Below the pieces are notes generated by a model that did not search any database, had not been told where the DNA came from, and saw only the letters and a list, made by a program, of their open reading frames with translations. Positions 1 to 64,000 of a stretch of DNA of 64,000 bases are shown here, piece by piece. The stretch is taken from contig NZ_FNPK01000001.1 of NCBI RefSeq assembly GCF_900107285.1, positions 124,001-188,000 on the forward strand. Direction: 5' to 3'. The translations under genes and the position numbers were made by a program. Source of the DNA: Acinetobacter kyonggiensis. GTDB lineage: Bacteria; Pseudomonadota; Gammaproteobacteria; Pseudomonadales; Moraxellaceae. Within the stretch, counting starts at the first letter, position 1. Every line of letters starts with the position of its first letter.

Positions 1-2005
<2,005 letters not shown>

Positions 2006-2008
2006 TTT

Positions 2009-2080
2009 AATCTCCCCTAACCCCTCTTTAATAAAGAGGGGGAACTCCTCCCTTTTCAAAGGGAGGTCGGGAGGGATTTC
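2009..2080. repeat. AATCCCnCC-ended palindromic intergenic repeat, copy A
   Basis: Directly after leuS lies a 72-bp C/G-run-rich block holding two hairpins (CCCCTCTTT/AAAGAGGGG and CCTCCCTT/AAGGGAGG). It is bounded by AATCTCCCC on the left and GGGAGGGATT on the right. Its reverse complement matches the block at 46882-46969 closely at one end, and a simpler relative sits at 11818-11873. The structure suggests a REP/BIME-like dispersed palindrome. It could affect 3'-end stability of the leuS message, which is inference. Confidence 0.7.
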
Positions 2081-2096
2081 TAAACAAAAGCCAAAC

Positions 2097-2123
2097 AAAG
2101 CCCGTTGTCAATCAACGGGCTTT
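2097..2123 (+). terminator. terminator-like hairpin after leuS
   Basis: A perfect 11-bp stem (AAAGCCCGTTG/CAACGGGCTTT) encloses a 5-base loop. Only a short T-run follows, so termination may be partial and lptE-holA may still be read from leuS. Confidence 0.55.
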
Positions 2124-2184
2124 GACTTTACAATCAACTCAGAAATTCATTTACCCATCTTTGGGATAAAACAGAGGAAAAAGC

Positions 2185-2721
2185 ATGCACTTAGTTCAAC
2201 GTGTTGCAGCGGTTGTATTAACTTTGGGGCTAAGTGCCAGCTTAGTCGGTTGTGGTTTCCATTTAAAAGGCATGAACCCAACGACTGCCCCTGCCGCGTA
2301 CTCTAAAATGGGTTTAGCACTGCCAAATAACACCGAAGAATTACACGAAAAACTGGCGATTTATTTGGGTGCAACGGGTATTCAGCTGAGCAATAATTCC
2401 GATGCTTATGTGTTACGCGTACTGGAATACACTCCACAACGTCAAGAGCTTAACGGTAAATTGGTGGAAACTTTACTGCGTTTAACTGTGACTTTCCGTA
2501 TTGAAGATGCACAAGGTCATCCTGTGACTGAAGCTCGAACCATTACCGCTTCACGTAGCTATCAATATGATGTGGCAACAGTAAACACCGATGACCAAGA
2601 ACAAAAGTTTTTAAACCAAGTGATTGTGGATGATGTAGCACAGCAAATTGTGCGTCAAATTTCATCCAATCGTTTACCGAAAGTTGTGACCAAACCGACC
2701 CTTCCAGCAACACAACCTTAA
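2185..2721 (+). CDS. lptE: LPS-assembly lipoprotein LptE
   Basis: Outer-membrane lipoprotein that plugs the LptD barrel and helps insert lipopolysaccharide into the outer leaflet. It has a lipoprotein signal peptide of about 22 residues ending in the lipobox LVGC (lipidated Cys23), followed by the GFHLKG start typical of LptE and a mixed alpha/beta domain. At 178 residues it has normal family length. A good ribosome binding site (AGAGGAA) precedes the ATG. Position between leuS and holA supports the assignment strongly. Confidence 0.93.
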   Translation: MHLVQRVAAVVLTLGLSASLVGCGFHLKGMNPTTAPAAYSKMGLALPNNTEELHEKLAIYLGATGIQLSNNSDAYVLRVLEYTPQRQELNGKLVETLLRLTVTFRIEDAQGHPVTEARTITASRSYQYDVATVNTDDQEQKFLNQVIVDDVAQQIVRQISSNRLPKVVTKPTLPATQP

Positions 2722-2737
2722 ATATAGACTTGTAGTT

Positions 2738-3721
2738 ATGAAACTTGACTATCCACAAGCACTGAAACGTGTTGACGAAGCTCGCGGCGCTTGGATTATG
2801 TATGGTCAAGAGCCATTGCTTGAACAAAATTTACTGGATGCTTTTCGTCAAAGTTGGCACAAACAAGAAATTGAACGGCAGCGCTATGACATTAACAATG
2901 TCAGTGATTGGAAAAATGTTTTTAATGCTTTAAATAGCTTATCGCTCTTTTCCACTCAATTGGCAATTGAAGTACATGGCAATATTAAGCCAGATGCCAG
3001 TAGTCTTAAACTGCTGAAAAACTATATTCAACACAATGAGCAAAACCTGTTGTTGGTGGTGATGCCCAAACAAGACAGCAGTAGTTTAAAATCCAGTTTT
3101 TTCCAAGTCGTGGATGCCAATGGCGTCACTGTGCCTCTGACTGCCAACTATCCACAAGATCGACAACGGATTTTAAGCATTGAGGCAGAAAAGCTCGGGA
3201 TTAAATTGGCCAGCGATGCTTGGCAATGGCTTGAGCAGCACCATGAGCACAATTTACTGGCGGCAAAAAACAGTCTCATGCGCGTCAGTGATACTTTTGC
3301 CGATATAGATATCATTCAGATTGACCATTTGTACTCCTGTTTACAGGATCAATCGCGCTATACCACCTACGACTTAAATGATGCACTTCTTGCTGGAAAC
3401 TTAGCCCAAGCAATTAAAATTTTTCAATATTTGGTTGCCTCAGGCGAACCCATGAGTCTGATTTTATGGAGCATTAGCAAAGAAATGCGCTTACTGATGC
3501 AATTGTTTGAGCAACCACAAAATGCCCTACAACTGGGTATTTGGAAAAATAAAGTCAGTCAATATCAACAAGCTCTTAGACGGCTCAACCCAAACTGTTT
3601 TCTGACTTGGCCCCAATTATTGATGAGAATTGATGCTGCTATTAAAGGGATGTCCAAAGAAAACTCTGAACATCTCATATTACAAGCCATTAGCAGCATG
3701 TGTGGTAAAAGCTTATTTTGA
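2738..3721 (+). CDS. holA: DNA polymerase III delta subunit
   Basis: Clamp-loader delta subunit, which opens the beta sliding clamp during replication. The 327-residue protein starts with an MKLDYPQALKRV-like segment and contains a degenerate AAA+ core (WIMYGQEPLL near residues 18-30, where the family has a vestigial nucleotide-binding region). A helical collar domain follows. It begins 17 bases after lptE, so the two are probably co-transcribed. Confidence 0.93.
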   Translation: MKLDYPQALKRVDEARGAWIMYGQEPLLEQNLLDAFRQSWHKQEIERQRYDINNVSDWKNVFNALNSLSLFSTQLAIEVHGNIKPDASSLKLLKNYIQHNEQNLLLVVMPKQDSSSLKSSFFQVVDANGVTVPLTANYPQDRQRILSIEAEKLGIKLASDAWQWLEQHHEHNLLAAKNSLMRVSDTFADIDIIQIDHLYSCLQDQSRYTTYDLNDALLAGNLAQAIKIFQYLVASGEPMSLILWSISKEMRLLMQLFEQPQNALQLGIWKNKVSQYQQALRRLNPNCFLTWPQLLMRIDAAIKGMSKENSEHLILQAISSMCGKSLF

Positions 3722-3732
3722 TCATCGACTAC

Positions 3733-4182
3733 TTAGTTGAAAAAACGTGAAAACCAACTTTTACCCTTTTTCTGTTCTTGTGCGCGTAAATAATGCAGCA
3801 TATTATCACGCACCGCATCGACATAATCTTGATCATCATGTTGAATATGATTAATCAACCACTTTGACAGCAATCGATACAAATCATTTTCAACAGATTC
3901 CCCCTGATCAAATTTATGCCGATAATCATTCAGTCGTTTAACAAATAATTCATGTATACCTCTATGGGAAGGTAAATACTGATAACGCACTTGTTCAAGT
4001 AAGTTTTCTTCGAAGCTAAAATGTGACTGGGTATAATCAATTAAATCATCTAAAACTTCTTTAATTTTATCGCGCTGCCCACAGATTCTAATTTGTTCTA
4101 ATCTATTAATATAATCTAAAATTTGGCGATGCTGATTATCAATCACATCGATTCCAATATTATAACTTTCATTCCACTCCAT
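3733..4182 (-). CDS. bacteriohemerythrin
   Basis: Single-domain, 149-residue hemerythrin-like protein that binds O2 at a non-haem di-iron centre. All seven expected ligands are visible: His18, His54, Glu58, His73, His77, His112 and Asp117. The start at 4182 is chosen because MEWNESYNIGI is the usual family N-terminus and a GAGGGG ribosome binding site lies just upstream. A 28-residue upstream extension is open but unlike the family. It converges with holA (gap of 11 bases). A role in oxygen storage or delivery, or in oxygen sensing, is inferred from the family. No signalling domain is attached. Confidence 0.92.
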   Translation of the reverse strand: MEWNESYNIGIDVIDNQHRQILDYINRLEQIRICGQRDKIKEVLDDLIDYTQSHFSFEENLLEQVRYQYLPSHRGIHELFVKRLNDYRHKFDQGESVENDLYRLLSKWLINHIQHDDQDYVDAVRDNMLHYLRAQEQKKGKSWFSRFFN

Positions 4183-4804
4183 GCTTTGTCCCCTCACAAA
4201 TGTCCATATTAAAGTAATGATTTTTCGCACAATTATGATGCTTAATGTTTTTATCATTAATCCCATAATTATTTTATGGTTTTAATCTTACAAGTTTTTT
4301 TTATTTAAATCTACAGATAAAACATAGATTTTTTAGGTGTTTATCGAAAATAACCCGCTAAATTTTCAGATTCAAAAATCAGCAATAATTGGCAATATAA
4401 AACCATTACAGCACCGACAGTTCAGCTGGTTTTTCAAATATCTCTTCTCACAGCAAGGCTTTTGAGCATATTTACAAACAAGCTAAAAATAAGAGTGCAT
4501 CAAATTCACAAACAATATTCTGAATTATGGCTTTAAAAAATATGAATGAAATTTTATAGAAATTATGTAAAAAAATATTTTAATATCACATTTAAACTTC
4601 AGTTAGGTCACTGTCTATTTTACTGAGTATATCGGCATGAGCCTGCTGATAATCATTGAAACGGATCATCTAGAAATTGATCTATTCTATCTTGAGCAAA
4701 TTCCTCCCAAGAGAAAACAATTCTCATTTGTTTTTAAAAAGTTCACGTTTTATCCTTATTTAACTTTTATACTCTATTTAATTTTTTGAATTCTTACGAT
4801 CACT
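4183..4804. other. AT-rich intergenic region upstream of macA
   Basis: This gap separates the bacteriohemerythrin start from macA. It presumably holds the promoters of both units, but I could not fix a convincing -35/-10 pair. The only notable content is an open frame of 50 codons at 4637-4789 (see findings). No RNA gene or repeat was recognised. Confidence 0.5.
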
Positions 4805-6127
4805 ATGCCAAAAATAAAACCATCCAAAATAATCGTTGCTGTGGTCTGTATTCTGGCTATTGCAGTTACTGCATGGTTTTTCTTTAAACCTCAGCAGCAG
4901 CAACCCCAATATATTAGCTCTGAAGTTGTACGTGGTGATATTGAAGATTCCGTGCTTGCCACAGGCGTACTTGAAGCGACCAAAATGGTCAGTGTTGGTG
5001 CTCAAGTTTCAGGTCAGGTAAAAAAAATGTATGTCAAATTAGGTGACCCAGTGAAACAAGGTCAGCTGATTGCTCAAATTGATTCGATTCGTCAAGAAAA
5101 TGATTTAAAAACCGCTGAAGCCAGTATTAAAAACCAACAAGCTCAATTGGCAGTCAAACAAGCCAATCTGGCTAAAGTACAATCTGAATATCAGCGTCAA
5201 CAAGCCATGTATGCACAAGATGCAACATCTCGTGCAGAATTAGAGTCAGCATTGGCCAGCTATAAAACGGCACAAGCGGATATTTTGGCCATTAATGCAC
5301 AAATCGAACAATCTCGCTTAACGCTTGCCACAGCCAAAGAAGATTTGGGCTATACCCAAATTATTGCGCCAATGGACGGCACGATTGTTGCGATTGTGAC
5401 TGAAGAAGGTCAAACCGTAAATGCCAACCAAAGTGCACCCACCATTGTTAAATTAGCAAAACTTGACACCATGACCATTAAGGCTGAAATTTCCGAAGCC
5501 GATGTCATGAAAGTTGAACAAGGTCAGATCGTTTATTTCACCACTTTGGGCAATAGCGATAAAAAACATTATGCAAAATTACGCCAAGTAGAACCTGCAC
5601 CCGATTCAATTAATACTGAAACCAGTAGTACATCATCGTCTAGTACTGCGATTTATTACAACGCATTATTTGATGTACCGAATGAAGATGGCAAATTACG
5701 CATTGATATGACGGCACAAGTTTATATCATTCTCAATGAAGCCAAAAATGTCTTAACCATTCCTGCAGCAGCAATACAAGGCTCAAACCGTTCTCAAGTG
5801 AAACGTAGCGATACAGCAAAAGAACCAACAGCGAAAAGTTCAACCGATCAAACTCAGACAAATCGTCCGAAACGTCTCGAGCTATCTGCGGAAGAAAAAT
5901 CACTCATCGAACAAGGTAAAGCGTCTTTATCTATGGTTCGCGTGGTTCAAGCCGATGGCACAGCAAAACCTCAAGCGGTATTGGTGGGCTTAAATAATCG
6001 CGTCACTGCCCAAATCATCAAAGGCTTAAAACAAGGTGACAAAGTGGTGATTGCAGATGCTTCAGACACCTCAAATGATGCTGCAAAACGTAGTAACCGC
6101 GCAGGCGCTGGTCCAATGAGAATGTAA
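4805..6127 (+). CDS. macA: MacA-type periplasmic adaptor of tripartite efflux pump
   Basis: Membrane-fusion protein linking the inner-membrane MacB ATPase to an outer-membrane channel. An N-terminal membrane anchor spans about residues 10-27. It is followed by a lipoyl/barrel half ([16 protein letters not shown]), a long Gln/Ala-rich alpha-helical hairpin (about 95-185), the second lipoyl half ([15 protein letters not shown]) and a beta-barrel. At 440 residues it is longer than E. coli MacA (about 371). The extra length is partly a hydrophilic Ser/Thr/Lys insert at about residues 325-370. It ends two bases before the macB ATG, so translation is probably coupled. Confidence 0.9.
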
Positions 6128-6129
6128 TC

Positions 6130-8109
6130 ATGAGTCAAAATCAAGCACCTTTGCTCAAGGTCACCGATCTGACTCGTGAATTCCCTGCTGGGGAAAACAC
6201 CATTCAGATTCTAAAGGGCATCAATTTAGAGATTTATGCTGGAGAACTGGTCGCCATTGTTGGGCAATCGGGTTCGGGTAAATCCACCCTGATGAACATT
6301 CTCGGATGTTTAGATCAACCCACAGCGGGCAGTTATCAGGTCAAAGGGCGTGAAACACGCAAATTAGAAGCTGATGAACTCGCACAACTACGTCGTGAAT
6401 ATTTTGGTTTTATTTTTCAGCGTTATCACTTATTGGGCGATTTGACTGCCGCAGGCAACGTCGAAGTTCCAGCCATTTATGCAGGGGTCGATGCCTCTGC
6501 ACGACAACAACGCTCAACCCAACTGCTTTCTGATTTAGGTCTAGCTGAAAAAACCCAAAACCGCCCCAGTCAACTTTCAGGCGGTCAGCAACAACGTGTT
6601 TCGATTGCGCGTGCATTAATGAACGGTGGTGATGTGATCTTAGCCGATGAACCCACAGGTGCATTGGATAAAAACAGTGGTATTGAAGTAATGCGTATTT
6701 TACGTGAACTCAATGCCAAAGGTCATACCATCATCCTCGTCACCCATGACATGAACGTGGCAAAAAATGCCTCACGCATTATTGAAATTAGTGACGGTAA
6801 TATTATTTCCGATCGCGTCAATGTGCCTGAGTCGGATGGCGAAGTACTTGAAAAGCAGCAACTCGATCGCACACCACAAAAGAAAACGCCTTCTTGGCGT
6901 TCAGCAGCAGATCGACTGGCTGAAGCCTTTCGCATGGCATTATTGGCCATGAATGCGCACCGTATGCGGACCTTCCTGACCATGCTTGGGATTATTATTG
7001 GCATTGCATCGGTCGTTTCAGTGGTGGCACTTGGAAATGGCTCACAAAAGCAAATTTTAGAAAATATCAGTAGCTTAGGCACCAACACCATTACCGTATT
7101 CCAAGGTCGTGGTTTTGGCGACAACTCTAAAACAGCCCAAGTCAAAACCTTGGTTCCTGCCGATGGCGAAGCTTTAGCTGAACAGCCTTATGTCGATGGG
7201 GTCAGTCCTTCCGTCACCAGCAGCGTTACGGCCCGATTTAAAGATACTGAGGCATCTGCCACGGTAAATGGAGTAAGTGAAGACTTTTTCTATGTCAGAG
7301 GCATGACTTTTCAATCTGGGCAACCTTTTGACAAAGAAGGCGTGACTGAACGTGCTCAAGATGTGGTGATTGATGACAACACCCAAAAAACCTTCTTTAG
7401 CGATGGGACGAATCCTGTAGGTCAAGTCATCCTTTTGGGCAGTGTGCCGAGTCGTATTATTGGCGTGATTGAAGCGCAAAAATCAATGATGGGAAATTCT
7501 GACAGCTTAAATGTTTACCTCCCCTACTCAACCGTCATGAGCCGTATGCTGGGACAGTCGAATGTCCGTAGTATTATTGTCCGTGTGAAGGATGAATATC
7601 CAAGTGCTGCCGCTGAAAATGCCATTCTAAATTTATTGGTGCAACGTCATGGTGCGCAAGATGTCTTTACCCAAAATTCGGACAGTATTCGAGAAACCAT
7701 TCAGCAAACCACACAAACCATGACCCTGCTCGTCTCTGCAATCGCGGTCATTTCATTGATTGTTGGAGGAATTGGTGTAATGAATATTATGCTGGTTTCA
7801 GTAACGGAACGAACTCAAGAAATTGGCGTACGTATGGCGGTTGGGGCACGGCAAAGTGACATCTTGCAACAGTTCCTGATTGAAGCAGTATTGGTGTGTA
7901 TTTTAGGCGGTATCTTAGGCGTACTTTTATCTTTAGGTATTGGACAGTTGATTGGTCATTTTGCCAGTGATACTTTCCAAATGGCCTATTCAACCACCTC
8001 TATTATTGCAGCCTTCGTTTGTTCAAGCATGATTGGGATTATCTTTGGCTTTATCCCTGCCCGTAATGCAGCACAGTTAAATCCTGTAGATGCACTTTCT
8101 CGCGAATAA
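6130..8109 (+). CDS. macB: MacB-type ABC transporter (ATPase-permease fusion)
   Basis: Inner-membrane mechanotransmission ABC protein that powers export through the MacA/outer-membrane-factor assembly. The N-terminal ATPase has Walker [10 protein letters not shown] at residues 45-53, an LSGGQQQR signature and Walker B LADEPTG. A transmembrane segment (about residue 275), a large periplasmic domain and three C-terminal FtsX-type membrane helices follow. The 659-residue length is normal for MacB. Substrates in the family include macrolides, haem precursors and virulence peptides; the substrate here cannot be read from sequence. Confidence 0.93.
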
Positions 8110-8121
8110 GGATACTCAAAA

Positions 8122-9525
8122 ATGCAGATGAATTTTAGCAAACTTGCCACGGCCCTCATATTGAGTAGTTCGCTGGTCGGTTGCGCTGCGGTGGTGAAAA
8201 CACCGTATCAACAACCGAGTGTAAACATCCCAAATCATTTTCAAAACAGTAAAGTCATAAGCCAACAAGTGCATGCCAATGTTTATGCAGATCAATGGTG
8301 GACTTTATTTGGTGATACTCAGCTCAATCAATTGGTCAATCAAGTCCTCAGCAACAATACTGATTTAGCCGTTGCAGGGATTAATTTACAGCAAGCACGA
8401 TTACAAGCAGGCTTAGCGAAAAACAAACAAGGTCCACGTGTCAGCTCAAGTGTCTCTGCGGGGCACAATATTGAGTTAAATTCAGGTGATGATTCTTCAC
8501 GTGGCTTGTCACTGAGCGGTGGTGTCAGCTATGAATTGGACTTGTTTGGAAAACTGGCGAACCAAACGGAAGCAACGCGTTGGGAAGCACTGGCAACTGA
8601 ACAGGATTTGCAAAGTACCGCGCAAAGCTTAATTGCGACCACTGCCAACTTATATTGGCAACTGGGCTATCTCAATGAGCGTTATCAAATTGCGCAGCAA
8701 AACCTAGCCAGCACACAGAAAACTTATGAACTGGTGCGTACCCAATATCGTGCGGGTGCAGTGTCAGGTTTAGACCTGACCTCTGCGGAACAAGCCGTAC
8801 AAAGCCAAAAAGCCACGTTAAGTCAAATTGAACAACAGCGCGTAGAAGCACGTACTGCTTTGGCCGTTTTACTGCACATGCCCGTACAGCAACTTAACAT
8901 TCAAGAACCCACTCGCTTACCGCGTATTGGGCTGCCCAACATTGCAGCAGGCTTACCTGCGGACTTGCTTGCGCGTCGTCCAGATTTGCAAGCTTCTGAA
9001 TTACGTTTACGTAAAACCTTAGCCAGCAAAGATGCCACCAAAGCCAGTTATTACCCGTCAATCAGCTTGACTGGCAATTTAGGTTCATCCAGTACATCGT
9101 TAAGCAATCTATTGCAAAATCCAGCTTTAACTTTGGGCGCAAGCCTGAGTTTACCGTTTTTGCAATACAATGACATGAAAAAAGACTTGGCAATCAGTGA
9201 TTTGGATTATGAAAAATCGATTCTTCAATATCGTCAAACCTTGTATCAGGCATTTGCTGATGTTGAAAATGCGTTGTCAGCACGCACTGAATTGAATAAA
9301 CAAGTGGCGCTGCAAGAACGCAATGTTCTACTTGCTGAAAAAACTGAGCGTTTAACTGAAGTGCGTTATCGTAACGGTGCCATTGCGCTTAAAAATCTAT
9401 TAGATGCCCAAGCCACCACTCGTAATGCACAACTGTCTTTAGTACAAACCAAGCAAAGCCAATACAATGCCTATGTCACCTTGATGCAGGCTTTAGGCGG
9501 TAGTCCAATCAAACCGTTACCTTAA
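8122..9525 (+). CDS. outer-membrane efflux lipoprotein (NodT/OprM family)
   Basis: Outer-membrane channel component of the adjacent MacAB pump. The lipoprotein signal peptide ends in SLVGC (Cys21). Two OEP repeats follow, with DQWWTLFGD and LPADLLARRPDL motifs typical of NodT-family proteins. Length (467 residues) is normal. It starts 12 bases after macB, making a complete three-gene tripartite system. Acinetobacter MacAB systems often use a separately encoded TolC-like channel, so a dedicated channel in the operon is informative. Confidence 0.92.
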   Translation: MQMNFSKLATALILSSSLVGCAAVVKTPYQQPSVNIPNHFQNSKVISQQVHANVYADQWWTLFGDTQLNQLVNQVLSNNTDLAVAGINLQQARLQAGLAKNKQGPRVSSSVSAGHNIELNSGDDSSRGLSLSGGVSYELDLFGKLANQTEATRWEALATEQDLQSTAQSLIATTANLYWQLGYLNERYQIAQQNLASTQKTYELVRTQYRAGAVSGLDLTSAEQAVQSQKATLSQIEQQRVEARTALAVLLHMPVQQLNIQEPTRLPRIGLPNIAAGLPADLLARRPDLQASELRLRKTLASKDATKASYYPSISLTGNLGSSSTSLSNLLQNPALTLGASLSLPFLQYNDMKKDLAISDLDYEKSILQYRQTLYQAFADVENALSARTELNKQVALQERNVLLAEKTERLTEVRYRNGAIALKNLLDAQATTRNAQLSLVQTKQSQYNAYVTLMQALGGSPIKPLP

Positions 9526-9558
9526 GCTAAAAGCCCCAATAACAAGTGCCCTTGTAAC

Positions 9559-9864
9559 TAATGCCAGTCAGTTAAAAAATTGACTGGCATTTTATTTTTT
9601 AAACTCATGATGTTATTGGACACGCGGAAACGTCATCCGCAACTGTTCGAGGCAAAACTATTTTAAAAAAGTAAGGTTTTTGCGATTTATTAATCAATAA
9701 AAGGGATTTGGCGAGTTTTGCGGATGACAAATGCCTTTGATTACTTTGGGCTTATCCAAAGTAATAGATGAGCTCCAAGTAGTTAATTTAAAAATATAAG
9801 ACTCCGTCATGAATAACTAAAAACTAAGGACTTTATTTCTAAAACCCTTAATTGACTGGTATTA
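9559..9864 (+). repeat. 306-bp structured MITE-like repeat, copy 1
   Basis: The ends are imperfect inverted repeats (TAATGCCAGTCAGTTAA on the left; the right end reverse-complemented reads TAATACCAGTCAATTAA). It is flanked by CCCTTGTAAC (9549-9558) and CCCTTGTGAC (9865-9874), a likely 10-bp target duplication with one mismatch. Internal hairpins are an end hairpin (GCCAGTCA/TGACTGGC), an 11-bp stem 9632-9642/9718-9728 and a 10-bp stem 9740-9749/9756-9765. A second copy of identical length and orientation lies at 22471-22776. It contains no ORF. It sits between convergent genes, behind the efflux operon. Confidence 0.8.
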
Positions 9865-9888
9865 CCCTTGTGACACATTTCTTGGTCA

Positions 9889-9932
9889 GCTTAAAGAATA
9901 AAAGCCCCAGTCGGAGCTTTTATTCTTTAAGC
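9889..9932. terminator. bidirectional terminator, efflux operon versus amidase gene
   Basis: A perfect 17-bp stem (left arm 9889-9905, right arm 9916-9932) with a 10-base loop lies between two convergent genes. Its A/T-rich arms supply T-tracts on both strands. Confidence 0.75.
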
Positions 9933-9953
9933 AATTTGCTCATATTTAAGCAC

Positions 9954-10484
9954 TTAAAAATCAGGGCGATAATATTGGTAAGTCAAACCACTTTCTTTAT
10001 ACACATCATAACTTTTTTGTCTAAAATCAGACACCCATTGCGTACCCGTAAACCCAGCAATATGACCATAGGTATGCTTATTGGTTCGACGAATAATATA
10101 AATATCCCCTTGTTTAGGTGCATCAAACTTAGGGTTAATTTGTCTATACCCAATTTTCATCAGGGTGTTGCCCCAATCCGAGGCAGCAATAGGATGGCTT
10201 TTGAACTGCGCACCAGCTGACTCCAAAGCCACTCTGATACTTTTTGCGCATTTTTTTGAACTGGTTTGACTGGTGATGCTTTGCAATCTTTGAGTAAATT
10301 TATCAATATCAATTCGCTGAGCACTACCAGAAGTATAGTTTTTATTTTTTGATTTTTCTGGTCTGATGATCTCATCTGAATTTACTGTAGATTTATAGCT
10401 TTGACCTGCTTTTGAACGAATAATGATTTCTGTTGCTGTAGGCGCATGAATATCGTGCATATCCATATGTTGATCATAAATCAT
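9954..10484 (-). CDS. NlpC/P60-like cysteine amidase (Tae/lysin-like), orphan
   Basis: Probable peptidoglycan-cleaving papain-fold protein of 176 residues. The C-terminal 100 residues carry the expected pattern. Catalytic Cys79 lies in KKCAKSIRVALESAG, followed by an A-x-DWGNTLMKIGY segment. PKQGDIYII leads to His141 in YGHIAGFTG, and Asp153 lies in WVSDF, ending in a YQYYRPDF tail. This order resembles type VI secretion amidase effectors and phage-type lysins. The first 75 residues show no recognised domain and no signal peptide, consistent with delivery by a secretion machine. No immunity-like partner is adjacent. Function is inferred from motif order only. Confidence 0.6.
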   Translation of the reverse strand: MIYDQHMDMHDIHAPTATEIIIRSKAGQSYKSTVNSDEIIRPEKSKNKNYTSGSAQRIDIDKFTQRLQSITSQTSSKKCAKSIRVALESAGAQFKSHPIAASDWGNTLMKIGYRQINPKFDAPKQGDIYIIRRTNKHTYGHIAGFTGTQWVSDFRQKSYDVYKESGLTYQYYRPDF

Positions 10485-10943
10485 TCCAAACCTCTAACTT
10501 CTCTTTAAGCACTGCACTTACAGTCCGCAATACACATACTTGATTATTTATCAGCTGAGAATGGTAATGCCAGAATGTTAATTTTTCATATAAAATATGT
10601 AAGATATTTTGTCTTTGTTAACATAGAAGCGCTAACTGGCTATTTTTTAATTTATTTTTAGTGCTGTAAAAGTGAAATAAAATTCATCTGCAAAAAATTT
10701 CGCTCCCCAAATAACGAAGTCATGTGTCTTCTGGCTTAGTATTCCAACCGATGACGCGGCAACATGGTATTCAAATTCAGTATTTTTTATCCCCTGCCTC
10801 AGCCCAATTGCCCATGCTTAACGCTTAAAAAAGCCCTCATTTTAGTATAGACTGCTAGGTTAACTCGACTTAGATGATCCTTTCGCAACAAGCCTTCAAT
10901 GATGAGGTTTGTGCTTAGGGGAACTCAACTTTTTGGAATTTTT
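10485..10943. other. gene-poor gap upstream of thyA with a coding-like remnant
   Basis: AT-rich gap. The minus strand is open from 10817 to a stop at 10647 (56 sense codons) with a protein-like composition (for example AASSVGILSQKTHDFVIWG). It has no credible start codon because a stop precedes it directly. This looks like a degraded gene end or part of a dispersed repeat. No repeat partner was found inside this window. Confidence 0.35.
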
Positions 10944-11786
10944 ATGAAAGTGTATTTAGACCTTTTACAACACATCCTCGACAACGGTGGCGACAAAGGC
11001 GATCGTACTGGAACAGGTACACGTTCTGTATTTGGTCATCAAATGCGCTTTAATCTTGCTCAAGGTTTTCCGTTATTGACCACCAAAAAAGTTCATTTTC
11101 GCTCCATCGCGATTGAATTATTATGGTTCCTCAAAGGTGACACCAACGTTAAATATCTTCAAGACAACAAAGTTTCAATTTGGGATGAATGGTCAACCGC
11201 AGAACAAACGGCGCGTTTTGGTCGTCCTGAAGGCGAACTTGGTCCCGTTTATGGTCATCAATGGCGTAATTTTGGTGCGACGAAAAAAGCGGATGGCTTG
11301 TATGAGCAAGATGGCTTTGACCAAATTCAATGGTTGATTAATGAAATTAAAACCAATCCAAATTCACGTCGTCTAATTGTCTCGGGTTGGAATCCCAATG
11401 AAGCTGGCAATGTTGCCCTGCCACCCTGCCACACCCTATTCCAGTTTTTTGTACAGAACGGCAAACTCTCTTGCCAATTGTATCAACGTAGCGCAGATGT
11501 GTTCTTAGGCGTTCCATTTAACATTGCCAGCTATGCACTCCTCACGCATATGATTGCCCAAGTATGTGGCTTAGACGTGGGTGAGTTTGTTTGGACGGGT
11601 GGTGATACACATTTATATGTGAACCATTTTGAACAAGCACAATTGCAATTAAGCCGTGAGCCAATGCCACTGTGCCAACTAAAATTAAATCCAGAAATCA
11701 AAGACATCTTCGCATTTAAATTTGAAGATTTCGAAATTGTCGATTACCAATCACATCCGGGTATTAAAGCCCCTGTTGCGGTTTAA
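10944..11786 (+). CDS. thyA: thymidylate synthase
   Basis: Makes dTMP from dUMP using methylene-tetrahydrofolate. The ATG at 10944 gives [12 protein letters not shown], the standard N-terminus, and 280 residues; an in-frame ATG at 10899 would add 15 unlike residues. The nucleophile Cys162 lies in [11 protein letters not shown]. The folate/dUMP-binding segments [16 protein letters not shown] and [10 protein letters not shown] are intact. It is followed 109 bases later by folA, the usual thymidylate-folate pair; dihydrofolate made by ThyA is recycled by FolA. Confidence 0.96.
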
Positions 11787-11817
11787 TTTTTCTAATTAGT
11801 GATTCCACTAAATTCGT

Positions 11818-11873
11818 AATCCCCCTAAATCCCCCTTTAAAAAAGGGGGACTTGAATAAAACAAATGGGGGAT
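11818..11873. repeat. AATCCCnCC-ended palindromic intergenic repeat, copy C
   Basis: A 56-bp block between thyA and folA is bounded by AATCCCCCT and GGGGGAT. It holds a CCCCCTTT/AAAGGGGG hairpin. The ends resemble those of the blocks at 2009-2080 and 46882-46969, so I place it in the same loose family. It lies in the thyA-folA spacer and could act as an attenuating structure. Confidence 0.55.
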
Positions 11874-11895
11874 ACAGTCAAATAAGGCGAGCTTT

Positions 11896-12408
11896 ATGAC
11901 ATTTCAAAATTTAGAAGTTGTTCACGTTGTAGCCATGGATCAACAACGCTGCATTGGTAAAGCAAATGATTTACCTTGGCATATTTCTGCTGATCTCAAA
12001 CACTTTAAAGCCATCACCCAAGGTGGTGTCGTAGTCATGGGACGTAAAACACTAGAGTCTATGGGACGTACCCTGCCAAAACGGGTCAATTGGGTCATTA
12101 CTCGTGACCACAACTGGTCATTTGAAGGGACAAAAGTCGCGTATTCAATTGAAGATGCTTTAACTCAAGCTGTTGCCGATGTACAGGCTTCGGAAAAACC
12201 GACCAGCATTTTTATTATTGGCGGTGGTGAAATTTTCAAACAAACCATGAATATTACTGATCGTCTAGAACTGACTCATGTCGAACTTGATGTTCAAGGC
12301 GATGCCTATTATCCAGAAATTCCCACGGAGTTTAAAAAGGTTTCAGCTGAACAACATATTGACGACAAAACAGGGATTGCTTTCGAGTTCGCAACATATC
12401 GAAAATAA
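11896..12408 (+). CDS. folA: dihydrofolate reductase
   Basis: Reduces dihydrofolate to tetrahydrofolate with NADPH; it is the trimethoprim target. The 170-residue protein has the N-terminal VVAMDQQRCIGKANDLPWH substrate loop, the GRKTLESMGR NADPH-binding segment, and the FIIGGGEIF dinucleotide-binding motif. A GGCGAG-like ribosome binding site precedes the ATG. It follows thyA, and the next gene starts 28 bases downstream. Confidence 0.95.
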   Translation: MTFQNLEVVHVVAMDQQRCIGKANDLPWHISADLKHFKAITQGGVVVMGRKTLESMGRTLPKRVNWVITRDHNWSFEGTKVAYSIEDALTQAVADVQASEKPTSIFIIGGGEIFKQTMNITDRLELTHVELDVQGDAYYPEIPTEFKKVSAEQHIDDKTGIAFEFATYRK

Positions 12409-12436
12409 AGCAAAGAATTATTTATCACAGTCAAAT

Positions 12437-13516
12437 ATGCATAATATTGGAAAAACAGAATTTTTTACTGCTTTGGGTATGGGCCTACTGCACTCCATAT
12501 TCAGTCTGTTTGTTATTTTATCCTCTATTTGGCTGTGTCTTGCTTTATGGTTCCAAGAACCGTTAGGTGGGTTGATGACCCGTATACTGATTGGCATCTG
12601 GATTGCTTTTGCACTCAGTATTATTGGAATTTATACCACCCAAGCTTTCTTTAGCCGTCACACCGATATTTTGCTGTATATACTTGGCTTGCTCTGCGGC
12701 TTATGCTGGTATTTTGGCTTAGAAGCCAAACAAGATCGCGACTGGAATCCCGAAGTTGCGCAAGTGCTTGCTTATGAACAACAAGGCGATCTTGTCACCT
12801 TACACAATGTGCGTAATTTTAATTGGCATGCAGACGGTCATTATGATGAACGCTGGGAATCTCGTCAGTTTGATTTAAAGCAAATCACAGGGGTCAATAT
12901 CATTACCTCCTACTGGATGGGACCACGTATTGCCCATACTTTGGTGAGTTTTGATTTTGCCAATAGCCGACCACTCACCTTCTCGATTGAAATTCGCAAA
13001 GAAAAAAATGAAGAATTTTCGACCATTGGTGGTTTTTTTAGAAAATATGAACTCAGTCTTGTGGCTGCGGATGAAAAAGATTTAATTTATACGCGTAGTA
13101 ATAGCCGTGGTGAACAGGTCTATTTCTTTCCCATCAACATGTCGAAAGCAGAAAGTCGCGCTTTATTTGAACAATATCTACGCAAATCCAATGACTTAAA
13201 AAAACAGCCCAAATGGTATAACACGCTGACCAGTAACTGCACCACGCTGGTCTTTGATATGGTGCAAGCGGTATCTAAACAACATTTACCAATCGATTAT
13301 CGTCTACTGGCTTCAGGTTATTTACCCAATTATCTGTATGACTTAAATGCTATTTCACATGACCTTAGTATGAAACAATGGTATGAAAAAGCGCATATCA
13401 ACCCACGGGTCAGTGAGTTAAATGATCTTTCTAGCACACAATATTCAGCGCTTATTCGGCAAAATTTACCGCAAAGAAAAATCGAGACCCCCAATAAAAC
13501 TGCAACTTTAAAATAA
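12437..13516 (+). CDS. DUF4105 membrane protein
   Basis: Probable inner-membrane protein of 359 residues. Three hydrophobic segments occupy about residues 10-85. They are followed by a periplasmic-type region with the DUF4105 (Lnb N-terminal-like) pattern, including an NCTTLVFDMV motif (Cys268) expected in a papain-like/NlpC-related fold. I use the ATG at 12437; an earlier open ATG at 12278 would lie inside folA in another frame. Lnb-family members include proteins near lipoprotein N-acyltransfer functions, but activity here is unproven. It is likely co-transcribed with folA. Confidence 0.7.
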   Translation: MHNIGKTEFFTALGMGLLHSIFSLFVILSSIWLCLALWFQEPLGGLMTRILIGIWIAFALSIIGIYTTQAFFSRHTDILLYILGLLCGLCWYFGLEAKQDRDWNPEVAQVLAYEQQGDLVTLHNVRNFNWHADGHYDERWESRQFDLKQITGVNIITSYWMGPRIAHTLVSFDFANSRPLTFSIEIRKEKNEEFSTIGGFFRKYELSLVAADEKDLIYTRSNSRGEQVYFFPINMSKAESRALFEQYLRKSNDLKKQPKWYNTLTSNCTTLVFDMVQAVSKQHLPIDYRLLASGYLPNYLYDLNAISHDLSMKQWYEKAHINPRVSELNDLSSTQYSALIRQNLPQRKIETPNKTATLK

Positions 13517-13592
13517 AAAACATACATTTAAAGCTAGTTAAATACATTTTTTTTTGCTTATATAGCCTATAAGTTAAATTAAAAAATGAGAC

Positions 13593-14060
13593 ATGAAGAT
13601 GTTAAAAAAATTATTAACGATCAGTATCATTGGTGCAGCGCTTGCTTTTACAGGTTGTGAAACGGTGCCAAACGCCTCTTCGACCATTGAAACTGCAAAC
13701 TTAATTCAATTGCAAAACAAAACTTGGATTGCAACACATATTGGTAATAGCGAAATTAAAACCGCACCCAGCGCACACAACATTCCAAGCTTACAATTTG
13801 ATGCAGCAACAAAGCGCGTAAGTGGCGCGGATGGCTGCAACCGTATTATGGGCAGCTATGAAGCTGGACGAGATAGCTTAGTCTTGAGTCAAATGGCAGG
13901 AACAAAAATGGCATGCTTAGACAACAACAATGTCTCTCAAAAATTTAACCAAGCATTAGATCAAGTGGCAAACTATCAAGTGTTTGGTAAAACACTCAAA
14001 CTGCTTGATCGTCATGGCAATGTCCTGATCCAGCTTAAAAGCTCAGTTCAACCGCGCTAA
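13593..14060 (+). CDS. META-domain lipoprotein (HslJ-like)
   Basis: A 155-residue envelope lipoprotein. The signal peptide ends in FTGC (Cys22). The mature part carries a META domain with the diagnostic DGCNRIMGSYE segment followed by a Met/Cys-containing GTKMACLD loop. Related E. coli HslJ is a heat-inducible outer-membrane protein linked to novobiocin resistance; that role is family knowledge, not shown here. It is a single gene with its own terminator at 14072-14097. Confidence 0.85.
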   Translation: MKMLKKLLTISIIGAALAFTGCETVPNASSTIETANLIQLQNKTWIATHIGNSEIKTAPSAHNIPSLQFDAATKRVSGADGCNRIMGSYEAGRDSLVLSQMAGTKMACLDNNNVSQKFNQALDQVANYQVFGKTLKLLDRHGNVLIQLKSSVQPR

Positions 14061-14071
14061 ATTGCAACAAT

Positions 14072-14097
14072 AAAAAGTCTGTTCAGTCAGACTTTTT
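14072..14097 (+). terminator. Rho-independent terminator after META lipoprotein
   Basis: A 10-bp stem (AAAAAGTCTG/CAGACTTTTT) with a 6-base loop and a T-rich 3' arm lies 11 bases after the stop codon. Confidence 0.8.
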
Positions 14098-14178
14098 ACT
14101 TTCAAGCATCAATAAAGACATTGTAGCTTCATAAAAAGCCCCTATATTAAAAACAATAAACAAATACAGGATAAAACC

Positions 14179-14703
14179 ATGCAACAAGCATTATTTGGTG
14201 GTGGATGTTTTTGGTGTGTCGAAGCCATATTTTTACAGCTTAAAGGTGTGCAGAAAGTGGTCAGCGGTTATGCAGGCGGTCATACTGACAACCCTAATTA
14301 TGACGATATTTGTCGTGGTGACAGCAACCATGCAGAAGTCATTTTGATTAATTATGATGAGACACAAATTAGCTTCGAACAACTTTTAGATGTATTTTTC
14401 ACCACCCATGATCCAACCACATTAAATCGTCAGGGCAATGACATCGGCACACAATATCGTTCCGTGATTTATTACCTCAATGATGGACAGCAACAGCAAG
14501 CGCAACAAAGCATTGATCAACTCAAAGCTGATGGCTTAAATATGGTGACTGAACTGAGCCCTGCACCAAAATTTTACCCTGCTGAAGAATATCACCAAAA
14601 CTTTTTTGCCCGTAATCCATCACAAGGCTACTGTAACTTTGCTATTCCACCCAAATTAATGAAATTACGCAGTAAGTTTCAAAACTTACTTAAGTCTGAA
14701 TAA
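14179..14703 (+). CDS. msrA: peptide methionine sulfoxide reductase A
   Basis: Repairs oxidised methionine (S-sulfoxide) in proteins. The catalytic motif GCFWC is at residues 9-13 (nucleophile Cys10). The family segments GYAGG and YRSVIYY and a C-terminal EEYHQNFF stretch are present. The 174-residue length matches the cytoplasmic single-domain form. It is convergent with exbD across a palindromic terminator. Confidence 0.95.
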
Positions 14704-14733
14704 TCTCTATTTTGGAGCAAATTTCAGCAATAA

Positions 14734-14759
14734 AAAAAGCGACCTTAAGGTCGCTTTTT
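14734..14759. terminator. bidirectional terminator, msrA / exbD
   Basis: A perfect 26-bp palindrome (AAAAAGCGACCTT/AAGGTCGCTTTTT) with T-tracts on both strands separates the convergent msrA and tonB-exbB-exbD units. Confidence 0.88.
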
Positions 14760-14770
14760 AAATGATCGGA

Positions 14771-15175
14771 TTAGTTATCACTAAGGAAAGCAATATCACT
14801 GAGCCCGGCTTCGCTCGCACGTGACATGACTTGTGCAACAGTATCATAACGTGCTTCTTTATCTGCACGTAATTGAACCGTTGGCTTACGTTCAGCTTGA
14901 CCCGCTTCATTCAAACGAGTTTGTAACTCATCTAAACTAATCACTTCTGCATTCCAAGCCACTTCACCATTGGCATTAATACTTACGGTGATTGCTTTAG
15001 GTGGCGGCTGAGTAATTTCCGCTGTGGTTTTTGGTAAAGTTAATGGAATTGATGGGTTAGCAACGGTTGCTGTCACCAAGAAGATGATCATCAATACCAA
15101 CATAATATCGATGAGTGGAATGAGATTCATCTCATTCATGCCTGCATCGTTGTCTTCACCCAATTGAAAGCCCAT
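14771..15175 (-). CDS. exbD: biopolymer transport protein ExbD
   Basis: Inner-membrane component of the proton-motive-force motor that energises TonB. A single N-terminal membrane helix (about residues 15-38) carries the essential Asp in the LIDIMLVLMIIF segment. A periplasmic domain follows. Length is 134 residues. Its ATG overlaps the exbB stop codon by one base (TAATG), indicating coupled translation as the last gene of the tonB-exbB-exbD operon. Confidence 0.93.
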   Translation of the reverse strand: MGFQLGEDNDAGMNEMNLIPLIDIMLVLMIIFLVTATVANPSIPLTLPKTTAEITQPPPKAITVSINANGEVAWNAEVISLDELQTRLNEAGQAERKPTVQLRADKEARYDTVAQVMSRASEAGLSDIAFLSDN

Positions 15176-15798
15176 TAAGCTTGACCTCCAACTAAACCTT
15201 GTTGTGTTGCTTTCGCTTCTACTTTTTGTGCAGCAGAATCTTGTTGCAACATGGTGTCAATTAACAAACCATGTGCTTGGTCTTGTAACTCATGTGCAAA
15301 GCTACGGTTCGCACGTGCACAAATGTTATAAGCCAGTACCGCAGGAATAGCGACCGCCAAACCTAAACCAGTCATAATCAAAGCTTCGCCCACTGGGGTT
15401 GCCACTTGTGCTAAACCAGCTTGACCACTTTTACCGACAGCAACCAAGGCATGAAAAATACCCCAAACTGTACCAAATAAGCCGACAAAAGGTGCCAGTG
15501 AAGCAATCGTACCTAAAACAGCAACACCTTTTTCCGCATTTGCTTTTTCCGCAGAAATTTGACGCAATAAAGCTTGTTCTGCAACCGCTTTACGTTGTTC
15601 AAAATTCAAAGGCGAAAATTTTGCTTTTAACTTGCTTAACGCTTGAGAAAGTTGAGCATAAGCTTGCTGCTTCAGTTGGCGAGTCCCGATTAAACGTAAA
15701 ACGAAGATCGTCCATGTTGTAATCGACATTGCCAATAACACGAAATACAGTGTTTTACTCACCGCATCTGCATGTTGCCAATAAACTGAAAAGTTCAT
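15175..15798 (-). CDS. exbB: biopolymer transport protein ExbB
   Basis: MotA/TolQ/ExbB-family inner-membrane protein with three transmembrane segments (about residues 15-35, 100-125 and 145-165). The GLFGTVWGIFHAL signature lies in the second. At 207 residues it belongs to the short ExbB class. It forms the stator complex with ExbD and drives TonB. It starts 20 bases after tonB and overlaps exbD. Confidence 0.93.
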   Translation of the reverse strand: MNFSVYWQHADAVSKTLYFVLLAMSITTWTIFVLRLIGTRQLKQQAYAQLSQALSKLKAKFSPLNFEQRKAVAEQALLRQISAEKANAEKGVAVLGTIASLAPFVGLFGTVWGIFHALVAVGKSGQAGLAQVATPVGEALIMTGLGLAVAIPAVLAYNICARANRSFAHELQDQAHGLLIDTMLQQDSAAQKVEAKATQQGLVGGQA

Positions 15799-15818
15799 AC
15801 TCGAACTCCTGATAAAAG

Positions 15819-16595
15819 TTAGCCGTTAGGGTTCAATGTCAATTCAAATGGTTGGTCAGCACTAATTGGATAAGCCACGCCATTTTCTTTGTACGGTTTG
15901 AATTTGGAACTACGCACTGCGCGTAAAATCTTTTCATCTAAAGCAGCAACACCACTTGAACGTGCAATACGTGCAGAAGTAATCACCCCTTTTTCATTTG
16001 CTTCAATATGCACGACCACCGTACGCGTTTGACCATCTAAATCTTTATTGTTATATGACGGTTTAGGCGAACGACTCCATTGCACTCCCGAACCACCAAT
16101 CGATACACTTTTCGGGGAAGGTGGTGTTGATGGCGCTGGGGGTGAAACAGGTGCAGGCACTGGTGCAGATTTAATCACTTTCGTTTCAGAAACAGTAGTC
16201 GTTACAACAGGAGATGGCGTAGGTTTCGCCTCAACAGGTTTCACAACAGGTTTTGCTGTTTCTGCTTTTTTAACTTGTTGAACTTTCTCGACCTTTTTCG
16301 GCGGTGGAGAAAGCTGCTTTTCTACAATTTTAACTTGTTTTACTTCTTTAGGCTTCGGCTTTTCTTTTTTCGGTTCAGCTTTAGGCTTTGGAGGTAACGC
16401 CTTTGGTGGCTCTTGAATTTTAACAAAACGAACTTGTAAAGGTTCCTTTTCAATCGGTTTGAGTTCAGGGGTCTTCATTTGCCCCACCGCCCATAACACG
16501 CCCATATGACCGACCACCACTGCAATAAGTGCGGTGATAATTTTCTTTTTCATCGGATTGGGAGTTTGCATATGTAGAGCAGAAGATTGACTCAT
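15819..16595 (-). CDS. tonB: TonB energy transducer
   Basis: Spans the periplasm to deliver energy to TonB-dependent outer-membrane receptors (siderophore uptake and similar). The 258-residue protein has a membrane anchor at about residues 19-35. A long Pro/Lys-rich spacer follows (about 50-165, with KPKAEPKKEKPKPKE-like repeats), then a C-terminal TonB domain (about 175-258, ending with FELTLNPNG). The first gene of tonB-exbB-exbD, it is preceded by a promoter containing a Fur-like palindrome (16683-16712). Confidence 0.95.
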   Translation of the reverse strand: MSQSSALHMQTPNPMKKKIITALIAVVVGHMGVLWAVGQMKTPELKPIEKEPLQVRFVKIQEPPKALPPKPKAEPKKEKPKPKEVKQVKIVEKQLSPPPKKVEKVQQVKKAETAKPVVKPVEAKPTPSPVVTTTVSETKVIKSAPVPAPVSPPAPSTPPSPKSVSIGGSGVQWSRSPKPSYNNKDLDGQTRTVVVHIEANEKGVITSARIARSSGVAALDEKILRAVRSSKFKPYKENGVAYPISADQPFELTLNPNG

Positions 16596-16682
16596 TAAAA
16601 TCAGTTACCTAATTCAAGCGATTGTTGATCAATAAAGATTTAAACAATCAAACTCATCGGTTAGTACAATTAAAGTAGCCCA

Positions 16683-16712
16683 ATAATAAATGAGAAGTGT
16701 TTTCATTTGCAA
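16683..16712 (-). promoter_or_regulatory. tonB promoter with Fur-box-like palindrome in the spacer
   Basis: On the minus strand a -35 TTGCAA (16707-16712) and a -10 TATTAT (16683-16688) are 18 bp apart. The spacer holds TGAAAACACTTCTCA (16691-16705), a near-palindrome agreeing with about 10 of 14 defined positions of the 7-1-7 Fur consensus TGATAATnATTATCA. A repressor bound there would block the polymerase, so iron repression of tonB-exbB-exbD is the natural inference. Confidence 0.6.
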
Positions 16713-16803
16713 CTATTAATTCGAAAGTTTTAATGAGTTTTTTAAATCAAAAACAAAAAAGGCATGCCTAAAGCATACCTTTTGAATCGATCATTTTAAA
16801 AAA

Positions 16804-17670
16804 CTATTGGAAAACAACCGTCTTATTACCATCGACAATAATACGGTCTTCAAGATGCCATTTCACCGCACGCGCCAAAACATTGCGCTCGACATCCTGT
16901 CCAAGTTCACGTAATTGATCAACGGTAAAATCGTGATTTACTCGCTCTACATCTTGTTCAATGATTGGACCTTGATCGAGATCAGCCGTTACATAATGCG
17001 CTGTTGCACCAATCAGTTTCACCCCTTTTTCATAGGCTTGCTTATACGGATTAGCACCGACAAAGGCAGGTAAAAATGAATGATGGATATTAATAATCTT
17101 CATTTCCCATTTAGAAACAAAGCTTTCACTTAAGATTTGCATATAACGTGCAAGTACAAGTAAGTCGTTGCCCTGCATGATCTCATCAATTTTTGCGTAA
17201 GCTTCTTCTTTATTGTCTTTATTTACAGGGACAACAACAAAAGGAATACCAAAATTTTCAACTGATTCGCGTAAATCTTCATGATTTGACACTACTGTTG
17301 TGATTTCACATGGCAAACCACCACGCGCATGACGCCACAACAGTTCAAGCAAAGCATGATCAACTCTAGAGACTAAAACACCGACTTTTTTAACATCACT
17401 CACCAATGCCAAACGCCAATGCATGTTATAGCGCTCTGCAACATTGCTGGCAAAAGTGTGGGTTAAACTTTCTTTACGGCTTTGCAAATTATCCAGTTCA
17501 AACTCAACACGCATGAAATAACGCCCGCCCTGAGCTTCAGTCGCGTATTGATCAAGTGCGGTAATATTTGCTCCTTGATGATACAAAAAGCTCGATACAG
17601 CTTGCACGATCCCTGGTTTATCCTCGCAAGTAATCAGTAAACGTGCTGTGTTAGCAGTTGTCATATTCAT
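16804..17670 (-). CDS. purU: formyltetrahydrofolate deformylase
   Basis: Hydrolyses 10-formyl-tetrahydrofolate to formate and tetrahydrofolate, balancing one-carbon pools. An N-terminal ACT domain (LLITCEDKPGIVQAVSSFL, about residues 10-90) senses effectors. The C-terminal formyltransferase-fold catalytic domain carries the NIHHSFLPAF and DLDQGPIIEQD motifs with the conserved His and Asp. The 288-residue length is normal. ATGs at codons 1 and 3 are both possible. It appears to be a stand-alone gene. Confidence 0.93.
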   Translation of the reverse strand: MNMTTANTARLLITCEDKPGIVQAVSSFLYHQGANITALDQYATEAQGGRYFMRVEFELDNLQSRKESLTHTFASNVAERYNMHWRLALVSDVKKVGVLVSRVDHALLELLWRHARGGLPCEITTVVSNHEDLRESVENFGIPFVVVPVNKDNKEEAYAKIDEIMQGNDLLVLARYMQILSESFVSKWEMKIINIHHSFLPAFVGANPYKQAYEKGVKLIGATAHYVTADLDQGPIIEQDVERVNHDFTVDQLRELGQDVERNVLARAVKWHLEDRIIVDGNKTVVFQ

Positions 17671-17748
17671 GTTGGTTTATATCACTAATCAGTTAAATTG
17701 AAAAACAAGCCGAGCATTCTAACGCTTTTTTAAGGCTTTCTAAATAGG

Positions 17749-18468
17749 CTATGTAGCATCGTGATTTTTACTTGAGGATAAGCTCTCAAAAAGTTCTGAA
17801 GGGCCTAGCGTTTCAAGCAAATGTTCATAAGTTTGACGACTTTCACCCCGTAAATATGCCCCTTCTAGGAACACCATTTGACGTAATGCCTGCCAAACCC
17901 ACTTTTCTTCTAAAGTATTTGAATCGGTAATATGACCCGACATATATAAGAAGTTGGTCCAGTTAGTCAAAACAATCCACAAGTTAATAATGAGAGCCTC
18001 AATTTCCGAGTCCGTCATTTGCATTAACCCTGCATTCACAAAGGCTTTATAAATTTTCTGCCCCTGCTGCATCACCTGACCCGCAAAACGTGGATACATT
18101 TTTCGAAAATCTTCATTATTTTCAACCAAATGATAAACATCACGATGCAGAAAACGATAAGCCCAAAGCTGACTGCTCAGCACTTGAAAATAGCGAATCT
18201 TATCATTGGCATCGAGCAAGCGATCATCTGGTAATGCAAGCATTTCCAAAGTTTCTTTTTGATACTGCTCCATCAACTCTTTGATAATTTCATTTTTATT
18301 ACGAAAGTGGTAATACAAATTACCCGGACTCATATTCAGTTCAGCTGCAATATGATTTGTTGTCACAGAACGTTCACCGCGCTCATTAAACAACTGTAAG
18401 CTGAGCTGTAAAATACGTTCTTTGGTTTTCACCGTTTTGGAGTGAGACATCCTAAAGTAACCATTCAT
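17749..18468 (-). CDS. TetR-family transcriptional regulator
   Basis: A 239-residue repressor with an N-terminal helix-turn-helix (KERILQLSLQLFNERGERSVTTNHIAAELNMS-type, ending SPGNLYYHFRNKNEI at about residues 45-60) and a helical ligand-binding C-terminus. A start at the second ATG (18450) is also possible; neither has a strong ribosome binding site. It is divergent from the aldehyde dehydrogenase gene, with a perfect 14-bp palindrome between them (18476-18489). It therefore probably regulates itself and that gene. The ligand is unknown; a fatty-acid or aldehyde-related effector is a guess. Confidence 0.88.
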   Translation of the reverse strand: MNGYFRMSHSKTVKTKERILQLSLQLFNERGERSVTTNHIAAELNMSPGNLYYHFRNKNEIIKELMEQYQKETLEMLALPDDRLLDANDKIRYFQVLSSQLWAYRFLHRDVYHLVENNEDFRKMYPRFAGQVMQQGQKIYKAFVNAGLMQMTDSEIEALIINLWIVLTNWTNFLYMSGHITDSNTLEEKWVWQALRQMVFLEGAYLRGESRQTYEHLLETLGPSELFESLSSSKNHDAT

Positions 18469-18475
18469 TCAATAG

Positions 18476-18489
18476 GTTAGCTAGCTAAC
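18476..18489. promoter_or_regulatory. candidate TetR operator palindrome
   Basis: GTTAGCTAGCTAAC is a perfect 14-bp palindrome located 7 bases upstream of the TetR gene start and 77 bases upstream of the divergent aldehyde dehydrogenase. Its place in the shared control region fits an operator for the adjacent regulator. Confidence 0.5.
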
Positions 18490-18566
18490 ACATAAAGTAA
18501 CTTGACTATTTAGAGCTTTTACTCTAAAAAATAAATTAATCGCTTTTTATTTAATGGTAATCGGTC

Positions 18567-20015
18567 ATGAACAGTCAAACAAAAACAACTTCAATGACAC
18601 CACATTCTTCTGATATTCAGCACTTACATGATGTGCTAGAACAACAAAAATATGCCTATCAACGCCATCCTTTACCAACAGCAAAGGAACGCATTGATCG
18701 TTTAGCACGTCTAAAGCGTATCTTAGTTAAGTATCAAGATCAATTTGCTGAAGCAATTAATCAAGACTATGGTAACCGTTCCATTGGCGAAACCAAAATT
18801 GGGGAACTGCTCACTTGTCTTGAACATATCAAATATTATAGCAAGCATTTGACCCATTGGATGAAACCTTCGAAACGCCATGTTGGAATTATCCATCAAC
18901 CGGCAAAAGCTTGGGTGCAATACCAACCTTTAGGCGTTGTCGGCATTATTACCCCTTGGAACTATCCTTTATTGTTGTCGATTGGCCCTCTCATTTGCGC
19001 GATTGCGGCGGGTAACCATGCCATGATCAAAATCTCAAGTGCATCGAGCGAGTTTGGTCAGGTGCTTGAAAAAGCACTCAATGAAGCATTTCCAATCGAA
19101 TTAGTCGCAGTCATCAATGGCGGTGGGAAGATCTCCGATGCTTTTAGCCATTTAGCCTTCGATAAAATTATTTTCACAGGTTCTACCGAAATTGGCAAAA
19201 CGGTCATGGCCGCAGCAGCGCAAAATTTAGTGCCTGTCATTTTAGAACTTGGTGGAAAATCACCGGTATTGGTTCACCCTTCTATCGATTTACAAGATGT
19301 CGCGCAACGTCTGGCGGCAGGTAAATTATGGAATTCGGGGCAAACCTGTGTTGCACCCGACTATATGTTCCTACCGAAAGGCAAAACGGCTGAATTTATT
19401 GAACACTATAGTGCCTGTGTCACAGAGATGTATCCGAATATTGAATATAATCAAGACTACACCTCAATTATTAATGACAAACAATACAATCGCCTCCAAG
19501 GCTATTTAGAAGATGCACGCAATCAGGGTGCTAAAATTATTGAGGTTAATCCTGCACATGAAAATTTAAGTTTAGTTCGGAAAATTGCGCCAACATTACT
19601 AACTGGCGTAACCACAGAAATGCAGATTATGAAAGAGGAAATTTTTGGTCCTATTCTGCCCATTCTAGAATATGATCAAATTGACGATGTTATTGAGTTT
19701 ATTAATAGCCGTCCTCGTCCACTTGCATTATACTACTTCGACTTTGATCAAGCGCGTGCTGATTATGTCGCACAGCGTACTCATTCAGGGCATTTCGGAC
19801 AAAACACGGTTTTGACCCATGTTGCACAAGATGACTTACCTTTTGGTGGGGTCGGTGCTTCAGGTATGGGGAAATATCATGGTCCAGAAGGTTTCTTCAG
19901 TTTGTCACATGAACGGTCAGTGATGTCTAATCCTAAGCTGTATAGCTTAAAATTTATTCTTCCACCGTTTAACAAGCCGATTCATCGACTAATTTCAAAG
20001 ACCCTTCTTCGATAA
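18567..20015 (+). CDS. aldehyde dehydrogenase (coniferyl/fatty-aldehyde type)
   Basis: NAD(P)-dependent oxidation of an aldehyde to the acid. The 482-residue protein has the general base Glu227 in LELGGKSP and the catalytic Cys261 in SGQTCVAPDYM. The GSTEIGK cofactor-binding motif and a KEEIFGPILPI segment are also present. Lack of an N-terminal extension and a basic/hydrophobic C-terminus place it with CalB-like and fatty-aldehyde class-3 enzymes. The divergent TetR regulator suggests inducible aldehyde detoxification or alkane/alcohol catabolism. Substrate is not determinable from sequence. Confidence 0.88.
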   Translation: MNSQTKTTSMTPHSSDIQHLHDVLEQQKYAYQRHPLPTAKERIDRLARLKRILVKYQDQFAEAINQDYGNRSIGETKIGELLTCLEHIKYYSKHLTHWMKPSKRHVGIIHQPAKAWVQYQPLGVVGIITPWNYPLLLSIGPLICAIAAGNHAMIKISSASSEFGQVLEKALNEAFPIELVAVINGGGKISDAFSHLAFDKIIFTGSTEIGKTVMAAAAQNLVPVILELGGKSPVLVHPSIDLQDVAQRLAAGKLWNSGQTCVAPDYMFLPKGKTAEFIEHYSACVTEMYPNIEYNQDYTSIINDKQYNRLQGYLEDARNQGAKIIEVNPAHENLSLVRKIAPTLLTGVTTEMQIMKEEIFGPILPILEYDQIDDVIEFINSRPRPLALYYFDFDQARADYVAQRTHSGHFGQNTVLTHVAQDDLPFGGVGASGMGKYHGPEGFFSLSHERSVMSNPKLYSLKFILPPFNKPIHRLISKTLLR

Positions 20016-20070
20016 CTGATCAAGGCATGATCTATCACACATAATCATGCTGTGTTTTTATTAAATTCGC

Positions 20071-20099
20071 TTGTCTTTTAAGCGTATTTTTGGTATAAA
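20071..20099 (+). promoter_or_regulatory. rpmB-rpmG promoter
   Basis: A -35 TTGTCT (20071-20076) and a -10 TATAAA (20094-20099) are separated by 17 bp, upstream of the ribosomal protein pair. This gives a leader of roughly 70 bases. Confidence 0.65.
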
Positions 20100-20176
20100 A
20101 CGCCCCTTGAATGATTTCATCCGTTTACTTTTAATGACTAGCGCACAATCGGTGCTGTCTAGCAATGGAGTTCACC

Positions 20177-20413
20177 ATGTCTAAGGTTTGCCAAGTTACC
20201 GGCAAGCGTCCAATCGTTGGTAACAACGTATCGCACGCAAACAACAAAACCAAACGCCGGTTCGAGCCGAACCTGCATCACCACCGTTTCTGGTTAGAAA
20301 GCGAAAAACGTTTTGTACGTCTTCGTTTAACCACTAAAGGTATGCGTATTATCGACAAATTGGGTATCGAAAAGGTTGTTACTGACCTTCGTGCTCAAGG
20401 TCAAAAGATCTAA
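20177..20413 (+). CDS. rpmB: 50S ribosomal protein L28
   Basis: A 78-residue large-subunit ribosomal protein starting [12 protein letters not shown], with the basic [18 protein letters not shown] stretch. The ATG at 20177 has a GGAG ribosome binding site and gives the family N-terminus; the open ATG four codons earlier is unlikely. Followed 12 bases later by rpmG, the conserved pair. Confidence 0.97.
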
Positions 20414-20425
20414 GGAGTCTGAACC

Positions 20426-20581
20426 ATGCGTGATAAAATTCGTCTAGTTTCTTCAGCTGGTACAGGTTATTTCTATACCACTACTAAGAACAAACGTACT
20501 ATGCCGGAAAAAATGGAAATCAAAAAATTTGATCCAAAAATCCGTCAACACGTAATTTTCAAAGAAGCTAAAATTAAATAA
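20426..20581 (+). CDS. rpmG: 50S ribosomal protein L33
   Basis: A 51-residue ribosomal protein beginning [19 protein letters not shown]. It is a Cys-free (zinc-independent) form of L33, with [18 protein letters not shown] at the C-terminus. A TAAGGAG ribosome binding site lies 8 bases upstream. Second gene of the rpmB-rpmG operon. Confidence 0.96.
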
Positions 20582-20594
20582 TTTTTGCTTTTTT

Positions 20595-20624
20595 AAAAAA
20601 ACGACCTTTCGGGTCGTTTTTTTT
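20595..20624 (+). terminator. rpmG terminator
   Basis: The hairpin ACGACC-TTTCG-GGTCGT, with an A-run before and an eight-T run after, is a textbook intrinsic terminator 14 bases after the rpmG stop. Confidence 0.92.
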
Positions 20625-20721
20625 GCATTTTTTTTGCCCGACTTGATAAACTTTAAAACAATCTTTTGGCATTTTTTGTGCTTATCCTTTTTACCCTTAA
20701 CCTAGGCTTAAGGAGTTTTTA

Positions 20722-22440
20722 GTGCCTCATGACATAGATCTGATTATATTATTGGCCGTTGGCTTTGGACTTGCGCTTGTTTTTGGCTATATTGCCGCTC
20801 GTATACGTCTCCCACCCCTAATTGGTTATCTTATTGCCGGTATTATTATTAGTCCGAATACACCCGGTATAGTCGCAGATATGCATCTTGCCAACCAATT
20901 GGCTGAACTTGGGGTCATGTTCCTCATGTTTGGTGTTGGGATGCACTTTTCCTTAAATGATTTGATGCAGGTACGTCGCATTGCTTTACCCGGAGCAATT
21001 TTACAAATTGCTGTGGCAACCTTACTGGGAATCGGTATTTCCATGATGTGGGGCTGGAGTTTTGGTTCTGCCTTGGTCTTTGGCTTAAGCCTTTCCTGTG
21101 CCAGTACTGTGGTTTTACTCAAAGCCTTAGGGGATCGGGGTTTACTCAACTCGGTCAACGGGAAAATTGCCGTAGGCTGGTTATTGGTTGAAGACTTGGT
21201 GATGGTTCTAGTTTTGGTTCTCCTGCCTGCCACAGCCGTTTTACTTGGTGGAACCCCTATTGCAGGATCAGATCCTGCTGCAAATATTTGGATGACCTTA
21301 GCAGTCACCCTGCTTAAAGTCGCGGGCTTCATTGCCTTTATGTTGATTATTGGCAAACGCTTAGTTCCTTTTATTATGCAAATTGTCGCGCGCTTAGGTT
21401 CGCGTGAACTTTTCACCCTCACCGTTGTTGCTGCTGCGGTTTCCATTGCTTTTGGCGCCTATAAAGTTTTTGGCGTATCCATGGCACTCGGTGCATTCTT
21501 TGCAGGTATGGTGGTCAAAGAATCAGACTTTAGTCACCGCGCTGAAGAAGAAACTTTACCCCTACGTGAAATTTTCTCCATTCTGTTCTTTGTTTCTGTC
21601 GGCATGTTATTCGACCCAAGAATTTTAATTGAGCAACCGCTGCATGTCCTTGCTGTGGTGGGTATTATTATGATTGGTAAAACCATTGCTGCTATGGCAC
21701 TGGTGCTGTTCTTCCGCTACCCAATTAACACCGCCTTAAGCGTAGGTGCAAGTTTGGCACAAATTGGCGAGTTCTCCTTTATTCTGGCGACCTTGGGTGT
21801 GTCTCTACAACTCTTATCCCTTGAAGGTCAAAACCTGATTCTTGCTGGTGCCCTAATTTCAATCACCTTAAATTCTTTTGTATTTTCTGCAATTGAACCT
21901 ATTCAAAACTGGATTCGAGAGCGCTCGCATTTGGCGCGTTTACTCGAACGTAGTGGTGACCCGCTCTCTATGCTGCCAGATGAAGTCTCTCAAGAATATT
22001 TACGTGATCAAGTGGTGATTGTCGGTCACGGTGAAGTGGGGCGTCGTATTACACGTGCACTGATGCAAGATGGTATTAAAGTGGTGATTGCTGAAGAAAA
22101 CCGAGAAATTGTCGAAAATTTACGTGAGAAAGGGATTGCCGCAGTTTCGGGTCATGCCACCGAAGCTGGTGTACTGATTCAAGCACATATTCAACATGCG
22201 CGTTTACTGGTGCTCTCGCCGATGGATATTTTAGATATTCATAAAATTGTCGATATTGCCAAAACATTGAATCCGCAAATTCAGGTATTGGTCTGTGCCG
22301 AAAGCAAGGAAGAAGCGGAAGTGATTCGTCGTGAGGCGATTGGTGAAGTGTATTTTGCCAAAGAGGAAATGGCAAAAAATATGACCAATCATATTCTCAA
22401 TCAAATTCAGATTGCGCATCATCAAGATCCGACGCATTAG
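20722..22440 (+). CDS. ybaL: CPA2 cation/proton antiporter with TrkA-N domain (YbaL-like)
   Basis: Inner-membrane monovalent cation:proton antiporter. About 12 transmembrane segments fill residues 1-400, with the family segments RLPPLIGYLIAG, ELGVMFLMFGVGMHFS and GWLLVEDLVMV. A cytoplasmic TrkA-N/RCK Rossmann domain follows (VVIVGHGEVGRR, about residues 432-445). Length (572) fits E. coli YbaL (558). It starts with GTG at 20722 behind an AAGGAG site. A relation to Kef-type stress-gated K+ efflux is family knowledge; the ion is not determined. Its terminator seems to be interrupted by the 306-bp repeat. Confidence 0.88.
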   Translation: MPHDIDLIILLAVGFGLALVFGYIAARIRLPPLIGYLIAGIIISPNTPGIVADMHLANQLAELGVMFLMFGVGMHFSLNDLMQVRRIALPGAILQIAVATLLGIGISMMWGWSFGSALVFGLSLSCASTVVLLKALGDRGLLNSVNGKIAVGWLLVEDLVMVLVLVLLPATAVLLGGTPIAGSDPAANIWMTLAVTLLKVAGFIAFMLIIGKRLVPFIMQIVARLGSRELFTLTVVAAAVSIAFGAYKVFGVSMALGAFFAGMVVKESDFSHRAEEETLPLREIFSILFFVSVGMLFDPRILIEQPLHVLAVVGIIMIGKTIAAMALVLFFRYPINTALSVGASLAQIGEFSFILATLGVSLQLLSLEGQNLILAGALISITLNSFVFSAIEPIQNWIRERSHLARLLERSGDPLSMLPDEVSQEYLRDQVVIVGHGEVGRRITRALMQDGIKVVIAEENREIVENLREKGIAAVSGHATEAGVLIQAHIQHARLLVLSPMDILDIHKIVDIAKTLNPQIQVLVCAESKEEAEVIRREAIGEVYFAKEEMAKNMTNHILNQIQIAHHQDPTH

Positions 22441-22451
22441 GTTTTTGTGAT

Positions 22452-22796
22452 AAAAACGCACTCATTGGTGTAATGTCAGTCAGTTAAGAAATTGACTGGC
22501 TTTTTTATTTTAAATTCATGATGTTATTCGATACACGAAAACGTCATTCGCAATTGTTCGAGGCAAGACTACTTTGGAAAAGTACAGTTTCTGCGATGAA
22601 TTGATCAATAAAAGGTATTTGACGAGTTTTGCGAATGACAATGCCTTTGATTACTTTGGGCTTATCCAAAGTAATAGATGAGCTCCAAGTATTTGATTTA
22701 AAAAATATAAGACTCCGTTGTGAAGAACTAAAAAGCTAAGGAGTTTTGTAATAAACTCCTTAGCTGACTGACATTAACTCTTTAGTGCGTTTTTTT
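22452..22796 (+). terminator. ybaL terminator split by a repeat insertion
   Basis: The arms AAAAACGCACT (22452-22462) and AGTGCGTTTTT (22784-22794) are perfectly complementary but separated by about 320 bases containing the 306-bp repeat. Removing the repeat and one flanking duplication joins AAAAACGCAC-TCATTG-GTGCGTTTTT, a perfect terminator with a 6-base loop. The element therefore probably inserted into the loop. Confidence 0.65.
22471..22776 (+). repeat. 306-bp structured MITE-like repeat, copy 2
   Basis: Same length and orientation as 9559-9864, with roughly four-fifths sequence identity by eye. The terminal inverted repeats are TAATGTCAGTCAGTTAAG and (right end reverse-complemented) TAATGTCAGTCAGCTAAG. 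Flanks CTCATTGGTG and CTCTTTAGTG look like a decayed ~10-bp target duplication. Hairpins are 22543-22553/22629-22639 (11 bp), 22660-22669/22676-22685 (10 bp, identical in both copies) and a third near the right end (CTAAGGAGTT/AACTCCTTAG). It has no ORF, so mobility would have needed a transposase acting in trans. Confidence 0.82.
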
Positions 22797-22806
22797 ATGG
22801 GAAAAA

Positions 22807-23085
22807 TCAACTCAAATGCTGAGGTTGCTCATCCACTATTTCTGCCTGCCATTCGTTGACTTGTTTTTCCATCATGGCAAATAAAGCAGCTTGCACCATA
22901 TGTTGTGCAATTACTGGCATCTGATCACCCAAGAGTGTCTTCACTTCATCATTAAACTGAATTTTAACTAAGGGTTCTTTTTCAGAGCCTGCATTTCGCA
23001 ATGCCAACTCGCCACCTTCAAGTTGAACCAATTCTAAAATCGCTTCTTGATTACCAAATAATTCTTTCAACTGTTCTATAGACAT
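22807..23085 (-). CDS. conserved hypothetical protein, 92 aa
   Basis: Small acidic protein with no recognised domain, starting MSIEQLKELFGNQEAIL and ending in a Gln/Glu-rich tail. The composition suggests a soluble alpha/beta protein: a beta-like segment (GGELALRNAG, EPLVKIQFND) followed by a long helix (PVIAQHMVQAALFAMMEKQVNEWQ). A GGAGG-like site precedes the ATG, which supports it as a real gene. First of a minus-strand set of small genes ahead of the helicase. Function unknown. Confidence 0.7.
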   Translation of the reverse strand: MSIEQLKELFGNQEAILELVQLEGGELALRNAGSEKEPLVKIQFNDEVKTLLGDQMPVIAQHMVQAALFAMMEKQVNEWQAEIVDEQPQHLS

Positions 23086-23189
23086 ATATCCTCCATGTTT
23101 AACATGGTGGCAAAGGCTGTTGCACTTTGCATTACGTAGACTATTTATATAAGGTCAATGCTAAAAACTTCAAGAGCAGATTATAAAGA

Positions 23190-23693
23190 TTAAAACTCGA
23201 CCATTTCGTTACGAAAACCATCAATCAGCTGGGTTAAATCACGGTGCCATTCACGCAAAATTTTGGTATCAGGCAACCATGCTTGTGGGGTTTGCGTCAC
23301 TTTAATAATTAAATTTGATGATGTTTCATTTTCTGGTTCTGGCGCGCTTGGTTCAGGTGCGTATTGACACATACGATAAGCGCGTTTCAATTCTGCAATA
23401 AAACCATGTTTTGCCAATTGCTGCATTACCGTGACTTCTGGAGAGACTTGTCCTTTTGCAGCCATATGCTCTTCAATCGATTTCAGGGTCGGTGCAACGT
23501 CATTTAAACGATAATAACGAACCAATTCTTGTAAAAAAGCCAATACTGCACCATGCAAGTGAAATACGGCAGCTTCACGATGTGCCTGCATCTGTTGAAG
23601 ATGTTCGATTTGCTCTGCTTGTTGACATGAAAGACGTGCAAAATACAGTTTTTGATTGGTACGGTCAGCATGGAAGCGAGCAACACGGGACAT
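23190..23693 (-). CDS. DUF6586-like hypothetical protein
   Basis: A 167-residue soluble helical protein with RTNQKLYFARLSCQQA near the N-terminus. That is the segment I associate with the DUF6586 family, found near lexA/topA in pseudomonads (recalled, not checked). The C-terminus carries an LREWHRDLTQLIDGFRNEM helix. No catalytic motif or signal peptide is seen. Function unknown. Confidence 0.65.
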   Translation of the reverse strand: MSRVARFHADRTNQKLYFARLSCQQAEQIEHLQQMQAHREAAVFHLHGAVLAFLQELVRYYRLNDVAPTLKSIEEHMAAKGQVSPEVTVMQQLAKHGFIAELKRAYRMCQYAPEPSAPEPENETSSNLIIKVTQTPQAWLPDTKILREWHRDLTQLIDGFRNEMVEF

Positions 23694-23767
23694 AATGATA
23701 TTCCTAAATTTTGGCGTTTTTTACACAGCTAAGATTAAACTTTATTTGAAGCAATTCACAATAAAAA

Positions 23768-24136
23768 TTATGCATGATCCATTTCAATTAAATAAATTTT
23801 CCGCTTTGCAGGGACTTCAATTTTGTCCTTAATGGGTCGAATATTACTGAGCTGCCAAGCAAAATAACCTTCTGCCCAATAACTTGCACATGCAGCTTCA
23901 ACCTCATTGGGCTGCCAAACATGGACTGACTCGACATCGACCAAAGCCACTGCGACCCCCAGTTCCTCATCAGCATCATGGTTTAAAAAAATTTTATTTT
24001 CGACAATCAATAAATCTTTTAAAGGAAGTTGCTCAGGTTGCCATGAGCGAACCTCTAAAGTTTTCATGCCTTGGGCAATGCGTTGTCCACTTGGTGCCAC
24101 AATAGAAAGTGCTGAAAATTTTCTTTTCATTTTCAT
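23768..24136 (-). CDS. ASCH-domain protein
   Basis: A 122-residue ASCH-fold protein (PUA-related, putative RNA-binding beta-barrel). The family pattern is clear: APSGQRIAQGMKTLEVRSW, then LPLKDLLIVEN, then a hydrophobic GVAVALVDVESVHVW strand pair and a WEGYFAW-like region near residue 90. Some ASCH proteins hydrolyse modified nucleosides (N4-acetylcytidine amidohydrolase) or bind RNA; which applies here is not known. It shares a bidirectional terminator with the RRM gene. Confidence 0.75.
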   Translation of the reverse strand: MKMKRKFSALSIVAPSGQRIAQGMKTLEVRSWQPEQLPLKDLLIVENKIFLNHDADEELGVAVALVDVESVHVWQPNEVEAACASYWAEGYFAWQLSNIRPIKDKIEVPAKRKIYLIEMDHA

Positions 24137-24144
24137 TTACCCAT

Positions 24145-24171
24145 AAAAAAGGAGCCATAGCTCCTTTTTTA
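24145..24171. terminator. terminator between RRM and ASCH genes
   Basis: An AAAAAAGGAGC/GCTCCTTTTTT hairpin with a 5-base loop. On the minus strand it ends the RRM gene transcript just before the ASCH gene. Confidence 0.8.
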
Positions 24172-24174
24172 TCT

Positions 24175-24453
24175 TTATTTTGCTTCTGACTTAACGTCAG
24201 CTTTCGCTTCAGGCTTATTTTCGGCCTGTTTTACACGAATACCATGTCCGTGCAAACGAAGCGTATTTAAACCTTTAATCGCTCTCACAGCTTCACGACC
24301 ATGTGGCATATCGACAAAGGCAAAACCTTTAGATTTACCTGTTGCAGGGTCTAAAATCAAATTACACGCATTCACAGTACCAAATTCTTGAAATAGCTTC
24401 AGTAATTCAGCTTCTGTTACTGTACGTTCTAAATTACGAACTAAAATTTTCAT
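24175..24453 (-). CDS. RRM-type RNA-binding protein
   Basis: A 92-residue single-RRM protein. RNP2 is ILVRNL (residues 3-8) and RNP1 is KGFAFVDM (about 43-50), followed by the helix EAVRAIKGLN. A short Lys/Ala/Glu-rich C-terminal tail is typical of small bacterial RRM proteins (RbpA/Rbp-like), which are often cold-responsive. The ribosome binding site AAAGGTTGTGAG is near the ATG. The RNA target is unknown. Confidence 0.88.
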   Translation of the reverse strand: MKILVRNLERTVTEAELLKLFQEFGTVNACNLILDPATGKSKGFAFVDMPHGREAVRAIKGLNTLRLHGHGIRVKQAENKPEAKADVKSEAK

Positions 24454-24550
24454 CTCACAACCTTTAAATAGGCAAAATCATCAAAAAGCACTCGCCTACT
24501 CGACTTTTTGAACTTCGCAATAAAAAACAAAATAACGCAATTGCTATAGT

Positions 24551-26539
24551 TTAATCGAGATCAATGCCAAAATCTAAATTAATCGATTGACGTTCAATTA
24601 AAGCGCTTTTTACCGTTTGTTGACGGGTTTTGTGATGGGTTTCCATGGTACACAAATTGCGGGTCAAATCATTGAGAAAATAACTTTCCACTTTACGCCC
24701 TTGTTCATCGACCTGATCACGTGCCCAAAGGCTTAAATTTTGCTTGGTCAAAATCAATTCATTTTGTGCACGGGTCAATGCCACATAAAGCACACGACGC
24801 TCTTCTTCCACATCATCAAAACTGCCTTGCGCACGTGCATGTGGATACTGCCCCGCAGTGACATTGGCCACATAACAAATTTTCTGCTCTGCCCCTTTGG
24901 CAGAGTGAATGGTGATCAGCGTGACCACATCATCGTCTGATTGGCGTTCAATTTCAGAAATTGACACGGGATCGAGCACATACTCTTCTAAAAACTCACT
25001 CAGCTGTGAATGTTTCGATGCCAATTGTTTCACCAACTCAAAATCACCCTGACGGCGATTCCAGTCTTTTTTATAATTTTCAGCAAGCTGTGTTTCAATG
25101 GCTTGAATACCGAGACTGACACAAGCTTGGACTTCTTGTTTGAGCACTGTCATTTGCTTCATCAGCAATAACGTCTGTGCGGGAATCCGAGCAAATTTTT
25201 CTAACTTTTCAAAAATACCATCCATATCGGCTTGTTGCAGAAGTTGTTGTGCCAAACGACTCGCGCCCACATCACCCACGCCATTCCACAACGTCAAAAA
25301 GCGCATCCACGCAATATCATCCAAAGGATTGGCAATCACACGCAACAAACTTAATAAATCTTTCACATGCGCAGTTTCAAGGAGTTTCATACCACCAATA
25401 AAACGGTAGGGCACATTGGCTTGAATACAGGCGGCTTCGATATGACGTGCGGCAAAACTTGAACGCACCAACACCATATGGTCACGCCATGCATTTCCAG
25501 CCAAATAATGACGCTCTTTAATGTCAATCGCAATCCATTTTGCTTCATCAAATTCATTGGGGAAAATGTGCATTTTCGGCTTAACGCCTTCACCCCGATG
25601 CGCATCTAAGCGTTTGTCATATTTGATTTCACTTTGATCCAGTAACCAATTCGACAAGTCTAAAATTTCTTGCGTCGAGCGATAATTCTGTTCCAATTTA
25701 AAAATCTGCGCGTCAGGTACACGCTCTTTAAAATGGTGAATATTTTCAAAATCCGCACCACGGAAACCGTAAATCGATTGTGCATCATCACCCACACAAA
25801 AGAGGCTTACTTTGTCTTTAAGCGGCTCAAGTAAAGCCCATTGCAGTGGATTGGTGTCCTGCATTTCATCGACCAACATGTGTTGGCAAATGGATGATAC
25901 ATAGTCAACTAAGCCTTCAGATTGTTCTAAAGCCGAAGCCACAATCGCCAAAATATCATCATAATCCAAGAAGCTACGTGCACGTTTTCGTGCTTCGTAC
26001 TCTTGCATGATTGCGGCAATTTGATCTTTAAACACGATATGTTCAGGATGCTGTTTTTCTAAAGCCACACTCAGTTTTTGACGGGTATTACGGGCAAAAG
26101 AATACAGATCACAGAGTTCTTTCGGTTTCGGCAGTTGATTCGGGTTGTTTTTATCATCTTTGCCGCGAATGAGACGAAACATCATGATCTGGTCATCACG
26201 GTCAATAATCGTGAATTGTTCCAAACCAAATGCTTGAGGAATACGGCGCAATAAATACATACAAAACGTATGAAACGTCGATGCACGTAAACCTTTGGCT
26301 TGCTCGCCCAAAGCCAATTCTACACGTGCGACAATTTCACTGGCTGAACGACGAGTAAAGGTGAGAATCTGGATTTGATTGGCTGGCACACCTTGATCAA
26401 TCAGATATGCTGCACGTGCCACAATGGTTTTGGTCTTACCACAGCCTGCCCCTGCAAGTACCAAGCTATGTTTTGTTTCAGTAGTTGCTGCTAGCTTTTG
26501 TTGAGGGTTTAATTCATTAATCAGGGTGGCTAAACTCAT
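24551..26539 (-). CDS. UvrD/Rep-family ATP-dependent DNA helicase
   Basis: Superfamily 1A 3'-5' helicase of 662 residues. The Q-motif LNPQQKLAA precedes Walker A AGAGCGKT (residues 29-36). Motif Ia TFTRRSASEI, Walker B VDEMQDTNPLQ, motif III FCVGDDAQSIYGFRG, motif IV QNYRS, motif V TIHSAKGAEQ and motif VI YVALTRAQNEL are all intact. It is shorter than Rep (673) or UvrD (720) and ends without the usual C-terminal tail. It is likely a Rep-like paralogue acting in replication restart or repair. Confidence 0.9.
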   Translation of the reverse strand: MSLATLINELNPQQKLAATTETKHSLVLAGAGCGKTKTIVARAAYLIDQGVPANQIQILTFTRRSASEIVARVELALGEQAKGLRASTFHTFCMYLLRRIPQAFGLEQFTIIDRDDQIMMFRLIRGKDDKNNPNQLPKPKELCDLYSFARNTRQKLSVALEKQHPEHIVFKDQIAAIMQEYEARKRARSFLDYDDILAIVASALEQSEGLVDYVSSICQHMLVDEMQDTNPLQWALLEPLKDKVSLFCVGDDAQSIYGFRGADFENIHHFKERVPDAQIFKLEQNYRSTQEILDLSNWLLDQSEIKYDKRLDAHRGEGVKPKMHIFPNEFDEAKWIAIDIKERHYLAGNAWRDHMVLVRSSFAARHIEAACIQANVPYRFIGGMKLLETAHVKDLLSLLRVIANPLDDIAWMRFLTLWNGVGDVGASRLAQQLLQQADMDGIFEKLEKFARIPAQTLLLMKQMTVLKQEVQACVSLGIQAIETQLAENYKKDWNRRQGDFELVKQLASKHSQLSEFLEEYVLDPVSISEIERQSDDDVVTLITIHSAKGAEQKICYVANVTAGQYPHARAQGSFDDVEEERRVLYVALTRAQNELILTKQNLSLWARDQVDEQGRKVESYFLNDLTRNLCTMETHHKTRQQTVKSALIERQSINLDFGIDLD

Positions 26540-26953
26540 GGTGTCTCATCGTGTTAGGTAGATGAGTAGTTTAACAGAGCTATAGATAAATTATGAATTT
26601 TAGCCTTATGATCATGGCATAGTTTAATCTATAACAAATGAGCCGATCAAAATGAACTATTACAGATCAATAATTACAACGACGATGGAATGAGCATTTT
26701 TTAAATCAAAGCAATTTAAATCAACAAGAATGTCTGGATTTAATTCGTACAATCTATCCAAACTTATATGCCGATTTTTAATTTCAAAAAAATTGATACT
26801 AGACAAGATGGCATGGATTCCATCCGTTGGATTGGGGTATAGGAATATACCCTCAATCCAAAAAAGGATTTTTGTTACTTTTCATCCTTGAAAAATAAGG
26901 CGTAACCTACGCAAAAATATTTAAGTTTATTGAAAGTAATGTGATCATAATTG
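26540..26953. other. gap with small-gene remnant and hairpin
   Basis: A plus-strand stretch at 26674-26781 has the composition of the end of a small protein. A long imperfect hairpin (26827-26861, TTGGATTGGGGTATA paired with TATACCCTCAATCCAA, one bulge) follows, trailed by an A-run. I see no intact gene. Confidence 0.4.
26674..26781 (+). pseudogene. possible remnant of a ~45-residue gene
   Basis: An open frame encodes LQRRWNEHFLNQSNLNQQ followed by CLDLIRTIYPNLYADF and a stop. An upstream ATG at 26652 in another frame could supply an N-terminus (MNYYRSIITTT) if one base were lost, so a frameshifted short gene is plausible. No homologue was recognised; chance cannot be excluded. Confidence 0.25.
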
Positions 26954-28096
26954 TTACGAAGTTAGGGCTAATATCCTAGCAACATTCTGACAGGTTCGTT
27001 GCAAATTCTTCTCAGCATTGTCTAAAGCTGTTTGCAAATCACAAGCCCCATCCATAATGCCAAAAATCGCAGTAAAACCTTCTGCGTAGAGTTCCTCTAT
27101 GCCCTCACCGACATAGCCTGCACAAGCAATCACAGGTTTATTCAGTCGCTTTGCCACTTGTGCCACACCAAACGGTGTTTTACCAAATTTGGTTTGAAAA
27201 TCAATGCCGCCTTCACCGGTAAAGACATAATCTGCTTGAGCAATTTTCTCAGCCAATTGGGTTTGCTCAACCATCAGTTCCACGCCTGAACGTATCTTTG
27301 CACCTGCAAATGCCATGAGACCAAAACCCAAACCACCGGCTGCACCCGCGCCTGCCACATCTCGAAGCTTAAGCCCACATTGCTGCTCAACCAAATCTGC
27401 AAAATGACTTAAGTTCAAATCCAACTGTTTCACCATGTCAGGTGTTGCGCCTTTCTGTGCGCCAAACACAAATGATGCACCTTGTTCACCACATAAAGGA
27501 TTATTCACATCACTGGCAATCATGATTTCAACTTGCTTTAAACGCACATCTAAAGCAGAAAGATCAATCTGATGAATTTGCTTCAGTTGTCCACCACCCA
27601 CCGCAACTTCACAACCATCGATATCATAAAACTTTGCTCCCAAGGCTTGTGCCATGCCAGCACCTGCATCATTGGTGACACTACCACCTAAACCAATGAT
27701 GATTTTAGCAACGCCATGATCTAAAGCTACTTTGATCATCTCCCCCGTTCCCAAAGTGGTCGTCAGCAAAGGATTGCGCTGAGATTTTTCCAGTAGATGA
27801 ATCCCATTGGCTTTTGCCATTTCAATCACAGCCGTTTCAGCATCATCCAGCAAACCAAAATACGTTTGAACTTTTTGTGTTGGCAACGGCCCTGTGACTT
27901 CACAGAAAACCTGTTGTCCAGCCAATGCTGCCACTAAAGCATCCACGGTTCCCTCACCTCCATCTGCCATCGGCACATGAATAAAGGTCGCATCAGTAAA
28001 TACTTTTTCAATACCATGCTGCATCGCCTGACAAGCCTGTTCAGCGCTCAGGCTTTCTTTAAACGAATCTGGTGCAAGCACAAAGGTTTTAGACAT
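26954..28096 (-). CDS. glycerate kinase (GarK/GlxK family)
   Basis: Phosphorylates D-glycerate to 2-phosphoglycerate, feeding glyoxylate/aldarate catabolism into glycolysis. The 380-residue protein has the family motifs DSFKESLSAEQA, ADGGEGTVDALV, a glycine-rich GLGGSVTNDAGAG stretch and AGAGAAGGLGFGLMAF. No adjacent tartronate-semialdehyde reductase or transporter gene is present, so its pathway context is not given here. Confidence 0.9.
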   Translation of the reverse strand: MSKTFVLAPDSFKESLSAEQACQAMQHGIEKVFTDATFIHVPMADGGEGTVDALVAALAGQQVFCEVTGPLPTQKVQTYFGLLDDAETAVIEMAKANGIHLLEKSQRNPLLTTTLGTGEMIKVALDHGVAKIIIGLGGSVTNDAGAGMAQALGAKFYDIDGCEVAVGGGQLKQIHQIDLSALDVRLKQVEIMIASDVNNPLCGEQGASFVFGAQKGATPDMVKQLDLNLSHFADLVEQQCGLKLRDVAGAGAAGGLGFGLMAFAGAKIRSGVELMVEQTQLAEKIAQADYVFTGEGGIDFQTKFGKTPFGVAQVAKRLNKPVIACAGYVGEGIEELYAEGFTAIFGIMDGACDLQTALDNAEKNLQRTCQNVARILALTS

Positions 28097-28139
28097 AAGA
28101 TAAATTGTACAGTTTGATTTATAGCTATCATAAGCAATA

Positions 28140-28163
28140 AAAAAGAGCGCATATAGCGCTCTT
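28140..28163 (-). terminator. terminator after HdeD-like gene
   Basis: On the minus strand a 9-10-bp stem (AAAGAGCGC/GCGCTCTTT) with a short loop is followed by a run of T, 14 bases past the HdeD-like stop. Confidence 0.8.
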
Positions 28164-28177
28164 TGGTCGAATTTGAG

Positions 28178-28750
28178 TTAAACATCTGCGGAACTTTTCG
28201 GAACTTCTCTTTTAATATACGAAGCCAAAGTCAGATAATTAATACCTTGGAATAAAATATCCACAGCAAGGAATAAACCCAGTACCCAGAAAGGAGCCTC
28301 TGGTGACATCAAAATAATAACCCCTGTCGCTAAGGTTAAAATGCCTGAAAATAAAGTCCAACCCCAACCCTGAAATGCACGAAAAATAAAAGCATTAAAG
28401 AGACGAATCACACCTGCAACAATCAAAATAATGGCTAAAATATGGGTCAGAACAATGGCAGTTTTGACTGGTGTAGTAAACGCATAATAACCTGCAACTA
28501 AATACAAAATACCAAACAATGCCCACAACCAACGAAAACCACCATCAAAAATTTTGAACGCTGCAATGAAATGAATCATTCCTCCTATCATCATCAACGT
28601 ACCAAATAAAAATACCGCTGAGAGCGTTGCAAAAGGCAAAGATGCCAACAATACAATGCCAAATAAGGTCAGTAAAATCCCCAGACCCAAATACCACTTT
28701 CGGTTTTCATGCAACTGATGTCGAACTAAATCATTTCCTACTGTTTTCAT
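28178..28750 (-). CDS. HdeD/DUF308-family membrane protein
   Basis: Small integral membrane protein (190 residues) with about six hydrophobic helices in a repeated pair arrangement, matching the DUF308/HdeD family. E. coli HdeD contributes to acid resistance at high cell density. The ATG at 28750 is preferred; a TTG four codons upstream is also open. It ends in a short charged tail. It is probably monocistronic. Confidence 0.83.
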   Translation of the reverse strand: MKTVGNDLVRHQLHENRKWYLGLGILLTLFGIVLLASLPFATLSAVFLFGTLMMIGGMIHFIAAFKIFDGGFRWLWALFGILYLVAGYYAFTTPVKTAIVLTHILAIILIVAGVIRLFNAFIFRAFQGWGWTLFSGILTLATGVIILMSPEAPFWVLGLFLAVDILFQGINYLTLASYIKREVPKSSADV

Positions 28751-28882
28751 GCTTATTCTCAAGTCTTTTGTTTAGGAATAAATTTATTGTTGACTATTTT
28801 CAAGCATTTGTCTGTTTAAAATCTGCATCTTTTATCCACAGCACTTTTTTCAAAACTGTGGATAAATTCAGCGTTATCTAGA

Positions 28883-29641
28883 TTATTTCTGCCAACCCAA
28901 TTCTATTGCTGTAATTTCATTAACCAACGTCTGTCCTAAATGATCTGGCATTTTGCTTTTGTCTACAGACACAGGAATATGCCCTGCCATCAATTCAGCT
29001 TTGGCTTGTGGAAATAATGGCTGCTGATTTGGATATGCATAGCCAATTGGATACAGCGGTACTCCTGTTGCTAAATCATATTTGTCGGTCGCACCAAAGG
29101 CATGTAATAACTCATGTACCAATACAATTTTATTTTGCTCTGCTTGTTTTTTTGACGCAAATAAATTGACCGAACCAATTCGTCCATTTTGCAAAGCAGT
29201 GGAATGCTTTAATTCTTTGCTGTGTTTGGGATCATAATAATTTAAAAATAGCGTTACACTTGGCGAACCATCGCTACTTTTATGCTGTTTCCATGCATAA
29301 AAACGGAATTTCAAACTCCATAAAATGCTATCGAACATCGTGGCATTTTCAGGAACTTTAGGAGGTCGCTGTTTAAGTTCACGTCCCATTTGAAAATAAA
29401 TTGAAATCGGTTGCCCACGGTACTGAGTCGACATTTGTTTCAAATATTCTTGTGCATCACTCAGGTCATTTACTGACAATTGCTGAATATAGTGTTGCGT
29501 CGCCCCTTGCCCATCGGCATTCACAGGATGTAATAAAACAATGATCGGTTTATTCCAATCTTGGTTCTGATCACGATACGCATTGATTGCGACAATGAGT
29601 AAAACCATCAATAAACACAGAATTCGAATATTTTTCCACAT
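28883..29641 (-). CDS. putative metzincin-like zinc metalloprotease
   Basis: A 252-residue protein with one N-terminal signal anchor (about residues 7-20), so the catalytic part is periplasmic or secreted. The zinc motif is HELLHAFGATD (His176, Glu177, His180, Asp186), which fits the HExxHxxGxxD form seen in leishmanolysin/snapalysin-type metzincins. A Met in KAELMAGHIP (about residue 218) may be the Met-turn. I do not recognise the family precisely. Substrate unknown. Confidence 0.65.
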   Translation of the reverse strand: MWKNIRILCLLMVLLIVAINAYRDQNQDWNKPIIVLLHPVNADGQGATQHYIQQLSVNDLSDAQEYLKQMSTQYRGQPISIYFQMGRELKQRPPKVPENATMFDSILWSLKFRFYAWKQHKSSDGSPSVTLFLNYYDPKHSKELKHSTALQNGRIGSVNLFASKKQAEQNKIVLVHELLHAFGATDKYDLATGVPLYPIGYAYPNQQPLFPQAKAELMAGHIPVSVDKSKMPDHLGQTLVNEITAIELGWQK

Positions 29642-30277
29642 ATCCCCAACATCTCAATATTTTGTATTATTTTCAAATATGATTAAAACACATGCGCATG
29701 AGGGAGTCTTTCCCTTCCAGCACAAATTCTTGCAGTACATTCGAGACTTTCTTAATAATGAATGTTACTCACTCATTTTAAAAAGCTTAATTATTCAGGC
29801 AATATATAAATGACATTAACTCAAGTGATGTAATAAAGAATTTGTTGCATTGGCTTGGATGTATTGCAAAGTTTAAATGACCTTTGCATAGGCATTTCGT
29901 TACTTTAACAGAGCAAATAAAAAGTATTGCTTTGCAAGCCCCCCTTTGTTGAGCCGAGAGAACACCCTTGTACGCGAGCCCAACGGGCGGCATCCATACC
30001 ACCCATCCGCGGAATTAATTTTTTCTATAATTTAGTTTGGCAGATTTAAGCTCCTGCATAATATCAGTTCATAAAAAATACCAAAAAATTGTCATATACA
30101 GAATTTTTCAACTTCTGTCTTTTATCAATTCCAGCGCAAAAACTTTATTTTTAAGTAGTCTTGACTCTAACAACGGTGGATAACGAGGTCTCGTAATTTA
30201 ACTTTGATCAGTTATTTGCAAAATGGAATGACAAAAAAAATGCCGACTTTCGTCGGCATTCTTACATCTTTCAATAT
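29642..30277. other. gap between topA and the metalloprotease gene
   Basis: A minus-strand open frame of 71 codons (29787-30002) reads like a short Cys/Lys-rich peptide (KGVLSAQQRGACKAILF). I suspect it belongs to a dispersed intergenic repeat rather than a gene; I could not test this. The rest is AT-rich. The topA terminator lies at the right end. Confidence 0.3.
30233..30260 (-). terminator. topA terminator
   Basis: Minus-strand hairpin AATGCCGA/TCGGCATT with a 6-base loop, followed by a run of T, 17 bases after the topA stop codon. Confidence 0.88.
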
Positions 30278-32917
30278 TTAAGCTTCAACCCATTTTCCAT
30301 CTTGGTAAACCAGACTCCATTTGGTCTGTTTACCCTCAGCATTTTCAGAACCAATATATTGCACTTGGTTTTTACGGCTGAATTTCACCAAGGTTGGATT
30401 CCCTTCAGGATCAACATCAGGTGCTTGCAAAATAAACTGATATTTTGGATCAAGTTGATCTGCCACTGAGCGCAATTCTGCTACTTTCGGTGCACGTGTT
30501 TCACGTACTTTCGGGAATTTGCTTGCTGCTAAGAACAAACCTGCCGCACCATCACGAAGCACAAAAAAGTCATCATGTTTGGTTGAACGCAAGTGTTCCA
30601 TTTTAATAGGATCGACACGCGGTGGTGCAGGTTGACCACTTTTCAAAACTTTACGGGTGTTGTCACAGCTAGTACAGGCAAAGTAGGGTCCAAAACGACC
30701 GGTCTTCAATTGCATTTCACCGTCACATTTGTCGCATGGAATACTTGGACCATCGTAACCTTTAATTTTGAACTCACCTTCTTCAAGTTCAAAACCTTCA
30801 CAGTCTGGGTTATTACCACAGATATGCAATTTACGACCACCATCAATCACATAACTGTCCATTGCCGTTTCGCAAATTGGGCAGCGTTTTTTCGACATCA
30901 AATCGGCTGTTTCTGCACTGTCATCATCAGACAAAACTGCGAGCGACTCAACAGGAGTTAAATTCAATGTGCCTTTGCAACGTTCTTTCGGTGGCAAGTT
31001 GTAGCCTGAACAGCCCAAGAATACACCCGTTGTTCCCGTACGAATCTGCATCGGACGGTCGCATTCTTTACAATGCACCGCATCCACTTCTACAGGCTGA
31101 TTACGGCGCATGCCATTTTCACCTTGTGCAGTGGTTAAGCGTTTTTTAAAGTCACCGTAGAAATTATCCAGTAACTCTTTCCAATTACGTTCACCATCCG
31201 CGACTTTATCCAGCTGACCTTCAAGATCAGCAGTAAAAGCATAATTCATTAAGTTATTGAAGTTTTCATCAAGACGATCCGTCACGATTTCGCCCATCTT
31301 CTCGGCAAAGAGACGACGGTTATCCAACTTCACATAACCACGATCTTGAATGGTGGAAATAATGGCCGCATAGGTTGAAGGACGACCAATCCCTTTTTTC
31401 TCAAGTTCTTTGACCAATGATGCTTCAGTAAAACGTGCAGGTGGCTTAGTGAAGTGCTGAGAGGGATCTAGCTTCTCAAGTTTAAGAACTTCACCGACTT
31501 TAACCGCAGGCAATAACACATCATCATCGGCTTTGTTGGCACCACGAACTTTGGTAAAACCATCAAACACCAAGGTACGACCTTTGGCTTTGAGTTCTAC
31601 GCCATTGGCATCGACTAAAATCGTAGAAGATAAATATTCCGCAGATGTCATTTGACATGCCACAAACTGACGCCAAATGAGGTCATACAGACGCTGGGCA
31701 TCACGATCTACCCCCACCAAGCTATCGCCTTTTAGCGCAACATTGGATGGACGAATCGCTTCATGGGCTTCTTGTGCACCGGCTTTATTGCCATATTTAT
31801 TGGGTTTAGCTGGCAAATATTTTGCCCCAAACTCAGCTTCAATATGATCACGTACCATACTGACCGCATCATCACTTAAGAATATCGAGTCAGTACGCAT
31901 GTAAGTGATAAAACCTGCTTCATACAAACGCTGCGCCATGGTCATGGTTTTCTTGACAGAAAAACCTAAACGCGTGCTTGCCGCTTGTTGCAAAGTCGAA
32001 GTGATATATGGCGCGCTTGGATTCACCTTGGTAGGTTTATCTTCACGAACAGAAACTTTATATTCCGCATCATTTAGAATTTTTAATAAAGCATCGGTTT
32101 GTGCTTTATTTTGCAGTTTTAAGGTTTTGCCACCTTGTTTCACTGCTTCTAAACGGATGTCATGCTTTGCTGATTTAGTGTCTGCAAAAACCTGCCAATA
32201 TTCTTCAGGAATAAAGGCACGAATTTCACGTTCACGTTCAACCACCAATTTAACTGCAACCGACTGTACCCGACCTGCCGATAAACCACGGGCAATTTTT
32301 TCCCACAGTAATGGCGAAATCATAAAGCCCACAATACGGTCTAAGAAGCGACGTGCTTGTTGGGCATTGACTTTGTCGATATCTAAACGTGAAGGATGCT
32401 TAAAGGCTTCTTGAATGGCATTTTTGGTGATTTCGTTAAAGACCACACGTTGGTAACGTGAATCATCACCACCAATCACTTCTTTTAAATGCCAAGCAAT
32501 GGCTTCCCCTTCACGGTCCATATCCGTTGCGAGATAGATTTCATCAACTTGCGATGCCAGTTTTTTCAGTTCCGCAACCACATGTTCCTTACCCGGAAGC
32601 ACTTCATAATGCGCTTTCCAATCGTGTTCAGGGTCTACGCCCATTCGATTGACCAAGGCCATTTGTGATTTTTCAGCTTTTTGTTCATCGGTCAGTTTAG
32701 CGCGTGATACAGGTTTTTTTTCTGTACTTTTAGAACCACCTGTAGGTAAGTCACGGACATGCCCGACTGATGATTTTACAATGTAATCTGGGCCGAGATA
32801 TTTATTGATTGTTTTCGCTTTTGCAGGCGACTCCACAATCACTAAGGCACGTTTTTTCGCAGCACTCGGTGATTTTGCTGTGGTGCTTTTGGATGTGGAC
32901 CGAGGAGCGTTCGCCAT
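30278..32917 (-). CDS. topA: DNA topoisomerase I
   Basis: Relaxes negative supercoils (type IA). The TOPRIM domain begins [19 protein letters not shown], with the acidic triad in [15 protein letters not shown]. The catalytic Tyr lies in FITYMRTDS. Three C-terminal zinc-ribbon/topoisomerase repeats carry CKEC, CPIC and [16 protein letters not shown] motifs. About 880 residues, normal length. The ATG at 32917 is used; an in-frame TTG two codons upstream (32923) has a better-spaced AGGA site and is possible. An N-terminal Ser/Thr/Lys-rich extension of about 20 residues precedes the TOPRIM fold. Confidence 0.96.
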
Positions 32918-32957
32918 AGTCAACCGTCATTCCTGTTTAATTAAATAGGTATATAAA

Positions 32958-33407
32958 TTAAAATTCAGCCAAAGACTGTAAATACGTTTTAATGTCATCT
33001 AACTGTGTTGCTCGAAGGTCAGATTCTTCATCCCAATAGAGTCCTACACAGTTTGCCTGCATATCAATAGCATAAATGCCCTTTAATGCAATGGGTAAAG
33101 CGTTAAACTTATCATTCCCCTGCACCACTTTGAGCTTCTGATCTTCAACACGTGCACGCATTAGGGGCAAGCGAACATCCGGAATTAAAACACTGTAATA
33201 AGCAACCATACTGGCACGGCTTGAGGAGGCCATTGGAATTTTAGTCCAATCGGGAGCCGCCACTAAACGTGGATGCAACCCCATTTTGCGTGCTTTCTCA
33301 CGCATCATTCCCAATGCTTTTTCTCGCGGACTGACGCGAAGACCCAAAATCGAGCCCAAAACAAAAAGAATAATGAAGCCAATAACCCAAATACCCGTAT
33401 TTTCCAT
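32958..33407 (-). CDS. membrane-anchored hypothetical protein upstream of topA
   Basis: A 149-residue protein with one N-terminal transmembrane helix (about 7-24) followed by the basic segment VSPREKALGMMREKARKMGLHPRL. A cytoplasmic or periplasmic domain with an LYWDEESDLRATQLDDIK region follows. It lies 41 bases upstream of topA on the same strand, so co-transcription is likely. A similar anchored protein sits by topA in pseudomonads as I recall. Function unknown. Confidence 0.7.
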   Translation of the reverse strand: MENTGIWVIGFIILFVLGSILGLRVSPREKALGMMREKARKMGLHPRLVAAPDWTKIPMASSSRASMVAYYSVLIPDVRLPLMRARVEDQKLKVVQGNDKFNALPIALKGIYAIDMQANCVGLYWDEESDLRATQLDDIKTYLQSLAEF

Positions 33408-33477
33408 AGTACAACCTTGTTATTCCTTTATTAGAGTTGCATAAGCTGAATATAAAACGCAAGTTTCAGCGATGAAA

Positions 33478-34476
33478 TTAATTGAGGAACATTTCATGGC
33501 TATACAGCACTTCACTGCCATCCCAATAGATATATCCTTTCTCAATCAATTCTTTAAGCAATAATCGCACATCCGATTTGGGGAAAATTTGTTCTAATAA
33601 ATCCCGTAAAGCATAAATATCTTTCGGCTTATCTGATTTTAATTCACGTAATTTACGTGCAACCACCACCTGAACAGGATCAATTTTCGAGAAGTTTTTA
33701 AACAAATCTTTTTGTGCATGATGAATGGTATTTGACTGTTCTAACCCTTCATCTGAACCAGATTCTCGTTGCCGCTGGGCCAGCATTTCGCTCGTATTTT
33801 GCACGTCTTCTAAAGGAGTCACTGCATCTAAATCAAGCTGCATCCATTGTTTCAACACTTTTTTACGAAAGCTAATTTGCTCATCATAACGTTTCACAAT
33901 TTTTAGATTGATCAGTAAACCAATCAACTGTTGTGCTTGCTCACTTGCCACTTGCAAAATATTACTGATCGAGTTGTTAAGTTTCTCAATCGAGTTGGGT
34001 TTTCCTTTCATCCCCCCCAAAACATCACAATATTTTTTAACCAACAGTAGATTCGGTTTTTGCTTAATCGTGTCGACAGTTGGAATTTTATATTTTGAAT
34101 TAAAAGAAGATTGCTCAGCCTGAACGTGAATAAGGCTACAATTCATATTCGATGACTGCATCATTTCAAGTAACATTTCACTGCTAGGCATGGCAGAAAT
34201 AACTTCAATACACGTGTCAGGTTCTAACAAGGCAATCAGCTGTCCAACCACCACCGCATATTCAAATTCTTTTTGATCGACCTCTGCGGTTTCTAAAATT
34301 ACCACTTGGCCACTGCTGATCCAACTTGAAAACTCCGTTAAATCTTCCAGTGAATATTCAAATTTTCCTGTGCAGTTAAATAAGTAAATCACCACATAGT
34401 GTTGAATAATGTCGCGCAACAGCTGTGCCGTTGGCATATTATTTTCAAGATCAAGAAGAACGACTTTGTTGGACAT
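33478..34476 (-). CDS. PIN-like domain protein with C-terminal winged helix
   Basis: A 332-residue protein. The N-terminus VVLLDLENN (Asp9, Glu11, Asn12) is typical of PIN-like/NYN nucleases. EFEYAVVVGQLIALLEP and VISAMPSSEMLLEMM match the later core strands. In active relatives these carry an Asp in each (for example ALDF and SxD); here the positions read Glu and a Pro/Ser stretch. The active site may thus be partly lost. The C-terminal 70 residues (ARKLRELKSDKPKDIYALRD onward) resemble a winged-helix domain. The ATG at 34476 is preferred to an upstream TTG. Function unknown. Confidence 0.6.
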   Translation of the reverse strand: MSNKVVLLDLENNMPTAQLLRDIIQHYVVIYLFNCTGKFEYSLEDLTEFSSWISSGQVVILETAEVDQKEFEYAVVVGQLIALLEPDTCIEVISAMPSSEMLLEMMQSSNMNCSLIHVQAEQSSFNSKYKIPTVDTIKQKPNLLLVKKYCDVLGGMKGKPNSIEKLNNSISNILQVASEQAQQLIGLLINLKIVKRYDEQISFRKKVLKQWMQLDLDAVTPLEDVQNTSEMLAQRQRESGSDEGLEQSNTIHHAQKDLFKNFSKIDPVQVVVARKLRELKSDKPKDIYALRDLLEQIFPKSDVRLLLKELIEKGYIYWDGSEVLYSHEMFLN

Positions 34477-34574
34477 AATCTCAATAGACAAGTAAGGAAA
34501 CTTTGAGCACGCATTAGAGCGAGCTTGGCTTAAAAGGTCAAATCAATTCAGCAAAAAGACCGATAAAGATTGAC

Positions 34575-34820
34575 TCAATAATGGGGCGGTCGATCACTCA
34601 TTGGATCAAAAGCGGCAATCCCTTCAGATAAATCTGCACATTCAATGCGTTGATACAAAAACTGCATTTGTTTTTTCAAATCAACTATTTCGGCATTTTG
34701 ACGAGTGACTTGTTCATTCAATTGTTCAACTAAATCATCTAAAAATGTAATTCGCACTTGCAAATCTTCTAAGGGTGCGGACAATGACGCCTGATCATTA
34801 AGATTTTTTTGTTTAGTCAT
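34575..34820 (-). CDS. slyX: SlyX-family protein
   Basis: An 81-residue coiled-coil protein. The central region (QVRITFLDDLVEQLNEQVTR, then EIVDLKKQMQFLYQRI) is the SlyX heptad pattern, and the tail PMSDRPPHY matches the conserved Pro-His-Tyr end. Its molecular role is unknown in the family. It is divergent from uup, with only 33 bases between the two starts. Confidence 0.85.
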   Translation of the reverse strand: MTKQKNLNDQASLSAPLEDLQVRITFLDDLVEQLNEQVTRQNAEIVDLKKQMQFLYQRIECADLSEGIAAFDPMSDRPPHY

Positions 34821-34853
34821 TTTAAGTCCTCACTTTGGATTTCAGGAAACAGT

Positions 34854-36749
34854 ATGGCCTATATTACATTAAGGGATGTCCAACTTGCGTTTGGCGGACC
34901 TTCCCTGCTCGACGGCGCGAACTTTAATTTGGAACGCGGTGAACGAGTTTGTTTGATTGGCCGTAACGGTGAAGGTAAGTCTACTTTACTTAAACTCATT
35001 GAGGGAAGTTTACTACCAGATCGTGGTGAAGTTTCTATACAAAATGGCATTACCATTTCCATGCTGGCTCAAGATGTACCCATGGACTCTGGTAAAGTTG
35101 CGGATATTGTTGCAGATGGCGCAGGTGAAGCCGCTACAGTACTCAGAGCTTATCATGAAGCCAGTGATGCGTGTGTATTGGGTGATATGGATGCCTGTGA
35201 CCGTATGGGCGAACTCCAGCACAAACTTGATCAAGTGGATGGTTGGGCTTTAGAAACTAAAGTCAACTCGATTTTGAGCAAGATGGGTCTTGACCCAGAT
35301 GCTGATTTAGCCGATTTATCGGGTGGTCGTAAACGTCGTGTTCTTTTGGCACGTGCGCTTTTAACACAACCTGACGTATTACTTCTTGACGAACCAACCA
35401 ACCATTTGGACGTTGAAAGTATTGAGTGGTTAGAAAAATTCCTACTCGATCAAAACAACTTAACACTACTCTTCATTTCGCATGACCGTTCATTTGTCGA
35501 CAGCATTGCGACACGCATTGTTGAACTTGACCGCGGTACTTTGCGTAGCTACGAGGGGAACTATACACGTTACCTCGATCTTAAAGCGCAGCAAATGGAA
35601 GCTGAAGAAAAGCAAAATGCGTTGTTTGACAAACGTTTAGCTGAAGAAGAAGTCTGGATTCGTCAGGGCATTAAAGCGCGTCGTACCCGTAACGAAGGTC
35701 GTGTTCGTGCGCTGAAAGATTTACGTGAAGAATCAAAAGCACGTCGCTCACAACAAGGCAAAGTGAGCATGGCGACTCAAGATGCCAATCGTTCTGGTAA
35801 GTTGGTCTTCGATATTGAACATCTTAGTGTTGCTTTTGGCGACCAAGAACCAATCATCAAAGATTTCTCTGCATTGGTGCTACGTGGCGACCGTATTGGT
35901 TTAGTCGGTGACAATGGTGTGGGTAAAACAACCCTAATCAAAGCCATTTTGGGTGAGCTGGAACATACGGGAACTGTAAAAACAGGTACACAGCTTGAAG
36001 TCGCTTATTTCGACCAACTGCGTAATGCACTGGATCTTGAAAAATCGGTTAAAGATAACGTGTCTGAAGGTTCGGATTTTGTCGATGTAAATGGCGGCCG
36101 TCGTCATATTTACAGCTACTTGCAAGATTTCTTGTTCTCACCTGAACGCGCGCGTACCCCAGTAAAAGCATTGTCTGGTGGTGAACGTAACCGTATTCTG
36201 TTAGCGAAGCTCCTGCTTAAACCATCAAATTTAATCGTTATGGATGAGCCAACCAATGACTTGGATATGGTGACTTTAGAGCTATTAGAAGAAATGCTCG
36301 GTGGTTATAAAGGCACATTACTTCTAATCTCGCATGACCGTGCATTCATGGACAATGTCGTGACCTCGACTTGGGTCTTTGATGGTAAAGGTCATATCGA
36401 TGAATACATCGGTGGTTATCAGGACTATTTAGAACAACGCCCTGATCAAACTGCGGTGGATCAAAAAAGTGATGTGAAAAAAGCTCTGGCGAAAGCCGAA
36501 GCAGCTGTGCCGAAAAAAGCAAAGTTGAGCTATAAAGATCAACGTGCTTTGGAGCAATTGCCTGCTGAAATGGAAGCTTTAGAAACAGAGCAAGCCAGCT
36601 TGAATGAAAAATTGGCTGATGGTTCATTGTTTGTCTCTGATGCTGATGCTGCGGCAAAAATTTCTGCACGTTTGGCTGAAATTGATGCGCTATTGCTTGA
36701 AAAATTAGAACGCTGGGAAGAATTAGATAACCTGTCGAAAGGCAATTAA
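34854..36749 (+). CDS. uup: ABC-F ATPase Uup
   Basis: Soluble ABC-F protein linked to ribosome function and to suppression of transposon excision. It has two ABC domains: Walker A GRNGEGKST at residues 36-44 and GDNGVGKTT near 360, each with LSGG and DEPTNHLD/DEPTNDLD Walker B motifs. A linker with charged KARRTRNEGRVRALKDL lies between, and a C-terminal coiled coil binds DNA in relatives. The ATG at 34854 (631 residues) is preferred over an upstream open ATG. Normal length. Confidence 0.93.
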   Translation: MAYITLRDVQLAFGGPSLLDGANFNLERGERVCLIGRNGEGKSTLLKLIEGSLLPDRGEVSIQNGITISMLAQDVPMDSGKVADIVADGAGEAATVLRAYHEASDACVLGDMDACDRMGELQHKLDQVDGWALETKVNSILSKMGLDPDADLADLSGGRKRRVLLARALLTQPDVLLLDEPTNHLDVESIEWLEKFLLDQNNLTLLFISHDRSFVDSIATRIVELDRGTLRSYEGNYTRYLDLKAQQMEAEEKQNALFDKRLAEEEVWIRQGIKARRTRNEGRVRALKDLREESKARRSQQGKVSMATQDANRSGKLVFDIEHLSVAFGDQEPIIKDFSALVLRGDRIGLVGDNGVGKTTLIKAILGELEHTGTVKTGTQLEVAYFDQLRNALDLEKSVKDNVSEGSDFVDVNGGRRHIYSYLQDFLFSPERARTPVKALSGGERNRILLAKLLLKPSNLIVMDEPTNDLDMVTLELLEEMLGGYKGTLLLISHDRAFMDNVVTSTWVFDGKGHIDEYIGGYQDYLEQRPDQTAVDQKSDVKKALAKAEAAVPKKAKLSYKDQRALEQLPAEMEALETEQASLNEKLADGSLFVSDADAAAKISARLAEIDALLLEKLERWEELDNLSKGN

Positions 36750-36765
36750 TTCACCCTGTTTCAAT

Positions 36766-36799
36766 AGGCATCTGTAGAGAAATCTACAGATGCCTTTTT
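36766..36799 (+). terminator. uup terminator
   Basis: A perfect 13-bp stem (AGGCATCTGTAGA/TCTACAGATGCCT) with a GAAA loop, followed by TTTTTA. Confidence 0.9.
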
Positions 36800-36861
36800 A
36801 TTTCAGAATTATGTTCGTGCTACACTACATTCATGTCTAATTTAGATCATCGCACGACACA

Positions 36862-37797
36862 ATGAGTAAAAAAACCAACTATCAACCGGGTACATTTCAA
36901 TGGTCATTTCTGTTGCCACAATATTGGGGCATTTGGATGGGTATTATTTTCCTCATGATTTTGGCGATTTTACCGTGGGCGATTCAACATCGTTTAGCGA
37001 CTTTTTTAGGCCAGATCGCATTTAACAAACTGAAATCACGTCGTCACACTACACTTCGAAATTTAGAAGTGTGTTTTCCCGAATGGACAGCTGAACAGCT
37101 TCAAGAACATGCCAAACAAGTTTTTGTCGATCAAATGTTGGGGATTTTTGAAACCTTAAATGCATGGTATTGTCCGCAATGGTTTAAAGATCGGGTCAGT
37201 ATTGAAGGTTTAGAACATCTGCATCATGCACAAGCTGATGGCAAGGGCGTATTACTGCTGGGTACACATTCGACTTTATTAGATGCAGGCGGTTATCTGT
37301 GCTCACAGTACTTTGAGCTGGGTGTCGTATATCGTCCGCAGAATAACCCCCTCCTCGACATGCTGATCTACCGCTGCCGCGCCACTATTTATGACCATCA
37401 AATTGACCATGATGATATGCGGGGCTTAATCCGAAATCTTAAAAAGGGTCATGCCATTTGGTATAGTCCCGACCAAGACTATGGTTTAAAACAAGGTATC
37501 ATGGCACCCTTCTTTGACGTACCTGCCGCTACAGTCACGGCACATCGTCGTTTACTTAAAATGTCAAAATCAGTTGCAGTGCCTTTGTATTTCTATCGCG
37601 ATGGTGACATTAAAGACCCTCGTTACCATGTACTGCTTGAGCCTATGGTCGCTAGCATACCGAGTGACAATGAACTTGAAGATGCCACGCTGGTGAATAA
37701 AATTATTGAAAATCAGCTGCGCATCGCACCCACCCAATATATGTGGTTCCATCGCCGCTTTAAAACTCGCCCTGAAGGCTACGAAGAAATTTACTAA
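36862..37797 (+). CDS. lipid A late acyltransferase (LpxL/LpxM family)
   Basis: Inner-membrane lysophospholipid-acyltransferase-fold enzyme that adds a secondary acyl chain to lipid A. The 311-residue protein has an N-terminal membrane helix (about 22-42) and the catalytic HX4D motif His136-Asp141 in GTHSTLLDAG. YSPDQDYG and the basic APTQYMWFHRRFKTRP C-terminal motif follow. Which acyl position it serves (LpxL or LpxM) cannot be decided from sequence. Followed 33 bases later by a glycosyltransferase, suggesting an envelope-glycolipid pair. Confidence 0.85.
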   Translation: MSKKTNYQPGTFQWSFLLPQYWGIWMGIIFLMILAILPWAIQHRLATFLGQIAFNKLKSRRHTTLRNLEVCFPEWTAEQLQEHAKQVFVDQMLGIFETLNAWYCPQWFKDRVSIEGLEHLHHAQADGKGVLLLGTHSTLLDAGGYLCSQYFELGVVYRPQNNPLLDMLIYRCRATIYDHQIDHDDMRGLIRNLKKGHAIWYSPDQDYGLKQGIMAPFFDVPAATVTAHRRLLKMSKSVAVPLYFYRDGDIKDPRYHVLLEPMVASIPSDNELEDATLVNKIIENQLRIAPTQYMWFHRRFKTRPEGYEEIY

Positions 37798-37829
37798 CAC
37801 CACCTTTAAAAAAGTTGAAGAGAATACCA

Positions 37830-38936
37830 ATGAAAATTATGCAACTTCTTCCAGAATTAAACAGTGGTGGCGTTGAACGTGGCACATTGGAAATTGCACG
37901 TGCACTGATTGCAGCAGGTCACGAATCGATTGTTGTTTCAAATGGTGGACGTCTGGTTGCTCAACTTGAAGCTGAAGGCTCGCAACACCTCAGTTTAGCC
38001 ATTCATAAAAAATCTTTATCCAGTCTGTGGCAAATACGACCATTGCGTAAACTCATTCAGCAACATCAACCTGATATTGTCCATGTCCGTTCACGCGTAC
38101 CTGCTTGGCTGACGCATTTTGCACTCAAAGGCATTCCTGCACAGCAACGTCCACATCTGATCTCTACCGTGCATGGCTTTTATTCAACCAATCGTTATAG
38201 TGCCATTATGACACAAGCAGAAAAAGTGATTGCCGTGTCTGATAGTGTGGTGAAATATATTACCGAACATTATCAAAACTGCCCGCCTGAAAATATTGTC
38301 CGAATTTATCGTGGCATTTCACCGCAAGAATTTCCTCACGGTTATCAACCTTCTGCACTCTGGATCAATCAAACTTTTAAAGATTTCCCGCAACTGGAAA
38401 ATAAATTTTTAGTTTGTTTGCCAGGACGTATTACCCGTTTAAAAGGACATGAAACGTTAATTGAACTCCTGCAACAATTACAAAACCAATATCCAAATTT
38501 GCATGCAGTCGTGGTCGGTGGCGCTGATGCTAAAAAGCAGGCCTATTTAGAAGAACTGGAAAACAACATTCAAGCTAAAGGTTTGCGAGATCAAATAACT
38601 TTTGTTGGACATCGTTCAGATATACGTGAATGGCTGGCATTTAGCGACGTGGTGCTGTCTTTGTCCAATCAAGCAGAAACTTTTGGACGTACCGCTTTAG
38701 AAGCGTTATCGGTGGGAACACCTGTGATTGGCTGGAATCGTGGTGGTGTGGCAGAAATTTTATCTCATCTTTATCCGCAAGGTTTAATCGACGTGGGTGA
38801 TCAAGCTGCATTATTGCATGCCGTTCAGCAGCATATAAATGAACCTCAAGGCGTTGAACCCGTCACCATGTTTAGTTTAAAAGAGATGTGTGATCGAACC
38901 ATTGATTTATATAAACATGTTTTAAATTTAGATTAA
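37830..38936 (+). CDS. GT4-family glycosyltransferase
   Basis: A 368-residue GT-B fold transferase. The N-terminus MKIMQLLPELNSGGVERGTLE is the typical acceptor-domain start. The donor domain has LPGRITRLKGHETLIELL and the signature ETFGRTALEALSVGTPVIGW with the two donor-binding Glu residues. The true start is taken as ATG 37830; the frame is open five codons further up (TTG). Being next to the lipid A acyltransferase, it may act on lipooligosaccharide core or another surface sugar; the sugar is not predictable. Confidence 0.88.
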   Translation: MKIMQLLPELNSGGVERGTLEIARALIAAGHESIVVSNGGRLVAQLEAEGSQHLSLAIHKKSLSSLWQIRPLRKLIQQHQPDIVHVRSRVPAWLTHFALKGIPAQQRPHLISTVHGFYSTNRYSAIMTQAEKVIAVSDSVVKYITEHYQNCPPENIVRIYRGISPQEFPHGYQPSALWINQTFKDFPQLENKFLVCLPGRITRLKGHETLIELLQQLQNQYPNLHAVVVGGADAKKQAYLEELENNIQAKGLRDQITFVGHRSDIREWLAFSDVVLSLSNQAETFGRTALEALSVGTPVIGWNRGGVAEILSHLYPQGLIDVGDQAALLHAVQQHINEPQGVEPVTMFSLKEMCDRTIDLYKHVLNLD

Positions 38937-38949
38937 ATTTAAAACATGT
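38915..38949 (+). other. long AT-rich hairpin over the glycosyltransferase stop codon
   Basis: A perfect 16-bp stem (ACATGTTTTAAATTTA at 38915-38930, paired with 38934-38949) with a 3-base loop GAT spans the last codons, the TAA stop and 13 bases beyond. No T-tract follows, so it is not a standard terminator. It may be a 3'-end stabiliser or processing site. Confidence 0.5.
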
Positions 38950-39619
38950 ACTGGCTCAAATCAGTCTATTTTTATCTCGATGGTCTATAAAAGTAGACGG
39001 GTTGCAAAACACTCAATATTTTATAAATGCTGTAATAGCTTGCACTAACTTTTAAAATGAGGGCTAATCAAGCAAAGTACGCTGAGATCATTCACGAGTC
39101 ATAAAAAGCAGTCTTTCCAAAGCCTAAACTATGCCCTTCACCCAAACAGCAACAATCAGCACGACCTAAATCGCAAGATATGATTTCAGCTGATCGTGAT
39201 GAAAAATTGACCTTAAACAACAGCAATAATCCTGCATAGATCTGCAAAGTATCACGAACTAAATCGGTAAAATAAACAAAAGAGAGGTTCGATTTTTCAA
39301 TTTTTACTCAGTACATCGCTGATATTTTATTTTTAGCATTGGCTATAAAAGCATAACCCGAGTTCTGCTTCCTGCAAAACTCGGGTTCATAAGGTTGTGC
39401 TTTCAAAATTTGTTTTTATTCTGTTGTGGCTATCCATTGCTGCATCATATCCATGATGACTATCCACCAGCATCATCTTCCATAATGGGATGTTCCGTTC
39501 CCAACTCCTTGGCTGATGTGTGCATACTAAGTAAAATTTTAAAAAAGGACTATTCGCCATAGACCTAAATCAATGTAAGCCATTTCGTACACTATTCCCC
39601 TAATCCCCCGATCATCACT
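38937..39619. other. gap with two coding-like minus-strand fragments
   Basis: There is no intact gene. The minus strand is stop-free from 39307 to a stop at 39092 (71 codons). It is also stop-free from near 39540 to a stop at 39387 (in-frame ATG 39476, 29 residues). A 10-bp hairpin (39355-39387, AACCCGAGTT/AACTCGGGTT) sits directly after the second fragment. See findings. Confidence 0.4.
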
Positions 39620-40747
39620 TTAAGGCACTTTAGTCTCATTTTTATAATCCTGTGCAATTTCATCGGTGACTATTTTTTCTTCCTTTTCTGCTTGTTCAAT
39701 TCCTTCTTGAATAGCTTGCTGTGCCTCTTGTTCATCTGCATCGGTTTGTTCAAGCTCTTCTTGAATCTGATCAAAAATACGCCCTGTTTGTAAAACAACA
39801 TGTACGGGAAAATGATCCGACCCAATATGGGGCAAGCGATTCATTTCAACTAGAGCAAAATCAGTACTATGAAACACATGATCTAAAGACCATCTAAGCA
39901 GCGGGTAATCGGCATGAAAAGTATTGACATAATGTCGACCCACACGCGGATCGAGTAAGCCACTAATGCGTTGAAAAAGCCGTGTTGTCCGTGACCATGC
40001 CACATCATTCAAATCGCCCATCACAATACAGCTTTGATCCAAATCTTTAACTTGATCCCCCACAATCAGCAGTTCTGCATCACGTAAGGTTGAATCTTTG
40101 GCTTCAGTTGGACTGGGCGGTTTCGGATGCAAACAATAGAGCTGCACGGGTTGACCTGAACGCAAAATTACCGTGGTATGAATTGAAGGGATTTCATCAC
40201 TTAAAATAAACTTAATTTCAGCGTCTTTTAATTCAAGACGACTATATAAATGCATGCCATACAAATTATCCAAGGGCACAGGGACACGATACGGATAATC
40301 TTTTTCAATCACTGCCAGTTCATTTTGCCAAGTTTGATCTGACTCTAAAGTCAGGACTAAATCGGGTTGGTGTTGCCGAATCTGTTCAATCAACAAGTGA
40401 TATTGCTGATTTGGCGTCAGTACATTGGACACAATCACCGAGATTTGCTGCTTTGAATTCAACTGATTTTGACGAACCTGCTTGACCTGCTTTTTCCAAA
40501 TAAAGGTATAAGGCAGCACCATTTTCAGTTGATAAGCCAGTGCTGCAATTAAGGCAATAAAAATAAGTTCCCGCCAGATATCCCACGGCTGATCCCAGAC
40601 TAACAACAGGACAAAGGCAATTAACCCCAAAACTAAAATTTGTAAGCGTGGAAAATCTGCACCGCGAAACCACCATTCATCACGTGGAATGAGTGACCAA
40701 AAGCTCAACCAAATCACCACAACAGCTAACGCTTCTACCCAGATCAT
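39620..40747 (-). CDS. endonuclease/exonuclease/phosphatase-family membrane protein
   Basis: A 375-residue protein with three N-terminal hydrophobic helices (about residues 5-85) and a C-terminal EEP-fold domain. Hallmark residues are visible in ESDQTW, MGDLNDVAW and GSDHFPVHV. The tail (about 335-375) is Glu/Gln-rich. The orientation puts the catalytic domain probably on the periplasmic side. In relatives this family covers DNases, phosphodiesterases and phospholipase/sphingomyelinase-like enzymes; the substrate is not known. Confidence 0.78.
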   Translation of the reverse strand: MIWVEALAVVVIWLSFWSLIPRDEWWFRGADFPRLQILVLGLIAFVLLLVWDQPWDIWRELIFIALIAALAYQLKMVLPYTFIWKKQVKQVRQNQLNSKQQISVIVSNVLTPNQQYHLLIEQIRQHQPDLVLTLESDQTWQNELAVIEKDYPYRVPVPLDNLYGMHLYSRLELKDAEIKFILSDEIPSIHTTVILRSGQPVQLYCLHPKPPSPTEAKDSTLRDAELLIVGDQVKDLDQSCIVMGDLNDVAWSRTTRLFQRISGLLDPRVGRHYVNTFHADYPLLRWSLDHVFHSTDFALVEMNRLPHIGSDHFPVHVVLQTGRIFDQIQEELEQTDADEQEAQQAIQEGIEQAEKEEKIVTDEIAQDYKNETKVP

Positions 40748-40931
40748 GATGTACTTCTCTTATATTCTTAATTCTTTCATGATTCATAAATTTATATCAG
40801 TTTTGCATGTAACATAAACAAGATATATTACACAATAATATTGCTGTTTTCATTGTGTAGCGCTTGCAGTTGTGCGCTCTTTTGATACACTCGAATTTCC
40901 TTTTTATTTTAACGCACCGAGGCGAAGTGAC

Positions 40932-42053
40932 ATGAAAGTAGGTCTGGTCGGTTGGCGCGGGATGGTTGGTTCCGTCCTTATGCAACGTATGGTTGAAGAG
41001 AATGATTTTGCTCATTTTGAGCCATTCTATTTTTCTACCAGTAATGCAGGTGGTGAAGCCCCTGCTTTTGGTGGTAAGACTGCCCCAGCACTTATGGATG
41101 CATCAGACATTAATAGTCTGAAGCAAATGGATGTCATTATTACCTGCCAAGGTGGTGATTATACCTCTGAGGTTTTTCCGAAATTAAAAGCGGAAAACTG
41201 GAACGGTTACTGGATTGATGCTGCATCTACATTGCGTATGGATGATGAAGCGATCATTGTGCTTGATCCTGTCAACATGCACGTAATCAAAGACGGCTTA
41301 GTCAAAGGCACCAAAACCTTCGTCGGCGGTAACTGTACCGTTTCATTGATGCTAATGAGCATGGGCGCGCTTTACCAAAATAATTTGGTCGAGTGGATGA
41401 CTGCAATGACGTATCAAGCAGCATCAGGTGCTGGTGCACAAAACATGCGTGAATTGATTTCAGGTATGGGTTATTTATATAACAATACTAAAGATTTGTT
41501 AGATGATCCACGTTCACCAATCTTAGATATTGACTCTAAAATTGCAGACTTACAACGTGGTGAAGGCTTCCCTTCTGCAAACTTTGGCGTACCTTTAGCG
41601 GGTTCGCTCATTCCTTATATCGACAAACAGTTAGACAACGGTCAGTCAAAAGAAGAATGGAAAGCACAAGTTGAAACCAACAAAATTTTAGGTAATCAAC
41701 AAATTATCGTACCGATTGATGGTCACTGTGTACGTATTGGTGCCATGCGTTGCCACTCTCAAGCTTTAACATTGAAGTTAAAGAAAGATGTACCATTGGA
41801 TGAAATTGAAGACATGATTCGTCAATCCAACCCATGGGCAAAAGTGGTTCCAAATACCCGTGAAGCATCGATGACGGATCTTACACCTGTTGCAGTCACT
41901 GGTACTTTAACTGTTCCAGTTGGTCGTTTACGTAAACTCAATATGGGTAAAGAATACCTTGGTGCGTTCACTGTTGGCGATCAATTGCTTTGGGGGGCTG
42001 CGGAACCTTTACGCCGTATGCTGCGCATCTTAATTGAATATAAAAATGCGTAA
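40932..42053 (+). CDS. asd: aspartate-semialdehyde dehydrogenase
   Basis: Makes aspartate semialdehyde for lysine, threonine, methionine and diaminopimelate synthesis. [15 protein letters not shown] is the NADP-binding start (ATG 40932; an upstream open ATG at 40872 adds unlike residues). Catalytic Cys135 lies in [10 protein letters not shown], and the substrate-binding [16 protein letters not shown] region is intact. The 373-residue length is standard. First gene of the conserved asd-fimV-truA neighbourhood known in pseudomonads. Confidence 0.95.
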
Positions 42054-42073
42054 TTGCTAAAGATTCAAAAATC

Positions 42074-42103
42074 AAAAGCCGATCTATTGTGATCGGCTTT
42101 TTT
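42074..42103 (+). terminator. asd terminator
   Basis: Stem AAAAGCCGATC/GATCGGCTTTT with a 6-base loop and trailing T-run, 20 bases after the asd stop. Confidence 0.9.
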
Positions 42104-42195
42104 TATGTATTCTTTATGTTAATATTTTACAACTCTTCAACATCTCGTTAATCTACAACTTCGCAATGCGATACAAAACCGAGCTAAAGATTAAG

Positions 42196-43635
42196 ATGAC
42201 CGCATATAAAAAATTAAAGATCGCCATTTTAGCCATTATTGCTTCGCAGAATATTCATGCGATTACGATTGATCCTATTCAAATTCAATCTGCACCAGGT
42301 GAATTACTCTATGCTGAAATGAATTTCCGTCAAGCTGATCCAAATGCACAAATACAAGCCAGCTTGGCGACAGTCGACGAACTTCTTTCTTTAGGCGTAA
42401 CACATCAACCACCTGGACATCTTAATTTTTTTACCCGTCGCGATGGTTCGGGTAATGGCGTGATTACCATTACCTCTTCACGTCCACTGACCGAAGCTGA
42501 ACTCAATGTTATTATTAAAATTAAAGAAGGCAATGCAACGCGATTACAACATATCAAAACGCCACTGCAACGAAGCACGACCAATACTCAAGTCCGTACT
42601 CAAGGCAATGAAAAGCCTTTAACACCAATCAGCATTGTCAGTGAAAAAGAGATTGCTTTGCAACTCCCTGAAAGCACGCAATATCAAACTAAAAAAGTAG
42701 CAGTCATCGCACAACAATCATTTGAAGCACCATTAATGGTGCGCAAGACAGCTCCGCCTAGCCTCAATGCGAGCAGTTCTGCACCCATGCCGATCTCATC
42801 CATGACCATGCTTGCCCCTCAAGCTGTAACCTCAAAGGATGTCGTATCGATTAAACCCAATACAGTAACAGCACAGCAAAATACGGTAAAAAATCAGCCA
42901 AAAGCACCTAACACAATGCTCTCCGCAGACCCATTAGCGAAAAAATATGCAGAATCCCCGACTCCAAAAGGTACCGAGGCGAAAAAAATAAATAGTCCTA
43001 TGGAACAAGCTGCCACCAAAGTTAAAGCAGAATCATCTCCTGCTGCACAAAAACCTGTCCCACATCAAAATGCCCCAGCAATAACAGCGCAAAGCACAAA
43101 GCATGTGGTGCAATCCAATGAGTCTCTATGGGCAATCGCTTCACGTGTAGCCACTGAGCAAAATCGCCCGATTGGCGAAGTGATGAAACAAATCAAAACC
43201 AATAATGAACATGCTTTTATTCAAGGTGATATCAACCGTTTGCGTCGTGGCGTTGCCTTAAACCTCAACACAGGGAATCCTCAAAAAGAAGAGCAAAAAG
43301 TCAGTGTCACCAATGTAATGAATGCATCTTCTAAACAATCGGGTAAAGCCAAATATCGCTTAAATCAAGCGGAAATGAGCTTAGTCGCAGAGAAAGAACA
43401 AGATTCAGCCAGCGGTTCTGCTAAGAAGAACACAGAAAGAAATCAAACTTCAAACGAGTTATCATTAAAAGTTATGACATCTCGTAAAAAAACCGTTAAA
43501 TTACAGAGAAACGTAACACAGTTAGAATTGGCATTGCGTCACAAGGATCACAGAATTCAATTATTGAATACTCGTCTTGCCCAATTGCAACAACAATTGA
43601 AAGCACAACAAGTAGAGAAAAAGCCAACACACTAA
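42196..43635 (+). CDS. FimV N-terminal-half protein with LysM domain
   Basis: Cell-envelope protein of about 479 residues. A signal peptide ends near residue 22 (QNIHA). The FimV N-terminal domain follows (QSAPGELLYAEMNFRQADPN, then ASLATVDELLSLG). After a Pro/Ala/Thr-rich linker comes a LysM-like segment (VVQSNESLWAIASRV) and finally a coiled coil (LELALRHKDHRIQLLNTRLA). FimV is a polar hub for twitching motility in pseudomonads. Here the C-terminal FimV domain is encoded separately by the next gene. Use of the second ATG (42196) places the signal peptide correctly. Confidence 0.78.
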   Translation: MTAYKKLKIAILAIIASQNIHAITIDPIQIQSAPGELLYAEMNFRQADPNAQIQASLATVDELLSLGVTHQPPGHLNFFTRRDGSGNGVITITSSRPLTEAELNVIIKIKEGNATRLQHIKTPLQRSTTNTQVRTQGNEKPLTPISIVSEKEIALQLPESTQYQTKKVAVIAQQSFEAPLMVRKTAPPSLNASSSAPMPISSMTMLAPQAVTSKDVVSIKPNTVTAQQNTVKNQPKAPNTMLSADPLAKKYAESPTPKGTEAKKINSPMEQAATKVKAESSPAAQKPVPHQNAPAITAQSTKHVVQSNESLWAIASRVATEQNRPIGEVMKQIKTNNEHAFIQGDINRLRRGVALNLNTGNPQKEEQKVSVTNVMNASSKQSGKAKYRLNQAEMSLVAEKEQDSASGSAKKNTERNQTSNELSLKVMTSRKKTVKLQRNVTQLELALRHKDHRIQLLNTRLAQLQQQLKAQQVEKKPTH

Positions 43636-43704
43636 AGTGTTATACAATTTGATTTTTTGGATGAGTTTCATTGATAACAACTCAATCCTGTAAGGGGTAA
43701 CAAC

Positions 43705-45051
43705 ATGCTGATTTATGTGATTCCGTTTATATTGTTATTAGTGATCGCAGTTGTCCTAAAAAAGCGTGAAACCGGTAAACAAGCGGAACAAACTTCAACA
43801 GCGAAAGCGAAAAAAGTAAGCTCAACCAAAAAGACACCTCAAAAAACTCAAATTGTGTCAGATCCTGTGGTGGAAAAGAAAAAGACCACTGCTTTAGCTG
43901 AGGATGTGCGCAATAAAATTGGCACATTGATCAGCGCACACAATTTTTTTGCTGCTGAAGCACAAATTAATCAAGCATTAAATAAAGACAACTCACAGCA
44001 TGAGCTGTATTTATTATTACTCGATATTCACATCTTACAAAAAGATGAATTTGCAATTAACCAACTGATTAATCATTTACGTTCATTAGAACTAGACGAT
44101 TTTTTAGAGCAAGCACTGGCTAAAAAAGCAGCTCATGACCAACAAGCGCTAAGCTCTAGAGACACGATTGATTTCAAAATGGAATCATCCGCTCAAACGG
44201 CAATTGAACAACCGGCAGTTGAACAAAAAAATACTGCCGATTTTGATGCGCTTATGAGTAATAATTCTGCTGCGCCATCGGTAACGGCAAATGATGTATC
44301 TTTTGATCAGCTACAGCAAGAAACACGCCCAAGCCAAAAAGATCACGTTGAAGAAATTAAACCGTTAGATTTCAATACTTTTTCTCTTGATCAAGCGCCT
44401 ATCACAACTGCAAAAACCGAAGTGCCAATCTCAATAGTTGAAGAAATTAAACCTTTAGACTTTAGCAGTTTATCTTTAGACCCTACGCCAACCATTACAG
44501 CAAAACCAGAACCAACTCCTGTAGTAGAAGAAATCCAGCCTTTAGATTTCTCTTTTAGCCTAGATACGCCAGCAGTAGAACAGTCTGCTCAACCTGCTGA
44601 AGAGACTATTCCATTTGAAGTAGCAGCAGTTGAAGAAAAAGCTGAATTTGATTTTAATTTCTCTCTTACAGAAACCGTTGCGCCTGTTGAAGCAAAAACT
44701 GTTGCTGAAGAAACTACGCCGAGTTTAGATTTAGAATTTAATCTAGAACCTGCAACGCCAAACGAGCCACTATCTATAGAAACAGCGCCAGCGAAAAGCT
44801 CTGGTGTAAGTTTTGATATTAGCAATATCAGTTCATCTGCATCTCAAGCAGACCAAAATGATCCGCTCATGCTCTCCTTCCCTGAACTGATTGATGTGAA
44901 TGAAATTAGCCTGAATTTAGAGCTTGCAGCGCAATATATTCAATTAGGGGCCTTTGAGTCGGCACATGAGTTATTAATAGAGCATGAAGCTGAATATACC
45001 ACTGAACAACGCCAACAAGCAGATCAGTTACGCAATCAGATAGCATCTTAA
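43705..45051 (+). CDS. FimV C-terminal-half protein, membrane-anchored
   Basis: A 448-residue protein with an N-terminal transmembrane helix (about 2-17) and basic segment. A TPR-like region follows (FAAEAQINQALNKDNSQHELYLLLLDI), then a long acidic linker with the repeated motif VEEIKPLDF (three times, the last as VEEIQPLDF). A C-terminal FimV domain (SLNLELAAQYIQLGAFESAHELLIEHEAEY) ends the protein. It is in the same frame as the previous gene, 69 bases downstream, with its own GTAAGGGG site. Together the two cover what is one protein in pseudomonads. Confidence 0.75.
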   Translation: MLIYVIPFILLLVIAVVLKKRETGKQAEQTSTAKAKKVSSTKKTPQKTQIVSDPVVEKKKTTALAEDVRNKIGTLISAHNFFAAEAQINQALNKDNSQHELYLLLLDIHILQKDEFAINQLINHLRSLELDDFLEQALAKKAAHDQQALSSRDTIDFKMESSAQTAIEQPAVEQKNTADFDALMSNNSAAPSVTANDVSFDQLQQETRPSQKDHVEEIKPLDFNTFSLDQAPITTAKTEVPISIVEEIKPLDFSSLSLDPTPTITAKPEPTPVVEEIQPLDFSFSLDTPAVEQSAQPAEETIPFEVAAVEEKAEFDFNFSLTETVAPVEAKTVAEETTPSLDLEFNLEPATPNEPLSIETAPAKSSGVSFDISNISSSASQADQNDPLMLSFPELIDVNEISLNLELAAQYIQLGAFESAHELLIEHEAEYTTEQRQQADQLRNQIAS

Positions 45052-45070
45052 GTTATTTCGCTCTACTATA

Positions 45071-45097
45071 AAGCAGTCATCATTGACTGCTTTTTTA
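45071..45097 (+). terminator. terminator directly upstream of asparaginase ATG
   Basis: Stem AAGCAGTCA/TGACTGCTT with a 4-base loop and a six-T tail. The asparaginase start codon (45100) comes three bases after the tail, so it leaves no normal ribosome binding site. Confidence 0.75.
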
Positions 45098-45099
45098 TT

Positions 45100-46068
45100 A
45101 TGAAAAAAATAGCCTTAATTTATATGGGGGGAACCTTTGGCTGTATTGGCGAGCCACTCAGCCCAATGCCTGCTGAAGATTTTATTCCCCAGCTACAACG
45201 CATTCTTCCGTTACAGCTTGAAATTGAATGTTTTGTTGCACCCAGCATTAAAGACAGTAGCGCCTGTACTGCAACGGACTGGCTTAAACTCATTCAGCTG
45301 ATTCAAAGCCTACAACTTAAATATTATCAGCATTTTGTCGTGATTCACGGCACAGACACCCTAAGCTATGCCAGCGCAACGCTGGCACACTTTATCGGTC
45401 AATCTGCTCATGTGGTATTAACTGGTAGCCAATATCCGTTATTAAATGTCTCGGGTACACAAACCCGCAAATTTACCGATGCTATGGATAACCTGAATTT
45501 TGCTCTGGATGCGGTAGTGACCACGCCAGTGGGTGTCTATTTGGCCTTTCAGCACCAACTGCTTCATGCGCAAACTGCGCTAAAACAACATACAACGGAA
45601 TTAAATGCTTTTGCAGGTCAAAATGTCCAAGTAAATTTGGCAACGATTCAGCATAGCTATATCGTGCATGAACATGATATTGAGAAGGCAGCAGAATTCA
45701 ACTGCCTAAGTTTAATGCTGCAACCGCTAGCAATCGAACAACACATCACGAACTTAAAAAATTTACAGCAACACGCCCCTCATGCGCTGATCTTACAGGG
45801 CTTTGGTACAGGTAATTTAGCCGTCAATGCAGAGTTCATCTCTACACTTCAGGCCATTCAAACGCAAGGTTGTGCCATCATTCTCACCACGCAAGTACCT
45901 TTTGGCACGATTGATCAACGCTATGCCATCAGTGAGTGGACACAATATGCCAATATCATTGTCAGTGATTGCTTAAGCCATGCAGATCTTTATGCAAAAA
46001 CACTGAAAATGTATTTACAATATGACCGCGTAGACCAGTGGCATGCTCACTGGCATGATTCAATATAA
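45100..46068 (+). CDS. L-asparaginase
   Basis: Hydrolyses asparagine to aspartate and ammonia. The 322-residue cytoplasmic form lacks a signal peptide. It has the nucleophile Thr12 in MGGTFG and the second catalytic segment HGTDTLSYA (Thr-Asp). Its start lies on the tail of a terminator hairpin with no Shine-Dalgarno, but starting later would remove Thr12, so this start must be right. Sits between the FimV genes and truA, 12 bases before truA. Confidence 0.88.
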   Translation: MKKIALIYMGGTFGCIGEPLSPMPAEDFIPQLQRILPLQLEIECFVAPSIKDSSACTATDWLKLIQLIQSLQLKYYQHFVVIHGTDTLSYASATLAHFIGQSAHVVLTGSQYPLLNVSGTQTRKFTDAMDNLNFALDAVVTTPVGVYLAFQHQLLHAQTALKQHTTELNAFAGQNVQVNLATIQHSYIVHEHDIEKAAEFNCLSLMLQPLAIEQHITNLKNLQQHAPHALILQGFGTGNLAVNAEFISTLQAIQTQGCAIILTTQVPFGTIDQRYAISEWTQYANIIVSDCLSHADLYAKTLKMYLQYDRVDQWHAHWHDSI

Positions 46069-46080
46069 ATAGAGGTAAAT

Positions 46081-46878
46081 ATGCAGCGTTTTGCGGTCGG
46101 TATTGAGTTTTCTGGGGTTGAGTATCGAGGTTGGCAAACCCAGCAAGCGGGTGTCCGCAGTGTGCAAGAAACCATTGAAACTGTGCTGAGTAAAATTGCC
46201 AATGAACCAATCATTATTCAGGGCGCTGGACGAACCGATGCTGGTGTACATGCGACGAATATGGTTGCACATTTTGATACTTCTGCGATTCGTCCACTGC
46301 GGGGCTGGCTCATGGGGGCAAATAGCACTTTACCCAAAGACATTGCTATCCAATGGATTAAAGCGGTGGATACGGATTTTCATGCTCGTTTTAAAGCACA
46401 ATCACGACGTTACCGTTATGTCATCTACAATTCAGCTAGCCGACCTGCACTGCTTTATCAACAAGTCACCCATGCCTATTACCCACTTGATGTGGATAAA
46501 ATGATTGAAGCTGCGAAAAAATTTGAAGGAACCCATAACTTTGAAAGCTTTCGTGCCAGCTCTTGTCAATCTAAGCAACCTATACGTCATGTGAGCCATT
46601 GCCGTTTAATTCGTCATGGTTGTTATTTAGTGCTCGATATTCAAGCCGATGGTTTTTTACATCATATGGTGCGTAACATCGTGGGATGCTTGCTCGAAGT
46701 TGGACAAGGCATGTATGAAATTGACCATATTGACACAATTTTTGCCGCTGAAAACCGTAAAGCAGCAGGGATTACGGCCCCACCTGATGGCTTATATTTT
46801 ATTCAAGCACATTACCCAGAACAATTTGATTTACCTCAAGCACCTTTAGGCCCACATTGGTTAAATATGCCTGAATAA
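46081..46878 (+). CDS. truA: tRNA pseudouridine synthase A
   Basis: Modifies uridines 38-40 in the tRNA anticodon arm. The 265-residue protein has the catalytic Asp53 in GAGRTDAGVHA, followed by an RYRYVIYN segment and the DGFLHHMVRNIVG motif. Length and start are standard. Conserved neighbour of asd/fimV, reached through the asparaginase gene with a 12-base gap. Confidence 0.95.
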   Translation: MQRFAVGIEFSGVEYRGWQTQQAGVRSVQETIETVLSKIANEPIIIQGAGRTDAGVHATNMVAHFDTSAIRPLRGWLMGANSTLPKDIAIQWIKAVDTDFHARFKAQSRRYRYVIYNSASRPALLYQQVTHAYYPLDVDKMIEAAKKFEGTHNFESFRASSCQSKQPIRHVSHCRLIRHGCYLVLDIQADGFLHHMVRNIVGCLLEVGQGMYEIDHIDTIFAAENRKAAGITAPPDGLYFIQAHYPEQFDLPQAPLGPHWLNMPE

Positions 46879-46881
46879 TAC

Positions 46882-46969
46882 AATCCCTCCCGACCTCCCT
46901 TTTTGAAGGGAGGAGTTTCCTCTACTTTTTTAAAGATAAGGAACACTGTTTCGCAAGAGGGAGGGATTT
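46882..46969. repeat. AATCCCnCC-ended palindromic intergenic repeat, copy B
   Basis: An 88-bp block between truA and the AraC gene. It has inverted ends AATCCCTCCC and GGGAGGGATT and a CTCCCTTTTTGAAGGGAG-type hairpin. Its first 35 bases match the reverse complement of the block at 2009-2080 with few changes. It is probably a REP-like dispersed palindrome. Confidence 0.7.
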
Positions 46970-46971
46970 AA

Positions 46972-47982
46972 TTAACGCTGCTTACGCTTTCGATACTCTA
47001 CTGGCGTTTCATTGGTCCAACGCTTAAACGCACGATAGAAGGTACTCGGTTCTGAAAAACCAGTTAAATACACAATTCGCTCCACACTTTCAGCAGTATT
47101 GGCCAATAATTTTTTCGCCAAACGACAACGATAATCCGAAAGAATTTGCTGAAAACTAGTATGCGCCTCACTGAGCTGCGTGCGTAAACGACGTGGCGTA
47201 ATATTTAAATGGGTGGCAACTGTTTCTAAAGTAGTTTCACCGCTTTCCAAAGTCGAACCAATGGCACGGCGAACCTCACCGACCAAATCATAGCGTGCAA
47301 GCTCTTGTAGCTTTTCCAGTGCCAATTGCTCATGTAGTTGTAATAACTCAGGTTCTGCCTGCCACAATTGGTACTCTAAAATGGCTGGGTCAAAATACAA
47401 ACGGGTTTCTTTTTGCCCCAAACTGACAGGACACTCATAGACCCGAAAATATTCGTCGTCAAAAGCCCCCTGACTAAAATTAAAATCGATGTAAATCGGG
47501 TTGAAACGACCTTCGGTAATAAATTTAAAGAAACGTAAGATTCCTGACATGGCACATTCAGAAAAATGACGATTGACCAAATGGTCTACCCAAGCCCCTT
47601 GTTCACCATTGGTAAGATAGCAACGACCATCCTCAAGCACCAGTTTGGCATGAAATGCATCACTGATCAGCCGTTGATAGGCCAATGCTCGCTTTAGTCC
47701 CTCACCAAAGTTTTCACTTGAGATGAATAGATGTTCGATCACCTGTCCACGATATAAAGGCAAGTGTTCACCTAAGTGCAAACCAATATCAGGATCACGA
47801 CTGACCTCCTCTGCTGCTACCCAAAAGGCATATTGGGCACTGAGCGGAGTACGATCATTGGTTTCGACCTGATTTAAGGCGACACCAGCTTTTGTTAAAA
47901 TTTCTTCGGTTGGCAAACCCGAACGACGAATCGCTTGGTAACCCAATCGTAAAACAACCGATGCATCAGTTAGCTGACCCAC
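46972..47982 (-). CDS. AraC-family regulator (OruR-like)
   Basis: A 336-residue regulator with an N-terminal arabinose-binding-type ligand domain (family segment GQVIEHLFISSENFGEGL) and a C-terminal AraC double helix-turn-helix ending FSEPSTFYRAFKRWTNETPVEYR. This layout is that of OruR/Anr-type AraC regulators of amino-acid or lipid catabolism. No adjacent target gene is obvious. Its stop codon lies 2 bases from the repeat block. Confidence 0.88.
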   Translation of the reverse strand: MGQLTDASVVLRLGYQAIRRSGLPTEEILTKAGVALNQVETNDRTPLSAQYAFWVAAEEVSRDPDIGLHLGEHLPLYRGQVIEHLFISSENFGEGLKRALAYQRLISDAFHAKLVLEDGRCYLTNGEQGAWVDHLVNRHFSECAMSGILRFFKFITEGRFNPIYIDFNFSQGAFDDEYFRVYECPVSLGQKETRLYFDPAILEYQLWQAEPELLQLHEQLALEKLQELARYDLVGEVRRAIGSTLESGETTLETVATHLNITPRRLRTQLSEAHTSFQQILSDYRCRLAKKLLANTAESVERIVYLTGFSEPSTFYRAFKRWTNETPVEYRKRKQR

Positions 47983-48150
47983 GCCAAGACCTTCCTTGTA
48001 TGTTCTTCATTTATACTTAAAAAGATTAATTTTAGATTAACTGTGATTGACCGAACTGACAACAGAACAATGCTGTTTTTTGTAGAAAATATTTAAATGT
48101 ATGGTTCGCTTATTTAACTGACAGATGATCGGGCAACGCCCCATTCCGCC

Positions 48151-48179
48151 TTGTTTTATGCAAAAAAATTGACTATAAT
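48151..48179 (+). promoter_or_regulatory. infA promoter
   Basis: A -35 TTGTTT (48151-48156) and a perfect -10 TATAAT (48174-48179) are 17 bp apart. The -10 ends 33 bases upstream of the infA ATG. Confidence 0.75.
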
Positions 48180-48212
48180 TTGCGCCTTCCCAATTTGATC
48201 ATCAGGTAGGCT

Positions 48213-48434
48213 ATGGCCAATAAAGAGGAACTCATCGAGTTCGAAGGCGTTGTCACCGAAACGCTTCCTAATACTATGTTCCGTGTACGTTTAGAAAACG
48301 GTCACGAAGTCATTGCTCACATCTCTGGTAAAATGCGCAAACACTATATTCGTATTTTGACTGGCGACAGTGTTAAAGTAGAAATGACTCCTTATGATTT
48401 GACCAAGGGTCGTATTACTTATCGTGCACGCTAA
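48213..48434 (+). CDS. infA: translation initiation factor IF-1
   Basis: A 73-residue S1/OB-fold protein binding the ribosomal A site during initiation. It starts [23 protein letters not shown] and contains the conserved [19 protein letters not shown] stretch. Length matches the family (72-73). It is flanked by its own promoter and terminator. Confidence 0.97.
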
Positions 48435-48448
48435 GTTTTAGCGCAAGC

Positions 48449-48475
48449 AAAAGCCACTTTAAAGTGGCTTTTTTT
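48449..48475 (+). terminator. infA terminator
   Basis: A palindromic hairpin AAAAGCCACTTT/AAAGTGGCTTTT followed by more T, 15 bases after the infA stop; it probably also serves the convergent gene at 48496. Confidence 0.9.
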
Positions 48476-48495
48476 ATAATATTCAACACTGAAAA

Positions 48496-48858
48496 TCAAT
48501 TCAGGGCATTGGTTTTACAGCCAATAGTTTTGCATTCACGCAGACGCTCTCTAAGCCAGTTATTACGCTCTTGCGTGGTACTTAAACGGCATTGCACATC
48601 AATCCCTGTATCTGTGGTGCACTGCGCATCGCGTTCACGAATCCACTCCAGCTGAGACTTTTTCAGAATATTTTTTTGTTTGTCCGATAATTTTCCGCGC
48701 AAAGCCTGATAATTTTTATTTAATTCTGCATCTGCACTGGCATACAGTTTGTTGGTGCAATAGACATCATCATAGGTATTACGTGCATTTTCACAATTAT
48801 CTGCAAATGCAACACCAGACAATAAAATGCCACTCAGCATTAAAATGATTTTTTTCAT
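48496..48858 (-). CDS. LprI/DUF1311-like exported protein
   Basis: A 120-residue periplasmic protein. The signal peptide ends around residue 19 (GVAFA). The mature part has Cys residues in an LprI N-terminal (DUF1311) layout: CENARNTYDDVYC, ADAELNKNYQALRGKL, LKKSQLEWIRERDAQC, and a C-terminal ECKTIGC. In mycobacteria LprI is a lysozyme inhibitor; for most proteobacterial members function is unknown. Confidence 0.8.
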   Translation of the reverse strand: MKKIILMLSGILLSGVAFADNCENARNTYDDVYCTNKLYASADAELNKNYQALRGKLSDKQKNILKKSQLEWIRERDAQCTTDTGIDVQCRLSTTQERNNWLRERLRECKTIGCKTNALN

Positions 48859-49086
48859 CTTTATTCCTTTGCCCTTTTTTGTATTTTATAAAAATTAATT
48901 TTCATAAATAGTTTATGCGAAATACCTGCGATAGGATATTAAAAATTATCATGCTGTTGATCATCTAAAACGGCTAGTCAACATGATGTCTGGCTATTTT
49001 ATTGAAATAACGACCGTATATCGAATCACAACAATATGATTCAGCAGATCTGCCTACACTGGTTTTATTTGATGTGAGTACAGCTT

Positions 49087-49491
49087 ATGAAGTTTATACT
49101 TTCTGTTGGACTCTTTGCTGCCTATTGCATGCTATATGGTTGTGTATCGTCCCCGACAACGAATACCATGCAGCGAGAAGCCTATTTGCAGCAATTTATC
49201 GGGCAATCCAGTGATCAAATTCGTGCACAACTTGATTTAAGCAGCATAGGCTACCAGCAAGTCAGTCCACCTATCTTAAAAGCAAATACCTTAACTTATA
49301 TTGCAGCTCGATCCATCAGCATTCCTGTCCCTATGGCGCAAAATCCTGCCATGGGCATCGGTGCAGGAACAACCGTTCCCATCCCAAGTACGGCTGCACA
49401 AAGCTACGATGTCAATTTGAACTGCCGTATCAGCTTTCTCTTAGAACAAAATATTGCCAAAGCGCTACACATGTCAGGACGCACCTGTTAA
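49087..49491 (+). CDS. small hypothetical lipoprotein
   Basis: A 134-residue envelope lipoprotein. A hydrophobic N-terminus ends in MLYGC (Cys19). The mature part contains a central Ala/Pro/Gly-rich strip (PVPMAQNPAMGIGAGTTVP) and one further Cys pair (NLNC and a C-terminal Cys). No family recognised. Confidence 0.65.
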   Translation: MKFILSVGLFAAYCMLYGCVSSPTTNTMQREAYLQQFIGQSSDQIRAQLDLSSIGYQQVSPPILKANTLTYIAARSISIPVPMAQNPAMGIGAGTTVPIPSTAAQSYDVNLNCRISFLLEQNIAKALHMSGRTC

Positions 49492-49528
49492 AAACACGCT
49501 CTTGATGCACTTTTGGCAAACTAAATAT

Positions 49529-49557
49529 AAAAAATGCAGCTCTTTGGCTGCGTTTTT
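49529..49557 (-). terminator. leuB terminator
   Basis: On the minus strand a GCAGC/GCTGC-core stem with T-rich tail lies 26 bases past the leuB stop. It marks the end of the leuCDB unit and also faces the plus-strand lipoprotein gene. Confidence 0.8.
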
Positions 49558-49582
49558 CATTTCAAATCTATGGTGAATAAAC

Positions 49583-50662
49583 TTAGTTCAATGCAGCAAC
49601 CACAGCTTGACCCATTTCAACAGTACCCACTTTGCCCATACCTTCAGACATAATATCTGCTGTACGTAAGCCTTGATCCAGTACATGACCTACAGCATCT
49701 TCAATCGCTTGTGCAGCCGCTTCTTCACGGAATGTGTAACGTAGCATCATTGCAACAGAAAGAATCGTTGCGAGTGGATTTGCAATGTTTTGACCTGCGA
49801 TGTCTGGTGCAGAACCATGACAAGGTTCATACATACCTTTACCATTTTCATCCAAAGATGCCGATGGCAACATGCCAATTGAACCTGTCAACATTGCAGC
49901 TTCATCAGATAAAATGTCACCGAACAAGTTAGAAGTCACAATCACATCAAATTGTTTCGGTGCACGTACCAATTGCATTGCGGCATTATCCACATACATA
50001 TGCGACAAGTTAATCTTTGGATATTCGGCTTCTTTCATTGCAGTGACCGTTTGTTTCCAAAGCTCAGTCACTTCTAGAACATTGGCTTTATCTACCGAAC
50101 AAACTTTACCACCACGCAGACCTGCCAATTCAAACGCTACTTTCGCAATACGTCTAATTTCAGATTCTGAATAAATATCAGTGTTATAACCTTGTTTCTC
50201 ACCATTTTCTAATTCACGAATACCACGTGGTTGACCAAAGTAAATACCACCTGTCAATTCACGTACAATCAGAATGTCTAAGCCAGAGACGATTTCTGGT
50301 TTCAAGCTCGAAGCATCTGCCAATTGTGGGTACAAAATTGCTGGACGTAAGTTAGCAAAAAGGTTGAGTTCACTACGAATTTTTAACAAACCACGTTCTG
50401 GACGAATTGAACGCTCAATGCTGTCCCATTTCGGCCCACCGACAGCACCGAGTAAAATGGCATCTGCTTTTTTTGCTTGTTCAGCTGTTTGTTCAGGATA
50501 TGGTGCACCATGAACATCAATCGCTGCACCACCCAATAAACCTTGTTCCCAAGTCAAACCTAAATTGAATTTTTCATTTACGCGTGTGAGTACTTGTTCT
50601 GCGGCGTTAACAATTTCAGGACCGATGCCATCACCAGCTAAAATCAAAATATGTTTTGACAT
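49583..50662 (-). CDS. leuB: 3-isopropylmalate dehydrogenase
   Basis: Oxidative decarboxylation step in leucine biosynthesis. The 359-residue start [16 protein letters not shown] is used (ATG 50662); an upstream open frame would add seven residues. Contains the metal- and substrate-binding segments [15 protein letters not shown] and [15 protein letters not shown]. The last gene of leuC-leuD-lipoprotein-leuB. Confidence 0.95.
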
Positions 50663-50705
50663 GAGATTTTCCATTTTCAAAGTCAGTCATTGGACTGATG
50701 CAATA

Positions 50706-51269
50706 TTAAATTTTTTGTTCCACAAACTCACCTAAGCCATTTAGGGCATTATAAGGTTTGCAGAAACGTCGAATGGTTTTTTGGTCTTGTTGAAGCTCAA
50801 CACAGAGTGGATCAGGTGCAGAAACATTCAACAGACTTCCTTGATGCCTCGTTCGGTCACGATACATCTTAAAGGTATAGTTTTTTTGAGCATTAAATTT
50901 GTGAAATACATGTAGTGTCTCAGCACGATCTTTCGATATCGGATAAAAACGAATCACCACTTCATGCTGCCCTGCTGGCACGGACAAAAACAAAGAATTC
51001 GGTTCTGCCAACAATTTGGGTTGTAAACGAACAATCCCCTGATCAATCGCTTCACGGCTCACACGGTGACTTTGAGCATCCACAATCGGCATTTGATCGA
51101 AACGCTCAAACTCACATTGTTCTGTTCCAGCACAAAAAATCAACGCATTTAATTTTGTCGACTCTGTCTCTTTCACATTATTAATACGTTTTTTATCCCA
51201 GCTTTGGCATGCACTTAAAGATGCAAGCATAAGCCCCAGCACAGCAAGCTGACCGTAAACTTTTGTCAT
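50706..51269 (-). CDS. hypothetical lipoprotein inside the leu operon
   Basis: A 187-residue lipoprotein with signal peptide ending LASLSAC (Cys21). The mature part has FCAGTEQCEFERFDQMPI and an RQKKTIRRFCKPYNAL-like C-terminal segment with Cys residues. It lies between leuD and leuB, 43 bases before the leuB ATG. Relation to leucine synthesis is not evident. No family recognised. Confidence 0.75.
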   Translation of the reverse strand: MTKVYGQLAVLGLMLASLSACQSWDKKRINNVKETESTKLNALIFCAGTEQCEFERFDQMPIVDAQSHRVSREAIDQGIVRLQPKLLAEPNSLFLSVPAGQHEVVIRFYPISKDRAETLHVFHKFNAQKNYTFKMYRDRTRHQGSLLNVSAPDPLCVELQQDQKTIRRFCKPYNALNGLGEFVEQKI

Positions 51270-51373
51270 TATTCGAGCCCAACCTCACCAATTAAAACCA
51301 ACGAGATATTTTTATAGATTCGATATTAACAAGAGTTAAGCTCCGATACTACTATGTCCGAAATTTCAAACAA

Positions 51374-52024
51374 TTAACCACGAATTTCTGCAAAGACCCA
51401 AGGGCGTGATTGCTTAGTTTTTTCTTCAAATGCACGAATATCATCCGCAACTTGAAGGGTTAAGCCAATATCATCCAAGCCATTCAATAAACAATGCTTA
51501 CGAAATGGATCCACTTCAAATTTGAAAACTTCGCCTTGAGGTGTACGAACTTCCTGTGTTTCAAGATCGATAGTTAATTGATAACCCTCACTTGCAGCAC
51601 ATTCTTTAAAGAGTTGATCCACAATGTCTTCTGCTAAAATCACAGGCAACATACCGTTTTTAAAGCTGTTATTAAAGAAAATATCAGCATAGCTTGGGGC
51701 AATCACGGTACGAAAGCCGTACTCTTCTAAAGCCCAAGGTGCATGTTCACGGCTTGAACCACAGCCAAAATTGGCACGTGTAATCAAAACGGATGCACCT
51801 TGATAACGTGGTTGGTTCAAAATAAATTCAGGATTCTTTGGACGAATGGAATTATCTTGCCCCAGATAACCTTCATCTAAATAGCGTAATTCATCAAATA
51901 AGTTATCCCCAAAACCAGTGCGTTTGATGGACTTCAAAAACTGTTTTGGAATAATTAAATCTGTATCAACATTGGCACGGTCTAAAGGTGCAACAATACC
52001 TTGTTCAACGGTATAAGCTTTCAT
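51374..52024 (-). CDS. leuD: isopropylmalate isomerase small subunit
   Basis: With LeuC converts 2- to 3-isopropylmalate. The 216-residue protein has the N-terminal [20 protein letters not shown] and the [11 protein letters not shown] swivel-domain motif that closes the active site. It starts 19 bases after leuC. Length is standard. Confidence 0.96.
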
Positions 52025-52043
52025 AATTTGCTCCTAGTCCCAA

Positions 52044-53477
52044 TTAGAATGAACGAACATCGACGAAATGACCGGCTATCGCTGCCGCTGCGGCCATAGC
52101 TGGACTGACCAAATGGGTACGACCGCCATTGCCCTGACGACCTTCAAAGTTACGGTTAGAGGTCGATGCACAATGCTCCCCCGGTTGTAATTTGTCTGCA
52201 TTCATCGCTAAACACATTGAACAGCCCGGCTCACGCCATTCAAAACCTGCTTCAACAAAGATTTTATCTAAACCTTCTGCTTCTGCTTGTTGCTTCACTA
52301 AGCCTGAACCCGGAACCACCATTGCCTGTTTAATTGAACCTGCAACTTTACGCCCTTGAATCACTTCAGCAGCAGCACGAATATCTTCAATACGCGAGTT
52401 GGTACATGAACCAATAAATACACGGTCTAATTGAATGTCAGCCAACGCTTGACCGGCATTTAAACCCATATATTGATAAGCACGTGTCCAATCATTACGT
52501 TGTACATCATCTTTGGCTTGTTCTAAAGTCGGTACGGCTTGTGAAACAGGAATGACCATTTCAGGTGAGGTTCCCCAAGACACTTGTGGCTCAATGTCTT
52601 CACCTTGTAACACCACAACGGTATCAAAATGCGCGTCTTCATCAGAATGTAAAGTATTCCAATATTCAACCGCGGCATCCCATTGTTCACCTTTTGGTGC
52701 GTAGTTACGACCTTGCACATATTCAATGGTTTTGTCATCGACAGCGACCATACCAACACGCGCACCCGCTTCAATCGCCATGTTACATACGGTCATACGA
52801 CCTTCAATTGACATATCACGGAACACTTGACCACCGAATTCAATCGCATGACCTGTACCGCCCGCAGTGCCGATTTTACCAATAATGGCTAAAACCACGT
52901 CTTTTGATGTTACGCCTTGACCTAAAACACCATCAACACGAACCAACATGTTTTTCATTTTCTTTTGCACTAAGCACTGAGTTGCTAAAACATGTTCAAC
53001 TTCAGATGTGCCGATACCATGTGCCAAACAGCCAAATGCACCATGTGTTGCAGTGTGCGAGTCGCCACAAACCACGGTCATGCCCGGCAAAGTTAAGCCT
53101 TGTTCAGGGCCAACCACATGGGCAATCCCTTGGCGAATATCATTGATCTTAAATTCAACAATATTAAAAGCATCGCAGTTGTCATCTAAAGTTTGCACTT
53201 GGATACGTGAAGTTTCATCTTCAATCCCTGCAATCCCTTGATCACGTTCAGCTTTTGAAGTCGGTACATTATGGTCAGGAGTCGCAACATTGGCACTTAA
53301 ACGCCAAGGTTTACGACCTGCAAGCTGTAAACCCTCAAAAGCTTGCGGTGAAGTAACTTCATGTAATAAATGACGGTCGATGTAAAGTAAGGCTGAACCA
53401 TCATCTCGTTGTTTTACTAAATGGTCATCCCACAATTTGTCATACAAAGTCTTTGCTTTTTGGGTATTGCCTGCCAT
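52044..53477 (-). CDS. leuC: isopropylmalate isomerase large subunit
   Basis: Aconitase-family [4Fe-4S] enzyme. The three cluster ligands lie in GSCTNSR and GCSMCLAMN; the [12 protein letters not shown] segment is intact. About 477 residues. The start at 53477 ([10 protein letters not shown]) is preferred because a GGAG site lies nine bases upstream; the ATG five codons earlier (53492) is an alternative. First gene of the leu unit with a promoter at 53522-53550. Confidence 0.95.
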
Positions 53478-53521
53478 GTCGACGTGCTCCATAGAACTGG
53501 GTAATGCTTTTATTAACTTCG

Positions 53522-53550
53522 ATTATAACCACGTATTTACATAAATCTAA
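53522..53550 (-). promoter_or_regulatory. leuCDB promoter
   Basis: On the minus strand -35 TTAGAT (53545-53550) and -10 TATAAT (53522-53527) are separated by 17 bp. The predicted leader is only about 40 bases with no run of Leu codons, which argues against classical leu attenuation here. Confidence 0.6.
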
Positions 53551-53682
53551 TTTATCATTTTTATTAGTTTGAAAACTTTTTGGAATTAATTTTTTAACAG
53601 ATCAAAACCACTTATGCTGACAATATTTCATATCGACACCTTTAAACCAACCTTTTATTTACATAGCATTTTATTGAAATGA

Positions 53683-53820
53683 TCAAGATGAATTCATCGC
53701 TTGAGCCAACAATCCAGATTGAATAAAGCACAGCAACATCTCAACCTTCTTATTTGTATTCAAAAGGCTAGATAATTTTTCAGCTGTCTCTTGCCATGCT
53801 TGTTGACGGTTAAAAATAAA
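53683..53820 (-). pseudogene. coding-like remnant downstream of the 63-aa gene
   Basis: Minus-strand open frame whose last 42 residues read like a real helical protein end (NRQQAWQETAEKLSSLLN, then VEMLLCFIQSGLLAQAMNSS). There is no good start codon. The frame stays open back into the neighbouring 63-residue gene in the +1 frame, so a frameshift fusion or a broken old gene is possible. Confidence 0.35.
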
Positions 53821-53821
53821 A

Positions 53822-54013
53822 TTATGTAGATGGGTCTGCTTTACTCTCGAGCAGTTCCTCAATCGCCTTAATTAATTCCGCTTTTGCTGCACTACATTCA
53901 GCCGCAGCTCGATTTTCATCATTTTCATCATCGGCAAGCTCATAAACCGCAGTACGTTTTTCTACGGCTTCCTCAAACAAATCGAGGAGATATTTTATAT
54001 GTTTAATATGCAT
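53822..54013 (-). CDS. small acidic coiled protein, 63 aa
   Basis: A short helical protein (MHIKHIKYLLDLFEEAVEKR, then an Asp/Glu-rich DDENDENRAA and AKAELIKAIEELLESK). A good AAGGA ribosome binding site precedes the ATG, supporting translation. Its 3' end abuts a coding-like remnant in another frame (53683-53820). Family unknown. Confidence 0.55.
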   Translation of the reverse strand: MHIKHIKYLLDLFEEAVEKRTAVYELADDENDENRAAAECSAAKAELIKAIEELLESKADPST

Positions 54014-54195
54014 AACTTACATCCTTTAAGAATAGATCAAGAGTTGATACTTTTTTTAGATTGATTGATTTTTAGATTAACTGGCTTTTAATTCAAAAAA
54101 CCGATTTAAATATACAAAATGTTCGTTTTTACAAATCAAATAAGACTGATTATCCTTTAATCATATCCCGAAGATAAAGCTTGAGAAATCCCCTT

Positions 54196-54438
54196 ATGGC
54201 ACATATTCAAAAATTTGTTACTTACAACCAGAAAACCTTAAAGAAGACCTGTAGTTATTACATTATGCACATAGGCATTGCACTGTTGGTTGGCTATTTT
54301 GTCACAGGCAGTATCTGGATGGCATTAACGCTGAGTTTACTTGAACCGACCATTCAGGCGATTGCATTTTTCTTTCATGAAAAAGTTTGGGAAAAAAATG
54401 CCTCAAACTTGCAAAAAAGCCAGAACATGACGGTCTAG
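54196..54438 (+). CDS. DUF2061 membrane protein
   Basis: An 80-residue protein with two transmembrane segments around residues 25-60 and the DUF2061-like pattern KTCSYYIMHIGIALLVGYFVTGS followed by a TLSLLEPTIQAIAFFFHEKVW segment. I use the ATG at 54196; an in-frame TTG five codons before is less likely. Function unknown. Confidence 0.78.
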   Translation: MAHIQKFVTYNQKTLKKTCSYYIMHIGIALLVGYFVTGSIWMALTLSLLEPTIQAIAFFFHEKVWEKNASNLQKSQNMTV

Positions 54439-54476
54439 AATATTAAACATATTGTAGGTTCAAGCTTAATTCTTTC

Positions 54477-54516
54477 CACAAATCACTTTACTACTATGAA
54501 GTGATTTGTGATTTTT
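54477..54516 (+). terminator. terminator after DUF2061 gene
   Basis: A perfect 12-bp stem (CACAAATCACTT/AAGTGATTTGTG), 10-base loop and T-rich tail. Confidence 0.78.
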
Positions 54517-54631
54517 ACCTCGTGCATTCACATCTTCATACATTTTTTAGCTTTGATTTTTATTCTGGCATTCACTTTTGGTATAAAAATATTTTATACT
54601 TATTTTGATATTTCATAACCAGACTACTCAT

Positions 54632-55498
54632 ATGAATCTTGCTGCTTTTGAAGCTTTTGTTAAAGTTATGGAAACAGGCTCTATTTCTATGGCTGCCGAT
54701 CTGTTGTTTATTACCCAACCTGCAGTCACTAAACGAATTCATAGTTTAGAAGAATATTTTGGTGTAAAGCTGTTTGAGTCTGCGGGGCGCGGTGTTCAAG
54801 CCACTCATGCCGCTCACTCCCTGCTGCCTAAAGTAAAAAACTGGCTCAATGAACTGGGGGATATTCATCACACCCTCAGTCATGAACAAGGGCAAGTTCA
54901 AGGTAAGCTTAAAATAGGCACCAGCCATCATATTGGTTTACATCATTTGCCCAATCACCTACGCAATTATGTTCAAGCCTTTCCAGAGGTCACTTTAGAT
55001 GTGCATTTTGTTGATTCTGAACAAGCCCATGAAAAAGTACTTGCGGGTGACTTAGAATTGGCATTTTTGACCCTACCGCCTCAAGGCGATGCTCGTCTGA
55101 GTTATGTGAACATTTGGGATGATCCTTTGGTTTTTGTCGCGGCATCCTTTCATCCTCTAGCCAATCAAAAAAATTTACAACTTGAAGATTTGATTCGATA
55201 TCCAAGTTTATTACCTGCTGCACAGACATATACCAGTCAAATCACTTTGGCTGAATTTGAAAAACGTGGTTTAAAACCGAAAGTCAGCATGAGTAACAAC
55301 CCACTCGAATCGATTCGCATGTTAGCCTCGATTGGTCTTGGTTGGTCCGTTTTGCCAAAGACTTTAATCAATCAAGATTTACAACAACTGGATATTAATT
55401 TTGAAATGCACCGTCAATTGGGTATGGTTTGGCACCCTGGGCGCAGCCAATCTAAGGCCGTTTTAGAGCTAATTGAAATGATGAAAATCAAGGGTTAA
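54632..55498 (+). CDS. LysR-family transcriptional regulator
   Basis: A 288-residue regulator with an N-terminal winged helix (MNLAAFEAFVKVMETGSISMAADLLFITQPAVTKRIHSLE region) and a C-terminal periplasmic-binding-like effector domain. The ATG at 54632 is preferred to an open ATG nine codons earlier. A LysR gene near leuC is also found in pseudomonads as I recall, so control of leu genes is possible. Here a small membrane gene and a small acidic gene intervene, so it is not a classic divergent pair. Confidence 0.87.
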   Translation: MNLAAFEAFVKVMETGSISMAADLLFITQPAVTKRIHSLEEYFGVKLFESAGRGVQATHAAHSLLPKVKNWLNELGDIHHTLSHEQGQVQGKLKIGTSHHIGLHHLPNHLRNYVQAFPEVTLDVHFVDSEQAHEKVLAGDLELAFLTLPPQGDARLSYVNIWDDPLVFVAASFHPLANQKNLQLEDLIRYPSLLPAAQTYTSQITLAEFEKRGLKPKVSMSNNPLESIRMLASIGLGWSVLPKTLINQDLQQLDINFEMHRQLGMVWHPGRSQSKAVLELIEMMKIKG

Positions 55499-55561
55499 AG
55501 CCCCGCGGGAGAGAAAAGTTTCATCTCTTTCAATCCCGCATCTGCATCTATTTAATCTATC

Positions 55562-55807
55562 TTAACGATTGGTTGATTCTTCATGTAAGGATTCATTGAG
55601 CTGATCAACCACAATCGCCCATTCACCATCGGACTTTAATTTTTCAGCTAAAAACTGGTGCTGCGCATCTGACCAATAATCCGCTTCAGTAATTTTGGTA
55701 TGTGCACTTAATTGATGGGTCGCAATAAAAAGTTCAATCGCGTCCTCAGTGGCCTCTAAGCCTAATTGTTCAAATAAATGAGTCATTCTTGGGCGTACAG
55801 CGCTCAT
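55562..55807 (-). CDS. DUF2789 protein
   Basis: An 81-residue protein carrying the DUF2789 core (TEADYWSDAQHQFLAEKLKSDGEW AIVVDQLN, shown here split). The ATG at 55807 follows a GGAG site; an ATG four codons earlier is also open. Function unknown in the family. Confidence 0.78.
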   Translation of the reverse strand: MSAVRPRMTHLFEQLGLEATEDAIELFIATHQLSAHTKITEADYWSDAQHQFLAEKLKSDGEWAIVVDQLNESLHEESTNR

Positions 55808-55901
55808 TTTTTTCTCCATCCATTTTAATTCTTATGCATAACATAGCAGCTTCATGTTAAAAATGAAGGACAAAAATGTAAGGATTTTATACACATAAAT
55901 A

Positions 55902-55931
55902 AAAATACAGCACTTAGAAGTGCTGTATTTT
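55902..55931 (-). terminator. terminator after HAD phosphatase gene
   Basis: A 14-bp stem (AAAATACAGCACTT/AAGTGCTGTATTTT) with a 2-base loop lies 31 bases past the HAD-gene stop on the minus strand. Confidence 0.8.
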
Positions 55932-55961
55932 CAATATCATTTTAAAAATACTATGCATACA

Positions 55962-56612
55962 TCATATCGACCAATCTTGAATATCCCAACCTTGTTCTTT
56001 CGCCAGTACAACCAAGCGATCATCAGGATTTACTGCAATAGCATGATCGGCATAGTCCAACAGAAAGCGGTCATTGATTGAATCTGAATATGCCCATGAT
56101 TCCTCAACATTTCTGCCTTGTAGCCATTGTTCTAAACGTGCCAATTTGCCTTTCTGATAACAGGCGATATTAATGACTTTACCTGTATATTGACCATCAA
56201 TGACTTCTGCATTGGTGGCAATCGTTTCAGTAATGCCAAACTCATGAAAAATCGGTGTGGTAATAAAGTCAGAAGTTGCGGTGATGCCCACCAATTCATG
56301 TCCAGCATCACGATGTTTTTCAATGGCAGCAAAACCTTCAGGACGCATTTGTGGACGAATCACTTTTTTCATGAATAACTCATGTAAGTCATGCAAATAA
56401 TCATGGTCATGTTGAGTTAAAAATTCGAAGACAAATTCGTTATACGCAATCGGATCCAGTTGACCGGCTTTATAGTCTTCATAAAACTGGTCATTCATTT
56501 GACGATGTCGAGTTGGATCAACCAAACCTTCATTCACTAAAAACTCACCCCATGAATAATCTGAATCGGTGTTTAACAAGGTGTGATCGAGGTCAAATAA
56601 AGCCAATTTCAT
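55962..56612 (-). CDS. HAD-IB family phosphatase
   Basis: A 216-residue haloacid-dehalogenase-type phosphatase with nucleophile Asp7 in FDLDHTLLNTD (DxDxT). Motif II is ITATSDF; motif III and the acidic metal-binding motif SYSDSINDRFLL are present. It is similar to SerB-like phosphatases acting on small phosphates. It is divergent from rppH; a similar HAD-rppH-ptsP order is seen in related genera. Confidence 0.85.
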   Translation of the reverse strand: MKLALFDLDHTLLNTDSDYSWGEFLVNEGLVDPTRHRQMNDQFYEDYKAGQLDPIAYNEFVFEFLTQHDHDYLHDLHELFMKKVIRPQMRPEGFAAIEKHRDAGHELVGITATSDFITTPIFHEFGITETIATNAEVIDGQYTGKVINIACYQKGKLARLEQWLQGRNVEESWAYSDSINDRFLLDYADHAIAVNPDDRLVVLAKEQGWDIQDWSI

Positions 56613-56795
56613 GAAAATACTCGTAAAAACTGAAATTTAAGAAAAATTTTGTAAATCTATCTCCGCTAGTCGATAGAAATTCGTTAAGATCATAGCAATT
56701 TTTAACATTTAAGCTGTGCTTTTTTTCGAGATGGATGTAGAAATAACAATCCCCGAAACTAAAGCCACACATTAAAAGCAGATTTAGGTAGCCAA

Positions 56796-57272
56796 ATGAT
56801 CGACTCAGAAGGTTTCCGACCGAATGTCGGGATCATTTTGGCAAACGACATTGGACAAGTTTTATGGGCAAAACGCATTGGACACAATGCTTGGCAATTT
56901 CCACAAGGAGGGATCCAGTATGGAGAAACCCCTGAACAGGCACTTTATCGTGAACTGAGAGAAGAAATTGGCCTCTTGCCCGAACATGTTCAAATTGTAG
57001 CGCAAACAAAAGGTTGGCTACGGTATCGTTTGCCGCAACGGTATATACGCTCGGATTCAGACCCCGTGTGTATTGGGCAAAAACAAAAGTGGTTTTTACT
57101 TAAACTGACAGCTTCAGCCAAGAACATTCAGCTGAATTTGTCTGACCCACCAGAGTTTGACCAATGGCAATGGGTAAGTTATTGGTATCCATTAGGACAA
57201 GTCGTGAATTTTAAACGCGATGTATACCGAAAAGCGATGGTGGAACTGTGTGATCAGTTGCCATCAATATAA
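56796..57272 (+). CDS. rppH: RNA pyrophosphohydrolase
   Basis: Nudix enzyme that removes pyrophosphate from the 5' end of mRNA and starts decay by RNase E. The Nudix box [20 protein letters not shown] followed by IGL lies at residues 38-60 and fits GX5EX7REUXEEXGU. The 158-residue length is standard. It lies upstream of ptsP, the usual pair. Confidence 0.94.
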
Positions 57273-57360
57273 ACATAAAAAATCGTATGGAAATGCAGAT
57301 TTTTTAGCAACATATTGTTATAAATAAAATAGATTTAAACTTTTTTTTGGAGCAGATTTT

Positions 57361-59658
57361 ATGTCGAATATGCAGCTGGACACCTTAAGACGTATTGTAC
57401 AAGAAATCAATGCGTCCACCAGTTTGCATGAATCACTCGACATTATGGTCAACCAAGTGGCCGAAGCCATGCATGTCGATGTTTGCTCCATTTACCTACT
57501 CGATGAACGTAATCAACGCTATTTACTGATGGCTTCTAAAGGTTTAAACCCTGAAGCTGTCGGACACGTTTCACTGCATACGGGTGAAGGCTTAGTCGGG
57601 TTGGTGGGACAGCGTGAAGAAATTGTCAATTTAGACAATGCGCCTAAACATGAACGCTTTTTATATCTGCCTGAAACGGGTGAGGAGATTTATAACTCTT
57701 TTCTCGGTGTTCCCGTCATGTATCGCCGTAAGGTGATGGGTGTTTTAGTTGTTCAAAATAAAGAACCGCATGACTTTAGTGAAGCAGCCGAATCTTTTCT
57801 CGTGACCTTATGCGCACAGCTTTCGGGTGTAATTGCACATGCACATGCCGTCGGCAATATTGATGTGTTCCGTAAACCCAACAGCCTACCTGCGTATAAA
57901 ACCTTCCAAGGGATTTCAGGTTCTGGCGGGATTGCTTTAGGTCGTGCTGTCATTTTATATCCACCTGCCGATTTAGCCTCAGTTCCTGACCGTGAAGCCG
58001 ATGACATTAGTGAAGAGCTTGAGCTGCTCGATCATGCTATTGATTCCGTGCGTCAAGAAATTCAATCGCTTGATGACAAAATGCAAGATGCCTTAATGGC
58101 AGAAGAACGTGCATTGTTTAGTGTGTTCTTACGCATGCTTGATGCAAATGCGCTACCTGCTGAAATTAAAGCTGAAATTCGCGACGGCAATTGGGCACAA
58201 GGTGCTGTTCGTATTGTGATTGACACCCATATTGCGCTATTTGCACAAATGGAAGATGACTATTTGCGTGAACGTGTCTCAGATCTGAAAGATTTGGGTC
58301 GTCGTATTTTAGCGTTCTTACAAGAAGCGGATGCCAGTCACCGCGAACTGACCGATGAAAGTATTTTGATTGGTGAGGAAATTTCAACTGCCGCTTTGGT
58401 TGAATTACCTGTCGATAAAATTGCCGCGATTGTCACCACTGAAGGTGCCATGAATTCACATATGGTGATTGTGGCACGTGCACTCGGTATTCCAACCGTG
58501 GTCGGTGTAACGGAGCTACCCATCAATACGCTTGATGATGTCGAGATGATTGTCGATGCACATCAAGGCCGGATCTTTATTAATCCACCACGTCGCTTGC
58601 GTACCCGCTATAAAGAAATTCAAAAAGAAGAAGAACAAATTGCAAAAGATTTAAAGCAATATGAAACCAAGGATTCCATTACCCCCGATGGCGTTACCGT
58701 CAAATTATACGTCAATACGGGTCTGATGATTGATGTGGTACGTGGCGTACAACGAGGGGCTAAAGGCGTCGGTTTATATCGCTCTGAAATTCCCTTTATG
58801 CTGCGTGATCGTTTTCCTGGTGAAGAAGAACAACGCGCCATTTATCGTCAACAGCTCAGCCACTTTGCCAATAAACCTGTGGTAATGCGTACCCTTGATA
58901 TTGGTGCAGATAAAGATCTGCCCTATTTTTCGATTGAAGAAGATAATTCCGCTTTAGGCTGGCGTGGGATTCGATTTACACTGGATCATCCTGAAATTTT
59001 CTCATCGCAAATTCGTGCCATGCTCAAAGCCAGTATTGGCTTAAATAACTTGCATATCTTATTGCCGATGGTCACCAGTGTCAGCGAAGTTGAAGAAGCC
59101 TTGTATTTGCTTGAGCGTGATTGGATGGCGGTTCAAGAAGAAGAACAAGTCAAAATCACCAAACCGAAAATAGGGATTATGGTCGAAGTCCCGAGTGTAT
59201 TATTACAAATTGAAGAATTTTCTGAATTGGTTGATTTTTTCTCGGTTGGTTCGAATGACTTAACCCAATATTTGCTGGCAGTTGACCGTAACAATCCTCG
59301 TGTCGCCAATGTGTATTCACACTTTCACCCAGCGGTGCTGCGTGCTTTAACCCGTTTGGTCAAAGAATGTCATAAGTACGATAAACCCATCAGTATTTGT
59401 GGTGAAATGGCAGGAGATCCTTTGGCTGCAATCTTATTGATGGCAATGGGATTTAATACCCTTTCAATGAGTTCCAGTAATATTTTACGGGTACGAAAAG
59501 CGATTTGCCATGTCCCGATGACAGATGCACTGGTTCAACTCGAACATGTATTAAAAATGGATAACCCATTAATCGTGAAAAGTTGGATGGAATATTATTT
59601 TAAGACGCATGGTTTGGGTGATATGGTGAAATCTGCAACACGTATTGTAAGTGCTTAA
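57361..59658 (+). CDS. ptsP: phosphoenolpyruvate-protein phosphotransferase PtsP (EI-Ntr)
   Basis: First enzyme of the nitrogen PTS, passing phosphate from phosphoenolpyruvate to NPr. A GAF domain (about residues 1-165; LYLLDERNQRYLLMASKGL-like) precedes the EI domains. Active His367 lies in GAMNSHMVIVARALG. The PEP-binding barrel ends with SICGEMAGDPLAA. The 765-residue length is normal. It follows rppH by 88 bases and ends in a strong bidirectional terminator. Confidence 0.95.
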   Translation: MSNMQLDTLRRIVQEINASTSLHESLDIMVNQVAEAMHVDVCSIYLLDERNQRYLLMASKGLNPEAVGHVSLHTGEGLVGLVGQREEIVNLDNAPKHERFLYLPETGEEIYNSFLGVPVMYRRKVMGVLVVQNKEPHDFSEAAESFLVTLCAQLSGVIAHAHAVGNIDVFRKPNSLPAYKTFQGISGSGGIALGRAVILYPPADLASVPDREADDISEELELLDHAIDSVRQEIQSLDDKMQDALMAEERALFSVFLRMLDANALPAEIKAEIRDGNWAQGAVRIVIDTHIALFAQMEDDYLRERVSDLKDLGRRILAFLQEADASHRELTDESILIGEEISTAALVELPVDKIAAIVTTEGAMNSHMVIVARALGIPTVVGVTELPINTLDDVEMIVDAHQGRIFINPPRRLRTRYKEIQKEEEQIAKDLKQYETKDSITPDGVTVKLYVNTGLMIDVVRGVQRGAKGVGLYRSEIPFMLRDRFPGEEEQRAIYRQQLSHFANKPVVMRTLDIGADKDLPYFSIEEDNSALGWRGIRFTLDHPEIFSSQIRAMLKASIGLNNLHILLPMVTSVSEVEEALYLLERDWMAVQEEEQVKITKPKIGIMVEVPSVLLQIEEFSELVDFFSVGSNDLTQYLLAVDRNNPRVANVYSHFHPAVLRALTRLVKECHKYDKPISICGEMAGDPLAAILLMAMGFNTLSMSSSNILRVRKAICHVPMTDALVQLEHVLKMDNPLIVKSWMEYYFKTHGLGDMVKSATRIVSA

Positions 59659-59855
59659 GCCACGTTAAATCCAAAAACAGCACAGAAAGAAAAAGGGAGA
59701 TAATCATTCGAATATCTCCCTTTTTTGTGCTTGCTATAGCCACGTTTTGCATTTTTCTTTCGGTCTGTAAACACTTGGCTTTGATTGACTTCATGCATGT
59801 GTTTTGCTACAAAGTTGTGAATCACAATTTCTAGCTTTTTCTTTTGTTTCGCCAT
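59655..59855 (-). CDS. small basic protein; arfA-like non-stop mRNA candidate
   Basis: A 66-residue frame (DUF7230-like). Residues 1-45 are very basic (FVAKHMHEVNQSQVFTDRKK, then NAKRGYSKHKKG). An AGGTGA ribosome binding site is present. The terminator stem-loop at 59691-59726 lies inside the frame at codons 44-55, with no stop before it. A transcript ending there would therefore be non-stop and encode a protein of about 56 residues. The codons beyond add a hydrophobic tail (FSFCAVFGFNVA) and stop on the ptsP stop codon. Escherichia coli arfA (ribosome rescue without tmRNA) has this arrangement, and residues VFTDR..KK..RGY.KHKKG resemble ArfA's LF..R...KKGKGSY.RKG stretch. The ArfA reading is inference. 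Confidence 0.6.
   Translation of the reverse strand: MAKQKKKLEIVIHNFVAKHMHEVNQSQVFTDRKKNAKRGYSKHKKGRYSNDYLPFSFCAVFGFNVA
59691..59726. terminator. bidirectional terminator of ptsP and of the small basic-protein gene
   Basis: A 12-bp stem (AAAAGGGAGATA/TATCTCCCTTTT) with a 10-base loop. T-tracts follow on the plus strand (six T) and on the minus strand (five T, then CTTTC). It is 32 bases after the ptsP stop and lies inside codons 44-55 of the minus-strand small gene. Confidence 0.9.
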
Positions 59856-59887
59856 TTCATTCACCTATTTGGCTAAGATATTCTGGT

Positions 59888-59914
59888 ACTTTGCCACATG
59901 AGATGTGGCAAAGT
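59888..59914. promoter_or_regulatory. perfect hairpin in the leader of the small basic-protein gene
   Basis: A 12-bp perfect stem (ACTTTGCCACAT/ATGTGGCAAAGT) with a 3-base loop. It lies 33 bases upstream of the minus-strand ATG at 59855, between it and a predicted -10 (59948-59953). No T-tract follows, so it looks like a 5'-leader structure or an operator rather than a terminator. Confidence 0.5.
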
Positions 59915-59947
59915 GATGATACGCTTTATTGTACATTTTACAAGCAA

Positions 59948-59956
59948 ATTATACCA
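59948..59956 (-). promoter_or_regulatory. extended -10 promoter element
   Basis: On the minus strand TGGTATAAT is a perfect -10 (TATAAT) with the upstream TGn extension. No good -35 is visible. It would give the small basic-protein gene a leader of roughly 85 bases that includes the 59888-59914 hairpin. Confidence 0.5.
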
Positions 59957-60066
59957 ATGAATGGCTCGTTTTAAGCCTTTTCTTCATCTGTTTTGAATAG
60001 AAAAACACCCCGACTCCGCAAGAGAAAGACGCGATATATTTTACTCATTTAAAAAGCTCCAGAATT

Positions 60067-60098
60067 CCTCTCTGTGGGAGAGGAAATCTACAGAGAGG
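60067..60098 (-). terminator. terminator-like hairpin after acyl-CoA dehydrogenase
   Basis: A 9-bp stem (CCTCTCTGT/ACAGAGAGG) 8 bases past the stop. The T-tract is weak. Confidence 0.5.
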
Positions 60099-60105
60099 AC
60101 TATAT

Positions 60106-61758
60106 TCAAGCGGCAAAAGCCCTCGCCAGCAAGCGTTCTACATCTACATGCTGAGGATTTAACATGCCCACCACACGCCCATGAAAACCACTATAACGCG
60201 ACTGAATAAAAGCAGTGGATACAAAATCTGGTGCATATTTTTTTAATAGCACCGCCTGAGCCAAAATCACTAAACGACTGACTAGACTGCGCGCCATAAA
60301 CTGTAAGTCCTCAGGTGATTGCTGGAGCAATTTAAACAGCGACTGCAATTCATCTTTCAATGTTTCATCCTGCATGGCTGTCGAAGCTAGATTTTTAAAC
60401 AAGACTTCTAGCGATTCAGGATCACGCCCAATCGCACGCAGTACATCAAGACACATAACATTGCCTGAACCTTCCCAAATGGTATTGACTGGCGCTTCTT
60501 TAAAAATACGCGCCATGATGCCATTGTCGACATAGCCATTGCCGCCAAAAATCTCCATCGCCTCACCACTGAGTTCCACGGTACGCTTACAAATCCAAAA
60601 TTTAGCGGCTGGTGTCATCACACGTTTCCATGCTTGAGAAACCTCATCATCGGACTCATAACACTGCGCCAAATAGAAACTTAATTGCATGGCGGCTTCG
60701 GTTTCTAAGGCTAAATCGGCCAGTACCGCTTGCATCAAAGGCTGTTGCGCTAAATGTTTACCAAAAGCTTTGCGCTGACGGGTATAAGCAATACATTGTA
60801 CTAAAGCTTGCCGCAGCATTGCGGTACTGCCCACAGAGCAAGTCAAACGGGTGTAATTTGCCATTTCAATGATGGTCGGAATGCCGCGTCCTGCTTCTCC
60901 AATCATGATGCCCCAAGCATCCTGAAATTCAACTTCAGAACTGGAGTTGCTTCGATTCCCGACTTTGTCTTTAAGACGTTGAATATAAATATTGTTCTTC
61001 GTTCCATCATCCAACCAATGTGGCACATAGAAACAGGCCAAGCCATCTTGTTCCGTTTTAGCCACCACCAAATGGGCATCCGACATCGGTGCAGAGAAAA
61101 ACCATTTATGCCCTGTGAGTAAATAAGCTTTGCCACGTCCTGACTCTGCGACTGGCACAGCAAGGGTTTCATTGGCACGCACATCCGAACCTCCCTGCTT
61201 TTCGGTCATGCCCATACCGAGCCAAATCGATTTTTTCTGGCTGATTGGCACATCACGTTCATCGTATTCAGTCGAAAGTAATTGATCGCCTATTTTTGCC
61301 CACAGTTCAGGTTCTCGCTGAATCAGCGGAATACTGCCCAAAGTCATCGAGTTTGGGCACAAGTTGCCGCATTCGACCTGCCCTGCCAAATAAAAACGGG
61401 CTGCCCATTCCACCCATTTTGAAGATGAATTGGGATGATTAAACGGATGAGCATGGGTATCAAACTGCCGATTTAATGCCATCCATTTATGCCAAGCAGG
61501 ATGAAATTCGATAAAGTCTTTACGGCGTCCTCGCGCATCAAAGGCATGTAAAATGGGGGTATGTTTATTGGCTAAATCCGCATATTGGTAATATTCACTT
61601 GAACCCACCTGCTGCCCAAATTCAGCCAAAGTTGTTTGATCTTGACTGCCGTAACGCAACAAAATTTCTTGTAAAACGGTATCGGTTTCAAATAGGTTGT
61701 AATTTTCCAGTTCATCAAACTGGTTGCTAATTTGATGGTTCATCCATGCATTGATCAT
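60106..61758 (-). CDS. AidB-like acyl-CoA dehydrogenase
   Basis: A 550-residue flavoprotein close in length and layout to AidB (541). An N-terminal region (NQFDELENYNLFETDTVLQE, then a HPAWHKWMAL segment) precedes the acyl-CoA dehydrogenase domains, with GMGMTEKQGGSDVRAN, LLTGHKWFFSAP, QRKAFG and the C-terminal EIFGGNGYVDNG. AidB is a DNA-alkylation-response protein, but members of this branch may be true dehydrogenases of branched or aromatic CoA esters. The divergent TetR gene (starts 78 bases apart) is probably its regulator. Confidence 0.87.
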   Translation of the reverse strand: MINAWMNHQISNQFDELENYNLFETDTVLQEILLRYGSQDQTTLAEFGQQVGSSEYYQYADLANKHTPILHAFDARGRRKDFIEFHPAWHKWMALNRQFDTHAHPFNHPNSSSKWVEWAARFYLAGQVECGNLCPNSMTLGSIPLIQREPELWAKIGDQLLSTEYDERDVPISQKKSIWLGMGMTEKQGGSDVRANETLAVPVAESGRGKAYLLTGHKWFFSAPMSDAHLVVAKTEQDGLACFYVPHWLDDGTKNNIYIQRLKDKVGNRSNSSSEVEFQDAWGIMIGEAGRGIPTIIEMANYTRLTCSVGSTAMLRQALVQCIAYTRQRKAFGKHLAQQPLMQAVLADLALETEAAMQLSFYLAQCYESDDEVSQAWKRVMTPAAKFWICKRTVELSGEAMEIFGGNGYVDNGIMARIFKEAPVNTIWEGSGNVMCLDVLRAIGRDPESLEVLFKNLASTAMQDETLKDELQSLFKLLQQSPEDLQFMARSLVSRLVILAQAVLLKKYAPDFVSTAFIQSRYSGFHGRVVGMLNPQHVDVERLLARAFAA

Positions 61759-61836
61759 ACAAACTTCACTCTTGTTCTTATTCCATTTTCATATCAGTAT
61801 AAAGAAAATTTCACAGTTACATGTTCAGCTTATGCA

Positions 61837-62454
61837 ATGAAGAATCCGAAGGTTCAAGTCCGCCGTAAACCCCGCCAATCCAGAGCTAAGTTGACACAAG
61901 AAGCCTTACAAGAAAGTTTTGTTCAGCTTTTGCATGAGCGCCATGCGCATAAAATTACCATTCGGGAAATTACCGATGTAGCGGGTGTCGGTTTAGGGAC
62001 GTTTTATGAATATTTTTCTAAAAAGGAAGATTTGGTTGCATTGACCATTCATCAGCATGTGAAAAGTAATGCGGAAATGCTAAAAGGTTATGCACAAAGC
62101 CAAATGGAATTATCCACAAGATTAAGTTTTGAGGACTATTTACAGCAGATTATTCATTTTCAGCTTGAGCAAATTCAAGCTCAGCAGTTTTTATGGGCGC
62201 AGACTTTTTTACTCGAACGACAGGTTTCAAACATTGAAAGTTATCAAAAGAGTTATGCCATGATGGTACAGATGTGGCACAGCATCCTTGAACCTTATGT
62301 TGATGATGAAGTGCAACTCAAGCGAATCAGCTTAAATGTGCAACGGGTGTGTTATGGCTTTGTGTCGCAGACCTTGTTGGTCGAGCCAGAGTTTGGGGAG
62401 TGGGTGATTTTGGAGGAAGATATTCTTCAAAATTTAGGAAAGCTTAATTTTTAA
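61837..62454 (+). CDS. TetR-family regulator divergent from acyl-CoA dehydrogenase
   Basis: A 205-residue repressor. Basic N-terminus (RRKPRQSRAKLTQEALQESF), then helix-turn-helix with ITDVAGVGLGTFYEYFSKKEDLV, then a helical ligand domain. Use of the ATG at 61837 gives the normal family start; an upstream open frame overlaps the divergent gene and is unlikely. It probably controls the adjacent dehydrogenase. Confidence 0.88.
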   Translation: MKNPKVQVRRKPRQSRAKLTQEALQESFVQLLHERHAHKITIREITDVAGVGLGTFYEYFSKKEDLVALTIHQHVKSNAEMLKGYAQSQMELSTRLSFEDYLQQIIHFQLEQIQAQQFLWAQTFLLERQVSNIESYQKSYAMMVQMWHSILEPYVDDEVQLKRISLNVQRVCYGFVSQTLLVEPEFGEWVILEEDILQNLGKLNF

Positions 62455-62572
62455 TAAAAACAGGCTTTCCTCTTCACTTTTCGTTCTTACACTTAATATA
62501 TAATTGATATATAAGATACTAATAAAATGTGATTCGTATAAGCTCGATTATATTAAATTGCATTTTTAGTAG

Positions 62573-63082
62573 CTAAAGATTTGGAAAACGAATTTTTGTT
62601 TCAGCTTTTCTAATTTCATTACTGGTAAAAGAAATAGTTGTTCCTAGTGAATAAGCATAGATCCCTTGAATAGAATCATTAGATGATTCATATGAGATAT
62701 AAAATCCGTTATCAACTCTATCCACCCATTCGAAATTCATTTTATATTTTTCAAATAGAAATTCGATAATTTTCTTTTTTAACTCTATATCATTTGTATC
62801 AATATCATAAGCGATGCAATGAAGTTTACCTTGCCATTCTTGAAGTGAAATAGGTCCAATTGGGGTTGCCAATATATACCAGTTTGATTCTTTGATGAAA
62901 TTCACGTTTGGAGTATGTTTTTCTAAATTGAATTTAGTCTGGATAGTTGAAAAATCTGAACCTATTTCAAATATAAACGGTTTTATTACTTTATCCTGAT
63001 TCAGGGTATTGGTCTCTGCATGCAATAAACTATTAGTAAAAAGTAAAATGAAAGCCATCAAGATAAAAAAAGCTTTTGACAT
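62573..63082 (-). CDS. secreted hypothetical protein, 169 aa
   Basis: A signal peptide ending in LLHAE (about residue 23) starts the protein. The mature part is AT-rich in coding sequence, with no Cys pairs and no recognised motif. It ends ETKIRFPNL. The start at 63082 is chosen for the signal peptide; an upstream TTG also keeps the frame open. It lies next to katG. The region is more AT-rich than its neighbours, which may hint at acquisition. Confidence 0.6.
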   Translation of the reverse strand: MSKAFFILMAFILLFTNSLLHAETNTLNQDKVIKPFIFEIGSDFSTIQTKFNLEKHTPNVNFIKESNWYILATPIGPISLQEWQGKLHCIAYDIDTNDIELKKKIIEFLFEKYKMNFEWVDRVDNGFYISYESSNDSIQGIYAYSLGTTISFTSNEIRKAETKIRFPNL

Positions 63083-63172
63083 AAGTAATTCTAAATTTAA
63101 GTTTTCATAAAATTGACACTTTATACGCAACTATGCTTATAAATCAAATAATCTCAATATATTAAAGTCTAT

Positions 63173-63200
63173 AAAAAACCGCTCTTTCGAGCGGTTTTTT
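63173..63200 (-). terminator. katG terminator
   Basis: A 12-bp stem AAAAAACCGCTC/GAGCGGTTTTTT with a 4-base loop; minus-strand T-tract present. It lies 15 bases past the katG stop. Confidence 0.92.
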
Positions 63201-63214
63201 CATTCCAGTGAAAA

Positions 63215-64000
<786 letters not shown>

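Follow-up and report, generated by a model that had tools for sequence, protein, structure and literature searches.

Introduction

ArfA and BrfA are proven cases of a gene design in which the mRNA ends without a stop codon, and both are described as release-factor-dependent (PMC6881298, PMC3989581; here and below, statements from the literature reflect excerpts of the cited sources). The hairpin in arfA is an RNase III site and/or a terminator (PMC3989581), and the ArfA tail carries the motif KGKGS (PMC6299226). BrfA (YqkK) of Bacillus subtilis has a Rho-independent terminator inside its ORF, and its product of ~62 residues is under trans-translation control and carries a Lys-His motif (PMC6881298); the Lys-His pair common to BrfA and ArfA contacts U534 of the 16S rRNA (PMC6881298), and 6SZS is given as the BrfA structure entry (PMC8012679). 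ArfT of Francisella is described as having neither a terminator nor an RNase III site, a KKGGSTNKK tail, and the use of RF1 or RF2 (PMC6299226). More factors of the release-factor-dependent kind may exist, and sequence similarity could be a poor guide to them (PMC8012679, PMC6881298). Trans-translation has been discussed as an antimicrobial target (PMC8778911), and rescue backups therefore matter.

Here, we analyzed a small minus-strand gene in a 64,000-nucleotide stretch of Acinetobacter kyonggiensis DNA (the window, to which all coordinates refer). Our literature search found no publication mentioning DUF7230, the family to which its product belongs, nor a DUF7230-type rescue factor in Acinetobacter.

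Results

The Gene and Its Product

The ORF (59655-59855, minus strand) starts with ATG at 59855, runs for 66 sense codons, and ends with a TAA (59655-59657) that overlaps the ptsP stop on the opposite strand. Its product matched the profile PF23876 (DUF7230) with 59.8 bits compared with a gathering score of 27, and homologues were found in 104 of 175 congeneric genomes, while 71 lacked the gene. Some records leave the homologues unannotated. The promoter TTGTAA-16-TATCAT (59916-59943, minus strand; TTGTAA at 59943-59938 and TATCAT at 59921-59916) fits the pattern CTTGaAat...gcgtA.tAT conserved among 102 distinct upstream regions, and the Shine-Dalgarno AGGTG (59862-59866, minus strand) falls on the aAaaggT conserved in the upstream alignment. 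Together with the Pfam match, these elements bear out the original prediction of an independent gene. The extended -10 that had been assigned to it (59948-59956) does occur in the sequence; it was dropped because conservation across species points to the promoter at 59943-59916 instead. A 5' stem-loop, formed by a 12-bp inverted repeat with a 3-nt loop (59888-59914, minus strand), lies at the predicted transcription start; its pairing, judged by eye, appears to be kept with differing sequences in other species.

The mature product is predicted to be a basic protein of ~56-57 residues, the later codons being translated only on read-through. Its signature is N-x-V-A-K-H ... F-x-D-[RK]-K ... K-H. 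Phe29, a candidate for the RF2-pocket residue of the ArfA-like mode, lies within the F-x-DRKK pattern and was present in 104/104 congeneric homologues and in 9 of 10 in a separate set, at a differing spacing. The Lys-His motif at codons 42-43 (59727-59732, minus strand), directly 5' of the hairpin described below, was invariant in all 86 distinct congeneric sequences and was found in 10/10 of the separate set and, by reading, in 19 of 20 homologues from named genomes. The read-through-only codons (59658-59687, minus strand) encode a tail that is hydrophobic, as had been predicted, and degron-like in the family: past codon 55, 76% of the residues in the 104 homologues were hydrophobic, and 31 of the 104 ended in AA versus 2 of 275 control ORFs, a count that ignores species relatedness. 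An AlphaFold monomer model (pLDDT 56, pTM 0.22, a single helix at residues 15-39) was uninformative. A sequence search of the PDB yielded no solved structure related to the protein; BrfA, presumed to be among these sequences, gave no match up to E 10.

The In-Frame Hairpin

Codons 44-56 (59690-59725, minus strand) form an intrinsic-terminator-like hairpin, and the frame runs into it without a stop, as originally claimed. The U-tract TTTTTCTTTC (59685-59694, minus strand) would mark the mRNA 3' end, judging by the terminator position, upstream of the stop codon; the U-tract of the hairpin core reads TTTTTCTTT, with one C interrupting it. The region 59675-59740 folded at -27.0 kcal/mol compared with a shuffle mean of -10.2 (z -7.4), and when codons 43-57 were synonymously recoded, none of 2000 variants reached the observed stability. 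None of 200 shuffles was as stable either. The hairpin is more than a chance structure. The built-in terminator scan found nothing at this hairpin, probably because its loop exceeds the limit of 8. Rfam returned only two matches, sraA-like and mir-15-like, both below the gathering score and taken as chance. The contig C42 (384,848 bases) contained 100 terminator-like sites. Against its 846 ORFs of 50 aa or more, a set that includes spurious frames, these gave 8 site-in-ORF overlaps; the DUF7230 hairpin accounted for two of them, and three lay in ORFs longer than 100 aa.

In all 104 congeneric homologues, the hairpin lies inside the frame and the stop codon comes after it, at codons 59-105 when counted from Lys-His as 42-43. 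The eight core pairs were formed in 86/86 distinct sequences, two-sided changes included. The pair 47.0/53.3, for instance, was formed in every one of them with 39 two-sided changes, and whether residue 53 is Leu or Arg goes with the form of codon 47: AGA/GGA47 always occurred with Leu53 CTC (39/39) and CGA47 with Arg53 CGN (47/47), while GGT46 always occurred with CGA/CGG53 (9/9). These compensatory changes at the codon level indicate that the hairpin is under selection as RNA. The stem pair 45.0/55.3 was formed in only 57 of the 86. The pairing analysis covered 95 homologues, of which 86 are distinct; the remaining 9 of the 104 were parsed by a less strict pattern. Two additional fragments (L106, L107) were unparsed and left out of the counts. 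For one homologue (L063), the script reported a different hairpin (codons 52-68); its codons 45-55 are identical to those of L064. The anatomy of an in-frame hairpin and a late stop is established, and the mRNA end follows from it as a prediction.

Homologues Beyond the Genus

In other Gammaproteobacteria, mostly Methylococcales, the stop lay beyond (15) or inside (5) a strong hairpin in 20/20 homologues. These hairpins (-23 to -49 kcal/mol) were each below all 100 dinucleotide shuffles, including L136, whose region was re-placed after misanchoring at the first KH (0/100). Three of the 20 are query sequences picked after their hairpins had been seen; L132, L147, and L151 are the same proteins as the queries L116, L118, and L119. 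The shuffle test responds to whatever structure lies within 110 nt downstream of KH and also flags the normal-stop copies L124 (1/100, then 12/100 on the re-anchored region) and L237 (0/100), in which the structures begin at or beyond the stop.

The stop position expected of orthologues held throughout the genus but not in all of 12 distant homologues found by profile search, 6 of which have an ordinary stop (L120, L121, L124, L125, L126, and L152; the L126 match is below the Pfam cut-off). Five of these six are without Lys-His. An ordinary stop is likewise present in several copies from phages, plasmids, and viral contigs and in one C-terminal fusion (L236). Of 11 viral-contig copies, with hairpins of -12 to -21, one has its stop beyond the best hairpin, seven have it inside, and three have it before.

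We read 9 of 29 phage matches and 2 of 4 plasmid matches. The phage proteins (phrog_1359) belong to the same family by profile, and 8 of the 9 have a Lys-His tail. In the jumbo phages Munch, fENko-Kae01, BF, CBB, and XbC2, a hairpin directly follows KHKG; these hairpins are weaker, being clearly below the shuffles only in CBB and BF. A non-stop outcome is uncertain for Munch, fENko-Kae01, and BF, since their stop codon comes directly after the hairpin. The phages Aeh1, LPCS28, Ci1, and Bestia have no such hairpin.

Other Rescue Systems in These Genomes

The A. kyonggiensis genome contains a tmRNA with the tag ANDESYALAA. ArfA (PF03889) was detected in 0/175 congeneric genomes, with no match over the cut-off in the genome of A. 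kyonggiensis itself, and ArfB (NF006718) likewise in 0/175. A weak ArfA-like match in two genomes (G066, G068) was dropped, as it was a short ORF overlapping the 3' end of another gene and a terminator-like repeat. The 71 genomes without the DUF7230 gene are also without detectable ArfA and ArfB, which suggests either that not every species needs a backup or that another one exists. In class samples of 303 genomes each, PF23876 occurred in 11 and PF03889 in 5 with no genome in common, numbers too sparse to interpret; ArfB was found in 2 of 12 DUF7230 genomes, both with a normal-stop copy, too few to conclude from.

Discussion

Could the DUF7230 gene encode a backup ribosome-rescue factor, made from a non-stop mRNA and probably recruiting a release factor? 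We put the probability of this reading at roughly three in four, because the stop follows the hairpin in every congeneric homologue, the hairpin appears to be selected as RNA, and the arrangement recurs in all 20 homologues from other Gammaproteobacteria. It is further favored because the Lys-His motif is shared, tmRNA is present, ArfA and ArfB are each undetected in the 175 genomes, and BrfA and ArfA provide precedents. The 71 genomes without the gene and the six distant homologues with an ordinary stop count against it, as do the normal-stop copies of phages, plasmids, and viral contigs, the unconvincing similarity to ArfA, the lack of a sequence match to any solved structure, the uninformative monomer model, the incompletely kept stem pair 45.0/55.3, and the C that breaks the U-tract.

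By analogy with these precedents, expression only when tmRNA fails, combined with rescue activity, would work as follows. RNA polymerase would stop at the in-frame hairpin, leaving an mRNA that breaks off near codon 56 and lacks a stop codon, and a ribosome finishing this mRNA would itself become a non-stop ribosome. With working tmRNA-SmpB, the product would be SsrA-tagged and destroyed. The rare read-through product, whose tail is hydrophobic and, like the tmRNA tag, often ends in -AA, would probably meet the same fate. When trans-translation is overloaded, the ~56-residue basic protein would accumulate. Following the ArfA/BrfA pattern, its C-terminal tail with the Lys-His motif would enter the mRNA channel that stands empty in a stalled ribosome. 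To cut the peptidyl-tRNA, the protein would recruit a class-I release factor via the conserved Phe29 region, RF2 being the most likely one.

Two other explanations make less of the gene. That the ORF is spurious, with the terminator as the sole conserved element, might be argued from its shortness and patchy annotation; we rejected this reading as scarcely credible, as it is contradicted by a Pfam match far above the cut-off, protein-level conservation to codon 55 across 104 genomes, and a conserved promoter and Shine-Dalgarno. More serious is the alternative, raised for ptsP in the original prediction itself, that the 3' end of a plain small gene coincides by chance with a bidirectional terminator, be it that of ptsP or of some other convergent neighbor. 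The same hairpin DNA can indeed terminate ptsP on the plus strand, and ptsP is convergent in 78/78 homologue loci where it is present in the fetched flank. On the other hand, the hairpin is kept in 11/11 sampled loci in which ptsP lies further off. At 9 of the 11, a different convergent ORF (100 aa or longer) intervenes and may share the terminator, but the hairpin persists where the intervening ORF is co-directional (L254) and where there is none (L253). Furthermore, among 30 loci from species that lack the DUF7230 gene, 29 show a hairpin belonging to ptsP no more than 90 nt away, and ptsP therefore has no need of this gene. These loci, the codon-level compensation, the lack of any stop ahead of the hairpin in the genus, and the recurrence of stops beyond or inside hairpins in other orders led us to reject a chance overlap as very improbable.

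A third explanation accepts the non-stop mRNA and its control by tmRNA but assigns the protein a job other than peptide release, such as binding the ribosome channel during hibernation or to sense collisions, or reporting tmRNA capacity with another target. The normal-stop copies, the phage copies, and the L236 fusion, all of which use the domain outside the non-stop design, fit this explanation, as does the unconvincing homology to ArfA. We nevertheless consider it unlikely, as the known proteins of such a design, ArfA and BrfA, are described as release-factor-dependent rescue factors (PMC6881298, PMC3989581), their Lys-His tail is shared, and ArfA and ArfB were each detected in none of the 175 genomes.

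If the rescue-factor reading is right, DUF7230 would be a further alternative ribosome-rescue family built on the ArfA/BrfA design without a convincing sequence relation to ArfA. We also lean, with somewhat better than even confidence, toward a wider proposal: that DUF7230/phrog_1359 is a broad, unrecognised release-factor-recruiting family, independent of ArfA, BrfA, and ArfT, in Gammaproteobacteria and jumbo phages, which repeatedly acquired non-stop self-regulation via an intrinsic terminator or a long RNase III-type hairpin, uses an SsrA-like -AA degron on the read-through product as a second lock, and supplies the missing backup of many Acinetobacter and Methylococcales. In a genus in which neither ArfA nor ArfB was detected, the RNA design itself makes DUF7230 a strong candidate, and the pattern of a short basic ORF with a conserved hairpin in it could serve to search for more such factors, those of phages included.

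How does DUF7230 compare with the known factors? The loose kinship with ArfA that had been suggested was not upheld: a PF03889 profile search gave no match, and hhalign against ArfA gave probabilities of 6.7, 10.6, and 1.9% (2-11% over 7-15 columns; nominal P 0.005, 0.003, and 0.026) and a further 0.8%, with nominal P from 0.003 to 0.07 overall. We therefore rejected ArfA membership, also in view of the 0/175 count, and a very remote kinship may exist. The KGKGS motif is missing, the A. kyonggiensis protein having NAKRGYSKHKKG, and DUF7230 has its own signature instead. The 66 residues contain no GGQ, as an RF-like catalytic domain of the ArfB kind would have. ArfT, a rescue protein, resembles the DUF7230 product in being short and basic and is set apart by the described lack of a terminator or RNase III site, by its KKGGSTNKK tail, and by its use of RF1 or RF2. 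Non-stop arfA genes were reportedly first surveyed by Schaub et al. 2012. In our control scan of ArfA loci, the stop came after the hairpin in 13 and inside it in 7 of 20 parsed loci (3 of 23 were unparsed). Like DUF7230, ArfA is a small basic protein with a hairpin in its frame, ahead of or around the stop, and with a Phe upstream of the basic tail; its read-through tails, too, are hydrophobic or end in -AA, and it has a Tyr-x-Arg-Lys-x-Lys-His stretch in common with the Methylococcales members. BrfA belongs to a host of a different phylum, and its two-helix N-terminus is not seen in our (poor) DUF7230 model; it shares with DUF7230 the Lys-His motif, and its terminator, like the terminator-like hairpin of DUF7230, lies inside the ORF.

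Non-stop anatomy of the gene

Pfam assigned the encoded protein to DUF7230 (PF23876; 59.8 bits, cut-off 27), its sole Pfam match, and an NCBIfam search of the protein returned no match. The ORF, of 66 codons, runs on the minus strand from ATG 59855 to TAA 59657–59655, behind a Shine-Dalgarno sequence, AGGTG, at 59866–59862. A hairpin with a U-rich tail (59690–59725, minus strand) occupies codons 44–56, and the stretch 59675–59740 has a folding energy of −27 kcal/mol (z −7.4 relative to dinucleotide shuffles), which confirms the non-stop anatomy put forward in the original prediction. Termination in the U-tract would leave a stop-less mRNA of about 56 codons. The hairpin was missing from the list of a standard terminator scan of the window (loop limit 8), probably because its loop is longer than that limit. 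As background, the contig of 384,848 bases holds 100 terminator-like sites by our criteria, with eight site–ORF overlaps; two of these are the DUF7230 hairpin, and three fall within ORFs of >100 aa, one of them at codons 2–13. The stop codons of ptsP (plus strand) and the DUF7230 ORF (minus strand) overlap in the palindrome GCTTAAGC (59655–59658). A 24-kb region around the gene aligns with A. baumannii records at 79% identity across 38–44% of its length.

The predicted promoter (TTGTAA 59943/TATCAT 59916, minus strand) matches a motif, CTTGaAat...gcgtA.tAT, common to 102 distinct upstream regions. Directly after it, at the predicted transcription start, lies an inverted repeat with a perfect 12-bp stem and a 3-nt loop (59888–59914, minus strand); its sequence varies among species and, by eye, its pairing seems to be kept. 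This suggests a conserved 5′ stem-loop rather than an operator, and the stem-loop could possibly protect the mRNA.

Conservation and selection on the hairpin

The gene is present in 104 of 175 congeneric genomes, and we read all 104 homologues. The orthologue comparison upheld the predicted design throughout the genus: the frame is open across the hairpin at the same codons in 104/104, and the first stop comes only after the hairpin, between codons 59 and 105 (median 63; numbering from Lys-His = 42–43). In the genus alignment, protein conservation reaches codon 55 and is lost thereafter. One genome (G080) also carries a second, decayed copy (locus L106, contig C183, 75803–75952) with two internal TGA codons, slightly more than 1 kb from the intact one.

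Base pairing was analyzed in 86 distinct sequences, drawn from 95 of the homologues. Eight core pairs of the stem are formed in all 86 and one in 85, with pair 45.0/55.3 formed in 57. Pair 47.0/53.3 is C-G (47 sequences), A-T (29) or G-T (10), and its composition accounts for the state of residue 53: AGA or GGA at codon 47 goes with Leu (CTC) in 39/39 and CGA with Arg (CGN) in 47/47. Likewise, GGT46 is paired with CGA/CGG53 in 9/9. Protein function can hardly account for a Leu/Arg swap that tracks a base 19 nt upstream; the pattern points to selection acting on the RNA hairpin. Such selection is also consistent with synonymous recoding, in which native stability was reached by 0 of 2000 recodings in the window, by 1–39 of 2000 in five other species and by 0–7 of 1000 at seven Methylococcales and other loci. 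At the level of sequence comparison, we regard the conserved non-stop anatomy and RNA-level selection as demonstrated.

Could the hairpin simply be the terminator of ptsP, overlapped by an ordinary gene? ptsP is indeed convergent and within the fetched flank in 78 of the 104 loci, its end lying a median of 120 nt and never more than 1527 nt away from the Phe motif. Eleven of the other 26 loci were fetched with wider flanks, and in all 11, ptsP was 0.6–2.1 kb off and the in-frame hairpin was retained. In nine of them a convergent ORF (≥100 aa) intervenes, and the terminator could serve it as well; at one of the other two (L254) the intervening ORF is co-directional, and at the second (L253) there is none. 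Furthermore, among 30 gene-less ptsP loci, the best-scoring among 71 genomes searched, the DUF7230 pattern occurred in 0/30 and a hairpin at least as stable as −9 kcal/mol lay ≤90 nt after ptsP in 29/30; therefore, ptsP terminates without the DUF7230 gene. A mere ptsP terminator is disfavoured.

Homologues outside the genus

Profile searches found the family in 11/303 genomes of the class and 3/398 of the phylum, the window's genome included each time. A scan of named genomes, using three query sequences in which hairpins had already been seen, gave 20 loci from Methylotuvimicrobium, Methylomicrobium, Methylobacter, Methylomonas and other Gammaproteobacteria. Across the 3′ end of the frame, each of the 20 forms a hairpin of −23 to −49 kcal/mol that is more stable than all 100 shuffles; the stop lies beyond this hairpin in 15 loci, within it in five and ahead of it in none. 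The same scan on 23 ArfA loci, as a positive control, placed the stop beyond a hairpin in 13 and within one in seven of the 20 loci that could be parsed. The end of one ArfA locus (L157), ...KKGRQSQDSAPFCWLF, is close to that of the window protein, ...KKGRYSNDYLPFSFCAVF, a likeness that probably arises because comparable hairpins constrain the codons in the same way. The long stems of the named-genome loci mostly have no U-tract, and they resemble RNase III substrates, by analogy with E. coli arfA, where the cited section maps an RNase III site (PMC3989581). Among 12 further genomes from the class and phylum searches, six share the design (L116, L118, L119, L122, L123, L153), with a terminator-type hairpin in L122 and L123 and a weaker one in L153, and six have a normal stop (L120, L121, L124, L125, L126, L152).

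By profile comparison, DUF7230 corresponds to phrog_1359, and 29 phage records match the family, of which nine were read. In five of these, all jumbo phages (Munch, fENko-Kae01, BF, CBB, XbC2), a hairpin directly follows KHKG in stand-alone genes (L239 1171–1323; L241, L245, L246, L247); none was seen there in Aeh1, LPCS28, Ci1 and Bestia. The Munch record itself carries an annotated terminator within the CDS. The hairpin is immediately followed by the stop codon in Munch, fENko-Kae01 and BF, which makes a non-stop mRNA uncertain, and against shuffles CBB and BF alone stand out. A phage ArfA is described for pelagiphage HTVC027P (PMC12753301, section cited), so a phage rescue factor would have precedent, and the jumbo-phage proteins are possible candidates. 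On a viral contig (L236), a DUF7230 stretch ending KRGYSKHKNSTDYK forms the C-terminal end of a far larger predicted protein; the domain is therefore used beyond stand-alone factors. Two Vibrio megaplasmids of about 0.9 Mb (L237, L238) carry the gene with a normal stop, and three of four plasmid records list no gene under the DUF7230 match.

Relation to known rescue factors

Membership in ArfA itself did not hold up by profile. PF03889 was not among the protein's Pfam matches, and in the profile search it exceeded the cut-off in the one control genome, E. coli, and in 0/175 genomes of the genus. An ArfA alignment made from 20 loci and the printed E. coli stretch gave 1.9–10.6% probability in profile–profile comparison (nominal P 0.003–0.026; three results), the two better ones aligning only a short Y-x-RK-x-KH stretch and the third being confined to the N-terminal MAKQKKK; with just the E. 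coli stretch, the probability was 0.8%. A very remote kinship may exist.

The genome has a tmRNA (191.8 bits), and a profile search found ArfB in 0/175 congeneric genomes (E. coli and Caulobacter controls positive). With ArfA also at 0/175, DUF7230 is therefore the only candidate backup seen, in 104/175. The other 71 have no DUF7230 over the cut-off and no detectable ArfA or ArfB; in them, tmRNA may be sufficient by itself, or else there is another factor.

The read-through-only part proved hydrophobic, as predicted: beyond codon 55, 76% of residues in the 104 homologues are hydrophobic and 8% polar or charged. An -AA end occurs in 31/104 (22/93 distinct) vs. 2/275 control ORFs, species kinship being ignored; T-rich DNA accounts for the tail's Phe and Leu, but hardly for this end. 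The tmRNA of this genome encodes the tag ANDESYALAA, and -AA ends, as in the SsrA tag, also occur on several ArfA tails. The -AA tail is possibly a built-in degron on the read-through product. Full-length E. coli ArfA is described as unstable owing to its hydrophobic end (PMC3989581, section cited), and by analogy the DUF7230 tail is likely a second lock.

In the cited sections (PMC6881298, PMC8012679), ArfA and BrfA are produced from non-stop mRNAs and repressed by trans-translation; both recruit RF2, and their basic tail, which contains a Lys-His pair, enters the mRNA channel. The Lys-His motif is present in 86/86 distinct genus sequences and 10/10 in a mixed alignment, and is missing from L122, L123, a further homologue (L150) and five of the six normal-stop copies. 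By analogy, an ArfA/BrfA-type mechanism is likely, in which the DUF7230 protein would be repressed by tmRNA, place its Lys-His tail in the mRNA channel and recruit RF2. As far as our searches show, a rescue function is new for this family. Phe29 could fill the role of ArfA Phe25 or BrfA Phe31, although the Phe-to-Lys-His spacing is shorter in DUF7230, at 13 residues compared with 19 in ArfA and 18 in BrfA.
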